Part shown: in pieces, positions 1-64,000 of the stretch
Numbering within the stretch: position 1 is the stretch's first letter
Layout of the letters: each line of letters opens with the position of its first letter
Assembly (NCBI RefSeq): GCF_000755245.1
Contig: NZ_BBMP01000024.1
Location: 62,001-126,000 of the forward strand
Length of the DNA: 64,000 nucleotides
From: Halococcus sediminicola
Lineage (GTDB): Archaea; Halobacteriota; Halobacteria; Halobacteriales; Halococcaceae
Direction of reading: 5' to 3'
Translations under genes and position numbers: made by a program
Notes under the pieces: model-generated
What the model saw: the letters and a program-made list of their open reading frames with translations, nothing else
Database searches by the model: none
Told to the model about the DNA's origin: nothing

Positions 1-3000
1 CTCTGGTTGGGCTTTCCCGGCGGCCGGATGATCGAAAGCAGAACTGATGCTGCCTCTGAACCGGCTCAGTAGCCCTCGCCGACTCACCTCACCTTCCCAG
101 TCCGATTCGTCAACAGTCGCACCCTCTTCTTCACGGTGCCCACTTGGATCGCTGCCATTCTCAGATGCGCCCTCCGGTGAGAACTCAACCTCTACAGCCG
201 GGTTCTCTTCCTCGGACTCATCCGGGTCTGGGTCCTGCTTGCTCTCCGTTTCTGTGGCTGGTTCCTCTCGTGTACCTGCGTCACTCGTCTCCGCTGTTTC
301 GATAGCGCCGGGCGTCGGAGCGGGAGTTTCAGCCGCCGTGGCTCCCGTGGATGCCATGACGTCGTCCTCTGGCTCAGACTCAGCGTGTGCATCGTACAGA
401 GCAGCATCATCCACCCAATCCGATCCTTCGTAGGTTTCGGAGAGAGTATCATTGCCGGCGTTGGCGGGCGCACTGTTGTCGTTTGCGTTGTCGTTGTCGT
501 CATACGTTGGCGCTTCTATCCGCTCGACGCTCGTTCTACTGTGTCCGTTTGACCCAGAGCGCTCGCCGAGAGTGCTCGGGTCCACAGTGAGCAAATCATG
601 GGCCGCGTCTGTATCGCTGGCTCGCCGGCCGTTGATACCGCTCTCGCTCGTACTGTTGCCGACTGGGCCAGTCAGCGTCCCACCGTCCGCGGTTGCCGTC
701 TGAGCGGTTGTAGCCGCTGGTGATGACTCCTCATCAACCTCTGCTGGGCCGGGAACAACTGGAACAGCAGTTGCTGGCGGCGTATAGCCGCTCTCCTCCG
801 GCGGCTCGATACCACATTGTGCCTCCATGTACGCCGCGAAGTCGCCGTCCTCGCGTGGCGTGTACGTACAGACAGCATCCTCGACCGGCGATGCTTCGAT
901 ATGCAGTGGGAACCAGCTTTCAGGGCGGTCGTCAAACTGGATGAGTGATTGTGAGTAGTCGCCTTCCTTGCCGGGGTGCATCCCCTTCTTGACGTGGTTC
1001 ACCTGCTTCTCGTTCAAGCCGAACTTCGGCAGGATGTCGTCTGCCTCGTCGTCAGTATCGAGGCCTCGCGTGCGGAAGAACTGGACCGTCGAACACTGCT
1101 CATAGATCGTCCGGCGTTTGTTCTCGCCAGCACCGCCCGTCGTCTGTGCGATGAACTCGCGCGGCGATTGCGAGCAAAACCACAAGCAAGCATCGTAGCG
1201 TGCCCACTCACGGGCGGCTTTCTGCAACCAGTTCACCATCTCTTCGGAGTGGAGCAAGAAGTGCGCCTCGTCGATGAGGAAGATCGTCTCACCGGACGTG
1301 CGCTTGACCTTCTGGTTGACCTGATCCAGCATGAGCCGGAACATGGCCGACTTCTCTGCCGAACTCGAATCCCGGAATTGCCGAAGGTCGAGGTACGCCA
1401 TGTCCACGTCGTCATCCATGAGGCCGGTCGCGTCCTCATCGAGCAGATATTCGTATTTCTGACCCTCCATGAACCCGCCGAGCGCGTCACGTAATTCGGC
1501 GATCTTGTCGGCTTTCTTGCCGAGTTCTTTGTCGTGAGTGCCGAGTGTAAGCGAACTCGGCTCGTCCATCACTTTCTCGGACAGTTCGATGAAATCACGC
1601 ATGGTCGCGTCCGCTTCGGCAAGCGATGACGGGTCTCGCGGGTCGGCTCCCGCCTCGATCAACGTCCGACGCACGAGTTGTTCAATCGTGTTGTGGAAGA
1701 TCGACGGGTCGTACCCTTGTGTACGGACGAGTGCCTTGATGAACTGCACAATGCTGTCGGCCTTCATCGTAAACGGACTCATCTGCCCGCCCGAGTGGCT
1801 GGCGTGCTCCGGCGGCGCTTCCGTATAGAACGGGTTGACCGCATCCCGCCCACCGAGTACGATGTGCTTGCCATTCAACGCCTTCGTCAAGCCGTCGAAC
1901 TCGCCCTGCGTGTCGAGGACGATGAGCGTCCGGTCTTCGTCCTCGGAATACCAGCGCTGGCACGCTTTCTGTGCCGAGTAGGACTTCCCTGATCGAGAGG
2001 TCCCGATAGTGATGATGTGCGGCGCGAGACCGCGCTCGAACGGATTGGCTTTGATAACCTGTCCGTCCTGCTCATTGCGCCCCCACTCGATGCCCTCCTC
2101 CTCTTGGATGGTATCAGAGCATGGTGGGAACAGGGCTGCCACGCCATCGCCGAGCATCCACTGGGTTTTGAGGTCGCGGCGGCCGATCTGTGCGAAGGTG
2201 TTGCGGCCGGTCGGCGACCCTGCCTCGAACGCTGCATGGTGGAGATCGCCGGCCATCACGGGATAGCAGTTCGTCGGCGCGGCTTCGAGCAGGTCGGTAA
2301 TCTGCTCAGAGCGCACGCGAAGTGCGTCCTGTTTCGCAGCATCCAGCGAGGCATAGTCGCGGAGCGTGTCTTCGAACTGCTCGATGGCCTGCTTCTGTCC
2401 GGCACGGACAGTCACGTAGGCGCTGACGCGCCACGGCTGGACGTTCGTCGTTCGCAGCAGTTCGTACATCTGGGTGTAGATGTCCTGATCAGCATCGACG
2501 CCGATAGCGGTCACATCACCCCCGCCCTCGGAACGCTGGACGCCTTCTGCACCGATTGACCCCCACTGCTTCGAGAGTTCCTTCATCACGGCGTCCCGGT
2601 CCTCCGGTTCGACGTGGATAGACACGTCCAAATCGACCGGAATGTCTGTCTCGGGATTGAGGTCGCCCCCATCGAGTTCCGCACCGAACAGCGTGTAGAT
2701 GGGTTTCCAGTAAAGTGAATCGGGTTCGTCCGGCCATTCACTGATCCAGTAGGTGCGACAGAGTTGGTCGCCGACGCGCACGTAATCGCGGGTCACGTCG
2801 TAGATACCGGGGGCGAGCAACCGCTGAGCCGGCGTCTCGTCGTCAGATGATAGACCAGTGCTGTCGGCACCGTTCGCCTCGTCGCTGCTGGCAACCCCAT
2901 CGAACAGTCCAAACAAGCGCTCGCGGGCGGTTCGATTGCCCGGAGCACGCAGCGTTTCGCCCTCTTGATCGTCGTCTGCATCGCCGGGTTCGCTCTGAGC

Positions 3001-4122
3001 CATATCAGTAGCGTCCTCACGCTCATCCCCCGGCATGGGAATGTCACTATTCGGCGTGTTCTGGGTCCGTGCAGGGGGCCAGACAGTCGGTCCGGTATGC
3101 TCACGGCGGAAGACGCGTTCGAGTTCGTCGTCGGGAGCGTGATTCTCGCCAGTCCAATAATCAAGGAGTATCTGCGCGTGCTCGTCCGGCGAGATACGCT
3201 CGGCCGAGAGTCCCTCGACATTACTGATGGCCCCCTCGACTTTCGAGAGCCGCGAGAGCAATTCACGCTTAGCAGCGCGGCGGCGCTGGCGCTCGGTCAC
3301 GTCCTCTGACGAACGGAACGGACTCAGCCGAGCGCGTATCGACGGCGAAGGTAATGAGCGGGCGTCGTCAGCTGTCGCCTCGACGACGATGTAATGCCGA
3401 CGCTCGGGTGCGTCCCATGCAGGATCGTCAGTGGTGCTTCGCCACTGCGCGAGTGATCGACAGATCGCGCGCACGTACGTCCACACACGACCCTCAAGGC
3501 GCTCACTCCGTGCAGCCTCGTGATACGGCTTCGTGAGCGCGTCCGCGTCCGATGTATGCAGCGTAGTCGTGTAGAAGCGAAAGCCGAAATTCTTGATCGT
3601 CTCATCGATCTGCCCACCGAGTTGGTTCACGATCTCGTTCGCGTCAAAGCCGGTCATTCGGTCGGTTGCCCGCCCACTGATGTCAGCAAGCCCAACGACA
3701 CGACCGTCGGTCATCCGGGCCGTCCCATCATCATAAATCTCTGCAAGGCCAGCAAGGTCGTGAGCGACCGTCTCGGAATGATTCCACGGCATCGACCGCC
3801 GGAGTCGGCGGTAGCGCCGCCAGTTTCGCAAGCGCTCACGCGGTGGCGTATGCCAGTTCGACTTGATGACGACCCAGCCGCCGAGAACGAGCGCTATCGG
3901 CGCGAACACCAACACGAACACCCCCGCGAGCAGCAACGGGCCACTCATGAGCACCGTGAGAACGCCTGCGAGCGCACAGAGGATCGCCGGAAGGAAACCG
4001 ATAAAGAACTTCTTCACCGGATACCCGTTGATCTTCATCGCGGTATCAACGTGCTGTGGAATGATCTGTGCCGGACTCCGGTTCGTTTCTTCTTCGTCTG
4101 AGTTCTGAACTGCTTTGCTCAT
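1..4122 (-). CDS. VirB4/TraC-like conjugation ATPase, C-terminus cut by window edge
   Basis: This is a motor ATPase of a type IV secretion or conjugation apparatus at the membrane. The frame is open from the ATG at 4122 to the left edge (1374 codons), so the stop lies outside. Two hydrophobic helices sit near residues 38-80, after a short acidic start, like a PrgI-type membrane anchor. A VirB4-like middle part follows. Walker A (GTSRSGKS) is at about residues 707-714 and Walker B (TIFLIDEAHF) at about 946-955. The tail after about residue 1100 is Ser/Thr/Glu/Asp-rich, low in complexity and probably disordered. It is the last gene of a minus-strand operon, 17 bases after the TrbL-like gene. 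A HerA/FtsK-type DNA pump is the alternative, but the membrane anchor and neighbours favour VirB4. Confidence 0.88.
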   Translation of the reverse strand, partial: MSKAVQNSDEEETNRSPAQIIPQHVDTAMKINGYPVKKFFIGFLPAILCALAGVLTVLMSGPLLLAGVFVLVFAPIALVLGGWVVIKSNWHTPPRERLRNWRRYRRLRRSMPWNHSETVAHDLAGLAEIYDDGTARMTDGRVVGLADISGRATDRMTGFDANEIVNQLGGQIDETIKNFGFRFYTTTLHTSDADALTKPYHEAARSERLEGRVWTYVRAICRSLAQWRSTTDDPAWDAPERRHYIVVEATADDARSLPSPSIRARLSPFRSSEDVTERQRRRAAKRELLSRLSKVEGAISNVEGLSAERISPDEHAQILLDYWTGENHAPDDELERVFRREHTGPTVWPPARTQNTPNSDIPMPGDEREDATDMAQSEPGDADDDQEGETLRAPGNRTARERLFGLFDGVASSDEANGADSTGLSSDDETPAQRLLAPGIYDVTRDYVRVGDQLCRTYWISEWPDEPDSLYWKPIYTLFGAELDGGDLNPETDIPVDLDVSIHVEPEDRDAVMKELSKQWGSIGAEGVQRSEGGGDVTAIGVDADQDIYTQMYELLRTTNVQPWRVSAYVTVRAGQKQAIEQFEDTLRDYASLDAAKQDALRVRSEQITDLLEAAPTNCYPVMAGDLHHAAFEAGSPTGRNTFAQIGRRDLKTQWMLGDGVAALFPPCSDTIQEEEGIEWGRNEQDGQVIKANPFERGLAPHIITIGTSRSGKSYSAQKACQRWYSEDEDRTLIVLDTQGEFDGLTKALNGKHIVLGGRDAVNPFYTEAPPEHASHSGGQMSPFTMKADSIVQFIKALVRTQGYDPSIFHNTIEQLVRRTLIEAGADPRDPSSLAEADATMRDFIELSEKVMDEPSSLTLGTHDKELGKKADKIAELRDALGGFMEGQKYEYLLDEDATGLMDDDVDMAYLDLRQFRDSSSAEKSAMFRLMLDQVNQKVKRTSGETIFLIDEAHFLLHSEEMVNWLQKAAREWARYDACLWFCSQSPREFIAQTTGGAGENKRRTIYEQCSTVQFFRTRGLDTDDEADDILPKFGLNEKQVNHVKKGMHPGKEGDYSQSLIQFDDRPESWFPLHIEASPVEDAVCTYTPREDGDFAAYMEAQCGIEPPEESGYTPPATAVPVVPGPAEVDEESSPAATTAQTATADGGTLTGPVGNSTSESGINGRRASDTDAAHDLLTVDPSTLGERSGSNGHSRTSVERIEAPTYDDNDNANDNSAPANAGNDTLSETYEGSDWVDDAALYDAHAESEPEDDVMASTGATAAETPAPTPGAIETAETSDAGTREEPATETESKQDPDPDESEEENPAVEVEFSPEGASENGSDPSGHREEEGATVDESDWEGEVSRRGLLSRFRGSISSAFDHPAAGKAQPE

Positions 4123-4139
4123 TGGTATGATTTCTATGA

Positions 4140-5654
4140 TTAATCCAACTGATCGTGGATGTCGTGGCGGCGGCGCTCAACCTGCGATGCATCGACGCCA
4201 CCGCGGAGTTTGTCGCTCGTTACCTCGCCAACGCGCCGAACAGTGGCGCTATGATGGTCGTTCGACGCTGCTGTCGAACCGACCGATCCGACCTGTGTCG
4301 TACTTCCGCTAGAGGTACTGCCATTGGTGGTACTCCCGTCATCGCCTCCACCGCGAACGTTCTCTAATCGCTGTTTGACGTTGCCGATGCGTTCACGGGA
4401 GTTTTCGTAGCGCTCGGGCGCTTTCTTCATCGCCTGCGACCCGCCCGAAATCATCGCTGACGCCGGGACGCCCTTCCGAACGAACGCCTTCGGGAAGATG
4501 ATGAAGACGAAAATCAGTCCGACAATGGTGAGCAGCACCGACCCGAATGCCGTCGCTATACCAGCCTCAATGGGGTCCCATGAGAGACCGAAGAGGAATC
4601 GCAGCATCCCCGACTGCAACACGCGCAAGAAACACAGTCCGTAGAAGCTGGCGATGCCGGCGTTGCCAACCCACTTGATGGACGAGACTGGTGCGAGGCG
4701 GGCGACCCAGAAGATCGGCCAGAACGCCGCGAGAATGTGAATCGCCACGTAGATCATGACGATGATCGCAAGACCGATCAGGACAAGCGTTGACTGTGTG
4801 AGCGATAACGCACCAGTAAGGATGACGCCAACGCTGAGCTTCCCAGCGCCGGCCGCTGAATCAAGGAACTCACCCGCAGATGGTGCGAGTGATGTCGAAA
4901 CCGCGTCGAAGAGATGCAGCGAAGCCGGCATGACGAGCAAGGCTCCGAGGAGAATCATCACGCCATGACCGGCAAGGCGCTTCAATTCCTTCTCACGGCG
5001 GTATGGATCGGCCCGGTCCATCGCAATCATAATCGCAGGGAGCAGAGCGGCCGCAGCGAACGTCATGAAGATGTAGTACGTTTCGTAGATGTCCGGCCAC
5101 CAGCCGTTCTCCGGGCTGGCCCACGTGCTTGGATCGCCGACATCGCCCGGAGCCGGAATGCCGACAAAAATATCATTGAATCCGCCGATCAACTTCTTCA
5201 CATTCTTCGTGACCGAATCCTCGATGAAATTCACGAACCCGCTGAGCATTTCACCGGGTCCGGGTATGCACGCGCCGGGATTCGTCACACCGCACTTCCC
5301 ACCGCCCCCACCGCTGCTACTTCCGTTTCCAGAAACACTCTCGCTGACGTTTCCGCCCGTCAGTCCGGCATTCGCTCCACCAGCACCGGGTGAGGTCTGG
5401 TTACGTTGGTTCGACGCATCAAGCGGTGTCGTCTGGTTAGCACCTCCTCCGGTCGTATTCGACCCATTGAGACGGCTCAGTTGCTCACCGGAGGTGGGAG
5501 TGGATGTGGTATTCGTCGTGTTCGTTCCGTTCCCAGCCTGTGCGCTTACCGGATCAACGAACACTACACCGCCGGCAACACCGAGAACGACACAGAGCAC
5601 TACGAGGAGGGCGGATACCTGCACTGCCGACCGACACGAATCTGACTCTAACAT
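4140..5654 (-). CDS. TrbL/VirB6-like polytopic membrane protein of the conjugation module
   Basis: A 504-residue protein. It starts with a hydrophobic signal-like segment (residues about 12-32), then a long Asn/Thr/Ser/Gly-rich outside region with many N-glycosylation sequons (about 40-120), then about six to eight membrane helices between 190 and 400, and finally a charged, Ser/Thr-rich cytoplasmic tail. Known TrbL/VirB6 proteins form part of the inner-membrane channel; here that role is inferred from topology and from position between a TrbC-like pilin-sized protein and a VirB4 ATPase. Spacing is 25 bases to the upstream gene and 17 to the downstream one, which points to a single transcript. 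Family assignment rests on topology, not on a sequence motif. Confidence 0.72.
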   Translation of the reverse strand: MLESDSCRSAVQVSALLVVLCVVLGVAGGVVFVDPVSAQAGNGTNTTNTTSTPTSGEQLSRLNGSNTTGGGANQTTPLDASNQRNQTSPGAGGANAGLTGGNVSESVSGNGSSSGGGGGKCGVTNPGACIPGPGEMLSGFVNFIEDSVTKNVKKLIGGFNDIFVGIPAPGDVGDPSTWASPENGWWPDIYETYYIFMTFAAAALLPAIMIAMDRADPYRREKELKRLAGHGVMILLGALLVMPASLHLFDAVSTSLAPSAGEFLDSAAGAGKLSVGVILTGALSLTQSTLVLIGLAIIVMIYVAIHILAAFWPIFWVARLAPVSSIKWVGNAGIASFYGLCFLRVLQSGMLRFLFGLSWDPIEAGIATAFGSVLLTIVGLIFVFIIFPKAFVRKGVPASAMISGGSQAMKKAPERYENSRERIGNVKQRLENVRGGGDDGSTTNGSTSSGSTTQVGSVGSTAASNDHHSATVRRVGEVTSDKLRGGVDASQVERRRHDIHDQLD

Positions 5655-5679
5655 CTGGATTGGTGAGAGAACGAGTTGG

Positions 5680-6321
5680 TTAGGCGCGGACGTAGCCGAC
5701 GGCAGCGAGCGCTGCGAACGAGAGACCCTGCGCTCCCATCGGGCCGACAGCAGCGATCACCGGATCGAGCGGCGTGCCGCTGACCGGCAGTGGCATGATC
5801 ATCCCGGCCCCGCCGCCGAACACGCCGACGTTGAAGTCGAAACACGAGATCGTGCTGACGCCGATGATTTCGAGGATGGCTGCGAAGATCGGCGGGGCGA
5901 ACGCGGCTGCACCCGAATAGAGCGCTCCCATCAACTGGTTGTCGCCCTCCTGCTGGGTTTGGGGCTTCTTCGACCCTTTCTTGTCCAGCCCGGACATCCC
6001 TCTGAAGATGGCTTTGAAGAGGAAATAGAGGGTCGCGGCGGCGAACACGATTGAGAGAATCTGACCGATGCCGTTGTTACAGAGCGCTTGACCGACCTGA
6101 TCGAGTTGGGCCGCCGCCGGCACCGCCAGCATCGACAGGCCGATCACTACGAGTCCGGGCACGCGAACGTACCGACGGAGCGTTGCTTCGCGGTCAGCAT
6201 CAACCGGCGTGCGGTGATACATCGCTGCGAGACGTGCGGCGAGTGCTGCGAGGCGTGGATACTGCTTTTTTGCCTTCTCGACGGACAGTCCAACGCGCTC
6301 GCGGGTGTTTTCGTCTGACAT
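5680..6321 (-). CDS. TrbC/VirB2-like small membrane protein of the conjugation module
   Basis: A 213-residue protein with a charged N-terminus and three to four hydrophobic segments: about residues 55-75 (VPGLVVIGLSMLAVPAAA), 85-115, 140-160 and 175-205. It lies first in the minus-strand operon ahead of the TrbL-like and VirB4-like genes. The ATG at 6321 is chosen because an AAGGA sits 8-12 bases before it; a GTG at 6366 would add 15 residues with a weaker context. Pilin or core-channel function is inferred from gene order and hydrophobicity only. It is longer than typical VirB2 pilins. Confidence 0.65.
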   Translation of the reverse strand: MSDENTRERVGLSVEKAKKQYPRLAALAARLAAMYHRTPVDADREATLRRYVRVPGLVVIGLSMLAVPAAAQLDQVGQALCNNGIGQILSIVFAAATLYFLFKAIFRGMSGLDKKGSKKPQTQQEGDNQLMGALYSGAAAFAPPIFAAILEIIGVSTISCFDFNVGVFGGGAGMIMPLPVSGTPLDPVIAAVGPMGAQGLSFAALAAVGYVRA

Positions 6322-6438
6322 AGTTGTTTCCTTGGACACCTTCTTGCGGGTGGTGTTGATGTTCACCCCTCTCTCCCAGTACAGGATAAAATCTGTTCGA
6401 GTGTATTTTGAACTACATATTATTCTGACTGTTTTGAA

Positions 6439-6450
6439 GGGGGGGGGGGG
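6439..6450. repeat. Run of 12 guanines between divergent operons
   Basis: A homopolymer of 12 G residues lies in the 205-bp gap between the conjugation operon (minus) and the HTH regulator gene (plus). Such tracts slip during replication. Its position in the shared upstream region means a length change could alter promoter spacing for either side. Whether it varies cannot be told from one sequence. Confidence 0.9.
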
Positions 6451-6526
6451 TGATATACCAGTTTAAATTCAATATCAAAATACACGACGCACAGTTCACA
6501 TCCTGCATTGGAAAAGAGAGGGGTGT

Positions 6527-6997
6527 ATGTGCGATACTGGAAGCGACTCGGCCTCGTTAGCAGACCTCCATCCCGACTTGAGCCAACTGTTTCCACAGCC
6601 CAACAAGACTTCACAAGAAGTCGTGCGAGCGATTTTCGGCCTCAAGCAGGGCGAGATACGCGCATATTTTGCCCTCACCGACCAGCCACATAGCTCGACA
6701 GATCAGCTTGCAGACGAACTCGATCAGCACCGACGCTATGTCGCCCGCTCACTCCGCGGACTCCACGAGGTCAACCTTGCTGAACGCGAGCACCAAACCC
6801 TCGAAAACGGTGGGCGGGGGTACGTGTATGAGCCTGCCCCCGTCGAGGAGATGAAGCAGTATCTCGACGATCAACTCACCGAATGGACCACTCATCTCCG
6901 GGCTGAAATCGAAACCCTCGAAACCGAAATCGAGGCTGAACTTGCTGCCGATGGTGGCGCAAATGAAAATAGCTGTTCTCAGAGTGGGGATGAGTGA
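6527..6997 (+). CDS. Small winged-helix transcriptional regulator (TrmB/MarR-like)
   Basis: A 156-residue protein with a winged-helix fold: residues about 30-95 carry the pattern seen in haloarchaeal TrmB-like N-termini, with a recognition-helix segment (DELDQHRRYVARSLRGLHEV) and a wing ending in GRGYVYEPAP. A C-terminal acidic coiled coil (about 105-145) likely dimerises. It is divergent from the conjugation operon and overlaps the next gene by 8 bases, so it probably controls this module. The start at 6527 follows a GGGGTG purine-rich stretch. The DNA target and effector cannot be read from the sequence. Confidence 0.75.
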   Translation: MCDTGSDSASLADLHPDLSQLFPQPNKTSQEVVRAIFGLKQGEIRAYFALTDQPHSSTDQLADELDQHRRYVARSLRGLHEVNLAEREHQTLENGGRGYVYEPAPVEEMKQYLDDQLTEWTTHLRAEIETLETEIEAELAADGGANENSCSQSGDE

Positions 6998-9017
6998 AAT
7001 GCATCGCCGCGGCCACACTGGAATTGCAATGCTCGCGTACGCGCCCGTAGCGTACATCTTTCTCCGGGGTGGACAGCCGGCCCTCGCGCTCGGCGGACTG
7101 CTCGGCGTGCTTTGCGTTGAACCGGTTCCTGACAACGATTTCTGGCTGCCGGGGTTGCGACATCGTGGGATCAGTCATTCGTTGCTGGGTGCGCTCGTCG
7201 TCGGCAGCCTCCTCGGCGTGGGTGGATGGCTTCTTGCAGCGGGACTGAACGGGCTGCTGGCTCGTCCCGTTGCCACGCTCGTTTCACTCCCAATGCAAAT
7301 CGATGACAGTATCGTGGGAGAGCTTATCGGCCTGTTTCACACTCTCGATAGCGAGGCGCTTGCTGGCCTCGGCTTCGCCGTCGGCGTGTTCGGTGTCCTC
7401 GTTCACTTGCTTGGCGACGTTATCACTGTCGCCGGAATCAGACCGTTTCTGCCGGTCTCGTCACGCCGCGTCTCGCTCTCGCCACTCCGTTCGCACAGTC
7501 CGACCGCGAATAGTGTGCTCTTCGGTCTCGGCATTCTCGCGCTCGTGGTCGTGGTCGTGACGGCTGCGCCGGGTGTCCTCAGCAGCGGGATAGGTGTGCC
7601 GCAAGGATGTCCGCTCGCCAGTGGCCCATCCACGTCGCATCCCAATGAGTGCGTTCCATCGTTTGACCTCTCGCCCGTCGGTGTCGCTGCTGGACAGAGC
7701 GCCAACGAGACGAACGCTTCCGTCGCGTTCGCCAATCAAACGTCGAATGGAACGAACGTCACCGTCGAGAGTGTGACACTCCCCGAAGGTGGGTTCATTG
7801 CCATCCACAGCAGCGGCTACACGACCGGCGCAGCATCCGCTGAGTCCTCAATCATCGCCACCTCGAAGTATCTCAAACCGGGCAATTACTCGACCGTCAC
7901 AATCGACATCTCGAATGCACCGCCGGGCAACTATCCCGGCTTGAATCGCTCCCGGCTGAACGCTTCGGAGCCGCTCACGGCGATGATTCACCGAGATACG
8001 GATGGCAACGAGCGGATGGATTTCATTGCGTCGGTCGGTGCAAACGACACGGCCTACACCATCGACGGAAGCCCGGTTGCTGACTCGGCAGGTGTCACGG
8101 TCCCGACCGAGACCCGCGAGCAGGCGTCGGTGAGCGTTCGCAACCAGACTGTTCAAAGTGACTCAGTGACGATTGAAAGCGCTCGACTGCCTGACGGCGG
8201 GTTCCTCGTCGTTCACAACGATAGCTATCTCCCACCGGAAAGCGCCCCGCTCGAAAGCGCCGTCGGTGTCACGTCGTATCTCGAAGCCGGCCAGCACAAC
8301 GGCGTGAGCGTCCCGCTGCTCGACGGAGCCGTTGAAGAAGACCAGCAGCTAATCGCGGTCCCCTACCGCGACACGAACGGCAATCAGCGCTACGACTACA
8401 TCGCCAGCGATGGATTCCAAGATACGGCCTACGAAAACCGGACGGGCAACCAGTCGGTCATTGTCAACGACATGGCGGATGTTGCGGTCGAAGGTACTGA
8501 GAGTGCCACTGAAAGCAGGGAAACATCGACCGCGACACCGGTTGATACCACGACCTCGTTCAAGATCACGAATCTCTCGGTGAGCAACCGAACGGCACAC
8601 GTCGGTGATGAAGTGACCGTCACGGCACGAATCACCAACCCCCGCGACTCACGCCTCGACGGTGAACTCGCGCTTGCCACAGCGGGAGAAGCTGTCGAGA
8701 CCCAGCAAGTCGCACTATTCGCGCAGGAAAGTCGAACAGTGACGTTCACCCACTCGTACGACGCGGCGGGTGAATACGTGATCAAAGTCGGCGATCACAC
8801 CCAGCGGATACGAATCGTCGAGGAAGGCGCACCGCTGACACCGATGACGACGACTGGAGAGGCAGGCCCAGCGAATGCGAACAACTCTGAGTCACAAGCG
8901 GCAAAGAGTGATTCAGGGGGATCGCTGAGTCTCACCGACATCATACTTCTCGTCGTACTGGTCAGTATTTTCGCAGGACTGATTTGGGCGCTCTTCACCC
9001 TCCGCAAACGGATCTGA
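6990..9017 (+). CDS. Membrane metal-dependent hydrolase (YdjM/DUF457-like) with two DUF7282 repeats and a CARDB-like domain
   Basis: A 675-residue multidomain protein. Residues about 1-200 are a DUF457/YdjM-type membrane hydrolase, with RRGHTG near the start and HRGISHS after two helices as metal-binding histidine motifs, and four to five helices. Residues about 255-350 and 390-490 are two homologous DUF7282 units, each with a core of LPEGGF or LPDGGF and YLKPGN or YLEAGQ. Residues about 523-608 look like a CARDB beta-sandwich, followed by one C-terminal membrane helix (about 645-667). The outer domains should face the cell surface. The ATG at 6990 overlaps the previous stop. Joining a DUF457 domain to surface adhesion-like repeats is unusual; a role in the conjugative cell envelope is only inferred. 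Confidence 0.8.
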   Translation: MSEMHRRGHTGIAMLAYAPVAYIFLRGGQPALALGGLLGVLCVEPVPDNDFWLPGLRHRGISHSLLGALVVGSLLGVGGWLLAAGLNGLLARPVATLVSLPMQIDDSIVGELIGLFHTLDSEALAGLGFAVGVFGVLVHLLGDVITVAGIRPFLPVSSRRVSLSPLRSHSPTANSVLFGLGILALVVVVVTAAPGVLSSGIGVPQGCPLASGPSTSHPNECVPSFDLSPVGVAAGQSANETNASVAFANQTSNGTNVTVESVTLPEGGFIAIHSSGYTTGAASAESSIIATSKYLKPGNYSTVTIDISNAPPGNYPGLNRSRLNASEPLTAMIHRDTDGNERMDFIASVGANDTAYTIDGSPVADSAGVTVPTETREQASVSVRNQTVQSDSVTIESARLPDGGFLVVHNDSYLPPESAPLESAVGVTSYLEAGQHNGVSVPLLDGAVEEDQQLIAVPYRDTNGNQRYDYIASDGFQDTAYENRTGNQSVIVNDMADVAVEGTESATESRETSTATPVDTTTSFKITNLSVSNRTAHVGDEVTVTARITNPRDSRLDGELALATAGEAVETQQVALFAQESRTVTFTHSYDAAGEYVIKVGDHTQRIRIVEEGAPLTPMTTTGEAGPANANNSESQAAKSDSGGSLSLTDIILLVVLVSIFAGLIWALFTLRKRI

Positions 9018-9020
9018 GCG

Positions 9021-10700
9021 ATGTCCGACGCTGACATTCAGCTTTCGCGTCGGCAGTTCCTCGCTGGTTGCGGAGCTGTCGGAGCCGCCGCAACAGGTAT
9101 GCCTACCGTTCGCGGAGCGGACAGCCGTCAGCCCGACACGCGCCCATCTTCGGACTCACTTCAAGCACTCGGGACGGGCGGGCAGATTTCACCGGAAGGA
9201 CAGCGAGCGATAGCCGACGTTGGCCGCCGATTCCAGCAGCAGCGCCCGGCGATAGAGCAGACCGTCGATGCAGTGAAAGACATCGGACTCGACCCATCGG
9301 GGAAAACACCGGTCAATGGGGAGCTTGGTGAAGCGCTCTCAGGTCTCTCGAACGCCCGCATCACGTTTCCGAGCGACGGAACGTTTCAACTCACAGAACA
9401 AATCACCGTTCGACCAAATGGGCCTATCGAGATCGCTGGGAATGGCTGTTCGTTCGTGATTCCAGCGGGAAAGGAGACCAAGAGCTTCATCTTCGTGCTG
9501 CCGTCGGGCAGTCTCATTAGCGACATTACGATTGACCAGAGCGCGAAGGGTGTCGTCCAGGAACTCGGCATCCAAGCCGAAAGCGGCGTCGTACACGCGA
9601 AAAACGTGACCATCAAAGGCTACGCACCAGCCAAATCGAACGTCGGACCGACAGGTAACAATCCAAGCGTTGACGCGATGTTCTCACCTATCGCAAAGAC
9701 CGGGGATTCGGTCGTTCGCGTGACGAATTTCAAAGCAATCGGCGGAACAGCCGCCGGCACGCACGATGAAGCGGACCTCCCCGAATCCGCGCCGGAAAAC
9801 CGCCTCGGAGCGCCGATGGGCGTCTGGGTCGGCCGCTCAAACCAAGGCACGATTCAGATGGTCAATCCCACGCTTTCTGGGTGGTCGAACGGGATGTATT
9901 CGGGCCGAACGAAGGGTGTCGTCGAAGTTCGCGGTGGCACGTTCATCAACAACTTCAACGCACAAACAAGAATCGGCGGTGGGTCAATCGTCGATGGCGC
10001 GTCGATGCTGCTCGATGACCGCCAGTGGTCGGACAAAGGACCGTTCAAGATCGGCCATCAAGGCGTCTATGCTGTCCGCGTCGATGCAAAACACGGGAAC
10101 CAAACTGACCCGGCGACGTTCAAGAATCTCAAGGTCGTCGCTAAATCGATGCGCGAGGGTGCGGCGCTATTCGACTGGGAGAGCGCCTCCGGTCCCGGTA
10201 TCGTTCGTAACTGCCACATTACGAACCACCTCGACCGCCCGGTGTTCCTCGGGGAGAACCCGTCGGCTCCAGCAGCGACGAACATTCTGGTCGATCAGTG
10301 TCTCATCGACGGACGTTCACCGAGTGGTGTGATGGAAATGCAGGGTCGGCCACAGTCGCGTATTCAGCGCACGTGCATTCAATTGCCGAATGCGGGGCCA
10401 GACAGTATCAGCGGGGCGCAAATCAGCGATGGAGTGAGCTTCGGCAAGCAGTGTACGAGTGGCAGCGGTTTGAGTAAGCCGGGGAAGGTCGGCTCGGGCG
10501 GGAATATTAGCTCACTTCCGGCACCGAACGTGAGTTACAGCGGCACCGGCTCTGGCGCTCGGCGATCTCCGAATCAGGGCAACTGGATCGGCCAATTGGC
10601 GGCTGGTGTCGCACAGGTCATGACACTCGGCTTTCTCTTCCTCGTCTCGCTGTTTGGCTTCGTGATACTGGCTGCGAAAAGTCTCATCTCGGGCGATTAG
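9021..10700 (+). CDS. Tat-exported beta-helix surface protein, probable lipoprotein with C-terminal membrane anchor
   Basis: A 559-residue protein with a twin-arginine signal (SRRQFLAGCGAVGAAATG). The RR is at residues 10-11 and LAGC puts a lipobox cysteine at 17, so Tat export followed by lipid attachment is likely. Residues about 110-450 have the short, regular Asn/Gly/Val-rich turns of a right-handed parallel beta-helix (pectate-lyase-like), without visible catalytic residues. A Gly/Ser linker leads to a final hydrophobic helix (about 525-550). It starts three bases after the membrane hydrolase stop, so the two are probably co-transcribed. A carbohydrate-binding or adhesion role in mating contact is possible but not shown. 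Confidence 0.82.
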   Translation: MSDADIQLSRRQFLAGCGAVGAAATGMPTVRGADSRQPDTRPSSDSLQALGTGGQISPEGQRAIADVGRRFQQQRPAIEQTVDAVKDIGLDPSGKTPVNGELGEALSGLSNARITFPSDGTFQLTEQITVRPNGPIEIAGNGCSFVIPAGKETKSFIFVLPSGSLISDITIDQSAKGVVQELGIQAESGVVHAKNVTIKGYAPAKSNVGPTGNNPSVDAMFSPIAKTGDSVVRVTNFKAIGGTAAGTHDEADLPESAPENRLGAPMGVWVGRSNQGTIQMVNPTLSGWSNGMYSGRTKGVVEVRGGTFINNFNAQTRIGGGSIVDGASMLLDDRQWSDKGPFKIGHQGVYAVRVDAKHGNQTDPATFKNLKVVAKSMREGAALFDWESASGPGIVRNCHITNHLDRPVFLGENPSAPAATNILVDQCLIDGRSPSGVMEMQGRPQSRIQRTCIQLPNAGPDSISGAQISDGVSFGKQCTSGSGLSKPGKVGSGGNISSLPAPNVSYSGTGSGARRSPNQGNWIGQLAAGVAQVMTLGFLFLVSLFGFVILAAKSLISGD

Positions 10701-10704
10701 GCGA

Positions 10705-11148
10705 CTACCGGAATATAGATGGATAGCCGAACTTCTTTTTGAGGAACTGACCATAGAGCCACCAGCTTCCAACCAATCCACAGATCATTCCGAAATTCAC
10801 CATCCACATGTCTGCATCGATGAGTCCCATGCTGTCCGCGGTCCCATAGACCACAGCGACCAGAACGAAAATCACCAATATACCGGGGATGGCGGCAAGC
10901 CAAAACCCAGCCCTTCGCTTTGCACGCGACAGAAAGCTCTCGCGCTTCATCCGCTGAGCCGGTGGCTGGTTGTACTGCTCTCGGGGTCTCCACCTTTCGT
11001 GGTGGGGAGGGGGCCGGTTGGCAGACTGCTCCGAGGCCCTTTCTCTGTGTTCCTCTTGGTGGGAGGGTGCATGGGAAGTGTACTGGTTCGTCGCCCGCCA
11101 TTCCTCACGTTGGCTCGGTTGACGGTCGGTATAGTGATCGGAAGCCAT
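10705..11148 (-). CDS. Two-helix membrane protein with a Gln/Arg/Pro-rich N-terminus
   Basis: A 147-residue protein of unknown function. Residues 1-75 are hydrophilic and rich in Gln, Arg, Pro and His, probably disordered in the cytoplasm. Two membrane helices follow (about 82-102, WLAAIPGILVIFVLVAVVYG, and 113-135), ending in a basic tail. It converges on the beta-helix gene with 4 bases between stops. Its place beside the conjugation genes suggests an accessory membrane part of the same element; no family was recognised. Confidence 0.68.
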   Translation of the reverse strand: MASDHYTDRQPSQREEWRATNQYTSHAPSHQEEHRERASEQSANRPPPHHERWRPREQYNQPPAQRMKRESFLSRAKRRAGFWLAAIPGILVIFVLVAVVYGTADSMGLIDADMWMVNFGMICGLVGSWWLYGQFLKKKFGYPSIFR

Positions 11149-11281
11149 GCGTTTCTCTCGTTTGTTGTCAGTGATAATTGTTATGCCGAGTCTTGCGGGG
11201 CGGGGTCGAGCGCATCAGTAGCGTGCTTGCAGGTTTCGACCGCGTGCTGGGTGTCGTTCGGTCGCTGCTCTCCGTCATCAA

Positions 11282-11554
11282 ATGAATGGATGTCGTCAGT
11301 CATTCGTCAGTCTGGATGTAGCGTGCGGCTTCGTCCGCTATCTGATCGGTCGTTTCAGTGGTAATGAGCACGAACTCGTCGAGTTGTATCAATCACGCCG
11401 GGAAATCGTCCGGACGATTCAGAATCGGGAACGCAGAGTCGTGCTGGAGTCATCACCGGCTGATGCGAACTGGATATCGAACATTACGATGGAAGAACAC
11501 GATGCCCAGCACGTCCAGAAATTCCTTCAGCAATTTTCGGACACCGAATCATGA
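11282..11554 (+). CDS. Small hypothetical protein, doubtful
   Basis: A 90-residue frame with an acidic, helix-rich C-terminal half (ELYQSRREIVRTIQNRE, then EEHDAQHVQKFLQQF), which looks like real coding sequence. The N-terminal third is less convincing, so the true start may lie further in. The opposite strand of 11300-11390 also carries a short acidic reading frame, so strand is not certain. No family recognised. Confidence 0.35.
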   Translation: MNGCRQSFVSLDVACGFVRYLIGRFSGNEHELVELYQSRREIVRTIQNRERRVVLESSPADANWISNITMEEHDAQHVQKFLQQFSDTES

Positions 11555-11736
11555 TAAGAAGATGCAAAAAACCACCAATATCTGACGGAGGCAGAAACAA
11601 TAGATTAGACGACAAGGGAAATAGCGAAAAATCCTCGACTCCGTCCAAGCTCACGCCGATTAGCCCAACACCGACTGTTTGTGAGAGGTGCTCTGGATAA
11701 CAGCAAGTTAAGTCCACGGAGCACCTCTTGGCTGGT

Positions 11737-12027
11737 ATGTCCAGAGCCAGCCGGAAAATCGACCGTGACCCTGAGAAACCCCCTCGGGGAGCGAGTGGTA
11801 CAGGGGCTCCAGATGGGTTCACTATCCCCGAGCGGTTCGTCGCCCGCGTTGTGAATATCGATTTGAGTTCGACCGAGAGTACTGATCGTTCAAGACGCAA
11901 CTCCTCCGTCCCGCGGAATCCAGAGAAACCGGCACCGGACGAAAGCGGTGCGTGGAACAAACGCGGGTTCAGGACTGTTGATCGAATCGTCAACTGGATC
12001 GTCACCGGCGATCCAGATATGCCGTAG
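11737..12027 (+). CDS. Small basic hypothetical protein
   Basis: A 96-residue frame from ATG 11737, preceded by GGAGCACC as a possible ribosome site. It is rich in Arg, Pro and Ser and predicted largely disordered, with one ordered-looking end segment (RTVDRIVNWIVTG). No family was recognised. A longer frame exists on the opposite strand but has no ribosome site or typical acidic composition. Plausible as an accessory gene of the element, not certain. Confidence 0.4.
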   Translation: MSRASRKIDRDPEKPPRGASGTGAPDGFTIPERFVARVVNIDLSSTESTDRSRRNSSVPRNPEKPAPDESGAWNKRGFRTVDRIVNWIVTGDPDMP

Positions 12028-12139
12028 CGTCCGTTTCTGAGTCCGTCATCACAGAGCGGTGAATCACCTCGGCGCGTCGTTCTCGGAGTACGCTTAGTAG
12101 CCCTGTCGCTACGGGTCGCTGCTGCTCCAGAATCGGCTT

Positions 12140-12673
12140 CTACGACGTGATCTCCTCGATGAGTTCAAAGCCGTCAACGACCTCGATCTGGCCGTCGAAT
12201 CCGGCGTCTTCGACAGCAGCAACGCTTCCCTCTCCGGCATGGGTGTCGGTCGTGACGAGGTAGATATACGCCGCCTCATCGGCGTCGAGAAGCTGGACGG
12301 CAACACCGGCGAGCGCTGTATCGGCTTTTTCGATGGTATCCTCGTTACGGTTCGAGGCCCGCGCGATGTAGCCGCGAACGCCGTCCATGACCGTCGCGAC
12401 TGTGGGATTCGCGTAGTCGAGGGGATCAGCGACCCGGACCCAGCCAGCATCGATGGCAGTGTTGATCGGTGTTTCGTCGGGTGTACTTCGCTCGGGAGCC
12501 CCACCCAGCTCATCGTAGACGCGGTGGGGGATAACGAACGTCCTGTCGTGCCGTTGTGCGAAGCGGGCCAGTGCGGTATACTTATCGTTCTGCTGGCGTC
12601 CACACGCGATGAACAGGCCGGTATCGGCGATCCACGCCGAACTCCCGGCGTTGGCCGTGTCGAGTTCCGTCAT
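12140..12673 (-). CDS. PIN-domain-like protein, probable toxin-type nuclease
   Basis: A 177-residue protein with a PIN-type N-terminus: SSAWIADTGLFIACG gives the first acidic site (Asp17 region), and later acidic residues in EKADTALAGVAVQLL and TTDTHAGEGSV fit the second and third metal ligands of a four-acid RNase site. It follows the HTH protein gene by 18 bases on the same strand, the usual arrangement of an antitoxin or regulator with its PIN partner in haloarchaea. Known VapC-like PIN proteins cut RNA in the cytoplasm; activity here is inferred. It is longer than the usual 130-residue VapC. Confidence 0.75.
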   Translation of the reverse strand: MTELDTANAGSSAWIADTGLFIACGRQQNDKYTALARFAQRHDRTFVIPHRVYDELGGAPERSTPDETPINTAIDAGWVRVADPLDYANPTVATVMDGVRGYIARASNRNEDTIEKADTALAGVAVQLLDADEAAYIYLVTTDTHAGEGSVAAVEDAGFDGQIEVVDGFELIEEITS

Positions 12674-12691
12674 CCGAGGATGAGTTCTCGT

Positions 12692-13276
12692 TTACCCGTC
12701 CTCGCGGGGTGGGTTGTCTCGCGCGTTCCGGATCCGATCGAAGTATGGATCGTGCTCTTGCATGTCGAGGACGACCTCTCGGAGAGCGTGCAGGACAGCG
12801 ATCCCGAACGCAGGCTGGAGACCGAGTTCGCGAGCAGCAACGCGTTCGGACATTGTGCCCTCTGTATATGGAATCGCATAGGTGAGTGCGGCGGCGAGCT
12901 TGCCGATGCCATGCTTTTCGACGAGGAGGCTGAGATCCGGGTCTCGGGGGGCCCGGCCGATCGCGTCGATGAGTGTCGGGGTGATAGTGTACTCATCCTC
13001 GTCAAGAATCGTCGTGAGCACGACAGACAGCGCGGTGTAGGTATGGGTTTTCTGTGTCTCATCGCGGGTGAGCACGCCCAGTTCAACGAGCGACGCGGCG
13101 TCGGAGTAGGCCGTCGTTCGCGGAATGCCGAGGTCCGCGACGATCTCATCGATAGTCACGTCGTCGCTCCGAAGAACGTGTGTATAGAGACGGGCGAGGC
13201 GCGGCTCGTCGAGAAGATCTGCGACCGCGATGAACCCGTCGACGGCGCGTTCGGGATCGCCTTTGGCTGTCGACAT
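12692..13276 (-). CDS. Winged-helix protein paired with the PIN protein (DUF7437-like)
   Basis: A 194-residue protein with an HTH at about residues 38-75 (DDVTIDEIVADLGIPRTTAY), followed by a conserved-looking alpha-helical domain with ALTYAIPYTEGTMSERVAA. It lies directly upstream of the PIN gene and is likely co-transcribed, so it may be the antitoxin or autoregulator. The ATG at 13276 is preferred over the one nine bases upstream because it gives the usual short N-terminus. I recall this architecture as the haloarchaeal DUF7437 group; that name is from memory. Confidence 0.72.
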   Translation of the reverse strand: MSTAKGDPERAVDGFIAVADLLDEPRLARLYTHVLRSDDVTIDEIVADLGIPRTTAYSDAASLVELGVLTRDETQKTHTYTALSVVLTTILDEDEYTITPTLIDAIGRAPRDPDLSLLVEKHGIGKLAAALTYAIPYTEGTMSERVAARELGLQPAFGIAVLHALREVVLDMQEHDPYFDRIRNARDNPPREDG

Positions 13277-13378
13277 ACAATACATGATTCGTGTATTGAG
13301 TAATAACCCTTGGGGTGAGAGCTTCGGAGCACACCAGAAGGACCTCAGGGCGGTGTCGAATCCTTAGTAGTCACCGAA

Positions 13379-13639
13379 GTGCCGCCGATTCCCGGCGTCT
13401 ATGTCGATTCCATGGACGACTTCCCGGCAGGTCCGCTGATGAACAAAGCCCTGACGGTGAATACGGGTCAAACACACGTTCAGCGCTACCTCGACCCGCT
13501 GTTGGAGCGTATCGAGGCCGGCGATATCGACCCGTCATTCGCCGTCACCCACGAGGAGCCACTGCAGAAGGGACCCGAGATGTACGAGACCTTCCGCGAC
13601 AAGGACGACGACTGCATCAAGGTTGTGCTGACACCTTGA
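13379..13639 (+). pseudogene. C-terminal fragment of a zinc alcohol dehydrogenase
   Basis: The 86 codons correspond to the last quarter of the MDR dehydrogenase at 16640-17779: both contain [20 protein letters not shown] and end in [10 protein letters not shown], with near-identical DNA over about 250 bases starting near 13388. The N-terminal catalytic zinc domain and Rossmann core are absent, so it cannot be an active enzyme. It looks like the leftover of a tandem duplication or recombination that brought the 13.8-17.8 kb genes here. Confidence 0.85.
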
Positions 13640-13796
13640 TGAAGGGAAAACGACGATTCGATACATGAAAACCCGGTCAGTCAAGCGGCGTAGCGAACCG
13701 CCGATTCGGCGCTCCTCAAAGAACGAATTCCGGCGTTGCAAAATCAGGCGTTCGTTTTATTGAGAACGTATGCGTCGGTAGGGATGAGGACAAACA

Positions 13797-14375
13797 ATGA
13801 CAGATTCACTCGAAGGCAAGAGCGTCGCGGTCTTTCTCGCACCGATGGGCACAGAAGAGGTCGAATTCACCGACCCAAAAGAAGCCGTCGAGGACGCCGG
13901 GGCGAGCGTCGATGTGGTCGGAGCCGAGACCGGCGACGTCGAAACCGTCAACGGCGACATCAATCCCGGTGGCTTATACGAGGTCGAGAGGACGTTTTCC
14001 GAGGTCTCCGTCGAGGACTACGACGGTCTCGTGGTTCCGGGCGGTTGTGTGGGCGCGGACCAGCTCCGGGCCGACGACGACGCGGTGGGGTTCGTCCACG
14101 ACTTTTTCGAGACCGAGAAACCGTTGTGTGTCATCTGTCACGGTCCGTGGACGTTGGTCGAGGCCGACGTGGTGGATGGCCGGACGCTGACCTCCTTTCA
14201 CAGCCTCGAAACCGACATCCGCAACGCGGGCGGCGAGTGGGTCGATGAGGAAGTCGTCGTGGACGAGGGGCTGGTGACCAGCCGCAACCCCAACGACCTC
14301 GATGCCTTCTGTGACAAAGTGGTCGAGGAAATCGAAGAAGGCCCACACGAGGACCGCGAGACCGAAGACGTTTGA
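13797..14375 (+). CDS. DJ-1/PfpI family protein
   Basis: A 192-residue class I glutamine amidotransferase-like protein. The nucleophile elbow is VICHGPWTL, with the cysteine at about residue 112, and the conserved acidic residue precedes it in the GLVVPGGCVGADQL loop. Length and fold order match DJ-1/PfpI/YhbO proteins. Family members act as glyoxalase III or protein deglycases, or as proteases and chaperones; which applies cannot be read here. It is a single gene in an oxidoreductase neighbourhood, which suggests stress or aldehyde handling. Confidence 0.88.
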   Translation: MTDSLEGKSVAVFLAPMGTEEVEFTDPKEAVEDAGASVDVVGAETGDVETVNGDINPGGLYEVERTFSEVSVEDYDGLVVPGGCVGADQLRADDDAVGFVHDFFETEKPLCVICHGPWTLVEADVVDGRTLTSFHSLETDIRNAGGEWVDEEVVVDEGLVTSRNPNDLDAFCDKVVEEIEEGPHEDRETEDV

Positions 14376-14650
14376 ATCGGTGAAAACGAGCGCCGACCGA
14401 CGAATTCTTCGGCACGTTCGGCCGGGTCTGGAACGCTTGCCTAAGTTAACACTGCTGCTCAGTGTAGCAGTAATCGCAGGTTGCAGCTTGCTGGCTGATT
14501 CTAAAGGTTAAAGACAGTCCCGGTGAGTACACCGTCCGCATTTGGTGATGATCGGGTTTCTGTGCGCTGTCACGCATCGATGCGAGTACGAAGCTATCGA
14601 CCCGCCGACGCAGACCGGAGGTTCAATACTATCCCGGTCCCACGGCGAGT

Positions 14651-15316
14651 ATGGGAGCACCCGACCGCGAACCGGAGGTGAGCGACGAGGCGATCCTGAC
14701 GGTGTTCGTTCGGCGCGACGAATCCGACCTACACGCCCGTGAGGTGGCCGAGGACCTGCCGATGGAGCGCGACGACCTGAACGACCGCCTCGACGACCTC
14801 TACGAGCGCAGCCTCCTCGACAGCGAGGGCGTTCCGGGCGGGACGGTGTGGTCCATCGCGCCCGGCGTCGAAGACGACCTCTCGCCCTCTGACGAAGCAA
14901 CCGAAACGAGTGTCGAGGCGCAGGCCGCAAGCGACACCGACCTCGAAACGTCGTCGCGCCGGACGGATACTCAGTCTGGAGGTGTGGGGATGGGAGAGGA
15001 CGAATCGGTCGGGGATGCGGAGGAACCGACCACGGACCTGATCGCAGCAATCGACTTGCCGGGGACGCCCGACAAACAGGAGGACCGGCGCGCGGCGCTC
15101 CGGGCGGCGTATCGCTACCTTCGGGAGGGTGCCACCGCCCAGAAGGAGGACATCACGACGGAGGTGTTTCCCGACAACCCCGCTGGCTACGAAACCCCGG
15201 ACGACGGCTGGTGGCAACAAGTCGTCCGTCCGGGCTTGGTTGCGCTGCCGGACGTAGAACAACAGGACGACGAATGGCGATTCGTCGGCGACGAGGAAGA
15301 CGAAGAGCGCATCTGA
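14651..15316 (+). CDS. Acidic hypothetical protein with N-terminal winged-helix-like segment
   Basis: A 221-residue, strongly acidic protein. Residues about 1-70 look like a winged helix (DEAILTVFVRRDESDLHARE, then LNDRLDDLYERSLLDSEG). A disordered Ser/Thr/Asp linker covers about 80-130. The C-terminal domain (about 140-215) carries RRAALRAAYRYLREGATAQK and DDGWWQQVVRPGL, a pattern I associate with haloarchaeal hypothetical proteins. No function is assigned. The start at 14651 follows a good gap from the DJ-1 gene and may have its own promoter. Confidence 0.72.
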   Translation: MGAPDREPEVSDEAILTVFVRRDESDLHAREVAEDLPMERDDLNDRLDDLYERSLLDSEGVPGGTVWSIAPGVEDDLSPSDEATETSVEAQAASDTDLETSSRRTDTQSGGVGMGEDESVGDAEEPTTDLIAAIDLPGTPDKQEDRRAALRAAYRYLREGATAQKEDITTEVFPDNPAGYETPDDGWWQQVVRPGLVALPDVEQQDDEWRFVGDEEDEERI

Positions 15317-15426
15317 TAACAAGTCGTGTTTCTCTGAAACGAAAATCCCAGCAGAATCGCTGACGGAGAGGATCGTGGACCGGGTACCTCGACCGTTTTT
15401 ATCCGCTGCCACCGAACCCGCCACGT

Positions 15427-16386
15427 ATGCGAGCCGTTCGGTATCACGAGCACGGCGGGCCGGATGTACTGCAAGTGGACGAAATCGACCGACCGACCCC
15501 CGAGGAAAATGAGGTTCTCGTGGAGGTTCGGGCCGCGAGCGTCAACGCGGTCGATGCGAGGTTTCGGTCGGGAAGCTACGGCGACGTGTCGCTCCCGGCG
15601 ATTCCCGGCGGCGACGCGGCAGGGGTCGTCGCGGAGGTAGGCGATGGAGTCGAGGAATTCGCGGCTGGCGACCGGGTTTTCGCCGGCGGGATGGGACACG
15701 GTGAGGGTGGGACCTTCGCCGAATACGCCACGATTCCAGCAATGAAGGTGGCACATCTCCCCGAAAGCGTCTCGTTCGAGGTTGGTGGTGCAATCCCGAA
15801 CGTGGGCGTGACCGCGTGGATGGCGTTCGTGGAACACGCGGGTCTCAAACCCACCGAATACTGTCTCGTCCACGGCGGGAACGGCGGCGTCGGGCACGCC
15901 GCTGTCCAGTTGAGTGCGGCGATGGGTGCTGACGTGCTCGCAACCGCTGGCTCTGCGGAACTGCGCGAACAGGTCCGCGACCTCGGCGCAGTCGCGGCGT
16001 TCGACTACGACAGCGAGACGCTCGCAGATGAAATCCACGAGGCGACCGATGGCGAGGGCGTTGACGTGATTCTCGACCATCGCCTCGATGACTACCTCGG
16101 TCTCGATTTGACTGTTGCTGCCCAGAATGGACGCATCATCACCATCACGGGCGGCATTCCGGCGGTTGAGGACGCGCCGCTGCAAGCAAAGGAACCCACC
16201 ATCAAAGGGATGGCCATCGCCAACACGCCTGATCGCCAGCCCGTTCTCCGTCGCATCGCGCGCCTCGTGGAACGCGGCGACCTGAACCCTGAAATCGCCG
16301 AGACCTACGATTTCGAGGGGGCCGGCGAGGCCCACCGCGCCGTCACCGAGGGCGGCTACGTCGGCAAACTCGTCGTCCGTCCGTAA
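15427..16386 (+). CDS. NADPH:quinone reductase-like MDR oxidoreductase
   Basis: A 319-residue medium-chain dehydrogenase/reductase without catalytic zinc. It has the GroES-like N-terminal domain (GRxY-type start MRAVRYHEHGGPDVL), a nucleotide-binding motif VHGGNGGVGHAAVQL at about residue 148, and none of the zinc-ligand cysteines or the structural four-cysteine loop. The family reduces quinones or enones with NADPH in the cytoplasm. Length is typical. A TATA-like stretch GTTTTTATC lies about 30 bases upstream of the ATG. It is followed by a zinc MDR gene on the same strand, though with 253 bases between them. Confidence 0.86.
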   Translation: MRAVRYHEHGGPDVLQVDEIDRPTPEENEVLVEVRAASVNAVDARFRSGSYGDVSLPAIPGGDAAGVVAEVGDGVEEFAAGDRVFAGGMGHGEGGTFAEYATIPAMKVAHLPESVSFEVGGAIPNVGVTAWMAFVEHAGLKPTEYCLVHGGNGGVGHAAVQLSAAMGADVLATAGSAELREQVRDLGAVAAFDYDSETLADEIHEATDGEGVDVILDHRLDDYLGLDLTVAAQNGRIITITGGIPAVEDAPLQAKEPTIKGMAIANTPDRQPVLRRIARLVERGDLNPEIAETYDFEGAGEAHRAVTEGGYVGKLVVRP

Positions 16387-16639
16387 TTCAGGGATTTCGT
16401 GGTTGGTGAACGATGTCTCCCGTTGTTCGACCGGACTGCTTTCCGTTTCCGAACTGAGAACACGATCTGAAGTTCGATGGTGTGTACGAACGAAGCACCC
16501 CCTTGCAAGTTCAGGCCCTCTCTTTAGGTGACACCTGTGTGTTCTTCGATAACGAGGGCCATACAATGGAGGACATACGCACGAAACGAAGACGGCAGGG
16601 AGTGGAGACTCCGAGGAACGAGAGAAACGGGGGAAGCCA

Positions 16640-17779
16640 ATGAGAGCACTGGCGTGGCACGGCGAAGAGGACGTTCGCGTCGATGACGTTCCCGAACCCG
16701 AGATCGAGAACCCGACCGACGCGATAATCGATGTTACAGCGACCGCCATCTGTGGCTCGGACCTCCACCTGTATGATGGGTATATGCCGTCGATGCAAGA
16801 GGGCGACGTGCTGGGTCACGAGCCGATGGGTGAAGTAATCGAAGTCGGCAGCGATGTCGAAACCATAGAAGAAGGCGACCGCGTGGTCGTCCCCTTTACG
16901 ATTAGCTGTGGCTCGTGTTGGTTCTGCGAGAACGACCTCTACTCACTCTGTGACGAGTCGAATCCAAACGCGGAGATGGCCCGCGAGAATATGGGCCACT
17001 CACCGGCCGGGTTGTTCGGGTACTCGCATATGCTGGGCGGTTTTGCAGGCGGACAGGCCGAGCAGTTGCGCGTGCCGTATGCGGATGTCGGTCCGGTCAA
17101 AATCGATTCGGACCTGCCCGACGAGCAGGTACTCTTCCTTTCGGATATTTTCCCGACGGGGTACATGGGTGCCGAAAACGCCGATATCGACGAGGGTGAT
17201 ACCGTTGCGGTCTGGGGCTGTGGACCAGTCGGACAGTTCGCCATCCAGAGTGCTCACATGCTCGGCGCTGACAGGGTAGTGGCCATCGACCGCGTGCCCG
17301 AACGGCTGGAGATGGCACGCGAACACGGCGAGGCCGAAACCATCGACTACGAGGACGAAGACGTCTACGACCGTCTGATGGACATGACCGGAAATCGGGG
17401 GCCGGACGGGTGCATCGACGCGGTCGGGTCGGAGGCCCACGGTCTCGACGGGGATTATAGTGGGATGGACCGACCATACGTGCTCCAGCAGGCGGTCAAG
17501 TCCTGTCGCAAGGGTGGTACGCTCTCGATGCCGGGCGTCTATATCGACATGATGGACGACTTCCCGATCGGCCCGCTAATGAACAAAGCTATAACGGTGA
17601 AAACGGGCCAAACCCACGTCCAACGCTACCTCGACCCGCTGTTGGAGCGCATCGAGGCCGGCGATATCGACCCGTCGTTCGTCATCACTCACGAGGAGCC
17701 ACTGGAGAACGGTCCCGACCTCTACGAGACCTTCCGTGACAAGGAGGACGACTGCATCAAGGTGGTGTTGACACCATAA
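16640..17779 (+). CDS. Zinc-dependent alcohol dehydrogenase (formaldehyde-dehydrogenase-like MDR)
   Basis: A 379-residue zinc MDR. Catalytic zinc ligands are seen in [12 protein letters not shown] and GHEPMGEV. The structural zinc loop is [15 protein letters not shown] (about residues 93-107). The Rossmann motif is [11 protein letters not shown] at about 190. It is most like glutathione-independent formaldehyde and related alcohol dehydrogenases. Substrate is unknown. Its C-terminal quarter is duplicated as the fragment at 13379-13639. Similar family members at 25546, 39010 and 45153 make this window unusually rich in MDRs. Confidence 0.88.
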
Positions 17780-17896
17780 GGGCGTCCGGTACACACCCGG
17801 TGGTCGATGCCACGGGAGCGAACGCGCCCATCGACGCCGAATGTGGCGATGGACGAGACGGATACCGTCATATCGATAGACCACCACTGTCACACG

Positions 17897-18652
17897 ATGG
17901 TCGCACTCTACCCCATCCTATCGCTCCTCATCGTGTTCGCGCTCTCGGCGCTGATCGTCCGGATCGGGTCGATCGCGTTCAGGATGACCGGGATGTCGTC
18001 GGACGTCGCCTCGTTTCAAGCCGCGTCGGCGTACTCGGGCGCGGGATTCACGACCGACGAGGCGGAAGTCATCACGGAATCACTCGGACGCCGGAAGATC
18101 GCTCAACGGCTCATCCGCCTCGGAAGCGTCGGCATCATCAGCGGTATCGCCTCGCTCACGCTCTCGTTTACCGGTAGCGGGAACAACAACATCGGGACGA
18201 TTGCACTCATCGTCGGTGGCGCTGTCGTGGTCTACCTGTTCGCGCGCAGTCGATGGGTCGAACGAGTCACCACACCCCTCATCGAGCGGACGCTCGCCCG
18301 CACGACAGACCTGCGTCTGCGTGATTATACGCAGGTGCTCGGGCTACGGAACGGTTATCGCGTCGCCGAGATCGACGTCGATGCGGAGGACTGGCTCACC
18401 GCGGGGTCGATAGCCGAGTTGGACCTCCCCGCCGAAGGCGTGCTCCCGCTGGCCGTCGAGCGCGCCGACGGCACGTATATCGGCGTGCCGGGGCCCGATG
18501 TGGAAAAACAGCCTGACGACACACTCGTATTGTTCGGACAGGAAGACCGATTACAGGAACTCTCGGGCCGTCACGAGACCGACACTCAAGCGCGCGAGGA
18601 CGCGGTCGAAGACCACCAAGACCGCCTCGAAGCGCGTGATCAATCTGCATGA
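17897..18652 (+). CDS. TrkA-C domain membrane protein
   Basis: A 252-residue membrane protein. The N-terminal half has three or four helices: MVALYPILSLLIVFALSALI first, then segments near residues 75-95 and 100-120, with SAYSGAGFTTDEAEVI between them, a phrase typical of haloarchaeal TrkA-C proteins. The C-terminal half (about 150-225) is a TrkA-C/RCK-C ligand domain. The family regulates or contributes to ion transport in response to nucleotide or ion binding. The ATG at 17897 is preferred over 17807 because the extra 30 residues are unlike the family. Confidence 0.8.
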   Translation: MVALYPILSLLIVFALSALIVRIGSIAFRMTGMSSDVASFQAASAYSGAGFTTDEAEVITESLGRRKIAQRLIRLGSVGIISGIASLTLSFTGSGNNNIGTIALIVGGAVVVYLFARSRWVERVTTPLIERTLARTTDLRLRDYTQVLGLRNGYRVAEIDVDAEDWLTAGSIAELDLPAEGVLPLAVERADGTYIGVPGPDVEKQPDDTLVLFGQEDRLQELSGRHETDTQAREDAVEDHQDRLEARDQSA

Positions 18653-19023
18653 CCGAGGTTCCAGAATCGTCTTGTCCAACGCAAACGAGACTCGTCCCTA
18701 CCGCTTCCGTCCGTCCGCCACAGGTTGGGGGGAACTGTATGACTAAGAGGAGTAATCCCCGAACGATGAACAGGTGCGGGCGTGACCTACTACCGGACTG
18801 TGAAGACGCCTCCTCAAGCGAGACCTACCGCGAACAGGGGGACTCGGGACTCGATTTTTCACGATCACGAAAACAGTCTATCTCAACTACTGATGCTCTT
18901 ACTCAATCTGGAGTCGTTCCTAACTATCCTCCAACAGTAGTCATCATAACGATTCACGAAGCATTTTATCCCCTGAACGATATTGTTGTCACCCACGAGA
19001 CAGGATGGTCATGTAATCGTCAC
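18653..19023. other. Intergenic stretch without a convincing gene
   Basis: 371 bases between the TrkA-C gene and the convergent ferritin-like gene. A plus-strand frame starting at 18649 runs through it and across the ferritin-like gene, but it has unusual composition (rich in Cys, His, Pro, Thr) and looks like chance. No repeat or RNA was seen. Confidence 0.6.
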
Positions 19024-19476
19024 TTAATCGTAGCCTTTCCGGAAACTGCGAAACTCGCTCCGATGGGATTCCTCGTCGCTGAGGATATCAATGGCGAGGT
19101 CTTCGGTGACCGGGTCGTCCGCCTCTCTGGCAGCTTCCATGAGCGACCGATACGTATCGATTGCGTCTTCTTCGTACTCGATCACCCCGTCGATGACCGA
19201 GAGCACGTCAGCCGTGTCTTCCGGTGGTTGGAGTGCCTCTTGTTCCGGCTCAAATTCGAATGAAGCCGGGGGCTGGGCATCGAGTTCCTTCAGTCGGTTC
19301 CCGATTCGCTCAGCGTGAATGAGTTCTTCCTGCTTCGCGTCGGCTCGGAGGCTCTCTTTGACCTCTTCTGCGCTGACCCCGTCGAGGATGGTCGCGTTCG
19401 TCAGGTAATTCATCACTGTCTCGATCTCGTCGTTGTAGGCGCTTCGGAGCAGCCCTATCACCTGTTCGTTTGTCAT
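19024..19476 (-). CDS. Ferritin-like di-iron protein
   Basis: A 150-residue, all-helical, acidic protein. Iron-ligand motifs fit a four-helix ferritin-like fold: EIETVMNYL (about residues 17-25), QEELIHAERIG (about 49-59, the ExxH type), then EYEEDAIDTYRSL and DEESHRSEFRSF (ExxH). Length matches small haloarchaeal ferritin-like and rubrerythrin-type proteins without a rubredoxin tail. Likely role is iron or peroxide handling in the cytoplasm, or a di-iron oxidase; which one is not clear. Single gene. Confidence 0.82.
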   Translation of the reverse strand: MTNEQVIGLLRSAYNDEIETVMNYLTNATILDGVSAEEVKESLRADAKQEELIHAERIGNRLKELDAQPPASFEFEPEQEALQPPEDTADVLSVIDGVIEYEEDAIDTYRSLMEAAREADDPVTEDLAIDILSDEESHRSEFRSFRKGYD

Positions 19477-19760
19477 ACGCTGTCGCTACTCAATGCAGAA
19501 TCTTATAGATATGGGGTCCGTGCCCCATCTAAGTCGAGTGTTGATCTGCGGGTGAGCCAATCGTCTTTGAGAAGTGGAAAATCGCAGTAATTCGAGCAGC
19601 GAGTAGAATTCACTCACAGTGGTCCGTGATCAGTGAGACTCGTCAGGGACCGTTGGCTTCGGTGACCGCCTCGTCTGGGATTCGACCGTGCTTGCCATCA
19701 GTCCGGGTGTGACGGGCGCACGCCGGCTTTAAATAGTCGAAACGGGACAGGATACACCAT

Positions 19761-20068
19761 TCACTCCTTGTGCGCTTCTCGTTCGAGTTCGGCCAGCGTT
19801 TTCATCCCGCGCTCCCGTGCGGCACGTATCTGCTCTCGGCGGCGGCGACGCACCTTGGCCATCTCGCGGGGTTCTCGTGGTAGTACGTCAGCGCGCGATA
19901 CACGTCCGCGATGTCGAGGTCATAGCGGTCGGCGACGGTCTTCGCCGACAGGTCGCCCTTCTCGACCCAGCCTGCGACCTGTCGGACGCTGATGCGACGG
20001 CCCTCGATGCGCGGTTCGCCGCCCATCACGTCCTCGCCTTTCACGATGCGGGCGGTCTGCTGTGCCAT
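19761..20068 (-). pseudogene. DUF433 antitoxin-type gene with a one-base frameshift
   Basis: The 88-residue frame from ATG 20068 is a DUF433 protein (IVKGEDVMGGEPRIEGRRI, VADRYDLDIADVYRALTYYH) but ends in a non-family tail. Reading one base over from about 19866 restores the expected family end: EMAKVRRRREQIRAARERG followed by MKTLAELEREAHKE and a stop at 19761. Adding one base near 19864-19866 would join both into about 102 residues. This is either a true inactivating mutation or a sequencing error. DUF433 proteins usually accompany a DUF5615 nuclease; none is seen next to it. Confidence 0.85.
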
Positions 20069-20177
20069 CCCGTCGGTCGTTACGGTCCCGCCGGGATTAA
20101 AACTTCGCGCGGGGAAAGGATCGTCCGAATCGACCGGGGAACTCGACAGCGGGAGGTTCGAGTTCCGGTCCCTCGAA

Positions 20178-20483
20178 TCAGGGAAGCTTCGCTTCCAGAA
20201 CCTCGACTTCCTCTATCTGGGGCGGTTCCGCGAGGAGTTCGTCCGCGTTTTCCTCCAGCGCACCGGCGATCTCGCCCGAGAGGTGGGCTTCCCGGCCGGA
20301 TTCGTCCGGGAAAGTATCGAAGATACCGAACGTCGATTCGCCCATCCGGAGCGCGAACCACGTGGTGGTGTCGGGTTCGTCCTCGGCCAGCGGGAGCGCC
20401 GAGCGAAGGAACTCCTCGACATCCGACTCTTTTCCGGACTGTGCCTCCATTCGAATGAGCAGCGCCACGTTCGCATCGGTCAT
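20178..20483 (-). CDS. Antibiotic biosynthesis monooxygenase (ABM) family protein
   Basis: A 101-residue single-domain protein with the ABM pattern: start VALLIRMEAQSGKESDVEEF, middle TTTWFALRMGESTFGIFDTF with the buried aromatic positions, and a short helix end. Length matches the YgiN/quinol-monooxygenase group, which act as dimers on quinols or similar aromatics without cofactors. The substrate is unknown. It stands alone, 109 bases from the start of the DUF433 gene. Confidence 0.85.
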   Translation of the reverse strand: MTDANVALLIRMEAQSGKESDVEEFLRSALPLAEDEPDTTTWFALRMGESTFGIFDTFPDESGREAHLSGEIAGALEENADELLAEPPQIEEVEVLEAKLP

Positions 20484-20991
20484 GGTGTCGATTTACCTGT
20501 GGCGTTCTGAGTTGATAAAGCCACGGGGAGCGGGACCTCTGTGAGGGGTACTGAACCGAGGTGTGTAGACGGCGCAAGCTCAGCCTGCTGTGAGCAAATG
20601 GAAGCAGAATGGAGAGATACGTCGTTTCAGGTCCAACGAGCGAAGAAACCACGGTTTTGGCGACAGCCGTCGGCAGCTAGCGACGGCTGTCACTGGTGTC
20701 ATCCAAAGGATATAGTCGGGGTGATGATATTTCAGAGGAATTAGTCACCACTCAGTTAGCCCTAACCCGCATGCACGTGATAACGGAACGCTATACGTCC
20801 GAGCGCCGGAAGCCGTCCTCGCCCGCCGCACATAAACTTCATACTGCCACGTATTGTCACCCATATTCGGGGAGAGACATTATGGTACCACCATTTCATC
20901 TCGGTCCGGAATCCCGGACTATTCACGTCCGACGAGCGGACCCGACTCCGAATACAGTCGAACCGCGGCAGTTGCTGTCTGGAGTGCGTTC
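20484..20991. other. Intergenic stretch between divergent genes
   Basis: 508 bases between the ABM gene (minus) and the FNT gene (plus). Two plus-strand frames inside are short and lack coding character. It contains an inverted repeat near 20664-20690 (GCCGTCG, GCTAGC, CGACGGC) that could be a hairpin or a terminator-like structure. Promoters for both genes should lie here. Confidence 0.5.
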
Positions 20992-21969
20992 ATGAGCGAC
21001 GAACCCGAGGACTCGCCACCAGTCGTCCGGGACCGGGCTGCGTCCGGCGTCCCGACAGCGGGCTGGGCACTCGGTGATCGCTTCTCGTGGGATGAAATCC
21101 ATCAACGGCTGCTCGCGTTCGCCGACGAGGAGATCGACAACACGCTCTCGGAACTGTTATTCAGCGGCTTCACAGCCGGCTTCGCGATCGTCTTGACGTT
21201 CATCGGCTACACGGTCGGGACCGCGACGTTCCCGAACAATAGATTCCTCGCCGCGGTGCTGTATCCGATCGGGTTCATGTATATTATTCTCGGACGGTAC
21301 GAACTGTACACCGAGACCACTCTCCCACCGGTCAAGCTAGTGCTAACCCGGTTGGCCAGTCTCCCCTTGCTGTTACGCATGTGGAGCGTCGTCCTGCTGG
21401 CGAATGTCATCGGTGCCGCGTTCGGCGCGTTCATCCTCGCAAACACGCACGTACTTACGCCGGCAGAGATGGAGGTCGGAGCCGAATTCCTCCAGCACGG
21501 CCTCGAACTGGGCTGGTGGGACCTGTTCTTCAAGGCCCTGTTCGCGGGGTGGCTTGTTGCTGGCGTGGTGTGGCTCCATACGGCTACGCGAGACACAATC
21601 TCGCGTGTCGTAATCACTTATCTCGTCTTCTTCACGATTCCCGTTCTTAACCTGTACCACGTCGTGAGTTCGGGCGCTGAAGCACTCTTCGTCGTGTTCC
21701 TCAAGACGCCGAGTCCGGGGGTACTCACCCTGATTTATGAGTTCTGGCTTCCGATCTTGCTTGGCAACACGACTGGTGGCGTCGTATTGGTCGCGCTCGC
21801 GAGCTACGCGCAAGCCGAGAAACGCCGGTATCCGGAGATTCGGGTTCTGTCGACCCGGGAGATGCTATTTAGTTTGAAAGGCGGTCGCCCGTTCGAAACG
21901 CCGAGGCCGGGCATCCAGTTACCGGAAAACGGTGGTGGACCCGAGGAGGAATCCGACACAACCAGGTGA
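20992..21969 (+). CDS. Formate/nitrite transporter (FNT) family channel
   Basis: A 325-residue membrane protein with six hydrophobic segments between residues about 48 and 280, the FNT channel topology. The FNT region includes FSGFTAGFAIVLTFIG, ELYTETTLPPVK (the conserved ELFT-like site), VLLANVIGAAFGAF and LFFKALFAGWLVAGVVW. A Pro/Glu-rich cytoplasmic tail follows. FNT proteins form pentamers passing formate, nitrite or related weak acids. Start at 20992 gives an acidic N-terminus of normal size; an upstream GTG-type extension at 20854 looks non-coding. Substrate cannot be assigned. Confidence 0.88.
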   Translation: MSDEPEDSPPVVRDRAASGVPTAGWALGDRFSWDEIHQRLLAFADEEIDNTLSELLFSGFTAGFAIVLTFIGYTVGTATFPNNRFLAAVLYPIGFMYIILGRYELYTETTLPPVKLVLTRLASLPLLLRMWSVVLLANVIGAAFGAFILANTHVLTPAEMEVGAEFLQHGLELGWWDLFFKALFAGWLVAGVVWLHTATRDTISRVVITYLVFFTIPVLNLYHVVSSGAEALFVVFLKTPSPGVLTLIYEFWLPILLGNTTGGVVLVALASYAQAEKRRYPEIRVLSTREMLFSLKGGRPFETPRPGIQLPENGGGPEEESDTTR

Positions 21970-22313
21970 CGTTGTAGTGTGTACAACCTGCAAATCCCCA
22001 TTAAGTGGGGTGGCGCTGAATATGCGCGCTGTATTCACCTATGGAAACGCTGCTGGCTGACCAATCCACCGCTGACGACAAAATAATTACGCCCCCCGGT
22101 GCAGTCCCGCGGTCCCGGCCGACCGGCGGGGCGGCACGACTCTGTGGGGCGATCGCTGTCGGGCGATAGCAGTCGCTTCACGACGGCCTCGACCGGCCAC
22201 TGTGGGCCGCCCGCTCGGCGGCCCGCAGCTCCCTCGTCGCCGCGGTTACACCGCGATCGTCGCTGTCGAGTTGCTCGCTCCGGTGACTCGGGACGCCAGT
22301 GCGTGAAGCAGAG
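21970..22313. other. GC-rich leader before a transposase
   Basis: 344 bases with a very GC-rich stretch (about 22090-22290, with GCCGACCGGCGGGGCGGC and GGCGGCCCGC). No gene is supported. It is probably the left part of the insertion sequence carrying the transposase, but I could not identify clear terminal inverted repeats on either side. Confidence 0.45.
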
Positions 22314-23531
22314 ATGCACCTATACGGGCTTTCCCGGATGCCGCGCGGAGTGGTCTGCGGAAGTTTTGAACACTTGAGTGAAGAGGAGGATCACCACCGC
22401 TTCATTCCAGCGCAGTCTAACGATTCTTATGAGGTTCGTCGGTGTCCTAGGAGGGGTTCAAATGTTTCGCTGATCACTCCGCCCGTGCGGGTGCAGCGCT
22501 ATCTGTGTCCGATCTGCAGTGGAACTTTCTCACCGAGCCTCTTGTACGTCGAAGACGGCCACAAGTATCCGTCCGAGGTCAAGCGATTAGGACGCGTCGT
22601 GAATGCGTTCACCGACGCGTCTCTCGAAAACCTCCAGGACATCTGTACCGTTCACTTTGGTGTCCGTCCGTCCGATCAGCAGCTGTGTAACTGGATCACG
22701 GAAAATACGAGGGAGATCGTCGAGAACGATCTCCCGCAGTATTCGGGTGTGTACACCTACGATGAGCAGTATCTCCGCATTGACGGTGAGCGTGCCTATC
22801 GATTCGTTCTCTACGACGATCTGATGGATGCGCCGGTCGGCGAATGCGTCGCCGACCGGCTTACCAAGGACGCCGTTCGTGACTTTCTCACGGAACTCCT
22901 TGACGACAAGCCCGCCTACGTAATCACCACCGACGGCCGTGACGAGTACGCCGAGATCGTCGAAGACGACATCGGCGCGTTCCACCATCGGTGTCACTTT
23001 CATTTCCTGCGAAATGGTGAGAAGAAGCTCCGGAACGCCGTGTTCCGGAGCATCCGCCATTCGGACGCGGAGAAACTTCACGCTGCAATCGTCTGGAGCG
23101 AATTCAAGAGTGTATTCGCTGCTCCCTCGTATACAGCGGCTCTGCGGCGGTTCGAGGCAGTGCTCGACAAGGTCGAGCATCTGCCGTCAGCGATACGGAC
23201 ATACGTCGAGGAGGTGATGGAGAACTTCGACAAGTTCCTGGTGCATCTCCGGGATGAGTGGGTCCCGAGCACAACCAACAACTGTGAACGCTACTTCGGG
23301 CACACGAAACCGACGCTTCATCCGCGTCGGTTTCGTTCGATCGAGGGCGCTCGCTCCTTCCTGAAGACGCAGATGACCGTGCGGACGGTCAAACACGGGT
23401 TGGTTTCCAGAGAGACATCGCTCGCGCTGGCGCGCGAGCTCTTTCCCGCCCTTGATTTGGACGAGGTAACGGACCTGTTCACGGAGACGAAGCAGCGCTA
23501 TCTCTGGAGCCGCGATCTCGAAGCTGGCTGA
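22314..23531 (+). CDS. Transposase with Mutator-like DDE core and zinc ribbon
   Basis: A 405-residue transposase from ATG 22314. The N-terminus has zinc-ribbon cysteines (CPR, later CPIC), then an HTH-like part. The catalytic core has YDEQYLRIDGERAYRF (first Asp), TTDGRDEYAEIV (second Asp), a HRCHFHFLRN zinc/His motif and NNCERYFGHTKP (Glu), as in Mutator/IS256-like DDE enzymes. A GTG at 22299 would add five residues. It seems full length and undamaged. Exact IS family is not assigned; haloarchaeal ISH6-type is possible. A 23.6-kb AT-rich flank differs from the GC-rich left flank. Confidence 0.82.
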   Translation: MHLYGLSRMPRGVVCGSFEHLSEEEDHHRFIPAQSNDSYEVRRCPRRGSNVSLITPPVRVQRYLCPICSGTFSPSLLYVEDGHKYPSEVKRLGRVVNAFTDASLENLQDICTVHFGVRPSDQQLCNWITENTREIVENDLPQYSGVYTYDEQYLRIDGERAYRFVLYDDLMDAPVGECVADRLTKDAVRDFLTELLDDKPAYVITTDGRDEYAEIVEDDIGAFHHRCHFHFLRNGEKKLRNAVFRSIRHSDAEKLHAAIVWSEFKSVFAAPSYTAALRRFEAVLDKVEHLPSAIRTYVEEVMENFDKFLVHLRDEWVPSTTNNCERYFGHTKPTLHPRRFRSIEGARSFLKTQMTVRTVKHGLVSRETSLALARELFPALDLDEVTDLFTETKQRYLWSRDLEAG

Positions 23532-23950
23532 ACACGATTCGGCCGCGCTGGCCGCTCCATTCGGAGCGGCAGCGCTCGCATACATTGAATATCACAGGCT
23601 AATCTGATTGGATATAAGTACATCTAAGTAATTTATGCTAACTAAGTAGGTAATTACGTCTCAGCCACGCCGACAATATCTCAGATAATTGTTTGAAAGA
23701 ATCCGGTTTCGGCGTCAATCAACACCAGGCTTGGGAGGGTCGGGTCCGTGAGTTCCTTTCGATTGAGGTCTGGAGCGCGAGACGCTTCAGCGAAACGGCC
23801 GAAATCGGCGAGTATAACGTATCTATAAGCCGATTTCGTCGTGCTTCAGACGAGGGTTTAAATAGCTTCGGTTCCTACATACTGATGTAGCAGCTCGTTG
23901 TATCGCCGTCGCAACCGACCCATTGAGTATCCGCTCACTCATACGTTATC
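23532..23950. other. Intergenic stretch between transposase and tfb gene
   Basis: 419 bases, partly AT-rich. A 65-codon plus-strand frame at 23693-23890 is not convincing. It holds a TTTAAATAG-type box at about 23858-23866, about 85 bases before the TTG start of the TFB gene, that may be a promoter element. No hairpin or RNA gene was seen. Confidence 0.5.
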
Positions 23951-24973
23951 TTGGAAGGCAACACAACCCGCATCCGTACGCACGAATCGAACGAACAAAC
24001 CACTGAAGACACACGCGAAGAAACCACTGGCGAAACCGAACGCGTCTGCCCCGAGTGCGGTGGCCGACTCGTGAACGACGCCGAGCACGGCGAAACCACC
24101 TGCGCCGAGTGTGGTCTCGTTGTCAAGGAGGACGAGATCGATCACGGCCCCGAGTGGCGCGCGTTCGACTCGGCCGAACGCGATCGAAAGAAACGCACCG
24201 GCGCACCCACCACGAAGCTGATGCACGACAAGGGGCTGTCGAGCCAGATCGGCTGGCAGAACAAGGACGCCTACGGCAACGCCCTGAGTTCGCGCAAGCG
24301 CCAGCAGATGAGTCGCCTCCGCACGTGGGACGAGCGCTTTCGCACTCGCAACTCGAAGGAACGCAATCTCAAACAGGCGCTCGCCGAAATCGAGCGCATG
24401 GGGAGCGCGCTCGGCGTCCCGGAGGACGTCCGCAAGACCGCGAGCGTCATCTACCGACGGGCGCTCTCGGAGGATCTCCTGCCAGGGCGCTCCATCGAGG
24501 GCGTCACGACCGCCGCGCTGTACGCCGCGATTCGCCAGATGGGACTTCCCCGAAGCGTCGAGGAGGTCGGAGCGGTGTCGCGCGTGGACGAGATGGAGTT
24601 CAAGCGCGCCTACCGCTACATCAATCAGGAACTCAGCCTCGAAGTCGGGCCGCCGGCTCCCGACCAGTACCTGCCGCGGTTCGCGTCCGACCTCAATGTG
24701 AACGACGAGACCGAAGGCCGTGCTCGTGAACTCATTCAAACGGTGATGGAGGAAGGAGCACACTCCGGCAAGAGTCCCGTCGGCCTCGCCGGCGCTGCGC
24801 TGTACGCTGCTGGTATCCTGACGAACAACCGACTGACGCAGGACGAAGTCAGCGAGGTGGTCGGCGTCAGCACCGTCACGATCCGGAATCGATATCAAGA
24901 GCTACTCGAAGTCGAAGGGAAGCGTCAGCAGGCTGAACAGCGAGAATACACCGAGACGGAGGCAGCAGTCTAA
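23951..24973 (+). CDS. tfb: Transcription initiation factor IIB (TFB) paralogue
   Basis: A 340-residue TFB. An N-terminal zinc ribbon (CPECGGRLV and CAECGLVV, about residues 34-57) is followed by the B-finger region and two cyclin-like repeats (about 130-210 and 235-320), the second with the HTH segment TQDEVSEVVGVSTVTIRNRY. It recruits RNA polymerase to TBP-bound promoters. The only in-frame start is a TTG at 23951, unusual in haloarchaea, and it gives the expected acidic N-terminus. Haloarchaea carry many TFB copies with distinct regulons; this one lies among mobile genes, with an Spt4-like gene 12 bases behind it. Confidence 0.93.
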   Translation: MEGNTTRIRTHESNEQTTEDTREETTGETERVCPECGGRLVNDAEHGETTCAECGLVVKEDEIDHGPEWRAFDSAERDRKKRTGAPTTKLMHDKGLSSQIGWQNKDAYGNALSSRKRQQMSRLRTWDERFRTRNSKERNLKQALAEIERMGSALGVPEDVRKTASVIYRRALSEDLLPGRSIEGVTTAALYAAIRQMGLPRSVEEVGAVSRVDEMEFKRAYRYINQELSLEVGPPAPDQYLPRFASDLNVNDETEGRARELIQTVMEEGAHSGKSPVGLAGAALYAAGILTNNRLTQDEVSEVVGVSTVTIRNRYQELLEVEGKRQQAEQREYTETEAAV

Positions 24974-24985
24974 TGACGGATCGAC

Positions 24986-25168
24986 GTGGCCTGCCGGGAG
25001 TGTCACAGTCTCCACGAGGCGAGCGTGCAAACCTGTCCCGTCTGTGGCTCGTCGAGCCTCAGTGATGACTGGGCGGGCTGTGTCATCGTTGCCCACCCGA
25101 ACCAAAGCGATGTCGCAGGGACGATGAACGTCACCCAGCTAGGGACGTACGCGCTGAAGGTTCGATAA
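24986..25168 (+). CDS. spt4: Spt4 / RNA polymerase subunit E''-like zinc protein
   Basis: A 60-residue protein with a GTG start at 24986; a TGA lies in frame just upstream, so no ATG is available. It has the Spt4 zinc site (Cys3, Cys6, Cys17, Cys20) and the conserved LSDDWAG followed by VIVAHP and the end TYALKVR. Spt4 pairs with Spt5 to keep RNA polymerase processive. It is directly downstream of a TFB gene. It is probably a second copy; the main spt4 normally sits in a housekeeping cluster outside this window. Confidence 0.88.
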   Translation: MACRECHSLHEASVQTCPVCGSSSLSDDWAGCVIVAHPNQSDVAGTMNVTQLGTYALKVR

Positions 25169-25187
25169 CAGCGCGAAAATCGACTTC

Positions 25188-25313
25188 TTATGACGCCATG
25201 CTTGCCGGATTTGCCATCCCTTCTTTCACACCCCATTTGATGAGGAGGACGTTGACTGGGTACGCTGCGATCACCTCCATCGAAAGCAAAAATACGAGCG
25301 CACTCCAGAAGAG
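25188..25313 (-). pseudogene. C-terminal remnant of a DUF4396-like membrane protein
   Basis: A 41-codon minus-strand end fragment reads FWSALVFLLSMEVIAAYPV, then NVLLIKWGVKEGM, which resembles the last helix and tail of DUF4396 proteins (AYPVN..L...G.KE.M). It is preceded by a TGA and has no start, so only the C-terminal end remains. The likely cause is insertion or deletion linked to the repeat just to its right. Family match is from memory. Confidence 0.5.
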
Positions 25314-25347
25314 ATGAAGTCAGGCAGTTTTATCATATGCAATGGAT

Positions 25348-25525
25348 ATTGAAATCAATTGATGGTCTAAATTCCATATAGGACTATGCATGATAAATCG
25401 ACCTAGCCGAGTTCAGCCTGAACTCGGGCAGGTGGTTTTCTCATGCACTATGAACATTGGAATCAACCGATGGCCTAAATTTCGCAGAATTCTGTGGATG
25501 ACAAATCGACCTAGTCGGGATCGGA
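25348..25525. repeat. Imperfect tandem repeat carrying copy A of a dispersed repeat
   Basis: Two related units of about 70 bases: one starts at about 25348 (TTGAAATCAATTGATGG) and ends in AAATCGACCTAGCC near 25408, the other starts at about 25456 (TTGGAATCAACCGATGG) and ends in AAATCGACCTAGTC near 25516. Between them lies the inverted repeat CGAGTTCAG-C-CTGAACTCG (25408-25426) and, at 25418-25448, a sequence whose reverse complement matches copies B (26761) and C (36002). It is in inverse orientation to copy B, and the pair brackets the alcohol dehydrogenase gene. Confidence 0.8.
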
Positions 25526-25545
25526 CACGGAATAAATGGTAAGCT

Positions 25546-26607
25546 CTAGAAACTGTCGATGACGGGGATACCCATCGTCTCGAAGTCGCTCATCGACGCC
25601 AACTGGTCCGAAACGTCGTCAAGATCCACTGTTCCGGACACTACGGCGCTCGGGTCGAGTTTGCCGTCGTCGACCATCCGAAAGATTTCTTCGTAGTTCG
25701 TCGGGGCCATTCCAAAGGAGCCGATGAACTCGATCTCATTCATCACCATCATGTCCGTCGGCAGTTCGACCATGCCCTGTTCGTCCTGCGTCGAGAGACC
25801 GACCTGAACATGCTGGCCGCGGGTGCCGAGGCTCATCACGGAGTTCTGGCAGGTGGTCGCGACCCCGAGCGCGTCGACCGAGACCGCCGCGCCACCGTTC
25901 GTGATGTCTTTCACCTCGCCGGGGGTATCCTCAACCTCGCTCGCGTTGACCGTCTCGCTCGCGCCGATTTCTTCGGCCTTGTCGAGTTTTTCGTCCTTCA
26001 GATCGACCGCGACGACGTTCCCTCCGAGCGCACTCGCGATGTGGACAGCCGAAAGACCGACGCCGCCACAGCCGTGGACCGCGACCCAGTCACCGCCCGA
26101 GATGTCGGCTTGGTGGGCGAGCGCGTGAAACGAGGTCATGAACCGACACCCGAGACCGGCCATATCGACCGAGGAAACGCCATCGGGAAGCGGGATGGCG
26201 TTTTGGTCCGCCGTCGGAACGTGGAGTTCTTCAGCGAACGCACCGGGCGCTGACTCCACGAATCCGAGGGGACGCACGTTCTCACACGTATTGCCGTGGC
26301 CGGTGCGACACTGAGGACACGTCCCATCGCCGAGGTTGAACGGAACAGTGACTTGGTCGCCCTCGGCCACGTTCTCGACCTCGTCGCCGACCGCAATTAC
26401 TCTGCCCGCGGGTTCGTGACCGAGGATTTGGCCCGCATCAGGTTGGATGCCGAGCCAGTCCCACTCGCCCTGCCAGCCGTGCCAATCGCTCCGACAGATA
26501 CCACACGCCTCCATTTCGACCACCGCACCCGTCGGGTCGGGATCGGGTGCGTCCACGTCCTGAATGTCGAGCGGTTCGCCGTACTCTTCGAGGACAGCTG
26601 CATGCAT
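25546..26607 (-). CDS. Zinc-dependent alcohol dehydrogenase (MDR)
   Basis: A 353-residue zinc MDR. Catalytic zinc residues lie in CGICRSDWHGWQ and GHEPAGRV. The structural zinc loop is CPQCRTGHGNTC preceded by DGT, so four cysteines are reduced to a three-Cys pattern with a Cys in CENVRP nearby. The Rossmann motif is VHGCGGVGLSA near residue 165. Start at 26607 (MHAAVLEEYGEP) is typical; a longer frame from 26709 lacks support. The gene lies between inverted copies of a repeat (25.4 and 26.8 kb), so it may have moved as a unit. Substrate unknown. Confidence 0.87.
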   Translation of the reverse strand: MHAAVLEEYGEPLDIQDVDAPDPDPTGAVVEMEACGICRSDWHGWQGEWDWLGIQPDAGQILGHEPAGRVIAVGDEVENVAEGDQVTVPFNLGDGTCPQCRTGHGNTCENVRPLGFVESAPGAFAEELHVPTADQNAIPLPDGVSSVDMAGLGCRFMTSFHALAHQADISGGDWVAVHGCGGVGLSAVHIASALGGNVVAVDLKDEKLDKAEEIGASETVNASEVEDTPGEVKDITNGGAAVSVDALGVATTCQNSVMSLGTRGQHVQVGLSTQDEQGMVELPTDMMVMNEIEFIGSFGMAPTNYEEIFRMVDDGKLDPSAVVSGTVDLDDVSDQLASMSDFETMGIPVIDSF

Positions 26608-26723
26608 ACCAGTTACGACAACGGCGGCCAATTGTAAGTAGGTTCTGTCTGCTCGGACTTTGTTAGAAAAGCCAAGTCTAGAACAGAGGTTAGCTAGATG
26701 ATTCGTCATATACAGCCTCCAGC

Positions 26724-26820
26724 GAAATTTAGACTGGTGGTGTAGATTTCACGTTTGGCTGTGCATGAGCAAACCACCTGCCCGACTTCAGGTACTATCT
26801 GATGTCGGCTAGGTCGGTGC
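26724..26820. repeat. Copy B of the dispersed repeat
   Basis: Starts with GCGAAATTTAGACTGG and includes, at 26761-26798, GTGCATGAGCAAACCACCTG followed by CCCGACTTCAGGTACTAT. It then has CTGATGTCGGCTAGGTCG. The arms CGACTTCAG and CTGATGTCG can pair with one mismatch, matching the perfect stem in copy A. Copy C at 36002 matches the core over 38 bases with two differences. Function unknown: MITE relic, operator or small RNA. Confidence 0.8.
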
Positions 26821-26986
26821 TGAATGCACGGAACAGACATTCGTTGCAGGCTATTTCTTGCCGTAGCAAAGAACCCACCGACGGAATCGGGCCGGAATTT
26901 CAGAATCAGTTTCTCAAGGTGTGAAACAAACGACCGTTCAATAGAGTCGACGCTCACGACCGGGCAGTCACAGGGATGTTCGGGGC

Positions 26987-28984
26987 TCAGTCAGGCGGAT
27001 CGAGTCCGTGATACTGCTTCGCCACGGTCAGAAACTGGTTTGCGTCTACCCGCGGCGCGTAGGACCTGTTCTCGCCGTCGATAGCAATCTTCACCAGGAG
27101 GTCCACCAGCCGCCACACGTTGTAGAGCACGCACGCGAACGCGAAGTTGAAGAACCGATAGTCGCGTTCAGTCGAGGTGGTTCGCACCATGAAGTGTTTC
27201 TGCTTCTTGAAGCCGTTCTCAATACCCCAACGGTGCCGATACCATCGAATCAGCCGTTCGATCATGTGGACGAACGCCTTGCCGTCCATCTGCTGATCGT
27301 CGGCGTCACCCGCGGTTACGTAAGGATGATTCGTTTCGAATACCACGGTTTCGCCGGTGTCCACCTCTCCCTCCTGTGCTCTCTGCTTACGCTCTTCGAC
27401 TGCCTCTTCGCGCTGGATGTCCGCGAGCAACCGCGAAAACGACAACCCCTCGCTCGGTTCGCTATCCACGTCCTCGAACTCCCACTCGCCGCACAGCTCC
27501 GTCCACACTGCTGAGAGATCGTCTTCTTCATCCTCGTCGTCGTCCGAGTTCGAGTGCTTCGGGAGGTAGACCTGCTTGCGGGTGGGCGTCCCATCGTCGG
27601 CTTTCTCCTCCGTGACGTGGAACCGTTCGCCGTTACGGTACATCCACTCGATGGTGTCTGCTTCGTCGCTAGTGGCGAAGATGCGCGTGGGATTCAGATA
27701 GTGGACATCGTACTCCTCGCAGGTATTCTTCACTGGATCGCTATCGAACTCGCGGTCCATCATCACGAGGTCGATATCCACCATCTCGGTCGCCTGCGAT
27801 AGGAGCTTCTCGACGATCTCGTCTTTCGACTGTCCGCGCACGCGCGGGATGGCGTCGAGAACGAGCGGGACGTCCATCCCGACGATCTTGAGCACCGCCC
27901 ACTGGTAGTAGTCGTTGCCGTCCTTGTACCCGAGGATATCGTCTTCGTGGCCCTCTTCGTCGCCAGTGAACGGGAAGCCCTTGGTCACGTCGATGGCCGC
28001 AAAGACCGGCCCGTCGAGTTCACCGTTCTGGCGGGCGCGAGCGATCAACATCCGCGTGGTGCTGCGCAGCATCTCCCGAATCTCCGCGATCGAGAGCTTC
28101 CCGATCTGGTAGCGGTGGGTCGATCCCGTGGGAATCCGCTCTCGTGTCGTATCAAGCGAGAACGAGGCGGGGCCGCTGCGCGCGTACATGTCCTCGCGCA
28201 TCCCCATGTAGGCGTGCTGTTCCCAGAAGGCGCTCTCATGAATCTGCCAGTTCTGGCCGCGGTCAAGCGCGAAGGCGTCGGTCACGAACGGCTTGGCCTG
28301 CTGCCAGACCTCGTCGGTCTTCACGGCGACGATCTGGTGTTCGGGACGGCTGTCGTCCTCCGAGCCAGCCGGTTCGTGCGTCTCGATCCGATCGGGAAGC
28401 GACACCTCGCAGGCGCGTGCGGCCCTCACAATCGTATCGGCACACTCCTGTACGGCGTCACGCAGGTGTTCGCTGAAGCGTTCGTTCCACGCACGCCAGA
28501 ACGTCGATTGATTCGGGAGCGACTCAAAGCCGAGCTTTTGACGGAGCGAGGGATGGGCTCGGAGGTAGTCGTGGAGGGCAGTTTCGTCCCAGCCGTTGAG
28601 TTTCTTAAGCAGACCGGCTCGAACGTGGACCGGCATCGGATACCGTCCCGAATACGGCGCTAGCGAGTCGTGCGCAGCAAAGGTGAGATGATCGATCGGG
28701 AGGTGGCAGACCAGCGTCTCGATGTCGGCGTAGGTCTCCCATCGCTCGCACTGTGATTGCGCGATGGTCGTGACATCCGCGATGAATCTGTCGAGGTCAT
28801 CACCACTCCCGTCGGATTCGCCCTCGAAAAACTGGGACTGGCCGTTGTAGCCGGTGGCGTCGGCGATGAGAGCCGCTGCAACCATCTCCGTAGTGTCGTT
28901 CAGCGGGGTTGTGGTGGATGATTTCGCGTCGATACATGCATCTGTGTCGGGTGAGTCCGACTCTGGCGTTGGCGTCGTCTCCAT
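26987..28984 (-). CDS. IS4-superfamily transposase, large (665 residues)
   Basis: The DDE core is visible: AIDVTKGFPF (first Asp, about residue 323), MMDREFD (second Asp) and YRHRWGIENGFKKQK, an exact Y-(2)-R-(3)-E-(6)-K signature of IS4 transposases (about 605-619). An N-terminal segment with SLRQKLGFESLPNQSTFWRA is typical of haloarchaeal members. There is an acidic inserted loop (DDDEDEEDD) in the middle. It looks full length and intact, but I could not define terminal repeats with confidence. It sits beside a serine recombinase. Confidence 0.88.
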   Translation of the reverse strand: METTPTPESDSPDTDACIDAKSSTTTPLNDTTEMVAAALIADATGYNGQSQFFEGESDGSGDDLDRFIADVTTIAQSQCERWETYADIETLVCHLPIDHLTFAAHDSLAPYSGRYPMPVHVRAGLLKKLNGWDETALHDYLRAHPSLRQKLGFESLPNQSTFWRAWNERFSEHLRDAVQECADTIVRAARACEVSLPDRIETHEPAGSEDDSRPEHQIVAVKTDEVWQQAKPFVTDAFALDRGQNWQIHESAFWEQHAYMGMREDMYARSGPASFSLDTTRERIPTGSTHRYQIGKLSIAEIREMLRSTTRMLIARARQNGELDGPVFAAIDVTKGFPFTGDEEGHEDDILGYKDGNDYYQWAVLKIVGMDVPLVLDAIPRVRGQSKDEIVEKLLSQATEMVDIDLVMMDREFDSDPVKNTCEEYDVHYLNPTRIFATSDEADTIEWMYRNGERFHVTEEKADDGTPTRKQVYLPKHSNSDDDEDEEDDLSAVWTELCGEWEFEDVDSEPSEGLSFSRLLADIQREEAVEERKQRAQEGEVDTGETVVFETNHPYVTAGDADDQQMDGKAFVHMIERLIRWYRHRWGIENGFKKQKHFMVRTTSTERDYRFFNFAFACVLYNVWRLVDLLVKIAIDGENRSYAPRVDANQFLTVAKQYHGLDPPD

Positions 28985-29189
28985 GTCGTATATCTAATCG
29001 CTCCTCCAAGTTGTCCGACGGATGACTACTGAGCGGAGGGGTCGCTGCTCACACGCGGCTCCCGTAGTGCGGTGAGTGTTGTTCCATCGGTTTCTATCGG
29101 GGAGGACGACCGTTTGTCACCGGATCATGGTTACGTCGATTTCGCTGGGGGGCACCGATGGCTCCGAACGCTTGCATTCCGACAAGCAG

Positions 29190-29951
29190 CTACTGCTCTG
29201 GGCTTCTCGTCGGTATGGGTGGGTGGCCGTTCTGGGCGTCGAGCGCCGGGAGATCCTTCTCGCCAGCGCTGACCTTTGCGCGTTCGAGCCGCCACTGGTC
29301 GTTGTCGAACGGGACGTCGTAGTTCGCCTCGGCCCGTGCGAGGATGCTCTGGACCGCTGAATCGGGGATTTCGAAGAAGGCGGCGGTGGCGTGTTTCTCG
29401 CGGCCCTTGCGAACCTCGCGGATGAACGTTTGGGTGCGGACGTACTCGGCGGGAATCTGCTGGAGGAAGCCGTCCTCGACGGTGTAGCCGAAAGGTGGGC
29501 GGCCAACGCGCTTCCCGTCGGCGATGGCGGCGTCGATACCCTCCTGGACGCGCGAGCGGATCATCTTTCGCTCGGCGTCGGCGAACACCATCATCATGTT
29601 GAGCATCATCTCGGCCATCCAGTCGTCCTCGCCGACCGTCCCAATCGGCTGGTTCACGAGGTCGATGTCGACGCTCTTCTCGCGGAGGTCCTCGACAAAG
29701 CCAGCGAGGTCGGCGAACGACCGACCGAGCCGATCGAGTTCGTGAGCAACCACCACGTCGTACTCGGCGACGTGCTCGCGGAGGCGCTGATACTCCTGCC
29801 GGGAGGTCGAGGCCCCGCTCTCGCCGAGGTCGCAGAACCACTCGATCTGGTTCGAGGTCTCCTCCTCGCTGTACTTCTGGCGGATCGCACGCATCTGGCG
29901 ATCCTCGTTCTGGTCGTCGGTCGAGACGCGGACGTAGGCGGCGATCTGCAT
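29190..29951 (-). CDS. Serine recombinase (resolvase/invertase family)
   Basis: A 253-residue recombinase. The N-terminal catalytic domain begins MQIAAYVRVSTDDQNEDRQ with the nucleophile Ser10, followed by DLGESGASTSRQEYQRL and the arginine-rich VVAHELDRLGRSFADL motif, and the E-helix AEMMLNMMMVFADAERKM. The C-terminal part (about 140-200) looks like an HTH DNA-binding region (GRPPFGY). The start at 29951 is chosen because the extra 32 upstream codons have no family match. It may act on its own element; its target site is not visible. Confidence 0.88.
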   Translation of the reverse strand: MQIAAYVRVSTDDQNEDRQMRAIRQKYSEEETSNQIEWFCDLGESGASTSRQEYQRLREHVAEYDVVVAHELDRLGRSFADLAGFVEDLREKSVDIDLVNQPIGTVGEDDWMAEMMLNMMMVFADAERKMIRSRVQEGIDAAIADGKRVGRPPFGYTVEDGFLQQIPAEYVRTQTFIREVRKGREKHATAAFFEIPDSAVQSILARAEANYDVPFDNDQWRLERAKVSAGEKDLPALDAQNGHPPIPTRSPEQ

Positions 29952-30225
29952 GGTGTGTTCGGACACCCTATTCGTACCGCGATTTAGTATATAAAGAGTA
30001 GGGGTTTTCGTATCGATATGGAAAGCTACTGTTTTTCGTCGTCGCACAGAATGTTATTCGGTTCTCTAATTCTGAGCCGAAGACTCCGACTCAGTATCTC
30101 ATACATCGCCTGTCATACCGACCAAATCCATGGGAAGATAGCTACGGCCTCGTTTCCAACGAATCAGAAATATTATAACCATTCGACGGTCTCGACAGTA
30201 ACTGAAAGCACACCATCCCAGTGAC

Positions 30226-30885
30226 TCACTCGTCTTCAGTCTCATCAACCAAGAGCGTATTCTCGATGAGATTCCCTGTTGCGCGGCGCAACCGCTCGGA
30301 AAGTGCTTGATGCGAGATGTCGAGCGTTGTGGCGAGAGCGCCCATATCGATATCCCGCGGGACCTCGTAATACCCGTGCTCGTAACCTTCGGTCAGCGCT
30401 TCCTGTTGGCTTTCAGTGAGACCAAAGCGCGCCCGCTCAACGTTATCGACTTCGTAGAGCCGGCGAAGGTCGAGAGACAATTCGTGCTCACGAGCGAACT
30501 CGTTTACCTCCGAGATGACGTCTCGGTCGGGAAACAGCACCCGCAGAGTCCACTGACCGTCCGCGGCAACGGCTTGGTGGACGGTCGCCTGACATTCAGA
30601 GACCATATGACCGATAACGCGGGCCTCGTCGGCCCATGAAAGCCGATACAAGCGCTCGCCGTCGGTGTCGGAGAGCAGTTCGATGTCGTTGACACTTGGA
30701 TCGGTATCGAGTAGTTGCGTGAGGTCGTCGAGTTCTCCACCGGAGACCCAGATAAACGGGATGATGTGGGTCGTGTCGTGGGCAACCACGCGCTCGACTT
30801 CACAGACGAGTTCGGGCCGGCGTTCGAGTGTTTCCCGGAGCGCGAACTCCTCGGCCGGAATAACGAACTCTGCGATCGAAGCCAT
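30226..30885 (-). CDS. Bat-type HTH regulator
   Basis: A 219-residue regulator of the bacterio-opsin-activator type. The N-terminal part (about 1-150) is the haloarchaeal Bat effector-like domain (ASIAEFVIPAEEFALRETL). The C-terminal HTH_10 (about 160-215) has FGLTESQQEALTEGYEHGYY and GALATTLDISHQALSERLRR. It is transcribed away from the truncated Bat gene at 31168. Start at 30885 is the family-typical one, with a longer frame upstream that lacks support. Ligand and targets are unknown. Confidence 0.87.
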   Translation of the reverse strand: MASIAEFVIPAEEFALRETLERRPELVCEVERVVAHDTTHIIPFIWVSGGELDDLTQLLDTDPSVNDIELLSDTDGERLYRLSWADEARVIGHMVSECQATVHQAVAADGQWTLRVLFPDRDVISEVNEFAREHELSLDLRRLYEVDNVERARFGLTESQQEALTEGYEHGYYEVPRDIDMGALATTLDISHQALSERLRRATGNLIENTLLVDETEDE

Positions 30886-31167
30886 GAACGGCGAAATACC
30901 CTTGCGAATGAAAGAACGTCGGTCCGTCATCTGACGAACATACTCACAACGCAAATGACGGAAAAAGCCCTGCTGTGATTCGAATCGGAACAGATCGACG
31001 ACGAATCCACCGGCTGTTTTTCCGAGTGATTTCACCTCACCCATCCGATCGCACAGTACAGCCGTGGTCGACCCGGATTGGGATTCCGAGTATCATCGTG
31101 AACTGCGATATTTTCACTACATCTCTCACAACACCGTTATTCGTCGGGTAGAAAAAACCGATAACAG

Positions 31168-31653
31168 ATGAAGACTGTTGTCACGGCGCGAGTTCCAATC
31201 GCCGAATTCGCGCTATCTACGACGTTCGGAGCACTCCCCGACGTAAAAGTCACGGTCGATCCGATCGTCGAATCCGACGGCGAGACGGCGATTCCCGTGG
31301 TTTGCGTGCGTGGGGGCGACCGTACTGCGCTCGCCGACGCCTTCGCGGCTGATCCGAGCGTCGCGTGTACATCGGCGCTCCGTCATCAAGAGAAGGGGGA
31401 TACACACTCCTACCGAGTGGACTGGAGCGACGACGTTTATCGGGCACTGGATACGCTTACCGCAGCGGACGGCAGGCTCCTCGATATCTGCGGCCAGCAC
31501 GGACACTGGCGATTCCGGCTGCTCTATCCACACCGGGAGTACCTCCTAACAGCACACGAACACTGGACCAAACAGGGAGTACCCGTCGATATCGAACGCA
31601 TACACGAGGCCGACGGCCGGCTATCGACCGATGCTGATTTCTCCGGACGATAA
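31168..31653 (+). CDS. Bat-type regulator lacking its HTH (truncated)
   Basis: A 161-residue protein with the Bat N-terminal domain (VTARVPIAEFALSTTFGAL, then WRFRLLYPHREYLLTAHEHW) that stops where the HTH_10 should start (after DADFSGR). No reading frame in the next 60 bases restores the HTH. It may be decayed, or act as a partner that dimerises with full-length neighbours. Placement between other Bat genes fits either view. Confidence 0.7.
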   Translation: MKTVVTARVPIAEFALSTTFGALPDVKVTVDPIVESDGETAIPVVCVRGGDRTALADAFAADPSVACTSALRHQEKGDTHSYRVDWSDDVYRALDTLTAADGRLLDICGQHGHWRFRLLYPHREYLLTAHEHWTKQGVPVDIERIHEADGRLSTDADFSGR

Positions 31654-31714
31654 GAGGAAATCCGAAGCGAGAGGAAACGAGAAAAGATAGTTGCTGCCCG
31701 ACTGGCCGCAATCT

Positions 31715-31912
31715 TCAGTCTGTCGACTGTCTCGTGAGATCCGTGGCGAACCCGTCAGTCGGTGGCTCGTCAGTGTCGAAGAGACAGTCGATGTCGTGAC
31801 CCGTAGTGACCGCGTGCTCGATCGCGAGCTGTGTTCGTTCGGAGACCATGTGATCTGCACTACTAACGGACCACCCACACTCGGTGCAATAGTTTTCCTT
31901 GACACGACTCAT
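31715..31912 (-). CDS. Small zinc-finger protein
   Basis: A 65-residue protein starting MSRVKENYCTECGWSVSSAD. One C2H2-like site: CTEC at residues 9-12 and His residues in AIEHAVTTGHDIDC, resembling the single zinc fingers that accompany Bat regulators (Brz-like). It lies beside the truncated Bat gene on the opposite strand, with tails converging. Too short to assign by family; the neighbourhood suggests a regulatory role. Confidence 0.72.
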   Translation of the reverse strand: MSRVKENYCTECGWSVSSADHMVSERTQLAIEHAVTTGHDIDCLFDTDEPPTDGFATDLTRQSTD

Positions 31913-32094
31913 GGTACTGAATAGCACCTACACTCCAAAAAGCTTTTTGTGAGGATCTGGGGTAATCTCTGTAAACGGGCCATGTCGCACTATTCTCGTG
32001 TATAGAGAGACGCCCCCAAATATTCGTATCGATCGAGGCACTCGAATCCTCGACCCGTTCGGTGTCGACACACGGGATCGAAATTCCGAGGCGC

Positions 32095-32895
32095 TCACTC
32101 CGACTCGTCCGAGAGCGGGAACCGATCGGGGTCGTCGAGCCACCACGCGAAGATCGCCTTGAGAACGACCACGAGGCTGTTCTGACTGCCAGTTCCCCAG
32201 ATCGCGGTCTCCGTAGGTGACGTCCCGTCGTCGAGCGTGCTCATCAGAATCGTCTCGCCGTCGGCCATCACCAGCCGCCCCGTCGGGGTAGCATGCCATT
32301 CCCAGGGCGGGTCGACGAACTCGACTTCGGGAACCGCAGCGGCCACCCGTTCGTGTGTCGCGGCGGTTCTGTCGGCCACCATCAAGGACACGTCCCGGTC
32401 TGCGGCCGCCGCCAGTTCGTCGAGGACGTCGTCGGTGAGCAACTCCGAAACGGTCATGAAGATGAGGTCGTCTTGAGCGTCGCCGATCAGTTCGACAACC
32501 CGAGTATCGACCGCATCGCGCCCGGTGAGCGACCAGACGCCCGGCTGTTCGCGCGAGCGGTCGGCGGGTTCGAGTGCGGCGAGGCGTTCGGAGAGACCGC
32601 TGAACGTCAAATCATATTCGCGTCGGAAGATCCGCAGCGCCGTCTCGCGCGAAACGGGTTGAAATCGCTTGGGCGAGGCGTGCTGGACGTCGACCAGTCC
32701 CCAATTTTCCAACGACTCGACCGCATCGTAGATCCGGGTGCGCGGCACGTCGGTGGTGTTGCTGATCTCGCGGGCGGTCCCAGACCCGAGTCGGAGGAGG
32801 GCGATGTAACTTCGGGCTTCGTACTGACTCAATCCGAGGTGCTCGAACAGCTCGGCGGCGTCGGCGGCGGTTCGTTCCGGTGAAGAATCAGTCAT
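32095..32895 (-). CDS. TrmB family transcriptional regulator
   Basis: A 266-residue TrmB protein. N-terminal winged helix (about 15-80): LGLSQYEARSYIALLRLGSG, then TDVPRTRIYDAVESLENWGL, the family hallmark. A helix follows (about 85-115), then a TrmB C-terminal regulatory domain (about 120-255, ending in AIFAWWLDDPDRFPL). These proteins control sugar or metabolic operons in response to small molecules. Divergent from its paralogue at 33205, with 309 bases between. Confidence 0.88.
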   Translation of the reverse strand: MTDSSPERTAADAAELFEHLGLSQYEARSYIALLRLGSGTAREISNTTDVPRTRIYDAVESLENWGLVDVQHASPKRFQPVSRETALRIFRREYDLTFSGLSERLAALEPADRSREQPGVWSLTGRDAVDTRVVELIGDAQDDLIFMTVSELLTDDVLDELAAAADRDVSLMVADRTAATHERVAAAVPEVEFVDPPWEWHATPTGRLVMADGETILMSTLDDGTSPTETAIWGTGSQNSLVVVLKAIFAWWLDDPDRFPLSDESE

Positions 32896-33204
32896 TAGTC
32901 ATGAACACGTGGCAAGCAGGATCACGTACTCTCGAACCCTACTTCGCCCCCGTACTTGTGTGTTTTGTGAATTTCTGAGTTAATCACCTGATGACTGGCG
33001 ACGAACGTCTTTGTGAGGAAGTTAGTGAACTGGTGTCTGTCGAGCGGGCGATAGCAACCCCGGAAAGGATGAATGGAATTTTGATATTATGATGTTGTTT
33101 CAGTTGTCGTTACAGACCACGGGAGCTATGTGGGCTGGCCACAAAACAGCTGTATAGTCACCCAACGCCGGTGAATATCGCGGATCATCGGGAAGTGATA
33201 CCCA
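32896..33204. other. Divergent promoter region between two TrmB paralogues
   Basis: 309 bases shared by two divergent TrmB genes. The middle holds AT-rich runs (GATATTATGATGTTG) that fit archaeal box A elements. No palindrome strong enough to call an operator was seen. Mutual or self control is plausible. Confidence 0.5.
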
Positions 33205-34005
33205 ATGGACCACGAGACCGCTCAAACGAACGCCGTGGATGTGTTAGGCGACCTCGGATTGAAGAAATACGAGGCGGAGTGTTTCGCCGCGCTCACGCGG
33301 GTTACGGCCGCGACCGCAAAGGAGGTAAGCGAGATCGCCGACGTCCCCCGAACGCGAGTGTACGATGCGGTCGAGGAGTTACAGGAAGTGGGATTAGTGG
33401 ACGTCCAGCACTCGAACCCGAAGAAGTTCCGCGCGGTAGCGATAAACGAGGCGACGGCGCTGTTGCGCCAGCGCTTCGACGAGCGATTTACGACCCTCCA
33501 GAGCAATCTCCAAGCCCTCGAATCGCTCGATGAGGACACGGTTCAAAACGACTCGAACGTCTGGACGACCACCGGGACCGAGACGATCACGCGGCGCGCG
33601 ATCGGGTTCATCGACCAAGCGGACGAGGAGGTCATCCTGATCGTCAAAAGCGAGCAGGTCGTCTCCAAACGATTGCTCAACAGGCTGCGTGCGGCCCACG
33701 AACGCGGGGCGGCGATCTATCTCGGGACGCTCTCAGAGTCGGTTCACGAGCGCCTCAAGGAGACCGTGCCTGATGCAGCGGTGTTCGAATCCGAACTCGA
33801 CTGGCTCCAGCCACAGGCGGGCGAGGAGGACGAGGCGATCGGACGATTGCTGTTGGTCGATCGCGACATGCTTCTTTTGAGTTCGCTCGAACAGCACCCC
33901 CACCGCGAGTCGGCGCTCTGGAGCGAGGGCGTCGGCAACGGATTGTTAGTGATCGCCCGGCGGCTCCTCTCGGCGGGACTCGACGGTTCGGGCGAACTCC
34001 GATAG
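33205..34005 (+). CDS. TrmB family transcriptional regulator, paralogue
   Basis: A 266-residue TrmB protein with the same layout as the gene at 32095: LGLKKYEAECFAALTRV and ADVPRTRVYDAVEELQEVGL for the winged helix, a linker helix, then a regulatory domain ending in VIARRLLSAGLDGSGELR. Equal length and parallel motifs indicate an old duplication into divergent genes. A Bat-type gene follows on the same strand 102 bases later. No ligand can be inferred. Confidence 0.88.
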   Translation: MDHETAQTNAVDVLGDLGLKKYEAECFAALTRVTAATAKEVSEIADVPRTRVYDAVEELQEVGLVDVQHSNPKKFRAVAINEATALLRQRFDERFTTLQSNLQALESLDEDTVQNDSNVWTTTGTETITRRAIGFIDQADEEVILIVKSEQVVSKRLLNRLRAAHERGAAIYLGTLSESVHERLKETVPDAAVFESELDWLQPQAGEEDEAIGRLLLVDRDMLLLSSLEQHPHRESALWSEGVGNGLLVIARRLLSAGLDGSGELR

Positions 34006-34107
34006 GCCGACGCCGGGATCGACTGAAACCACCATGACAGCAATTATTACGAACGGACTCGGTTCGTCGGGGTTCCGGCGCGACCGTCGTGCCGACAGGA
34101 GGTCACC

Positions 34108-34785
34108 GTGAGTGTCATCGTCGAAATCATGGTTCCGGCGAGCGATTTCGGTCTCGGTCGCTCCCTCCAAGCCGCCGGTGAGGACGCCCACTTCGAACTC
34201 GAACGGATGGTGCCGACCACCGACCGGATAATTCCCTTCTTTTGGACTCACGACGCCGACGCCACCGCGCTCGAAGCGACGCTCGCCGAAGACGAGACCA
34301 TTTACGATATCAAACTGCTCGACGAGTTCGACGGACAGGCCCTCTTTCGGATCGATTGGCCCGCCGACAGCAATGGATTCGTCCAAACGATCACCGAGTA
34401 CGGAGCCACGGTCCTCGAAGCGGTCGGAACCACCGAGCGCTGGGAGTTCCAGCTTCGCTTCCCCGACGAGGTCGACATCGGCGCGTTCAGCGCCGACTGC
34501 GAGCGTGCGGGCGTCACGCTCGACCTCAAACGACTCTACCATCCCGACGAGCCGGAACTCGACACGTCGGGACTGACGCCGACCCAGCGCGAGACCCTCA
34601 CTACCGCGCTCGAAGCGGGCTATTTCGCCATCCCGCGCCGGATTACTGCCGAGGAACTCGCCGACGAGTTGGGCGTCTCGGATCAGGCCGTGAGCGAACG
34701 CCTCCGCCGGGGCCAGACCACCGTGTTCACGTCACTCCTCGTTAGTGACGAGGTCGACACCGCCGACCACCCCGAGCCGGAATAG
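34108..34785 (+). CDS. Bat-type HTH regulator
   Basis: A 225-residue Bat regulator with a GTG start at 34108 (SVIVEIMVPASDFGLGRSL), preceded by AGGAGGTCACC, a strong ribosome site. N-terminal Bat domain (about 1-155), then HTH_10 (about 158-215): LTPTQRETLTTALEAGYF and ELADELGVSDQAVSERLRRG. It is followed by a zinc-ribbon gene and another Bat gene, forming a run on the plus strand. Regulated genes are unknown. Confidence 0.88.
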   Translation: MSVIVEIMVPASDFGLGRSLQAAGEDAHFELERMVPTTDRIIPFFWTHDADATALEATLAEDETIYDIKLLDEFDGQALFRIDWPADSNGFVQTITEYGATVLEAVGTTERWEFQLRFPDEVDIGAFSADCERAGVTLDLKRLYHPDEPELDTSGLTPTQRETLTTALEAGYFAIPRRITAEELADELGVSDQAVSERLRRGQTTVFTSLLVSDEVDTADHPEPE

Positions 34786-34862
34786 CGCGGTCGCCTTGGA
34801 GGTCCAACCTCGATGATTACGCGTCGGCCATGTCTCGATAGAACCGGGAGTGACTATCATTC

Positions 34863-35027
34863 ATGCCAACTTGCAATAACTGCGGCGGATTCATCACCGA
34901 CCAGTACGTTCGCGTGTTCGCCCCAACCGGGATGGAAACCGTTCGGGTATGTCCGAACTGCAAGGATAAACTGCGTGAGAGGGGCGAGGTCCGCGATGCG
35001 CACTCACCGCGCCACACCAACCAATGA
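34863..35027 (+). CDS. Small zinc-ribbon protein (DUF7563-like)
   Basis: A 54-residue protein starting MPTCNNCGGFITDQYVRVF, with Cys4 and Cys7 as one zinc knuckle and VCPNCKDKL as the second. Its stop overlaps the next ATG (ATGA), so the two genes are translationally coupled. I recall this family as DUF7563; that name is from memory. Its pairing with a Bat regulator resembles the small zinc-finger partners of Bat in Halobacterium. Confidence 0.8.
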   Translation: MPTCNNCGGFITDQYVRVFAPTGMETVRVCPNCKDKLRERGEVRDAHSPRHTNQ

Positions 35028-35731
35028 GCAACAGTACACAGGCCGTTGGTCAGGCAACCCCACAGTCGCCAATATCCACTGACGCGAGCAGCACACGGCT
35101 CACACTCTCGGCCGCGGAGTTCGCGCTCGCCGAGATATTCGAGCGCGTGTCGGATGCACGAGTCATGCTCGAACCCGCGGTCGCAAATCCCGACGATCAT
35201 GCACTCGTGGTTGTTCGAACAGAGGGACACGGCCGAGACACGCTCGAACGCGCACTTGAGGCCGATTCCACGGTCGCGGGAGTCGAGGCATTTGGTGCAT
35301 ACGAAGAGGGGTGGCGTTACCGGGTGACGTGGACGGGCCGTGCCCGACAGGTGATACAGCGACTTCTTACCGAAGATGTCATGCTCTTGAACGCGGAGGG
35401 GAACTCGGATCGCTGGAAGCTACGATTGCTCTCGCCCGACAGGAGCGCACTTTCTCACGCATACGATGCATTGGAGGAGATCGGCTGTACTCCCGAATGT
35501 CGAAGCATCACCAGCGTCGATAGTGGGAGCGAGCCGTCGGCCTACACCCCGATGACAGCCCAGCAGTACGAAACGCTCATCACGGCGTTCGAGATGGGTT
35601 ATTACGACATCCCGCGAAGCGCTACGAGCGATGAAGTTGCCAACCACCTCGGCATCACTCATCAGGCGCTTTCGGAGCGATTCCGCCGTGCATACGAAAA
35701 CCTCGTCAGAACAGAATTCATCCTCAAATGA
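35024..35731 (+). CDS. Bat-type HTH regulator coupled to zinc proteins on both sides
   Basis: A 235-residue Bat regulator. The N-terminal domain begins near residue 22 (TRLTLSAAEFALAEIFERV-like phrase) and the HTH_10 is C-terminal: YTPMTAQQYETLITAFEMGY and EVANHLGITHQALSERFRRA. It overlaps the upstream zinc-ribbon stop and the downstream zinc-protein start, both by ATGA, so three proteins are made from one coupled message. The tight coupling hints at fixed stoichiometry, perhaps a complex. Confidence 0.87.
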   Translation: MSNSTQAVGQATPQSPISTDASSTRLTLSAAEFALAEIFERVSDARVMLEPAVANPDDHALVVVRTEGHGRDTLERALEADSTVAGVEAFGAYEEGWRYRVTWTGRARQVIQRLLTEDVMLLNAEGNSDRWKLRLLSPDRSALSHAYDALEEIGCTPECRSITSVDSGSEPSAYTPMTAQQYETLITAFEMGYYDIPRSATSDEVANHLGITHQALSERFRRAYENLVRTEFILK

Positions 35732-35871
35732 GTCAGAGAGAATCCGAGATCACTGAGAACTCGAAGGTGATTGAAGAGTGCAACAATTGCGGGAAATCAA
35801 TGTTGTCGGCGTACATCGAAGATGGCCTCTGCTATCGGTGCCGGACAACGGATGCTGACGAGGACCAGTAG
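35728..35871 (+). CDS. Very small zinc-ribbon protein
   Basis: A 47-residue protein (MSQRESEITENSKVIEECNN...) with CNNCG and CYRC zinc knuckles, typical of haloarchaeal zinc micro-proteins. Its ATG overlaps the Bat stop. With the zinc protein at 34863 it flanks a single Bat gene, giving a zinc-Bat-zinc unit. Too short for normal gene finders. Confidence 0.72.
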   Translation: MSQRESEITENSKVIEECNNCGKSMLSAYIEDGLCYRCRTTDADEDQ

Positions 35872-36739
35872 TTCACGCTGACCCGGGTGTTTCTCCAGCC
35901 AATCCGGTGTTTTCGATAGTAACCAGAGAGCGGCTACCGAAATTTGTCATACACGGCCATCTGTGAGATGTAGGCTCTCGGTATTGATTTCGAACCTAGC
36001 CGTGCATGAGCAAACTACCTGCCTGACTTCAGGTACTATGAATGACGATAGTAGCAATTCGCTGGTTAACGGTCTTCTCATGTACAAATTTCGGGGAACC
36101 AGAATAGCAGCTGACTGAGTTATATAGCGGGATATGATGTAATATTTGCGCCGTCCTGCGTAATCGGCTTGTTCTTATCGCGATCTGAACGGGGATGACT
36201 GGTAGTCAAAGCGATTATCTCTGGTCTAGCTGCCTACTGGGCATGGGGAATCCACATGCTCAACATCAGGCTTCAAGAAAAATTCAGTCTAGGAGGATTG
36301 GTATAGAACCAAACTTGGAGATACTGGAGGATGAGTGATTCTACAAGCGAAATCGACGGACGGTGACCTTTCTCGCCAATGAAAACCGCGATTAGAGCGA
36401 ATGCGATCTGCTATTCAATGCATGTCTGGTGCTTAGCCGGTGAAAATAGCTAAGAGTAGGGTCAGCAGGCGCGTCCCGCAGCTATCGAGAACGCGATGAA
36501 CGCAACAACGGAGTGGTCCCCATCAATCGCCCGGCACGATGCAGAACGCATGGATCTCGATAGACACGCCGGCTGAGATTGACGGTCGCTCTCCGAGATG
36601 AACGTCTACAGTCTCACGAAACAAGAGATTGTCAGCTGCCACACGTTGCACATCACAACGCCAATCACGAAGTACAGGGCTAAGATAATTACCAAAGTTC
36701 GAAGTGAGCAGATATCTATAGGCAGATTTTGGTGTTGCT
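35872..36739. other. AT-rich intergenic stretch with a repeat copy
   Basis: 868 bases without a supported gene. It is visibly more AT-rich than the regulator cluster to its left, with many stops in all frames, and holds repeat copy C at 36002-36039. The last 100 bases carry GATAATTACC-type AT boxes that likely form the promoter of the SDR gene. Loss of older genes here is likely. Confidence 0.6.
36002..36039. repeat. Copy C of the dispersed repeat
   Basis: GTGCATGAGCAAACTACCTG followed by CCTGACTTCAGGTACTAT, 38 bases, two mismatches from copy B at 26761 in the same orientation and matching copy A at 25418 inverted. In this copy CCTGA-CT-TCAGG is a perfect palindrome. The flanks differ, so only the core is shared. 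Confidence 0.85.
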
Positions 36740-37564
36740 ATGTCGAGCAATGCAAACGACCTAGAAGGACAGGTTGCACTGATCACTGGTGGTGGCGGAG
36801 ACATCGGGACCGGAATCGCTACCGAATTGGCTCAACACGGAGCAGATATTGCAGTGGCTGACGTCGATTCACTCGAAAGTGAACATAACCAAGCTGGCTC
36901 GTCTGACATTGGTGGCTACGAGAGCTCTCAGTCGGTCATCGACAAAATCGAAGAAATCGGCCAAAACGTGATTTCTGTTGAATGTGATGTCACAGATAGT
37001 GAACAAACTCAACAGATGGCTGAAACGGTGGTCAACGAGTTTGGGAGCATAGATATACTAGCGGCCAACGCCGGCATAATCACCGCGTCGTCAGTTGAGG
37101 ACATGGATGAGGATGAGTGGGACGCAGTAATGGATGTGAATGTCAAAGGGCAGCTTCTATGTGCCCAGGCAGTTATCCCACAAATGAAAAGTCAAGAGGA
37201 CGGCGCGATTATCAACACTGCTTCCGTGGCAGGTAAGGTACCATTCCGTGATCTCGCGCACTACTGTGCGTCAAAATACGCCTCCATTGGCCTTACTCAA
37301 ACACTTGCCCTTGAGTTAGCACCGGATGACATTACGGTCAATGCGATTTGCCCCGGGATTGTTGAAACTCCGATGTGGACGGATGTCCTAACACCGAGTA
37401 GAGATGAACCCTATGATGAAACCATTCAAAATCTCATGCCGCTTGGTCGTGACCAGACTCCTAAGGACATGGGAGAACTTGCCGTGTATTTCGCCACGAG
37501 TGAAAACGTGACTGGCCAAGCAGTGAATGTCGACGGCGGAATGACTATAAATGTCGTTAGATAG
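36740..37564 (+). CDS. Short-chain dehydrogenase/reductase (SDR)
   Basis: A 274-residue classical SDR. Cofactor site TGGGGDIG (residues 16-23); NAG motif in ILAANAGI; catalytic Ser in NTASVAGKV; YCASK for Tyr and Lys; end motif GQAVNVDGGM. An inserted loop of about 12 residues after the first strand (DSLESEHNQAGSSDIGGY) resembles the longer loop of carveol-dehydrogenase/mycofactocin-linked SDRs; this is only a likeness. Enzyme substrate unknown. It is separated from the downstream ADH gene by an IS, so the two may once have been neighbours. Confidence 0.86.
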   Translation: MSSNANDLEGQVALITGGGGDIGTGIATELAQHGADIAVADVDSLESEHNQAGSSDIGGYESSQSVIDKIEEIGQNVISVECDVTDSEQTQQMAETVVNEFGSIDILAANAGIITASSVEDMDEDEWDAVMDVNVKGQLLCAQAVIPQMKSQEDGAIINTASVAGKVPFRDLAHYCASKYASIGLTQTLALELAPDDITVNAICPGIVETPMWTDVLTPSRDEPYDETIQNLMPLGRDQTPKDMGELAVYFATSENVTGQAVNVDGGMTINVVR

Positions 37565-37717
37565 GCTCCTTCTCTCCTAACCATTCAGTGGGTGCTATCT
37601 CGTATTGTTTTGACCCTGAGCAGTCATAACTCTAAGTGCTGGTGCAGAATTTCGAACCGTTGCTGTGATGCATATTCTGAAATACGGCCAATGCGGTCCT
37701 CTTTCCTGAATATTTTG

Positions 37718-39002
37718 CTCACCTCTGCACGTTCATAAACTCCCCTCTGAGTGGAGGAAGAGATGGTCGATTTCCTCCATCAGTCCGTCGAGATCACGAT
37801 CTGGCTGGTCGCGCACCCACGAGAACATGTTGTAGATCGCCTCTTTGAGGCCGTATTCGAGCTGTGCTCGGAGCGACGAGGCTTTCGAGACGAGTCGCTC
37901 CGGGACGCTCGATTCGGGACCAAGACGAAGGAGACTGTAGGTCAGCATCTGAAGGTGCCAGTGGCGACTGGCACCGTCAGAATCACGAACCTCGCAGCCT
38001 CCAAGGCCGAGATCCCGCTTCGAGTCCTCGAAGAATGTCTCGATTCGCCACCGATAGCAATAGCTCCGGATGATATGGGCTGTAGGGGCGTCGACCTTGT
38101 TCGTTGCGAGGTACTTGACCGGATTGTCTTCGTCGTCATCTGTGATTTTCTCAGCGATTGCCAGTCGTACCTCACCTAACTTCGAGACCGGCAGCGTCTT
38201 CGTCCAGATCTTGTACGTTTCTTCGTCGATCCCACGCTCTACCTTGTCGATGCGCTCTTCCAGCGCATCGACGCGCATCTCCTCGTTATCGAAGGTCACC
38301 TGCCGGTTGCTCCGCAGTGGTCCGATCCAGTCCTTGCCGTAGGATTCGACGTGCTTGATCAGGTCCGAATCGTGGGCGAACCACGAGTCAAAGAGGTAGG
38401 TGTCCGCAGGCACACCTACCTCTTCTTCCAATTCCGAGATCATCTCGCGGGCGAGGTCGTACTTCGTCTCGTCCTCGTCGTCCTGGTCTTCGTCGTCGGA
38501 TTTCTCGTACTGGCGAAATGCGAGTGGATAGGAGGTTTTGTCATCGGTGTAGAACGCATAGACGAGGTCCTGTCCCCAGACGGGTTCTCCCTCGGTGTGA
38601 TCGTAGAACTTTCCAGCACCGGGAAGTTCCTTCCCGGTTCGCTGGAACACCGAGTCATCGATGACGATGTAGCCATCCTGTGACCAGCGCGTTTCGCCGT
38701 GTTTTTGCAGTTCCTCTAACCGCTCGTGGTTGAGCCGGTCTTCGTCCCAGTCGTACTCGGTGAGGAATTTGTTGAGTGCTCGGTCGCCTTGAGCCGGAAG
38801 GACTTCACGTGCGATCCCGGTCACGGTCTTGCTGCGGGCCGCAGCAAGACCTGTCACGTACGTTTTGGCGTGATGAGTCTGGTGATACGACAGCGAGTCG
38901 AACTCGTCCAGCGGATCGGTGCAGGACAGGAAGTCCGTAATCGGAAGCATCGGCCGTCACTGCCGGCTACGTCGCGTTCCGACTTAAACGTGCAGAGCCG
39001 AG
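37718..39002. mobile_element. Complete IS (1285 bp), IS4/IS701-type, with terminal repeats and 7-bp target duplication
   Basis: Terminal inverted repeats match over 16 bases with two differences: left end CTCACCTCTGCACGTT at 37718, right end (reverse complement) CTCGGCTCTGCACGTT ending at 39002. The target duplication is TATTTTG at 37711-37717 and 39003-39009. One intact transposase gene. It sits exactly after the stop codon of the ADH gene at 39010, so no gene is broken. A 233-bp MITE with the same ends is found at 46869-47101. Confidence 0.95.
37733..38950 (-). CDS. IS4/IS701-type transposase
   Basis: A 405-residue DDE transposase. Catalytic marks: IVIDDSVFQRTG (first Asp), TYLFDSWFAHDSDLI (second Asp), and YCYRWRIETFFEDSK with the Y-(2)-R-(3)-E-(6)-K spacing. 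An acidic loop KSDDEDQDDEDETKYD is in the core. Intact frame from ATG 38950, nearly filling the IS. Family best read as IS701-like within the IS4 superfamily. Its MITE relative in this window suggests it was active here. Confidence 0.9.
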   Translation of the reverse strand: MLPITDFLSCTDPLDEFDSLSYHQTHHAKTYVTGLAAARSKTVTGIAREVLPAQGDRALNKFLTEYDWDEDRLNHERLEELQKHGETRWSQDGYIVIDDSVFQRTGKELPGAGKFYDHTEGEPVWGQDLVYAFYTDDKTSYPLAFRQYEKSDDEDQDDEDETKYDLAREMISELEEEVGVPADTYLFDSWFAHDSDLIKHVESYGKDWIGPLRSNRQVTFDNEEMRVDALEERIDKVERGIDEETYKIWTKTLPVSKLGEVRLAIAEKITDDDEDNPVKYLATNKVDAPTAHIIRSYCYRWRIETFFEDSKRDLGLGGCEVRDSDGASRHWHLQMLTYSLLRLGPESSVPERLVSKASSLRAQLEYGLKEAIYNMFSWVRDQPDRDLDGLMEEIDHLFLHSEGSL

Positions 39003-39009
39003 TATTTTG

Positions 39010-40050
39010 TTAAGGAGTGATAACTGCCCGCCCCTCTATTTCGCCGCGCTCTAGGCTTGCTGCAACGTTATTGATTTCGTCTAAGCTATAGCGGGATGTG
39101 CGAAGGTTGACGTCACCACGGTCAACAAGTGCAACAAGTTCTTGCAACTCTGTGTAATTTCCGACAAGTGTCCCTTTATATCCAAAGTCACCGTTCACAA
39201 GTGCTTGAGATGGTTGATGAACATGTCCACCATAGCCCACAACGTAGTGATTTCCACCAGGAGCAACGATCTCCGGACCAAGACCAGTGGTTTCGTCGGA
39301 GCCAACAAAGTCCAGTACTGCGTGTGCACCCACATCATCAGTGAGCGTATTAACTATGTTAGCAACGTCCTCTTGACTTGGGTCGATAGTATGATGTGCA
39401 CCAAGGTCACTGGCCAGTGAACGCGCTGATTCTTTGATATCAACTGCAGTAATACTGACAGGACTCATTGCGTTGAGGCACTGTAGTCCGATGTGACCAA
39501 GACCACCAACACCGACTACTACCGCATGGTCGCCAGGATTCAGTTCGCGACTGGCGAGCTTTACTGCATGATACGCTGTGATACCTGCGTCGGCATGAGG
39601 AGCTATGTCAGTAGTGTCAACACCATCTGGGAGCGGAATTACCGCACGATCGTTAGTCCGAAGGTATTCGGCAAATCCACCGTCGGTTGAGAGCCCAGGA
39701 AATGCGAGATTCTTACAATGCATGTCATTTCCTAACCGACAGGGTCGACACGTCCCGCATGTCATTACAGTATGACAGATCACCGAATCACCTTCTGAGA
39801 CAGTTGAGACATCCTCACCCACCTCAACCACTTGGCCGGCGTTTTCATGGCCAAGCGTCATCGGAAGGTCCTGTGGCATATATTGCTCCCACATACCTTC
39901 GACAACGTGATTATCCGTCTGACACCATCCAGCTCCTTCTACCTCTACTATCACTCCATCGGCAGTGTTGGCTTGTGGTTCGTCAACATCATCGATTGAA
40001 AGTGCGTTACTCATCTCCTCAGTATACTCATGGAGTCTAGCTGCTTTCAT
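39010..40050 (-). CDS. Zinc-dependent alcohol dehydrogenase (MDR)
   Basis: A 346-residue zinc MDR. Catalytic zinc site in GAGWCQTDNHVVEG and LGHENAGQVV; structural zinc loop TCGTCRPCRLGNDMHC; Rossmann VVGVGGLGHIGLQ near residue 175. The TAA stop lies directly against the target duplication of the IS at its left. The gene is divergent from the amidohydrolase gene at 40383, with a perfect inverted repeat in between. Likely acts on a short alcohol in the same pathway as the neighbours. Confidence 0.87.
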   Translation of the reverse strand: MKAARLHEYTEEMSNALSIDDVDEPQANTADGVIVEVEGAGWCQTDNHVVEGMWEQYMPQDLPMTLGHENAGQVVEVGEDVSTVSEGDSVICHTVMTCGTCRPCRLGNDMHCKNLAFPGLSTDGGFAEYLRTNDRAVIPLPDGVDTTDIAPHADAGITAYHAVKLASRELNPGDHAVVVGVGGLGHIGLQCLNAMSPVSITAVDIKESARSLASDLGAHHTIDPSQEDVANIVNTLTDDVGAHAVLDFVGSDETTGLGPEIVAPGGNHYVVGYGGHVHQPSQALVNGDFGYKGTLVGNYTELQELVALVDRGDVNLRTSRYSLDEINNVAASLERGEIEGRAVITP

Positions 40051-40382
40051 CGCAAATGAACGATTGATAGAGAAAGAGTATAAATGTTAGCCTAATTGAG
40101 TCAACTCATTTCAGGTCGTAACTTCGACTGTCAGTTCCCTGTACACGGTGAATTGCTCGTCGATCGCGCTAATTCAGCTGAATAGGCAGACATTACTCTC
40201 CGAATCATAGTATACATGTAATTAAAATACTAATTACATGTCTTTAGAGCTACTATCAGGGTATGAATAAGTAGCAAGCGATATCTGAGATTTCAGTTGG
40301 TGCCAAGTGTATTCTTGAGTTGTAGGTAGTCACTGCAGCCACCAAAAGTCTAATAATCGTTAAGGGAGAAATTTGGGCTGCC
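40051..40382. other. AT-rich divergent promoter region
   Basis: 332 bases between the ADH (minus) and amidohydrolase (plus) genes. AT-rich, with CTAATAATCGTTAAGG just before the plus-strand start and the inverted repeat at 40214-40241 near its centre. No gene is supported. Confidence 0.7.
40214..40241. promoter_or_regulatory. Perfect 11-bp inverted repeat, candidate operator
   Basis: ACATGTAATTA, a 6-base spacer (AAATAC) and TAATTACATGT. It lies between divergent ADH and amidohydrolase genes, 164 bases from one start and 142 from the other. Symmetry and position fit a shared operator, for example for a dimeric regulator. A terminator is unlikely because no gene ends here. Confidence 0.65.
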
Positions 40383-41435
40383 ATGTATAAGCATAACGGA
40401 GAGGACGTATTCGTCGTCGATGCACACATTCATGACTGGGACGCAACCCCAGAGAATATCATCCACGAAGGCGGTGAACAGTTCATCCAATGCTTCCACG
40501 ACTACCACACCGCGTTCACTCCCGAAGAACGACAGTGGACTATTGAAGAATACCGAAAGTACAGCGACGAGCGGATGGTTCAGGACTTGTTCCGTGATGG
40601 CCACGCCGATATGGCCATCTTTCAGCCCACGTATCTCAACGAATTTTACGAGAATGGGTTCAACACTATCGAGAGCATTGCAGATCTCTCTGAAAAATAC
40701 GAAGACCGGTTCGTGCTTAATGGTCGGTTTGACTCACGAGAAGGCGAAGCAGGACTCCAAGAACTCGAACGCCAGAAAGAAGAACACGACATCACAGGGG
40801 TCAAGCTCTACACTGCTGAGTGGAAGGGTGACTCGAAGGGCTGGCGGCTTGATTCAGAAGACTCGTTCGAATATCTGGAGAAGTGTGCTGAACTCGGTAT
40901 AAAGAACATACACGCCCACAAAGGTCCGACGATCCGCCCACTGAACCGTGACGCATTCGACGTCCGGGACATCGACGATGCCGCTACCTCATTTCCCGAA
41001 CTCAATTTCATTGTTGAGCACGTCGGTTTCCCCCGGTTCGACGACTTCGCTCACATCGGAGCCGAGGAGACCAACGTCTACGGTGGGTTAGCGGTCGTTG
41101 CACCAATGGCTCGCGCCCGCCCCCGGAAATTCGGCGAGATCATCGGTGAACTTCTCTTCTGGGTTGGCGAGGACAACCTCCTATTTGGAAGTGACTACGC
41201 ACTTTGGGAACCCGAATGGGTCGTCGAGGCCGTAATGGAGGCTGAACTTACCCCTGAACAGCGCGACGAGTTCGGCCTCGAACTCACGCACGACGTCAAG
41301 AAAAAGATCATCGGCGAAAACGCGGCCGAACTCTACGATATCGATATTGAGGAGCAAAAAGAAAAATTGGCCAATGATGCCATTAGCGCTGAATTCGATC
41401 TTGAGGATCAGTATGGGGGTGCCACCGCAGACTAA
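40383..41435 (+). CDS. Amidohydrolase-family (TIM-barrel) metal hydrolase
   Basis: A 350-residue amidohydrolase-2 type protein. Metal-site residues: VVDAHIHDW (HxH, near residue 15), VKLYTAEWK (Lys/strand 4), NIHAHKGPT, IVEHVGFPRF and GSDYALWEP (final Asp). It overlaps the start of the DUF59 gene (ATGG), so they are translationally coupled. A similar pair lies in bacterial propane/acetone monooxygenase operons, where its role is accessory; no monooxygenase is seen here. The hydrolysed substrate is unknown. Confidence 0.85.
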   Translation: MYKHNGEDVFVVDAHIHDWDATPENIIHEGGEQFIQCFHDYHTAFTPEERQWTIEEYRKYSDERMVQDLFRDGHADMAIFQPTYLNEFYENGFNTIESIADLSEKYEDRFVLNGRFDSREGEAGLQELERQKEEHDITGVKLYTAEWKGDSKGWRLDSEDSFEYLEKCAELGIKNIHAHKGPTIRPLNRDAFDVRDIDDAATSFPELNFIVEHVGFPRFDDFAHIGAEETNVYGGLAVVAPMARARPRKFGEIIGELLFWVGEDNLLFGSDYALWEPEWVVEAVMEAELTPEQRDEFGLELTHDVKKKIIGENAAELYDIDIEEQKEKLANDAISAEFDLEDQYGGATAD

Positions 41436-42190
41436 TGGCTACCACCACTAAACAACCAACTACTGATGACGTGCGTGCTCGGCTCGAGAGTGTCGATGAC
41501 CCTGAGCTCGACGAGTCGATCGTCGATCTCGAGTATATTCACGACCTTACGATCGACGGCTCGAAGGTATCGGTAACGCTCGTATTGCCGACCGCATGGT
41601 GTTCACCAGCCTTCGCTTGGATGATGGCAACTGGCGCGCGCGATGAGCTCGAAGCCCTCTCGGAAGTGGATACCGCGACAATCACACTCGAAGACCACAT
41701 GCACGCGACTGAAATAAATCGTGGCGTCAACGAACGGCTCGACTTCGAAATGGTCTTCGAGGAGGCTGAGGACGATATCGAAGCGGTTCGCCGGACACTC
41801 GCGGAGAAGGCGCGCATGAGTCGTCAGTACCACGCCATCGATACGTTGCTCGATGCCGGCCTTGACGCGGAGCAGATCGTCAATCTCACTCATGAGGCGA
41901 TCGACCTTCCAGACGGAATGGAGGGCGAGGCGTCGGTGTATCTCGCCGACGACTCCTTCGCGGTATCCGTGTCGGCTGACCCGCTCGCCGACTACCTCAA
42001 AAAAGCAACCGAGGTCGGAATCGTCGAAGGGCCGACTGACCGGGTTTTCGCTACCGTCGAGGAAGACCCCATTGTAGCTGACGAACTCGACCGTGAACAG
42101 CGCCGGGCGCGGCTGACAGGCGCGACTGTGTCTGGGCAAGGTGCTATCTGCGAGGGGCTCAACAAGGCCAGAAAGCTAAAAGGCGATTAA
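41435..42190 (+). CDS. DUF59/MIP18-type iron-sulfur assembly-like protein
   Basis: A 251-residue protein. Residues about 11-95 are a DUF59 domain (RARLESVDDPELDESIVDLE, then PTAWCSPAFAWMM) with the conserved Cys in CSP. The rest (about 110-251) is an extension without a known motif, ending in AICEGLNKARKLKGD. In bacteria, DUF59 proteins in such operons help mature iron enzymes. It overlaps the amidohydrolase gene by one base and converges with the zinc-ribbon gene at 42187. Confidence 0.8.
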   Translation: MATTTKQPTTDDVRARLESVDDPELDESIVDLEYIHDLTIDGSKVSVTLVLPTAWCSPAFAWMMATGARDELEALSEVDTATITLEDHMHATEINRGVNERLDFEMVFEEAEDDIEAVRRTLAEKARMSRQYHAIDTLLDAGLDAEQIVNLTHEAIDLPDGMEGEASVYLADDSFAVSVSADPLADYLKKATEVGIVEGPTDRVFATVEEDPIVADELDREQRRARLTGATVSGQGAICEGLNKARKLKGD

Positions 42191-42375
42191 GTGGAATTCT
42201 CAATTCCGTAGGAACCACCCAGACCGTATCGCCCACTTTCAATCCATTCCGTCTTTTCCCAGCCGCACTCCGGGCACCTGTCCAGCTGCCAATCGAACTC
42301 TTGACTACACTGTTGACATTTTACTTCTTCAGGATGGCGGTCATCAGCGAGTTTTCTATCGTCATCCTCTACCAT
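42187..42375 (-). CDS. Small zinc-ribbon protein
   Basis: A 62-residue protein with CQQCSQEFDWQLDRCPECGW, a four-cysteine ribbon in the C-terminal half of a highly charged protein. Its stop overlaps the DUF59 stop by 4 bases, convergent. Function unknown; it is typical of haloarchaeal zinc micro-proteins. Confidence 0.75.
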   Translation of the reverse strand: MVEDDDRKLADDRHPEEVKCQQCSQEFDWQLDRCPECGWEKTEWIESGRYGLGGSYGIENST

Positions 42376-42995
42376 GGTTTGTAATCGAGACCAACCCTAA
42401 TTTACTTTTTGGTGGTATCTGTACTGCGCCGAACGCGCTAGCAAGTGCTGTTCGCGAGTATCACAGTCATAAAAAGAGTACGACCTGATCTAAGTCTATC
42501 AGGAAGCTTTGGCTGTCCCCACCTCAAAAATCCCGTGTTGCGGTTTTTCTATTTCGCGTTTACTTGTCTGCTATCCCTGATCTGGCGGGCGGTTATCTCC
42601 TCATACAGGTGGCTCTGACCGACGGATACGGACGCTCACCGACAACGACGACGCAGAATACACTAACATTGTTGCAGAAGCGAACCGGGGTCGGATAGCG
42701 CTCTGTAGTTCGGTCGGAAGCCGTGGTTTGAGCCACAGCTCTCGCCAGCGTGCCTCTCAGATGGGATTCTAACCAGATCAACAACACGAATTGAACGCTC
42801 AACTCTGATTCGTCGACTTCCTTAATCCACTATACCCCAGATTTCGCCCACTGTAGGCTCTCTATACCTGCTGTAGTCTCATCTTGCAGAGTCGATGGAA
42901 GTTGAGACTAGCGCTCTCAATGCATAGAACATGGCCCAGTCTGACGGGCATCTGGCAATCGTCTCGACCTTAACTGTCTGTTCTTCCTGCCGATA
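42376..42995. other. Intergenic stretch holding repeats
   Basis: 620 bases without a supported gene; a 69-codon minus-strand frame at 42593-42802 is Arg/Thr-rich and unconvincing. It holds the left copy of a 22-base direct repeat (42860-42881) and an inverted repeat with arms TAGTCTCATCTT (42874-42885) and AAGTTGAGACTA (42897-42908). Confidence 0.6.
42860..42881. repeat. 22-base direct repeat, left copy
   Basis: Starts CTCTATACCTGCTG and ends TAGTCTCA; identical to 47632-47653, about 4.77 kb to the right in the same orientation. The pair encloses the truncated hydroxyacid dehydrogenase, HbpS-like, MDR and split SDR genes. The hairpin on its right shares part of the sequence. Confidence 0.9.
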
Positions 42996-43301
42996 TCAAA
43001 ACAGTGTATCCGGTTCGTCGCCACTAACAGGCTCAACCCCAATCGCTGAAGAAATCGCTTTTAGTTCAGACTTCGAAAATGCATCATCGGCCGCATCCTC
43101 TCGGCTATCGGCAAGCCCGACGGTAACGCGGATCTGCTGACGCATCGTCGCCGTCGATGTAACTGGGTCAGTAGTATCTGCAATCTCTAGTGTCGCACAC
43201 AGCGCTCCAAGTTCCTCCTTCGTGAACGATGCTGTCACCTCGCGCTTAAATCGTCCAACACCCCCACGAATCCCGTTCCGGATATCGTGTTTCGTGACCA
43301 T
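42996..43301 (-). CDS. Small haloarchaeal hypothetical protein
   Basis: A 101-residue acidic protein with a repeated pattern: ASFTKEELGALCATLEI and AFSKSELKAISSAIGV, about 60 residues apart. This suggests two copies of a short helical motif. No family recognised. Composition is typical for the organism, so it is likely a real gene. Confidence 0.6.
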   Translation of the reverse strand: MVTKHDIRNGIRGGVGRFKREVTASFTKEELGALCATLEIADTTDPVTSTATMRQQIRVTVGLADSREDAADDAFSKSELKAISSAIGVEPVSGDEPDTLF

Positions 43302-43499
43302 AGCACTACTCCGCTACCATTCGCTAAATGACTTCGATTTCCTCACCAGCCGTACAGCTATCGCTAAGAAATCGAATAGCTTCGTTTCATGACCCTGCTT
43401 TGACTGCTCAAAGTCACCCCACGTGTTCGGAAAGTTAGGTTCGTGGGGTAACTCTGGCGGCTCGGGCCAACGGATAGCTACTGAGATCTCTATTGTGAG

Positions 43500-44348
43500 T
43501 TACGCGGTGGACCCGACGCCAACATCGACATCGCGGCCGCCACCGAGCGTGGGATCCCCGTAGTGTACGCGCCGGGTCGGAACGCCATCAGTGTCGCGGA
43601 TATGACGTTGGGAATGATCCTTGGTGTGGCACGCAGTATTCCCCATGCTCATCATCTCCTTCACGAGGGCGTCTACACGGGCGAATCCGAGGCCGACGCT
43701 GCGGGTGGTGGTGAGCGCGAGGACGTGACGTGGGGGATCGCAAAAGGAACACCGTACATGGACCTCAAAGGGCCGGAGCTCGCTGGGAAACGGCTGGGGA
43801 TCGTCGGTCTCGGAGCAATCGGTCAGCTGGTCGCAACGCGTGCAACGGCCTTCGGCATGGACTGTGTCGCCTACGACCCGTTCATCGACGCCGAGACGAT
43901 GGCGGAGTATGATACCGAAAAAGTGGAACTCGACGACCTCCTTACGACCAGCGACTTTATCACGGTCCACAGCCCCGTGACCGACGAGACGCGCGGGATG
44001 ATCGGCGAACGGGAGTTCGGGATGATGCAAGACTCCGCGTACTTCGTCAATACCGCCCGTGCGGCGCTCACCGACCAGCGCGCACTGGTCGCCGAGCTCG
44101 AATCGGGCGGACTGCGAGGCGCGGCACTCGACGTCTACGACGGCGAACCCCTCCCTGAAGACCACTCGCTGCTCGACATGGAAAACGTCGTCACGACCCC
44201 ACATATCGCGGGCGCAGCCGAGGAAGTGCCTGCGCGCGGAGCCGAGATGGTAACCGACGATATTGCGTCGCTGCTTGATGGACGAGACCCCGAGTATCTC
44301 GCAAACCCGGATGTTCTCTCGGAATTCACCCCTCCAGATGAATCATAA
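43500..44348 (+). pseudogene. 5'-truncated D-2-hydroxyacid dehydrogenase
   Basis: The frame starts inside the protein: RGGPDANIDIAAATERGI (about residue 75 of a normal enzyme), continues through GLGAIG (NAD site), VHSPVTDETRGMI, NTARAALTDQRAL and TPHIAGAAEE, and ends normally. A TGA lies in frame at 43482 and no ATG precedes, so the N-terminal 70 or so residues are missing. Only a GTG at 43563 could start a shortened protein. It is a remnant of a gene cut at about 43500. Confidence 0.85.
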
Positions 44349-44576
44349 CTGGCTTACTCAGCGAGTCATCCGAACACGCAGAGGGTGAGTCAATCGATAT
44401 CCGGAGCCGGATAGCACGCTAGATACCTTGGGCAAGCGTTTCGAGATACTGACTCGCCTCGAAAACGCAGAAAACAACTACCCTCGCCCGTAGTCGGTCG
44501 AGAGCCTTTGATATGAACTGTCCGATGGCTGGTACTGCTCGAACACCGATAATTCGAGAGGAATCTCCGGGTCGAC

Positions 44577-44996
44577 CTACTCAAAGAGTTCCTCGAACTT
44601 CTCGATACCAGCGCGCGCGACCTCCATATCCTCGTCAACCTGTCCGCCACTGGAGCCGATCGCACCAACGACTTCATCGTCAATAGTGAGTGGATACCCA
44701 CCGCCAAAAATCACGATCTGGTCGTCATCGGTGGTCTGAAGGCCGTATAGCGAGCCACCAGGTTGGCAGGCTTCGGCGAGTTCGTGGGTGGGCATTTCGA
44801 GCCCCGCCGCGGTGTAGGCCTTGTCGGTTGAGATGTTCACGCTCGGGAGCCACGCTCCGTCCATGCGGTGCTGGGCGATCAGGTTTCCTTCCTCGTTGGC
44901 CACTGTGACCACTGATGGGACGCCGATCTCCTCGGCCTTTTCTTCTGCCGCAGCAATGATCTCCGTCGCATCGTCGAGGGGTATGGTTGCTACCAT
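44577..44996 (-). CDS. GlcG/HbpS-like heme-degradation family protein
   Basis: A 139-residue protein with the GlcG/HbpS fold pattern: EKAEEIGVPSVVTVANEEGN, then HRMDGAWLPSVNISTDKAYT, and the C-terminal GGGYPLTIDDEVVGAIGSSG. HbpS-type proteins bind heme or act with oxidoreductases. The start at 44996 is the typical one. It is divergent from the MDR gene at 45153, which suggests joint use in the same pathway. Confidence 0.85.
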   Translation of the reverse strand: MVATIPLDDATEIIAAAEEKAEEIGVPSVVTVANEEGNLIAQHRMDGAWLPSVNISTDKAYTAAGLEMPTHELAEACQPGGSLYGLQTTDDDQIVIFGGGYPLTIDDEVVGAIGSSGGQVDEDMEVARAGIEKFEELFE

Positions 44997-45152
44997 GGAT
45001 CGCTCGACTAATCGTTTTTCTCCAGCGAACAAAAGTCTTCCTCACTCTTTAGTAGAGCAGTCGAGACGAGGACACATCAAGATATAATTGAATCGATGGG
45101 AAACCAAAGCCCCATTATTACTCGGTTTGTCGTTCTGAGCGAGGTAATACAA

Positions 45153-46316
45153 ATGTCAATGAGAGCAGTCGTTTACCAGGGCGCACACGACGTTGCAGTG
45201 GAAGACGTCGACGAACCGGAAATCGAACACCCGAACGACGTGGTGATCGACATCACGACCTCGTGTATCTGTGGCTCGGACCTCCATATGTACGAGGGGC
45301 GAACCGCCGCCGAACCGGGGATCGTCTTCGGCCACGAGAACATGGGGATCGTCGAGGAGGTTGGCGAGGGCGTCGACACCCTCGAAGAAGGCGACCGGAT
45401 AGTCCTCCCGTTCAACGTGGCCTGTGGCCACTGCCGGAACTGCGAGAACGGGAAGACCGGGTTCTGTACCAACGTCAACCCCGGCTTCGCCGGCGGGGCC
45501 TACGGATACGTGGCGATGGGGCCCTACAAGGGCGGCCAGGCCGAAAAACTCAGAGTTCCCTACGCCGACTTCAACGCGCTCAAACTTCCCGAGGGTGGGA
45601 GCAACGAGGACTCGTTCGCGCTGCTCGCGGACATCTTCCCGACGGGCTGGCACGCCACCCGACTTGCCGACCTCCAACCGGGCGAGTCCATCGTGGTCTA
45701 CGGCGCGGGACCAGTGGGACTGATGGCCGCCTACAGCGCGAAGATCCAGGGTGCTTCGGAGATCTACGTGGTCGACCGCGTACCCAGTCGACTGGACCTC
45801 GCCCGCGAGCACTGCGATGCTACGCCGATCAACTTCGAGGAGGGTAACCCAGTCGAGCAGATCAAGGAGATCCACGGCGGTGGCGTCGACAAGGGCGTCG
45901 ATGCGGTGGGCTATCAGGCGGTGGACCCGGACAAGGAGGCCGACGGGGCCTACGATCCCGCCCGCGAGAGCCCCGCGAACGTGCTCAACAACCTGATCCG
46001 AACCGTGCGCCCCACGGGTCAACTCGGCATCGTCGGGCTCTACGTCCCCGAGGACCCCGGCGCGCCCGACGAGATGGCCGCCCAGGGCCGCCTCGGCATC
46101 GACTTCGGCCTGCTGTTCGAGAAGGGTCAGAAGCTCGGTACCGGTCAGTGTGACGTGAAATCCTACAACCGCCAGCTCCGCGACCTCATCATCGAGGGCC
46201 GCGCCGACCCGAGCTTCCTCGTCTCCCACCGCGTGGGCCTCGACGAGGCCCCCGAGATGTACGAGCGCTTCGACAACCGCGAGGAAGGCGTCACCAAAGT
46301 CCTGCTCGAACCCTAG
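45153..46316 (+). CDS. fdhA: Formaldehyde-dehydrogenase-like zinc MDR
   Basis: A 387-residue zinc MDR. Catalytic zinc: SCICGSDLHMYEG and FGHENMGIV. Structural zinc: CGHCRNCENGKTGFC. Rossmann: VYGAGPVGLMAAYSA. The extended C-terminal half, including GLYVPEDPGAPDEMAAQG, is characteristic of glutathione-independent formaldehyde dehydrogenase. ATG 45153 gives the typical start (MSMRAVVYQG). Its paralogue is at 16640. The gene symbol reflects family resemblance. Confidence 0.85.
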   Translation: MSMRAVVYQGAHDVAVEDVDEPEIEHPNDVVIDITTSCICGSDLHMYEGRTAAEPGIVFGHENMGIVEEVGEGVDTLEEGDRIVLPFNVACGHCRNCENGKTGFCTNVNPGFAGGAYGYVAMGPYKGGQAEKLRVPYADFNALKLPEGGSNEDSFALLADIFPTGWHATRLADLQPGESIVVYGAGPVGLMAAYSAKIQGASEIYVVDRVPSRLDLAREHCDATPINFEEGNPVEQIKEIHGGGVDKGVDAVGYQAVDPDKEADGAYDPARESPANVLNNLIRTVRPTGQLGIVGLYVPEDPGAPDEMAAQGRLGIDFGLLFEKGQKLGTGQCDVKSYNRQLRDLIIEGRADPSFLVSHRVGLDEAPEMYERFDNREEGVTKVLLEP

Positions 46317-46518
46317 CCAGCGGATCATTTCTCCACTGAATTGGGGATCCGGACAAGGCAACACCAACTTTGAGAAACGACAAAGATGGGGGAAATATCT
46401 CAAGAGATGCTAGTGTACGGTTGATACTTGCCGCGTCAGGTGCTATCGATAAAGCGTGGTCTTCTACGATCTGCTGCAGCCTCGCTGATTCTGTAGAAGA
46501 GTTCTCCTAGTTGCTGCC

Positions 46519-47541
46519 TCAAAGTGCTCCTCTGTCATATCCTCCGTCAATGGTCATTATTTCTCCAGTTGTGAAAGAAGAGGTATCGCTTGCCAAATAC
46601 ACAGCAGCACCTGCGATTTCATCGGGTTCAGCAACTCGATTGAGTGGTGTCCGCTCGTCAATGGTTTCTCGAATGGATGACCCTTCTGCTAGCCTTTCAC
46701 CAGACAGTTCGGTTTTCACAAACCCTGGAGCAATAGCGTTCACTCTCACATCGGGTGAGAGGTCTTCGGCAGCAGCTCGCGTGAGTCCATTTACGCCACT
46801 TTTTGCGGCGCAGTAGGCCGGCCGATTTTTACGGATTTGTCGGCCAGACATCGATGATATGTTTATGACTCGGCTCTGCACGTTTATAAGCACCGCTCAG
46901 AACGCGGAACAGAGGCCATGAAGCGCTTGTTTCTCTCCTCGATTACTGATGGTATCCAGCTCAGTTAGCCGGGAATCGTCTGATCTGGGTTGGTTTCGAG
47001 TCCCACGAGAATCAGGCGAACAACAGATGATGGCGGGAAATTGCCGATTCACGGTCTGTAACGTCAGTGTTTGAAGGGGTATATAAACGTGCAGAGCCGA
47101 GTTTATGATCGAGCCTTGATCCATTGCTCTGCCGAATACCTGACAGGAGCGGAACACACCTGATAAGAATACATCAATTCCATACTCCCATTGAGCGTCA
47201 TCCATTTCAAGTAAAGATGCATGGTCTGTGTCACCAGCAGAGTTCACGACAATATCGACTGTATCAAACGTATCGAACGCTACGTCTCGCAGATTTTCTA
47301 TGGAGCGACGCTCGCGGACATTGCATGTGACCTCTGCTGTTTCAGCACCGAGGCCCCGCAGCTCATTAGTTATTTCTTGGACTGATTCTGGTGACCGGCT
47401 AGTTGCGATTACGTTTGCTCCATCCATTGCAAATGTGTGAGCTATTCCTCGTCCAATTCCGGTAGTTCCACCGATGACTACAGCATTTTTATCTGAGACT
47501 GAGACCGCTGAGTTGCGATCAGGCATGGAATCAACTGACAT
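46519..47541 (-). pseudogene. SDR gene split by a MITE
   Basis: The N-terminal half begins at ATG 47541, has GGTTGIGRGIA and VNSAG, and runs in frame to 47102. The C-terminal half (46868 down to 46519) has VINISSMSGRQI, YCAAK and the SDR end GEIMTIDGGY. Removing bases 46869-47108 (233-bp element plus one 7-bp duplication, 240 bases) joins them in frame into about 260 residues, the normal SDR length. Thus it was a functional gene until recently. Substrate unknown. Confidence 0.9.
46869..47101. mobile_element. MITE (233 bp) related to the 37.7-kb IS
   Basis: Ends CTCGGCTCTGCACGTT on both sides in inverted orientation, continuing TATAAGC (left) and TATATAC (right), flanked by the target duplication TTTATGA at 46862-46868 and 47102-47108. 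The ends match the right end of the 1285-bp IS exactly over 16 bases and differ from its left end at two. It has no transposase, so it depends on that IS or a relative. The interior shows no gene. Confidence 0.95.
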
Positions 47542-47904
47542 ACTCCTTCTACGTATTTGTTTCCTTAGCGCCCTACGGTCTAAGACTACTAGAAAAATCA
47601 ACTACTCCTCTGGTATCGTGCATTACAGCCCCTCTATACCTGCTGTAGTCTCAACTTCCACAAGCCAAAATTCTGTATTGCATTATGAAGTTTATATATG
47701 CTGTTTCATACGCTATAAAGCTCCAGACTGCTGAGATCGGCGGAATTAGATCTATAGATAGTTACTCGTGCTTAGTTGAATAAGGACCAGTAAACTTACC
47801 CACCACCCCGCCCTCTGCCACAGCCAACGCGATGACAATAGCCAGAACCCTGGTTACGCAGGCTGAGAACTGCATTGGGGTCATTGAATGGAGAGATGTG
47901 TAGA
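47542..47904. other. Intergenic stretch between the split SDR and the integrase
   Basis: 363 bases, AT-rich in its middle. It holds the right copy of the 22-base direct repeat (47632-47653). The final 100 bases have GC-rich text then the integrase start. No tRNA gene was recognised here as an attachment site. Confidence 0.6.
47632..47653. repeat. 22-base direct repeat, right copy
   Basis: Identical to 42860-42881 in the same orientation (CTCTATACCTGCTG ... TAGTCTCA). It lies 250 bases before the integrase start, followed by ACTTCC, which also occurs inverted at 42.9 kb. Possible recombination scar or island boundary. Confidence 0.9.
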
Positions 47905-49053
47905 ATGGTTCGTATCGATGCGGTCACTGAGGACTTCCTGACGGACAAAGGGAAGGGGCAGGGTGGGAAGAGCGGGAACTATCGAAGTGACGCTAGTAGA
48001 GAGCTCGATCGCTTCGTCGAGTTCCTTGCTCAGCACGAGGATGCCGTGACGACGTTCGAGGACTTAGAGTCGGGCCATCTCCGCGAATATGCACGGCATC
48101 TCACCCGGCAGGGCTGGGCGACAGGCACAGTCCGGACCTACTACGCCTATGTTTCGGCGTTCTGTGGCTGGGCGGTTCGTGAAGGGCATCTCGCCGAGAA
48201 CGTCGCCCAGCGGCGTAATGCCACCGAGCCTATCCCTGATGATGGCGGTCACAAGAGCGGTGACCAGCAGGCTTGGTCTGCCGACGACCGCCAACGGCTC
48301 ACCTCTTACGTCGACAAGCAGGCACGCGAAGCTATCGACAACGTCGGTGAGGACCGAGAGGCCGCGATCAAGGCCTGTCGCGACCGCGCTCTCGTCTATC
48401 TCCTTTCGTACTCCGGAGTTCGGGGAGCCGAGGTTCTCCGTGATAAGAGCGATGAGCGCCGGCAAGGACTCCGTTGGGAGGATGTTCACCTCGAGGACCG
48501 CTACGTGACGGTATTCGCGAAAAAGCAGCGTCTCGACGACCGAGGCCTCCCCGGTCCGGTGATCTATCCTTTCAAGGCGTACCAGCGCGTTCTCGACGCT
48601 CCCAGTCCGAATTGGCCGGTCTTCCCCTCTTTCCACCGCCCGACGCTCTCCCAACGGATTACCGAGACGCTCACCGAGCGTGGCTACACCGAGACGGAAA
48701 TCGAGGAGACCAAAGAAGACCAGTCACTCATCGAGACTTGCGTCAAAGCTGACGTCGCGCCACCATCCATCACAACTGACGCAGGACGGCACGTTCTCAA
48801 GCGACTCTGTGACCTGGCAGGCATCGAACTCGATGATGACGATGAGTATCTGATGCCACACGGTGCTCGCCGCGGTGCAGGTGAAGTTCTCGTCCGCACT
48901 TCAGGGCATGCAGCCGCTGCCCGAGCTCTTGATAACTCCGAAGAAGTAGTCCGCGAGCACTACTCACACATCGAAGCCGGTGATCTCGCAAAACAGATGA
49001 CCGACGCCTTCGAAGAAGCCGATCAAAATTCGGACACAGTGCAGAACGAGTGA
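47905..49053 (+). CDS. Tyrosine recombinase (phage-type integrase)
   Basis: A 382-residue integrase. SAM-like N-terminal core-binding region about residues 30-105; catalytic residues Arg173 (SGVRGAEV), His319 and Arg322 (HGARRGAGEVL), His335 and Tyr353 (EHYSHI). The layout is that of haloarchaeal plasmid/virus integrases. ATG 47905 is chosen; longer starts lack support. It stands at the left end of the defence genes and may have carried that island. No tRNA-type attachment site was found. Confidence 0.9.
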   Translation: MVRIDAVTEDFLTDKGKGQGGKSGNYRSDASRELDRFVEFLAQHEDAVTTFEDLESGHLREYARHLTRQGWATGTVRTYYAYVSAFCGWAVREGHLAENVAQRRNATEPIPDDGGHKSGDQQAWSADDRQRLTSYVDKQAREAIDNVGEDREAAIKACRDRALVYLLSYSGVRGAEVLRDKSDERRQGLRWEDVHLEDRYVTVFAKKQRLDDRGLPGPVIYPFKAYQRVLDAPSPNWPVFPSFHRPTLSQRITETLTERGYTETEIEETKEDQSLIETCVKADVAPPSITTDAGRHVLKRLCDLAGIELDDDDEYLMPHGARRGAGEVLVRTSGHAAAARALDNSEEVVREHYSHIEAGDLAKQMTDAFEEADQNSDTVQNE

Positions 49054-49169
49054 ATCCTCTGGTGAATAGCGCAGTGGATTTGGATCGAATAACACGCTGC
49101 TTAGCACCGCTTTAGTATAAAGAAATCAGGGTGGAGAACCGGCTTCACTTTCACCCCGCTCGCGGAAGC

Positions 49170-49177
49170 TTTTACAT
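49170..49177 (+). promoter_or_regulatory. Box A-like element before the CBASS operon
   Basis: TTTTACAT centred about 26 bases before the ATG at 49200, fitting an archaeal TATA box for a leaderless transcript. A second AT-rich stretch (TTTAGTATAA) is further upstream near 49112. Position only; not tested. Confidence 0.35.
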
Positions 49178-49199
49178 CCTAATTGTGTTAGATCCTGCC

Positions 49200-50312
49200 A
49201 TGACAGCGCTACCCTCAAAGTTCGATGGGTTTCTGAAGAAAATTCGGCCTACGAAGCAAAAAGAGGATTACATAGATGGTCACGAAACGCTTCGCGAGCA
49301 CCTCCGAAACTCAGATAAGATCGACGAGATCTACATCACGGACTTTCTGCAAGGCAGCTATCGACGGTGGACGGCAGTAAAGCCACAACAAGACGAGAAA
49401 TCCGATGTCGACGTCGTCTTTGTAAGTGAACTCGATAACGGTGTGGAGGCTAAAGAGGCTCTATCAAAGTGTGAGCCATTTTTGGATGAACACTACGAGG
49501 GCAAGTGGTCTCCCAATGCCCACTCTTACAAGATCGAAGAAGACCTCGTCGAAATAGACCTCGTGTTGACTTCCGTACCCAGTGAAGAAACCCGAGAGAC
49601 GCTTGAAAACTTGGGGTCCTTAGATATCGATACAGGTCTAAGATCCAATAATTCATCCGAAATATCTGAAACACTTGACCTGTCTGCGAACTCGGACGAA
49701 GACGAGTGGAGAGATGAACCACTTGAGATTCCGGATAGAGAGGATAACAAGTGGGAAAGTACACATCCTCTCGAGACAATTGCGTTCACCTTAGAGAAGA
49801 ATAGTGCCACAGACGGCCACTACGTGAACGTCGTCAAAGCTCTCAAGTGGTGGCGTCGAACGAAAACACCCGATGTCGAAGGACCCACCAGTTATCCACT
49901 CGAACATGTCATCGGTGATTGTTGCCCCGACGACATCGATACCGTTGCGGAAGGCGTGACACGGACGCTAGAGAATATCGCGAACAGATATAGAGTCCAA
50001 GCCGACCACAATAATGTACCGTATCTTCAGGCGCGTGGCTTGCCAGCAGACCCCGAAAATGATGTACTGAAACACTACACCGGTGAGGAATTCAGCGCAT
50101 TCCACAGCGAAGTCGACGACGCCGCTACTCAGGCGCGGGAAGCGTTAGACGAACAAAGCAAGAGTGATTCCCGGGATCTCTGGCATGAGCTATTCGGAGA
50201 TATGTTCCCAGAGTACCACGGGAACGACGATTCCGATGATGATGGCGAGAAAGCATCATCCGTGGGGTCGAGGTCAGGCGTCAACAACGCCTCGAATCAT
50301 CAATTCGGCTGA
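49200..50312 (+). CDS. CBASS CD-NTase (cyclic oligonucleotide synthase)
   Basis: A 370-residue nucleotidyltransferase that should make a cyclic oligonucleotide alarm signal when a virus is sensed. Catalytic marks: Gly52-Ser53 in LQGSYRRWTAV, Asp69 and Asp71 (SDVDVV) and Asp120 (VEIDLV). The C-terminal part (about 190-330) is the helical OAS-like half. The tail is disordered and ends in Gly (HQFG), the type of end used by Cap2 to couple the enzyme to a target. The operon continues 15 bases later with Cap2. Signal type is not known; the SAVED effector suggests a cyclic trinucleotide. Start 49200 matches the family; an earlier GTG lacks support. Confidence 0.9.
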   Translation: MTALPSKFDGFLKKIRPTKQKEDYIDGHETLREHLRNSDKIDEIYITDFLQGSYRRWTAVKPQQDEKSDVDVVFVSELDNGVEAKEALSKCEPFLDEHYEGKWSPNAHSYKIEEDLVEIDLVLTSVPSEETRETLENLGSLDIDTGLRSNNSSEISETLDLSANSDEDEWRDEPLEIPDREDNKWESTHPLETIAFTLEKNSATDGHYVNVVKALKWWRRTKTPDVEGPTSYPLEHVIGDCCPDDIDTVAEGVTRTLENIANRYRVQADHNNVPYLQARGLPADPENDVLKHYTGEEFSAFHSEVDDAATQAREALDEQSKSDSRDLWHELFGDMFPEYHGNDDSDDDGEKASSVGSRSGVNNASNHQFG

Positions 50313-50327
50313 ATTCTTCGATCGAAT

Positions 50328-52664
50328 ATGCCCCACTCACAAATCACAGAGGCCGTAGATGCAATCGATTGCCTTTCCGGAGTTGAGGTTCTGAGCGAGT
50401 CAGAGCACTACCAAGACAGAGGGAAATGGGCCGTTAAAGTAAACCTTCATCCTGATGGTCTTGCAGACCACCCAAACGTGCCCGAGGAGACGATCTGGTA
50501 CATTCTCTTGCAAGAAACGTACCCAGCGGGTAGTATCGGTATTTGCCCAGCGGATCAGGAAGAGAATACGATCACAGCGACGTTCCCCCATCAGAGACTG
50601 AACTCGTCTACAATTGATGAGTGCCCGTGGAGAACTGGAGATATCTGTGTGGCTCGGTATGGTCATACCCTCAATCAGGTCGGAGCCGTCGCCGAACCTA
50701 CTGAACCGGATGAACGGCTGTGTTGGCATATGGAGCGCGCACTGGAGTGGTTACAGGCTGCTTCAAAAGGCGAACTTCGCGAACCGGATGACCCGTTTGA
50801 GGTCCCCTTTTTCAACACTATCAGTAGCTCAGGACCGACAATTGCTTTCAATGAAAGCCAGGCAGGACTTGACACTTGGAACGGCGAATACGGGCAGTGG
50901 GGGACGGTAGAGCTACGACATATTCCGACCTCGGAAAACACATACGCCACTCACAACTTCGAAAGAGATGATGAGGTTGTGCACGACTCCGACTGGGGAG
51001 GATACGTAGGAGAAAATTCTACTGACCGGCTCACCGCTGCTTGGGTCCTTCTCGAGGAGATACCAATTTCGTTCCCTTGGGAGACACCTGAGTGTTGGGG
51101 AGAGTTAGATTCCCTACTTAGCGGAACTGCAGTCGAAGCACATGAGTTGCGAGCGAGTATCCAACCGGTACTGGAAGACGAATCGCATAAAATCGTGTTA
51201 CTTGGCTTCCCAATTCCTCAGGTAGTTGACGGCGAGTCAGAGATCATTCACTGGAAGCCAATCGAGATACCCTCATTCGAAGACCCTCAAGACCTTCCTG
51301 GAAGCCACCGAAGAAACTCTCGCGGTCGTGAACTCGCCGAAAGGTTCAGGGACAGCGACGAAAGGATACAATGGCTAGAGTCCGATAATTGGTCACATGA
51401 CCAGCTTACCCGTCGTGGCCACATGAACGAGTGGTTCTTCGATTGCCAGATCGTTCTCATCGGCGCGGGAGCACTCGGTAGTGCCGTTGCAGAAAATCTG
51501 GTTCGGGCTGGCTGCCGCTACCTCACGGTTATTGACCCGGATGATGTCGAGATCGGGAACTTAGCGAGACACACCCTCTCTCTTGCTGATATCGGTCAGG
51601 GCAAAGCAACGGCACTGTCCGACCGGCTTGAGTCAATCGCACCGTATGCGCAGGTCACAGGAATTGATGAGGCGTTTGCGCCGAACACTCCGATGCCCGC
51701 CTATCTTTCCGAAGCAGATGTCATAGTCGATTGTACGGCTTCAGACGCTGTTCGCCACGCGCTCGCGAGTCTCTCCTGGGAAGATCCGGTCGTGTTCCAC
51801 TCCGCTGCCATGGGACGGCGAGCAAATCGCTTGTATTGTTTCTCTGCATACGAGCGTACTTTTCCATACGAAGAATACGATGATGCATTCGATCTGTGGC
51901 GATTACGTGAGCATGTAGAATGGGATGAAACGGCCGACGCAGTCCCCGAACGAATCGGATGTTGGCACCCTGCGTCGGTGATCCGAACAGATCGAGTAAT
52001 GATGTGGGCGGGACAGGTGACGAGAGTATTAGATAACGCCCCGACCGTTACCCTACAGAACCCCGAATTCCTCGTGTTAGAGACTGGAAGCGAGGAGTGT
52101 TCTTGGGAGGTCTCGCAGCCGGACCCACCTTTCGAGAACGTGATTACATGGAATTCATCAGACCAAGAAGAGACGGTGCAGCTTCCTCTCAAGTGTGTCG
52201 AATCAATGAAAGTGCGTTGTGAGAAGGACCACCCAAACGAGACTGGTGGTATTGCTGCCGGGTCAACCCGAGAAGGGAGACCCGCATTAGTGGTTAATGC
52301 GAAAGATCCCCCAAGAGATTCGATCCACAGCCCAACACGGTTTCTCCGGGGAACCGAGGAAGTCGAAGAGTGGCTTCGAGATGCGAGAGAGAGCATCGGG
52401 CTCAAATATTTCGGTGAGTGGCATTACCACCCCGAGCAACGCCCAGCGGTGAGCGAGAAGGATCGTGACGCAATGAATGAAATCGCTGCTGACCGAGATT
52501 ACAACTGTCCTCACCCGTTGTTGTTCATTATGGGTGAAGATGAGTCAGGGCACTGTTCGATAGCAGTGTACCAATTTCACCGAAATAGCGAGTATGAGCG
52601 CTTAGAGCAAGTTGAGCAGTCTGAGCAGATTACCGAACTCCTCAAAGAAGGTATGGATGTATGA
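50328..52664 (+). CDS. CBASS Cap2-Cap3 fusion: E2, E1 and JAB peptidase in one chain
   Basis: A 778-residue protein joining three activities. Residues about 20-150 look like an E2-type domain with a likely catalytic Cys107 in RTGDICVARYGH. Residues about 370-600 form the E1 ThiF fold with GAGALGS (379-385) and DPDDVEIGNLARH. Residues about 630-760 form a JAB/JAMM deconjugase: Glu638 in NETGGIAAG, His699 and His701 in WHYHPEQ, Ser709 and Asp712. Known type II CBASS systems have a separate Cap3 peptidase; here it is fused. It should transfer the CD-NTase C-terminal Gly to a target and also reverse it. It overlaps the effector by 4 bases. Confidence 0.9.
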   Translation: MPHSQITEAVDAIDCLSGVEVLSESEHYQDRGKWAVKVNLHPDGLADHPNVPEETIWYILLQETYPAGSIGICPADQEENTITATFPHQRLNSSTIDECPWRTGDICVARYGHTLNQVGAVAEPTEPDERLCWHMERALEWLQAASKGELREPDDPFEVPFFNTISSSGPTIAFNESQAGLDTWNGEYGQWGTVELRHIPTSENTYATHNFERDDEVVHDSDWGGYVGENSTDRLTAAWVLLEEIPISFPWETPECWGELDSLLSGTAVEAHELRASIQPVLEDESHKIVLLGFPIPQVVDGESEIIHWKPIEIPSFEDPQDLPGSHRRNSRGRELAERFRDSDERIQWLESDNWSHDQLTRRGHMNEWFFDCQIVLIGAGALGSAVAENLVRAGCRYLTVIDPDDVEIGNLARHTLSLADIGQGKATALSDRLESIAPYAQVTGIDEAFAPNTPMPAYLSEADVIVDCTASDAVRHALASLSWEDPVVFHSAAMGRRANRLYCFSAYERTFPYEEYDDAFDLWRLREHVEWDETADAVPERIGCWHPASVIRTDRVMMWAGQVTRVLDNAPTVTLQNPEFLVLETGSEECSWEVSQPDPPFENVITWNSSDQEETVQLPLKCVESMKVRCEKDHPNETGGIAAGSTREGRPALVVNAKDPPRDSIHSPTRFLRGTEEVEEWLRDARESIGLKYFGEWHYHPEQRPAVSEKDRDAMNEIAADRDYNCPHPLLFIMGEDESGHCSIAVYQFHRNSEYERLEQVEQSEQITELLKEGMDV

Positions 52665-53899
52665 CTGAGATCACTGGAAACGTGTTCCTTAGCTATAAGC
52701 ACGAACAAAAAGATGTGGCTACGGTTCTTCAGGAATCGTTAGAAGACCACGGGATACCGGTTTGGCGGGATATCTTCGATCTCCGCCCAGAACCCCTACG
52801 AGACGAAATCAGGGATAAACTAACGAGTCCAGACATAGCTTGTGGAGTCGCTCTCATTAGCGAAGGGGTGGCAGGCTCAGAGGTCATACTCGAAGACGAA
52901 CTCCCTGGACTCAGACGTCGCTGGGATGCTGGTGACGGATTTTTCATTGTTCTCGTTCCACATCCCGATCTTAGTGCGACTGATGCTAAGCCGATTCTGG
53001 AGAAAGCTAGCGGCCCGATAAATCTCAAATCGTGGAAGATGGTCCCACTTGAAGCTGCTACGTCCGAAGCCGCTCGGAGTATTTCGAAGACGGTGCTGCA
53101 AGAGCGACTTCGCCAAGCTGACGAAGAACTTTCTTCTGATGAGCCGATCGAATGCTCATTGGATACTCGGGACTCGCCGGCTTACTCTATCGATCCTCTC
53201 GTCGTTATCGACTGGGAGAAACATTTCGACGTAGGACTTCCTTCACGAAGCCTTTGGGAGCAACGGCTTCTACCATCCTTAGAAACAACGACGGATTTTC
53301 TGAACGAGTATGCGTCAGGACGAACCCTCCGTTTTCGAGGGAAATCTCATTTGTGTTCTTCGTTCGCATTGGGATACTCCCTACCGAGCGTCCGAGGAAC
53401 GTCTACGACATGGATGCAGCCGAGCAGATATGGTGGATTTCATGAATATACACTCTCCAAATCAAAAGAGGACAGCACGATCAAAGGCAAATTCGAAGAG
53501 TTAGACGGTTCTGACAACGATCTTGCTGTCTTGGTGAACGTTCTCAATGATGTCTCAAACGATATGGAGAACGTGAGGAACGAATTACCGGACTTCAACG
53601 CTGAGCTCCGATTGACTCCAGAAGTCGATAGTTATGACGACCTGAATGCGGGACAGGCAGTAGACATTGCAACCACGTTCAGGTCTGAGATACGGAAGGC
53701 ACTCCAAAAGGTATCAGATACCGAAACTATCCATCTTTTCATGGCAGTGCCAACGGGGCTTGCGTTTTTGATGGGTCAAGAATCTAATGCACTACGACAA
53801 TTCCAAACATATTGCCATATGAAAGATACTGGGGAGTACAAGCAAGGACCGTTACTCCAAAGCCAGTCATATACTTCGAAGCCTGATCAGTCAGAATAA
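52661..53899 (+). CDS. TIR-SAVED effector of CBASS
   Basis: A 412-residue protein. Residues about 8-150 are a TIR domain (VFLSYKHEQKDVATVLQESL, GIPVWRD) with a likely catalytic Glu in the SEVILEDEL stretch (Glu78 or Glu80). Residues about 190-400 are a SAVED domain (LFMAVPTGLAFLMGQES). TIR-SAVED proteins bind a cyclic trinucleotide, assemble, and destroy NAD+, killing the infected cell. It starts with an overlap to the Cap2-Cap3 stop (ATGA). Last gene of the operon. Cofactor and ligand are from family knowledge. Confidence 0.9.
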   Translation: MTEITGNVFLSYKHEQKDVATVLQESLEDHGIPVWRDIFDLRPEPLRDEIRDKLTSPDIACGVALISEGVAGSEVILEDELPGLRRRWDAGDGFFIVLVPHPDLSATDAKPILEKASGPINLKSWKMVPLEAATSEAARSISKTVLQERLRQADEELSSDEPIECSLDTRDSPAYSIDPLVVIDWEKHFDVGLPSRSLWEQRLLPSLETTTDFLNEYASGRTLRFRGKSHLCSSFALGYSLPSVRGTSTTWMQPSRYGGFHEYTLSKSKEDSTIKGKFEELDGSDNDLAVLVNVLNDVSNDMENVRNELPDFNAELRLTPEVDSYDDLNAGQAVDIATTFRSEIRKALQKVSDTETIHLFMAVPTGLAFLMGQESNALRQFQTYCHMKDTGEYKQGPLLQSQSYTSKPDQSE

Positions 53900-54455
53900 A
53901 ATCGGAAAGGCTTAGAATAGGTTGTGGGCCTATCCGTAATTGTATTTGGTATGTCCAGCAGCGTGAGGCAAGCCTTCAAATCAGTGCCGTTGAAGGCTAT
54001 GTTTCCACTCCTTGCTACTCTCTGACGTGATGTGGGGGACGTAGCGCTGATGAGGATTTCAGAGAAAACTACGGTGCTTCTGGTAAGCAAGCAGCCGATG
54101 CGTTCGTAGCCGGGTAAGCCACCCGACTGCGGCGATCGTGGTGGGACAATACTGAGAGAAATCACTCACGAACTCCACCCGGACACCTCCTTCGCGGAGC
54201 GAGAGCAATGAGACTGGCAGTCTCGCTATCCCAGAACGAGTTCTCGTCTTACCAAACGCCAGCTCTCACAACGCCCTAAGTGTTTGGTAAGATGCTGAAG
54301 GTATGCGAAGCCGAGGTCGTGCTGTAGTCGCTGATTCTTTAAGTGCTTCTGGCGATAAGGTATAGATACGAGGGAGGAACGCGCTGGTTTCTCGGTGGAG
54401 GATTACTGCACGTAGTCATGCCTTTCAACTACGAGCAGCCAGTACTGGCTGCGTA
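53900..54455. other. Intergenic stretch after the CBASS operon
   Basis: 556 bases without a supported gene. A 92-codon minus-strand frame (53887-54165) overlaps the effector end but is Ser/Arg-rich with no motif. It contains an inverted repeat with 11-bp arms, TCTTACCAAAC (54247-54257) and GTTTGGTAAGA (54282-54292), that could be a hairpin or remnant of a mobile element. Confidence 0.6.
54247..54292. repeat. Inverted repeat with 11-bp arms
   Basis: Arms TCTTACCAAAC (54247-54257) and GTTTGGTAAGA (54282-54292) are perfectly complementary, separated by 24 bases. Position between the CBASS operon and the epsilon-like gene could be a terminator, operator or IS end. No known family. Confidence 0.7.
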
Positions 54456-55193
54456 ATGACCGACGAGGATGCTAGCCGGTATTTACTCCCGACGGTCGAG
54501 GACCGCCGTCCGGAACTGCTCAGTGACCGCAATATCTCGCCTCTCAGCCAGCTTCCTGGGGATAGTACTGTCTCGCGAGCTGATCTCCAGCGTGACGAAA
54601 CCGTTCGGCGATGGGGGCTCGTCACGCCGAGTGCGACGCGTATCGGCCGAGCCGACGCACCTGAACACGACCTCAGTGAGAACGTTCGGCGACTCCACGA
54701 CGAACGTCATCCCGCGATGGAGGGCTACAGCCGGCGGGCTCACCGGCTTGAAAAGCTCCGACTGACCCACGCATTATGTAGCAGTCTCGATCTCACCCCG
54801 TGGCAGCGCGATCGCGCCATTGGGACGATGGTTGACCTAGACCTCACCGCCTTCGGGAGTCAGCGCGCCATCCCCAAGGTCGCGCTCGTCGTGATCCGCC
54901 ACGTCGTCGACCACGAACGCGAGCATCATCTCGGTCTCCACGACGACGAGTGGATCGCCGAACAATCTCCAGAGAAACTCGCAGCCCTCTACGACCAGTT
55001 CCACTCCATTACCGACGAGGAGTCGTTTTCGAGTCTCTGCGAGAACCACGACCTCGATACCACCAGCCTCAATCGGCTTCGCCGAACCCTCGTCGACCAA
55101 CTCGACGAACGCGACCTCCACGATGCGGTCTATGGCCGTAACCCATACCGTGACCCGAGCCTCCCGAGTCCCGAAATTCGCTCCTCGACTTGA
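54456..55193 (+). CDS. Paralogue of the haloarchaeal RNA polymerase epsilon subunit
   Basis: A 245-residue protein. Central phrases RRWGLVTPSATRIGRADAPE, PWQRDRAIGTMVDLDLTAF and GSQRAIPKVALVVIRHVVD are, as I remember them, the signature of the haloarchaeal protein annotated as RNA polymerase subunit epsilon. It ends in DAVYGRNPYRDPSLPSP, again typical. The N-terminus (about 1-50) is extra and rich in Asp/Arg. It lies in the defence island, not in the housekeeping locus, so it is likely a second copy with altered role. Function remains uncertain. Confidence 0.65.
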   Translation: MTDEDASRYLLPTVEDRRPELLSDRNISPLSQLPGDSTVSRADLQRDETVRRWGLVTPSATRIGRADAPEHDLSENVRRLHDERHPAMEGYSRRAHRLEKLRLTHALCSSLDLTPWQRDRAIGTMVDLDLTAFGSQRAIPKVALVVIRHVVDHEREHHLGLHDDEWIAEQSPEKLAALYDQFHSITDEESFSSLCENHDLDTTSLNRLRRTLVDQLDERDLHDAVYGRNPYRDPSLPSPEIRSST

Positions 55194-55751
55194 TCTGATA
55201 CCTTTCTCATTGATTTGTTGATATATCCATATCGATAACTTGTCATCACGCATCGCTATCACGAGATCGCCGTCAGCGGAGGAGCGACGGAAGCACGAAG
55301 AGAATACAGCAAACGAGCATGTCGGTAATGGGAAAATCAGCCATCACTCGGTGAGGCCACATGATTGCAGGGGCTTAAAGCACTGAATGTCGCGGTCTTT
55401 CCGCCACTCACACCCTGTATTAGTGCTGACTACCCTTCCGCCAGTATGTGGATAGCTAAGTCTCACACCCGCTGGTAAAGCAGTGATCGAATGATCGCCT
55501 TCTTTTCAGAACTGGCTAAGATAAGCAACCGGGTATTCTCTACAGCCCGTAGAGAAACAGGCGCTTCTTACTTGGACAATAGTGTTGCTGCTCATTTGTC
55601 CTCAGTAGCGTCTCTACACGTTCATACTCACTGCACTTAGAGGAAATTCACCTCAGTGCTGCTTATAAAATGGACGTGGATCGAACATACTGACACCGGG
55701 GGATAACGGCTATAGTATTACTGCCATGTACTATTGGTGTGAATAGAATCC
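55194..55751. other. Intergenic stretch without gene
   Basis: 558 bases, low-complexity mix of GC- and AT-rich parts. Includes a TCTCTACACGTTCATACTC stretch at about 55612 that is similar to the IS/MITE end (CTCTGCACGTTCATAAA-type), but with mismatches and no partner end seen. No gene or RNA recognised. The promoter of the gene at 55752 should be near its right end (AGTATTACTG). Confidence 0.5.
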
Positions 55752-56921
55752 ATGCCGAGGCTCAATGAATACACTCCCACGTCTGAAAAATCGGGCTACT
55801 ACATCCGAGCCAACGTCGGCGGGTCCCACCCGATTACCCTTCAGGTAACCGATCTTGCCCGGCTTATCTTCGAGAAGACTGGCTACGAACCCGAGCGAGC
55901 GGTCCCGACCAGGTTAGTGTGGGCCATGTACGACCTGCACCTCCTCTACACCCACAAATCGCTGGACATCGATGCGGTCTCCGAGGTTTCCACGGGCGAA
56001 ATTTTGCAGGACCTTGATCTCGATAGTACTCTCTCCGAAACCGAACGAACCCGCCTCATTTCGTACATTCACGAATACGAAGGGGAGCAGAAAAGCACCC
56101 TGACACGGTTGAAACGCGAACTGGAGCGATCCACTGCTGCTAACACTGATACCGACGTCGACGGCACCGGTGCAAACGAGGACACTGATCAATCCGCCTT
56201 CAGCATGACATTGGATGAGGCTATCTCTCATCTCTACATGATAGCAGGCGATGTGAACCACTACAGACGCGTAAAGGGCGATATCGATAGAACGTATCTG
56301 ATGCAGTCACTCCGCACGTTTATCCCGCATCCATATGCTGATACCGAGAACGCCTCAATAACGGGCAACAATCTGATTGAATACCCTGTAATTCACCCAG
56401 AGCGTGGCGTGACCTGTCTGTTGACGGATTATCGCCGGCACCGACAACTGAGCGAGTACATTGACGCCGATTACTCGTGTCGGTTTACCGGGAGCGAAAC
56501 AGGGGCGACGGGATACGTGAACCATGAGTGGATCGTGGCGTTCACGCCCACTGACAATGGGCAGTATGACCGCGAGGAGTTCAGACGGGACTTAACTTGG
56601 ATACTCCCACGGGATCCCGTCAAGCTCGACGAACCCGTGCAGGATGACCTCGCCGATAAAGACCATCTGGTATACGACACGGACGAGAGCACCATCATCG
56701 AGTACAGGGGGAAGAAGGCCACTCCCTGTAAACGAGTGAGTCGTTACTCCGAGCACCATTTTCGTAGCGTGGAGGTGGTGCGTATCAGCAACAACGGCAA
56801 TCCGGTCATCAATATCGGAACCGCAGAAGCACTCTTGGATGAGGGAGAACCAGGCCACGAATACGTTGCAGAGAAGCAGTCCGGGTATGAGTGGCGAGCG
56901 ATCTCGGAGATCACTCAGTAG
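55752..56921 (+). CDS. Unrecognised 389-residue protein in the defence island
   Basis: No family is recognised. What can be seen: residues about 1-60 (YYIRANVGGSHPITLQVT, then LIFEKTGY) look like a short folded domain; 95-150 is charged and ends in a disordered Thr/Asp linker; 160-390 contains many aromatic and acidic residues (HEWIVAFTPTDNGQYDREEF). There are no membrane segments or obvious nuclease or ATPase motifs. The ATG at 55752 is the first in frame. It sits between an epsilon-like gene and a restriction-type operon, so a role in defence or its control is possible. Confidence 0.75.
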   Translation: MPRLNEYTPTSEKSGYYIRANVGGSHPITLQVTDLARLIFEKTGYEPERAVPTRLVWAMYDLHLLYTHKSLDIDAVSEVSTGEILQDLDLDSTLSETERTRLISYIHEYEGEQKSTLTRLKRELERSTAANTDTDVDGTGANEDTDQSAFSMTLDEAISHLYMIAGDVNHYRRVKGDIDRTYLMQSLRTFIPHPYADTENASITGNNLIEYPVIHPERGVTCLLTDYRRHRQLSEYIDADYSCRFTGSETGATGYVNHEWIVAFTPTDNGQYDREEFRRDLTWILPRDPVKLDEPVQDDLADKDHLVYDTDESTIIEYRGKKATPCKRVSRYSEHHFRSVEVVRISNNGNPVINIGTAEALLDEGEPGHEYVAEKQSGYEWRAISEITQ

Positions 56922-57177
56922 CTCCGGCGGGCACTCGTCAAGTTAGTCGCTCACCGGTCTGTCGTCGGTGACGAGCGAGACTTTGATCGATGGTAAAACG
57001 CGATTTTCTCGGACTTGATAGGATGCATTCTGCCAGCCCTACTTCAATTTGAGCCAATCCAACTCTTGCAAGGGTGGTAGAAAACGATAGTTTTGCACCT
57101 GTCCATAGAAGCAGAGTTGAAGGCTGGACTATTAATCAACGACGAGATCGGACTATCTCATTACCCACCAGAGCAGG

Positions 57178-58893
57178 TCAGAGGCTCCACACATCAACTG
57201 CTGCTTGTGCAAGTTTCTCACTTCTAGTCTCAATCTCGGAAATCCCCCACTTCGTATGATCTTGGAGTTTATGGGTCATTTTGAAGTCTGTCTCGTCTTC
57301 TGTATAGTACTCTTGTTTCTTCTCCAACGATCTATTCGAAGCCCTGATGTTTGGATCTTCTTCAAGAAGGGTGAGATTGCCGATTTTTTTCTTGAACTCA
57401 TCATGCTCATCTTCTGTTATATCAAACGGATCTAGCCAGAGTTTGATGAGGTTCTTACCGTGTCGCTCGGGAAGAATATGCTCAATATGGACCTGGTAAC
57501 GGCTCTCTACAACTTCTTTACCACCATGACCCAAGTGGCTTTCTTCTATTTTACTCAAGATATACTTAGTTCTGTCAGTTCGGGGAAAATCTTCCCGTGT
57601 GAAGTGACGTATGAATTGTTCATCAGCTGGAAACCGTCCCTCTGATTCAAGATAGTCATCCATGTACTGAAGTGGATCGTCATGTTTGAACGCATTCTGT
57701 GCTAAGTGATTGAAAATCGTGTCATGAGGACCGGTATTTCGGTCGCAGATTTGTCTTCGAATAAGTAGCGCGTTTGATTTCTGAATTATTCCTTTGAGTA
57801 CGTCTACATCATCTGATTCTGAGAAGGCCCTAAGAAGAAACGTGAAGGGCGTAATCGAAACGATCTCGGCATCACGGAGTAAGCGATTTATTTCGGAGTT
57901 CTCGCTCTCGCTGAATCGTTCAATCTTTTGCTGTAATAGTCTCTGAAAAATTCCCGACTTTTTTCGTATGTCTTCTAGAAGTGATTCAATATTATCAGTC
58001 TCGTCAATCGTGTCAGTGAATGTCGGCTCATATAATTTACTTTCTGTTATTTTCTCGTTTATCCCGAGAAGCGAGGAAGACATGCAGTACTGTCTAAAGA
58101 AAGTCGTTCCCGAATTGTGGATAGCAGATATACTTTCTATGTTCTTGATGATATCGCCCCAAAGGTCTTCAACACGCTCTTCATCTGTGTTTTTCCGATT
58201 CGAGGCTTTCATCAGAAGGTAGTTCTTCATAAGATCGATTGGCGAAAGAGATAACCCACGATTATTCATTGTCTCGAATAGTTGATATGCCTCGGAGTGG
58301 CCCTTCGCGGTAATTGATACGTAGATCAACTGATCAAGGATCCCGTCATGTAGATTCTTGACTTCTTGTAAACTGCTGCACTCAGTGTCAAGTTTGCCAC
58401 GGAAATACTCGTAAGCAGACACTATTTTTTCGTTGTCGATCTCGTCGTTGTAAGACTTCACGAGGTTCTCGTAGCTATCTTGGTCTAAATTGCCTAGGAC
58501 TAGCCTCATCCCTTGGCGTTTGCCATCTCGATCGACAATCCACAAATTTTCTTCAATTGTCTCTACTCGTTGTTCTATTTCTTTCTCAGAATGATTTTCT
58601 TGAAGATAGTCTCTTATTGCGCAGAGCAGAATCGAGATAGTCGTGATTCGTTGCTGTCCATCTACTATGTCTATTTCATTCATCCCCTGTGCAACATGCG
58701 TTTCAGACATGAAAACGACAGTTCCAAAAAAATGGCTGCCATCCGGAACAATATCATTGAGATCATCCCAAAGATCAGTGAAGTGCTCTTCTTCCCAAGA
58801 GTATCTTCGTTGGTATGATGGGATTCGTAGTCTTTCGTTCTGATCAAATAAGTCCCCCATTTCTTTCGGGCGGATCTGCTCAGCTATTTGCAT
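57178..58893 (-). CDS. GmrSD-type endonuclease (DUF262 plus DUF1524)
   Basis: A 571-residue single-chain GmrSD-like protein. The DUF262 N-terminal half has IPSYQRRYSW (residues 24-33) and DGQQR (78-82), the NTP-dependent part. The DUF1524 C-terminal half has an HNH-like site HIEHILPERHGKNL (469-482) and GNLTLL, with Asn/Lys ends. GmrSD proteins cut modified DNA (glucosylated 5-hmC) or act in other anti-phage systems. The gene is clearly more AT-rich than its neighbours, a sign of transfer. It follows the helicase gene on the same strand after 116 bases. Intact. Confidence 0.9.
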   Translation of the reverse strand: MQIAEQIRPKEMGDLFDQNERLRIPSYQRRYSWEEEHFTDLWDDLNDIVPDGSHFFGTVVFMSETHVAQGMNEIDIVDGQQRITTISILLCAIRDYLQENHSEKEIEQRVETIEENLWIVDRDGKRQGMRLVLGNLDQDSYENLVKSYNDEIDNEKIVSAYEYFRGKLDTECSSLQEVKNLHDGILDQLIYVSITAKGHSEAYQLFETMNNRGLSLSPIDLMKNYLLMKASNRKNTDEERVEDLWGDIIKNIESISAIHNSGTTFFRQYCMSSSLLGINEKITESKLYEPTFTDTIDETDNIESLLEDIRKKSGIFQRLLQQKIERFSESENSEINRLLRDAEIVSITPFTFLLRAFSESDDVDVLKGIIQKSNALLIRRQICDRNTGPHDTIFNHLAQNAFKHDDPLQYMDDYLESEGRFPADEQFIRHFTREDFPRTDRTKYILSKIEESHLGHGGKEVVESRYQVHIEHILPERHGKNLIKLWLDPFDITEDEHDEFKKKIGNLTLLEEDPNIRASNRSLEKKQEYYTEDETDFKMTHKLQDHTKWGISEIETRSEKLAQAAVDVWSL

Positions 58894-59009
58894 CCTAATC
58901 TACCGTATAGCACCGTTCCCTAATAAAGTTCAAACCGATTCTTCACCCGATTCTTATTGAAATCCCGTTATTAGACTTAGTAGCATACGCATTGCTTGTA
59001 CGCGGCGAC

Positions 59010-62000
59010 TCACGGTGTGTGTGGCGCAACAGCAAGCCAGCAAATTAGCTGCACTTCCTCTTCTTCGATCAGTGGAAGCGGTTCCGGTGGCTCAGATGGT
59101 TGAAGACCAAGATCCTCGATCTTCTCAACAAGCTCTTTCGTTTTCTCATCCGGATCGATCTCTCGATCGTAGATGTCGCGAAGCTCGCGCTCGTAGCGAC
59201 GTCCCCATGGCGCTTCAACAGATTCGATCAGTTCTCGAAATTCTCCTTCTAACATATCCGGCGGGTGTTCACGAAGGTGGTCAGCGACACGAATAAACAG
59301 AGGACGTATCTCCGGCTCGATATTCCGTGGGTCAGTTTGCTCCATCCACTGGTTGTAGATGTCTTCGCGCGCTATCTCCCATGTATCGTAGACTTGATTC
59401 CGCATACTCACTGGCAATGCACGTTCGGTATCGTGTGAGCACTCGATCCGCTGTAAGCAACTGAGCGTATCCTCAATGAGCGCTTCTGTCTCATCGCCGC
59501 TTCCTACTGCCGTGAGAGGGAGAAAGCGAGTAAAGATCTTCTCACCGACACGGGCACAGAAGAAGTAGCCTGGATTCGGTCCTCTGAATCCGGAGCCGGC
59601 ACCCCAAGGGAGTGATTTAATGGTTTCTTCGTGGTCTTTGAGTCCACGGCGCAGCTCTTGCCTGAACTCCTCACCAGAGTAGGCGGCTGCACCCGAACCA
59701 CCTTGTTCGACCGCCTCCTGTTTCTCCTGCCGAATCGACTCAATATCCTCACGTTTATCAGCGTAGTTCTGCTCAAGCGTGGTGCTCTCCGGGAATATCT
59801 CGCTGTCAAGGCCAATAGAGTGTGCCGCTTGTGTGAGTTTTTCACGGACGCGGAATTCGAGCTTAAGGAGATCGTCTAATCGGTCCTCAGGGAAGAACGA
59901 GTATGCATATATCTCCGAGTGCTTCGAATTGATCCGGTCGATTCGTCCGTTTCGCTGGACGACTCGCATCGGGTTCCAGGGGAGGTCGTAGTTCACTACG
60001 TTCCGCGACTGCTGCAGATTTACACCCTGACCGAGCACGTCAGTTGCAACTAAGATATCGAACTCATCTTCCGTATCAGTTGGTGCATCCGTTGATTCAG
60101 GGGCGAAGCCAGTAACCGCTTGTTCGCGTGAAACGCCGCGTTTGTTGCTGTCACCCGCAACCCCGGCGATTCTCCCCCGGTAGCACGCGAGCCGATCGTC
60201 CTCTTCAACCGCCTTATCGAGATAGTCAAGGATCCAGTCTACCGTGTCCTCGTAGTAAGAGAACAAGAGGACTTTTCGATTTCGTCGGAATTCCTCATCG
60301 TTAGCTGCGTCCGCCTCTGCCTGCCTAGCGACCCTAGCAAGCGTCTCGTGCAATGCCGACAGCTTGCCGTCATCTCCAAGACTAACGGCTTCAGCCCGAC
60401 GTTTCCAGCGTTTGAGGATCTTAATGTCGTTCCGCAAGTCGTCTTTGAGTGCGTCTTCGTAGAGGGATCCCGATGCAGTGTCCACAACACCACCGCCAGA
60501 GAGCGCTTCAGCGAACGCCTCATCATTGTCGGACTCGACCCACTCATCGATAGCCTCAGAGTTCGGTACTCGACCTGAATCGACGATATCGAGGGTCGCT
60601 TCGTACTGTTCGATCATCCTTCCGAGTGTCTTTGCGAATGCTCGACGCGATGATTCGAATCGTTTGAGCAGGCCTGTTCGCATGAGGCCGACGAGTGCGA
60701 GGTTCGAACCATCTTCTTCCCCAATCTGGTAATCCGAAATGCGATAGCGTGCGAGCGTGAGTTCCGGTTCGCCGTTCTCGCCCTCTACGAGGCCTCGGGC
60801 AACATCATCGAAGAAGTCCTCGCCGATAGCCTCGTTCAAAGTGTAATCGACGCGCTTGGGGTTCACGTCGGGGAACGTAATTCGGATCTCGCCATCAGGC
60901 GTTGGGATGGTTTCGTTCGGATAATACTTTTTGACGAAACGGCGCGTTCGGCGTACAGTTGTCTGGTCGAGTACGTCGAACAGCGCCTCGGGGCTCAGTT
61001 CGGAAGGATCCTCAGCCTGTGCCGATTTGAACCGCTCTCGAAGTGACGGGATGCCCTCGGAGGCGAACGCAGCGTCGTTCTTGATGAACGTATTGAGGAG
61101 GTAATAGAGGTCCCAGAGCGAGTTGTTGACTGGTGTCGCTGTAAGCATCACAAGATCCTTCGGCGGGTCACCTCGGAGAAGAGTTCGCAGCGCGTGAGTT
61201 TGGTCGGCGTTGGGATTTCTAAATGCGTGTGCCTCGTCGACGACGATCAGCTGGAACTCGTCGAGGTCCTGACCGAGGTTGTCTTGACTTCCACCCAGAC
61301 GAATGTCGTTTCGAAGTTGGCTATAGGAGACAATCGTGAAATGGAAGTTCCAGTTGGCTCGTTGTTTCTTCCACATCCCGTCTCGAAGGTAGGCAGGAGC
61401 GACAACCAGCGCTTTCTGACGGTTTTCTTGGACCGTCTCTTCGAGAATTTCTCCTGCGATGAACGTCTTACCGAGGCCAACCTCGTCGGCGATAATTACG
61501 CCATTATGCTCTTCGAGGAAGCGCTTGGCACGGAACGCACCATCGTTCTGGAAGTTGGTGAGTTGGATTGCTCCCTCTGTCTCTTCGCGTTCTTGCTCGA
61601 TCTCGTCGCGATAGCGTTCCCAGAGAACACGGAGGTAAATGAAATACGGTTCGTATGGTTCGAACCGTTCCTCGTAGATACCTGCAAGGTCGTATGGCTC
61701 ACTCTCGGCCCAGACATCCTCGAACCAGTCCTCGACCTGCTCGGTAACGTGTGGTTCATAGTGGCCGAGATTGAGTTCGAGGTTCGAGTTGAGACCAGCC
61801 CATGTGAAGTTCGACGACCCAGCGAGAACGCCCTGCTCGTGTGAGAACAGGAACGCCTTCCCATGTAAAAATCGGTCTTCGTACCGACGAACGTCGACTC
61901 GCTCGCTGTTCAGAAAGTCTATCATTGTCTGCAGATTATCGTCGGTCTCGCGGGAGAAGCCGAGCAAGTCACGATCGCGTTCAAGGTTCTCGTCGAGCGA

Positions 62001-62294
62001 CTGGAGCGCGGAGTCGACACGTTGTTGGTCGTATTTATCTTTCCGTGGCTCACCGGGCTTTCGCCACCGCTTGCGGTCTTTCTCGTCGGGTTCCGCCCCG
62101 AGGAGTATCCGTACGCGACCAACCTGATCAAGTCCTTCGGCGAGTGAGAAGTATCCACCAGGATTGAAGTAGCCACTCGCGATGTCGAGGTCGGGTTTGT
62201 CGGCGAGTAGAGCGTCCAACTCTTCAAGATACTCGCTGATGGCCGCCGCGAGCGTGTTGCCCGCTCGATTATCGACAAACTCGGGTCGAGTCAT
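59010..62294 (-). CDS. PLD-nuclease/SNF2-helicase fusion
   Basis: A 1094-residue protein. An N-terminal PLD-like domain has FLHGKAFLF (His144, Lys146) and GSSNFTWAG, but the usual Asp of H-x-K-x4-D is Ser. The helicase core has Walker A ADEVGLGKTFIAG (269-281), DEAH (353-356) and the late motif VVQRNGRIDRIN. The last 250 residues are a helical extension. Its start overlaps the methyltransferase stop (ATGA), so they are coupled. Resembles DrmD-like helicases of DISARM but no drmA-C genes are visible. Likely restriction-type defence on unmodified or foreign DNA. Confidence 0.88.
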   Translation of the reverse strand: MTRPEFVDNRAGNTLAAAISEYLEELDALLADKPDLDIASGYFNPGGYFSLAEGLDQVGRVRILLGAEPDEKDRKRWRKPGEPRKDKYDQQRVDSALQSLDENLERDRDLLGFSRETDDNLQTMIDFLNSERVDVRRYEDRFLHGKAFLFSHEQGVLAGSSNFTWAGLNSNLELNLGHYEPHVTEQVEDWFEDVWAESEPYDLAGIYEERFEPYEPYFIYLRVLWERYRDEIEQEREETEGAIQLTNFQNDGAFRAKRFLEEHNGVIIADEVGLGKTFIAGEILEETVQENRQKALVVAPAYLRDGMWKKQRANWNFHFTIVSYSQLRNDIRLGGSQDNLGQDLDEFQLIVVDEAHAFRNPNADQTHALRTLLRGDPPKDLVMLTATPVNNSLWDLYYLLNTFIKNDAAFASEGIPSLRERFKSAQAEDPSELSPEALFDVLDQTTVRRTRRFVKKYYPNETIPTPDGEIRITFPDVNPKRVDYTLNEAIGEDFFDDVARGLVEGENGEPELTLARYRISDYQIGEEDGSNLALVGLMRTGLLKRFESSRRAFAKTLGRMIEQYEATLDIVDSGRVPNSEAIDEWVESDNDEAFAEALSGGGVVDTASGSLYEDALKDDLRNDIKILKRWKRRAEAVSLGDDGKLSALHETLARVARQAEADAANDEEFRRNRKVLLFSYYEDTVDWILDYLDKAVEEDDRLACYRGRIAGVAGDSNKRGVSREQAVTGFAPESTDAPTDTEDEFDILVATDVLGQGVNLQQSRNVVNYDLPWNPMRVVQRNGRIDRINSKHSEIYAYSFFPEDRLDDLLKLEFRVREKLTQAAHSIGLDSEIFPESTTLEQNYADKREDIESIRQEKQEAVEQGGSGAAAYSGEEFRQELRRGLKDHEETIKSLPWGAGSGFRGPNPGYFFCARVGEKIFTRFLPLTAVGSGDETEALIEDTLSCLQRIECSHDTERALPVSMRNQVYDTWEIAREDIYNQWMEQTDPRNIEPEIRPLFIRVADHLREHPPDMLEGEFRELIESVEAPWGRRYERELRDIYDREIDPDEKTKELVEKIEDLGLQPSEPPEPLPLIEEEEVQLICWLAVAPHTP

Positions 62295-64000
62295 TTTGCA
62301 TCCTCTTCGTCGAGTCGGTCAGCCCACTCATCGTAGGATTCTAGCACGCGTGTTAGACGCTCCTCGTAATCCCAGCCTTCGTGGAATGTCTCGAAGATAA
62401 CTTCGAGGTGATCGCGCGAGAGACCGTAGAGATGCGCAACTACTGCATCAAGTTCGTAGATTTTATCCTGCTTTACCGTCTCATCAAGTGGCCCGTACTC
62501 AACCCCGACTGTCTCAGCCCACTTGGCGTAGCGCTCGTCGACAGCGGCGAGCTCACCCGCAAGCTGGACGACGCGCTCACGGAGTAGGGATTCATCACCG
62601 GGACGAGGTATTCGTAGAGCTTTCAATATGTGGTAGTTGAGCCCAGTTTCTACGAAACGACGTGCATACCAATCCAATGGAATTGAACTCAAGACACCTA
62701 AGAGATACGCTTGGTCGCGTTTTTCTCCACGAGGCCAAAGGAAGTAAGGTGCTTTATCTGTAAGAATTGTTTCCGGCGGTAACAACGCGGTACGGACTGT
62801 TCTGCTATCTGTATTTCGGGCAACATCCCGGAAAGCGATACGTGGTTCGAGGCATGGGAGAGTCGTTTGGTCGTGCACCCACTCTTCGTTCATCTCATAG
62901 AATGAAGATCGCTTGCCAGCATATTGATAGGAACTTTCTCGTTTGTCTTGTAAATATTCTTTTACAACTGAGGGATCGGACCAAGCGTAGCGAACACCCG
63001 TATCAGGAACCCAGATATCGAACGAAGCTCCTTTGAACACTGGCCAGAAGTTCTCCGGTGGTTCGTCAGTGAAGTGCATGATCCGTGTTCCATCGTCGGC
63101 CACTTTGTCGGTTCCAGCGTTGAGCTCAGCGCATGGGCGCGCTCGCCATTCGTCCTCTTCATCGAGATCGAGACGTGGATGTGCTGCCAATTCTCTGAAG
63201 ACCTCAACCGATTTCGGTTCAGATGGCAGTAGCGGAAACGAGGCAGTCCCTGTCCAGTTCTTTGCTTGTTCTACTGGGAAGGTATATGGACCCTGTTGCA
63301 GTCCCTCTTCGTAACTACTTTCGTCGGGGTATGGACCTCGTAGTGGTAGCACCGTCTCCTCGCCAGGAGCGATTTTACCGAGGCAAAACAGAGCAATGGT
63401 GTAACGCGGTTCCATTCCATCAAACACCCACCCACGCTTATTTTTCAGATAGGTGAGATCTGTGACTATACCCTTCTCAAGCAATTCACGACGGATTTTT
63501 TCTGACCCAGCACCCGAGAAGGCGCTTCTAGGGAGTACGACACCCATGTGACCGTTTTTTGCTATGAGTCGCCAAAATCTCCAAGCAAACGCTTTGTAGG
63601 TATCGGGTGCTGATCCACCCCACGCAGCACCGGGATACGGGCCGTTTTTAATGAACTGACTTCGCTTTTCTTGTTCCTCAAATTCATCGTGGAACTGTTC
63701 AACTAGATCCGGCCGCTCTTCTTCCATTTCCTTCCTGAGGCGCTCGATCTCCGTCTGAGATTTCCCCTGTAATCCGGGTACGTATCGCGTCCAAAATTCC
63801 TTTTCTTCGAGCGTTGCTTCCTGCCACGGAGGATTCCCAATGATGACGTCAAATCCCGCGTTCTCTCCTTGAAACACCTCGGGGAATGCGGCAGGGAAGT
63901 GTAGCGGGTCGGTCGATTCGAGCGCCGTCTGAGCTCGCTGGTGGACGTCCGTCCCAGTTAGGTCTCCGTCATCGTTCACCACTGTCGGATCGATATCTTC
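62291..64000 (-). CDS. N6-adenine DNA methyltransferase (Eco57I-like), N-terminus outside window
   Basis: The frame is open at the right edge, so the 5' part and the SAM-binding motif I lie beyond position 64000. At least 569 codons are present. The catalytic motif is IIGNPPW near 63830-63850, with later GVVLPRSAFSGAG (motif VIII-like) and a C-terminal target-recognition part (ending WADRLDEEDAK). Its stop overlaps the helicase start by ATGA. As partner of the PLD-helicase it should mark self DNA. DrmMI or type IIG-like methylases are alternatives. Confidence 0.88.
   Translation of the reverse strand, partial: EDIDPTVVNDDGDLTGTDVHQRAQTALESTDPLHFPAAFPEVFQGENAGFDVIIGNPPWQEATLEEKEFWTRYVPGLQGKSQTEIERLRKEMEEERPDLVEQFHDEFEEQEKRSQFIKNGPYPGAAWGGSAPDTYKAFAWRFWRLIAKNGHMGVVLPRSAFSGAGSEKIRRELLEKGIVTDLTYLKNKRGWVFDGMEPRYTIALFCLGKIAPGEETVLPLRGPYPDESSYEEGLQQGPYTFPVEQAKNWTGTASFPLLPSEPKSVEVFRELAAHPRLDLDEEDEWRARPCAELNAGTDKVADDGTRIMHFTDEPPENFWPVFKGASFDIWVPDTGVRYAWSDPSVVKEYLQDKRESSYQYAGKRSSFYEMNEEWVHDQTTLPCLEPRIAFRDVARNTDSRTVRTALLPPETILTDKAPYFLWPRGEKRDQAYLLGVLSSIPLDWYARRFVETGLNYHILKALRIPRPGDESLLRERVVQLAGELAAVDERYAKWAETVGVEYGPLDETVKQDKIYELDAVVAHLYGLSRDHLEVIFETFHEGWDYEERLTRVLESYDEWADRLDEEDAK

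Follow-up and report, generated by a model that had tools for sequence, protein, structure and literature searches.

A 233-bp MITE of a haloarchaeal family interrupts an SDR gene in Halococcus sediminicola, 7.9 kb from an IS701-like element with similar ends

The 64,000-nucleotide stretch of Halococcus sediminicola DNA analysed here (termed the window; contig NZ_BBMP01000024.1, positions 62,001 to 126,000) carries an SDR gene that lies in two pieces, and the question raised by this locus is what kind of element separated them and which enzyme might have moved it. A preliminary description, made from the letters alone, had attributed the break to a MITE of 233 bp bordered by an exact target duplication. 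The gene is read from the minus strand and the features at the break are as follows.

46519–46868, minus strand: 3' part of the SDR gene (catalytic Ser, YCAAK, C terminus; Pfam PF13561 positions 120–235)
46862–46868, no strand: left copy of the target site duplication (TSD), TTTATGA
46869–47101, no strand: non-autonomous MITE of 233 bp, with perfect 20-bp terminal inverted repeats (TIRs), a 7-bp TSD and a family-model match, and without a coding frame of its own
46869–46888, plus strand: left TIR, CTCGGCTCTGCACGTTTATA
46897–46899, minus strand: sole in-frame stop (TGA) between the SDR halves, within the MITE
47082–47101, minus strand: right TIR, whose minus-strand sequence is CTCGGCTCTGCACGTTTATA
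47102–47108, no strand: right copy of the TSD, TTTATGA
47102–47541, minus strand: 5' part of the SDR gene (Rossmann glycine motif, NSAG motif; Pfam PF00106 positions 1–133)

The stretch from 46862 to 47108 thus has the layout TTTATGA - CTCGGCTCTGCACGTTTATA ... TATAAACGTGCAGAGCCGAG - TTTATGA. The flanking duplications and the matching inverted ends had both been claimed beforehand and both were confirmed, the two TSD copies being identical at 7/7 positions and the TIRs at 20/20, or 21/21 when one flanking base per side is counted. A 7/7 match at a set position would arise by chance with a frequency of ~6e-5, and a 20/20 inverted match with one of ~1e-12. The open frames within the element were found to be only the fused SDR frames.

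Removal of 240 bp, that is the MITE together with one repeat, gave a single open SDR frame of 260 amino acids starting from the ATG at 47541, exactly as had been proposed. The insert length of 240 bp is divisible by three, and the frame is interrupted solely by the TGA at 46897–46899. The classical SDR motifs (GGTTGIGRG, NSAG, ISSMSG and YCAAK) are distributed over both halves, which match complementary parts of the PF00106 and PF13561 profiles. On the SDR strand the duplicated bases read TCATAAA and fall in the I-I-N codons of the conserved SIINISS strand, placing the insertion point directly ahead of the catalytic Ser and YxxxK.

The preliminary description had suggested comparison with an intact SDR from other strains; here intact SDRs of related haloarchaea were compared. 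The restored protein aligned end to end with orthologues sharing 71% (genome G013), 65% (G002) and 64% (G006) identity, all unbroken at the junction, where they read SIVN(I/V)SS. Each half aligned with its own part of these orthologues in the correct order and frame, with identities to the three closest of 59–69% for the 5' part and 71–75% for the 3' part, indicating that the halves derive from one gene and not from two different ones. Neither half contains a stop or frameshift, the MITE aside, and 67 of the 69 residues invariant in eight SDR homologues are kept, the two differences both being mild. Together with the perfect TIRs and TSD, this state of preservation lends indirect support to the earlier view that the break is recent, and the insertion is probably a young one.

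The insertion parts the cofactor-binding portion of the protein from the catalytic Ser and YCAAK, and therefore loss of SDR function is expected from the sequence. The nearest other SDR of the same genome (search at E ≤ 1e-40) shares only 38% identity, so no close spare copy is present. Intact plasmid-borne relatives occur in other haloarchaea, for example in Haladaptatus pallidirubidus (68%), where the gene adjoins gluconate-symporter and mandelate-racemase-type genes, and in Haloarcula sp. JP-L23 (66.5%), where it adjoins TRAP-transport genes. Gene disruption by the insertion of a mobile element is a common type of mutation.

The surroundings of the broken gene were also inspected. A tyrosine integrase gene (47875–49053, plus strand) adjoins both the SDR gene and a CBASS-like defence operon (49131–53899, plus strand), the latter encoding a CD-NTase cyclase (PADLOC PDLC00822, 8e-135), an E1-E2-JAB protein (PDLC00835, 1481 bits) and, as judged by eye, a probable TIR-type effector (52661–53899). 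The G+C content drops from 64% in the upstream gene to 45–50% in the SDR region. Given the integrase neighbour and this drop in G+C, the SDR/integrase region may mark the border of an integrated island.

A genome search with the MITE end returned an insertion sequence in the window, 7.9 kb from the MITE.

37718–39002, no strand: intact autonomous IS of 1285 bp with ends matching those of the MITE; TSD TATTTTG (7 bp)
37733–38950, minus strand: its DDE transposase, 405 amino acids, IS701-like, with a complete YREK motif (NCBIfam NF033540; Pfam DDE_5 and DDE_Tnp_1)

The end of this IS at the 5' side of the transposase gene matches the MITE end at 18 contiguous bases, while the opposite end has three mismatches in 20. 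The transposase scored 249 bits against the NCBIfam IS701 model NF033540, for which the cut-off is 150. Elsewhere in the genome, the homologues recovered were fragments or interrupted copies. A second IS of the group is present in the same genome (L031; G000:C27:63061-64230), being 53% identical and 1237 bp long; it has a duplication of 6 bp (TAACTA), and its matched stretch contains one stop. The IS in the window is plausibly the best candidate source of a transposase acting on the MITE in trans.

Homologues of the window IS include ISHti12 of Halorhabdus tiamatea and ISHala4 of Halobiforma lacisalsi, as well as the IS701-like elements L041, L044, L045, L079 and L086. The transposases of ISHti12 and ISHala4 are ~ 70% identical to that of the window IS and these elements have similar ends (CTCAGCTTTGnACGTT) and exact 7-bp TSDs, but they are ~ 1280 bp long with a transposase gene, whereas the MITE encodes none. 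Exact 7-bp duplications were observed for L041 (TGAGTTA), ISHti12 (TTTGTAA), ISHala4 (TTGGTTA), L079 (TCCTGTA) and L086 (CATAGTA), making six elements when the window IS is included; elsewhere the duplication was of 6 or 8 bp, or there was none. A complete YREK motif (Y..R...E......K) was present in all 10 transposases checked. The IS701 family as founded has 4-bp duplications, a length of 1400–1550 bp and a YREK motif from which the tyrosine is usually absent (PMC2266710). The haloarchaeal group, although its window member scores above the IS701 cut-off, differs from that description in duplicating 7 bp instead of 4, in having the complete Y(2)R(3)E(6)K motif and in being shorter (~ 1285 bp), with other terminal bases. 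These ISs therefore belong to IS701 by the HMM but are at odds with three described traits of the family. No paper naming ISHti12 or ISHala4 was found in the literature searched.

Relatives of the MITE itself were sought in 392 genomes of the order using the MITE end. A blastn search of those genomes with the 233-bp element gave no full-length match, and relatives surfaced only when pairs of ends were searched for; searches of plasmid and viral collections recovered neither the MITE nor its exact end. Paired ends lay 234–235 bp apart in G103 and G374, single MITE-like ends pointed to elements of 244 bp in G006 and one of 235 bp in G003, and a 244-bp member used as query recovered further relatives in G339 (two) and G372 as well as an incomplete copy in G009. 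The family as found therefore comprises elements in G003, G006 (two), G103, G339 (two), G372 and G374, together with the partial copy in G009, so that at least six further haloarchaeal genomes carry members of 234–244 bp whose ends are similar. Exact 7-bp TSDs flank relatives of 235–244 bp in G006 (CAGTGAG), G103 (TTAGAGG) and G372 (TTTAGAA). The repeat at the G003 copy is only 3 bp, and the G374 copy and one of the G006 copies have no TSD; these three were assigned to the family by their ends and interior only. Weak matches to the family model in G038, G080 and G368 (E ~1e-4) yielded no end pair and were taken as chance.

A family model was built from six members with the window copy left out to avoid circularity, and it found the window MITE over its full length (E = 1.7e-16). 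When the ends were removed, the interior-only profile still gave the MITE as its top match in the window (E = 0.0011), above all 500 shuffles, and the interior identity to the nearest member was ~ 57% (z 6.6 against shuffles). The likeness between the interiors is therefore real but weak.

In its own genome, a draft in 27 contigs, the MITE is present as one copy, and the multi-copy state usual for prokaryotic MITEs is seen at the level of the family only. In other respects it has the properties of a MITE, being short and devoid of a transposase gene, with TIRs, IS-like ends and a TSD of the same length as that of the window IS and five related ISs. Five families of MITEs are known in Haloquadratum walsbyi, which have ends and a duplication length in common with an IS and undergo mobilization in trans (PMC3119063). 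Those elements are likewise small and free of a transposase gene, have transposon-related TIRs, target duplications and interiors unrelated to the IS, and also interrupt other sequences, such as a CRISPR spacer. They differ in being multi-copy in their host, whereas the present element is single-copy, and the two are set apart here by description and not by sequence. No account of MITEs of the window IS's group was found in the literature searched, ISfinder and the Haloquadratum MITE sequences lying outside the comparison. While no earlier description of this MITE family was found, the kind itself, a haloarchaeal MITE sharing the ends of an IS, is well described.

The element was also examined for other properties. 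A TTTATA-like box can be read near the inner end of each TIR (46869–46890 and 47080–47101), and such boxes could serve as archaeal promoters reading into the adjoining sequence. Rfam gave no match to the MITE. The whole element folds strongly (z −5.9) because of its inverted repeats, the core by itself showing at most a slight advantage over shuffles (z −1.2 and 0.0), and an RNA role was rejected on these grounds.

The reading that accommodates most of these data, with a probability of about 0.93, is that a MITE of a haloarchaeal family, moved in trans by an IS701-like DDE transposase, inserted at TTTATGA in an intact 260-codon SDR gene and inactivated it. The preliminary description's identification of a MITE insertion is borne out by the size of the element, its TIRs, TSD and absence of coding content, its relatives elsewhere and the matching autonomous IS. 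In mechanistic terms, the DDE transposase of an IS701-like IS would act in trans on the non-coding MITE, which would enter the TTTATGA site inside the intact gene. Repair of the staggered cut would produce the 7-bp duplication, and the NAD(P)-binding part would be separated from the catalytic Ser-Tyr-Lys part, inactivating the SDR. The predicted products are a truncated protein of 214 amino acids ending at the TGA within the MITE and a 3' fragment that lacks the Rossmann start. The anatomy of the insertion, the reconstructed empty site, the matching IS, the intact orthologues and the relatives of the MITE are direct observations, and the identity of the transposase, the inactivation of the enzyme and the recency of the event are inferences. 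Weighing against this reading are the failure to find an empty allele within the species, the single copy of the MITE in its own genome, the weak interior similarity to the other members, and the mismatches between the second end of the window IS and the MITE.

It could be that the MITE is a decayed copy of the window IS produced by internal deletion, and that it does not belong to a distinct MITE family; both the 18 contiguous bases common to the two and the 91% identity of the left 34 bp of the MITE to the transposase-3' end of L041 point in that direction. However, the similarity of the MITE to the ISs found does not extend beyond its ends. These both resemble the transposase-3' end of the ISs, not one of each, which is at odds with a simple internal deletion; moreover, the leave-one-out model of other 234–244-bp elements covers the MITE over its full length. 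This origin is already disfavoured and we regard it as improbable. Another possibility is that the gene tolerates the insertion and continues to yield a product, either by readthrough of the single TGA or by transcription of the 3' half from the TATA-like inverted repeat of the MITE. An insert divisible by three, a frame broken by one stop only and the TTTATA-like boxes in both TIRs would suit such an arrangement. Against this, a multiple of three has a 1 in 3 chance of arising anyway, the fold would very probably not survive 80 extra residues just ahead of the catalytic Ser, and Rfam shows nothing in the element; no recoding signal is known at this locus, and the chance that it still makes a product in this way appears very slight. 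Least probable of all is an error of assembly, whether an artefact or a chimeric join. Although the assembly is a draft of 27 contigs, a single-copy MITE offers no repeat to mislead an assembler, and the exact TSD and TIR geometry combined with restoration of the frame is not expected from a misjoin.

Beyond the insertion of the MITE into the SDR gene, a wider and distinctly more speculative proposal can be made, namely that the 233–244-bp elements form a conserved family of haloarchaeal MITEs in which length and left arm have been kept across genera while the remainder diverged, that the interior may have a function (as an aid to transposition, a promoter or an RNA), and that the partner ISs could constitute a distinct group with 7-bp TSDs between IS701 and IS4.

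The locus provides a clean archaeal case of a gene inactivated by a MITE, and the probable transposase source lies within the same 64-kb window. It also supplies a seed for a MITE family and for a subgroup of ISs outside the published definition of IS701, and the pairing of MITE and IS makes the cognate-transposase model of MITE mobility directly testable.
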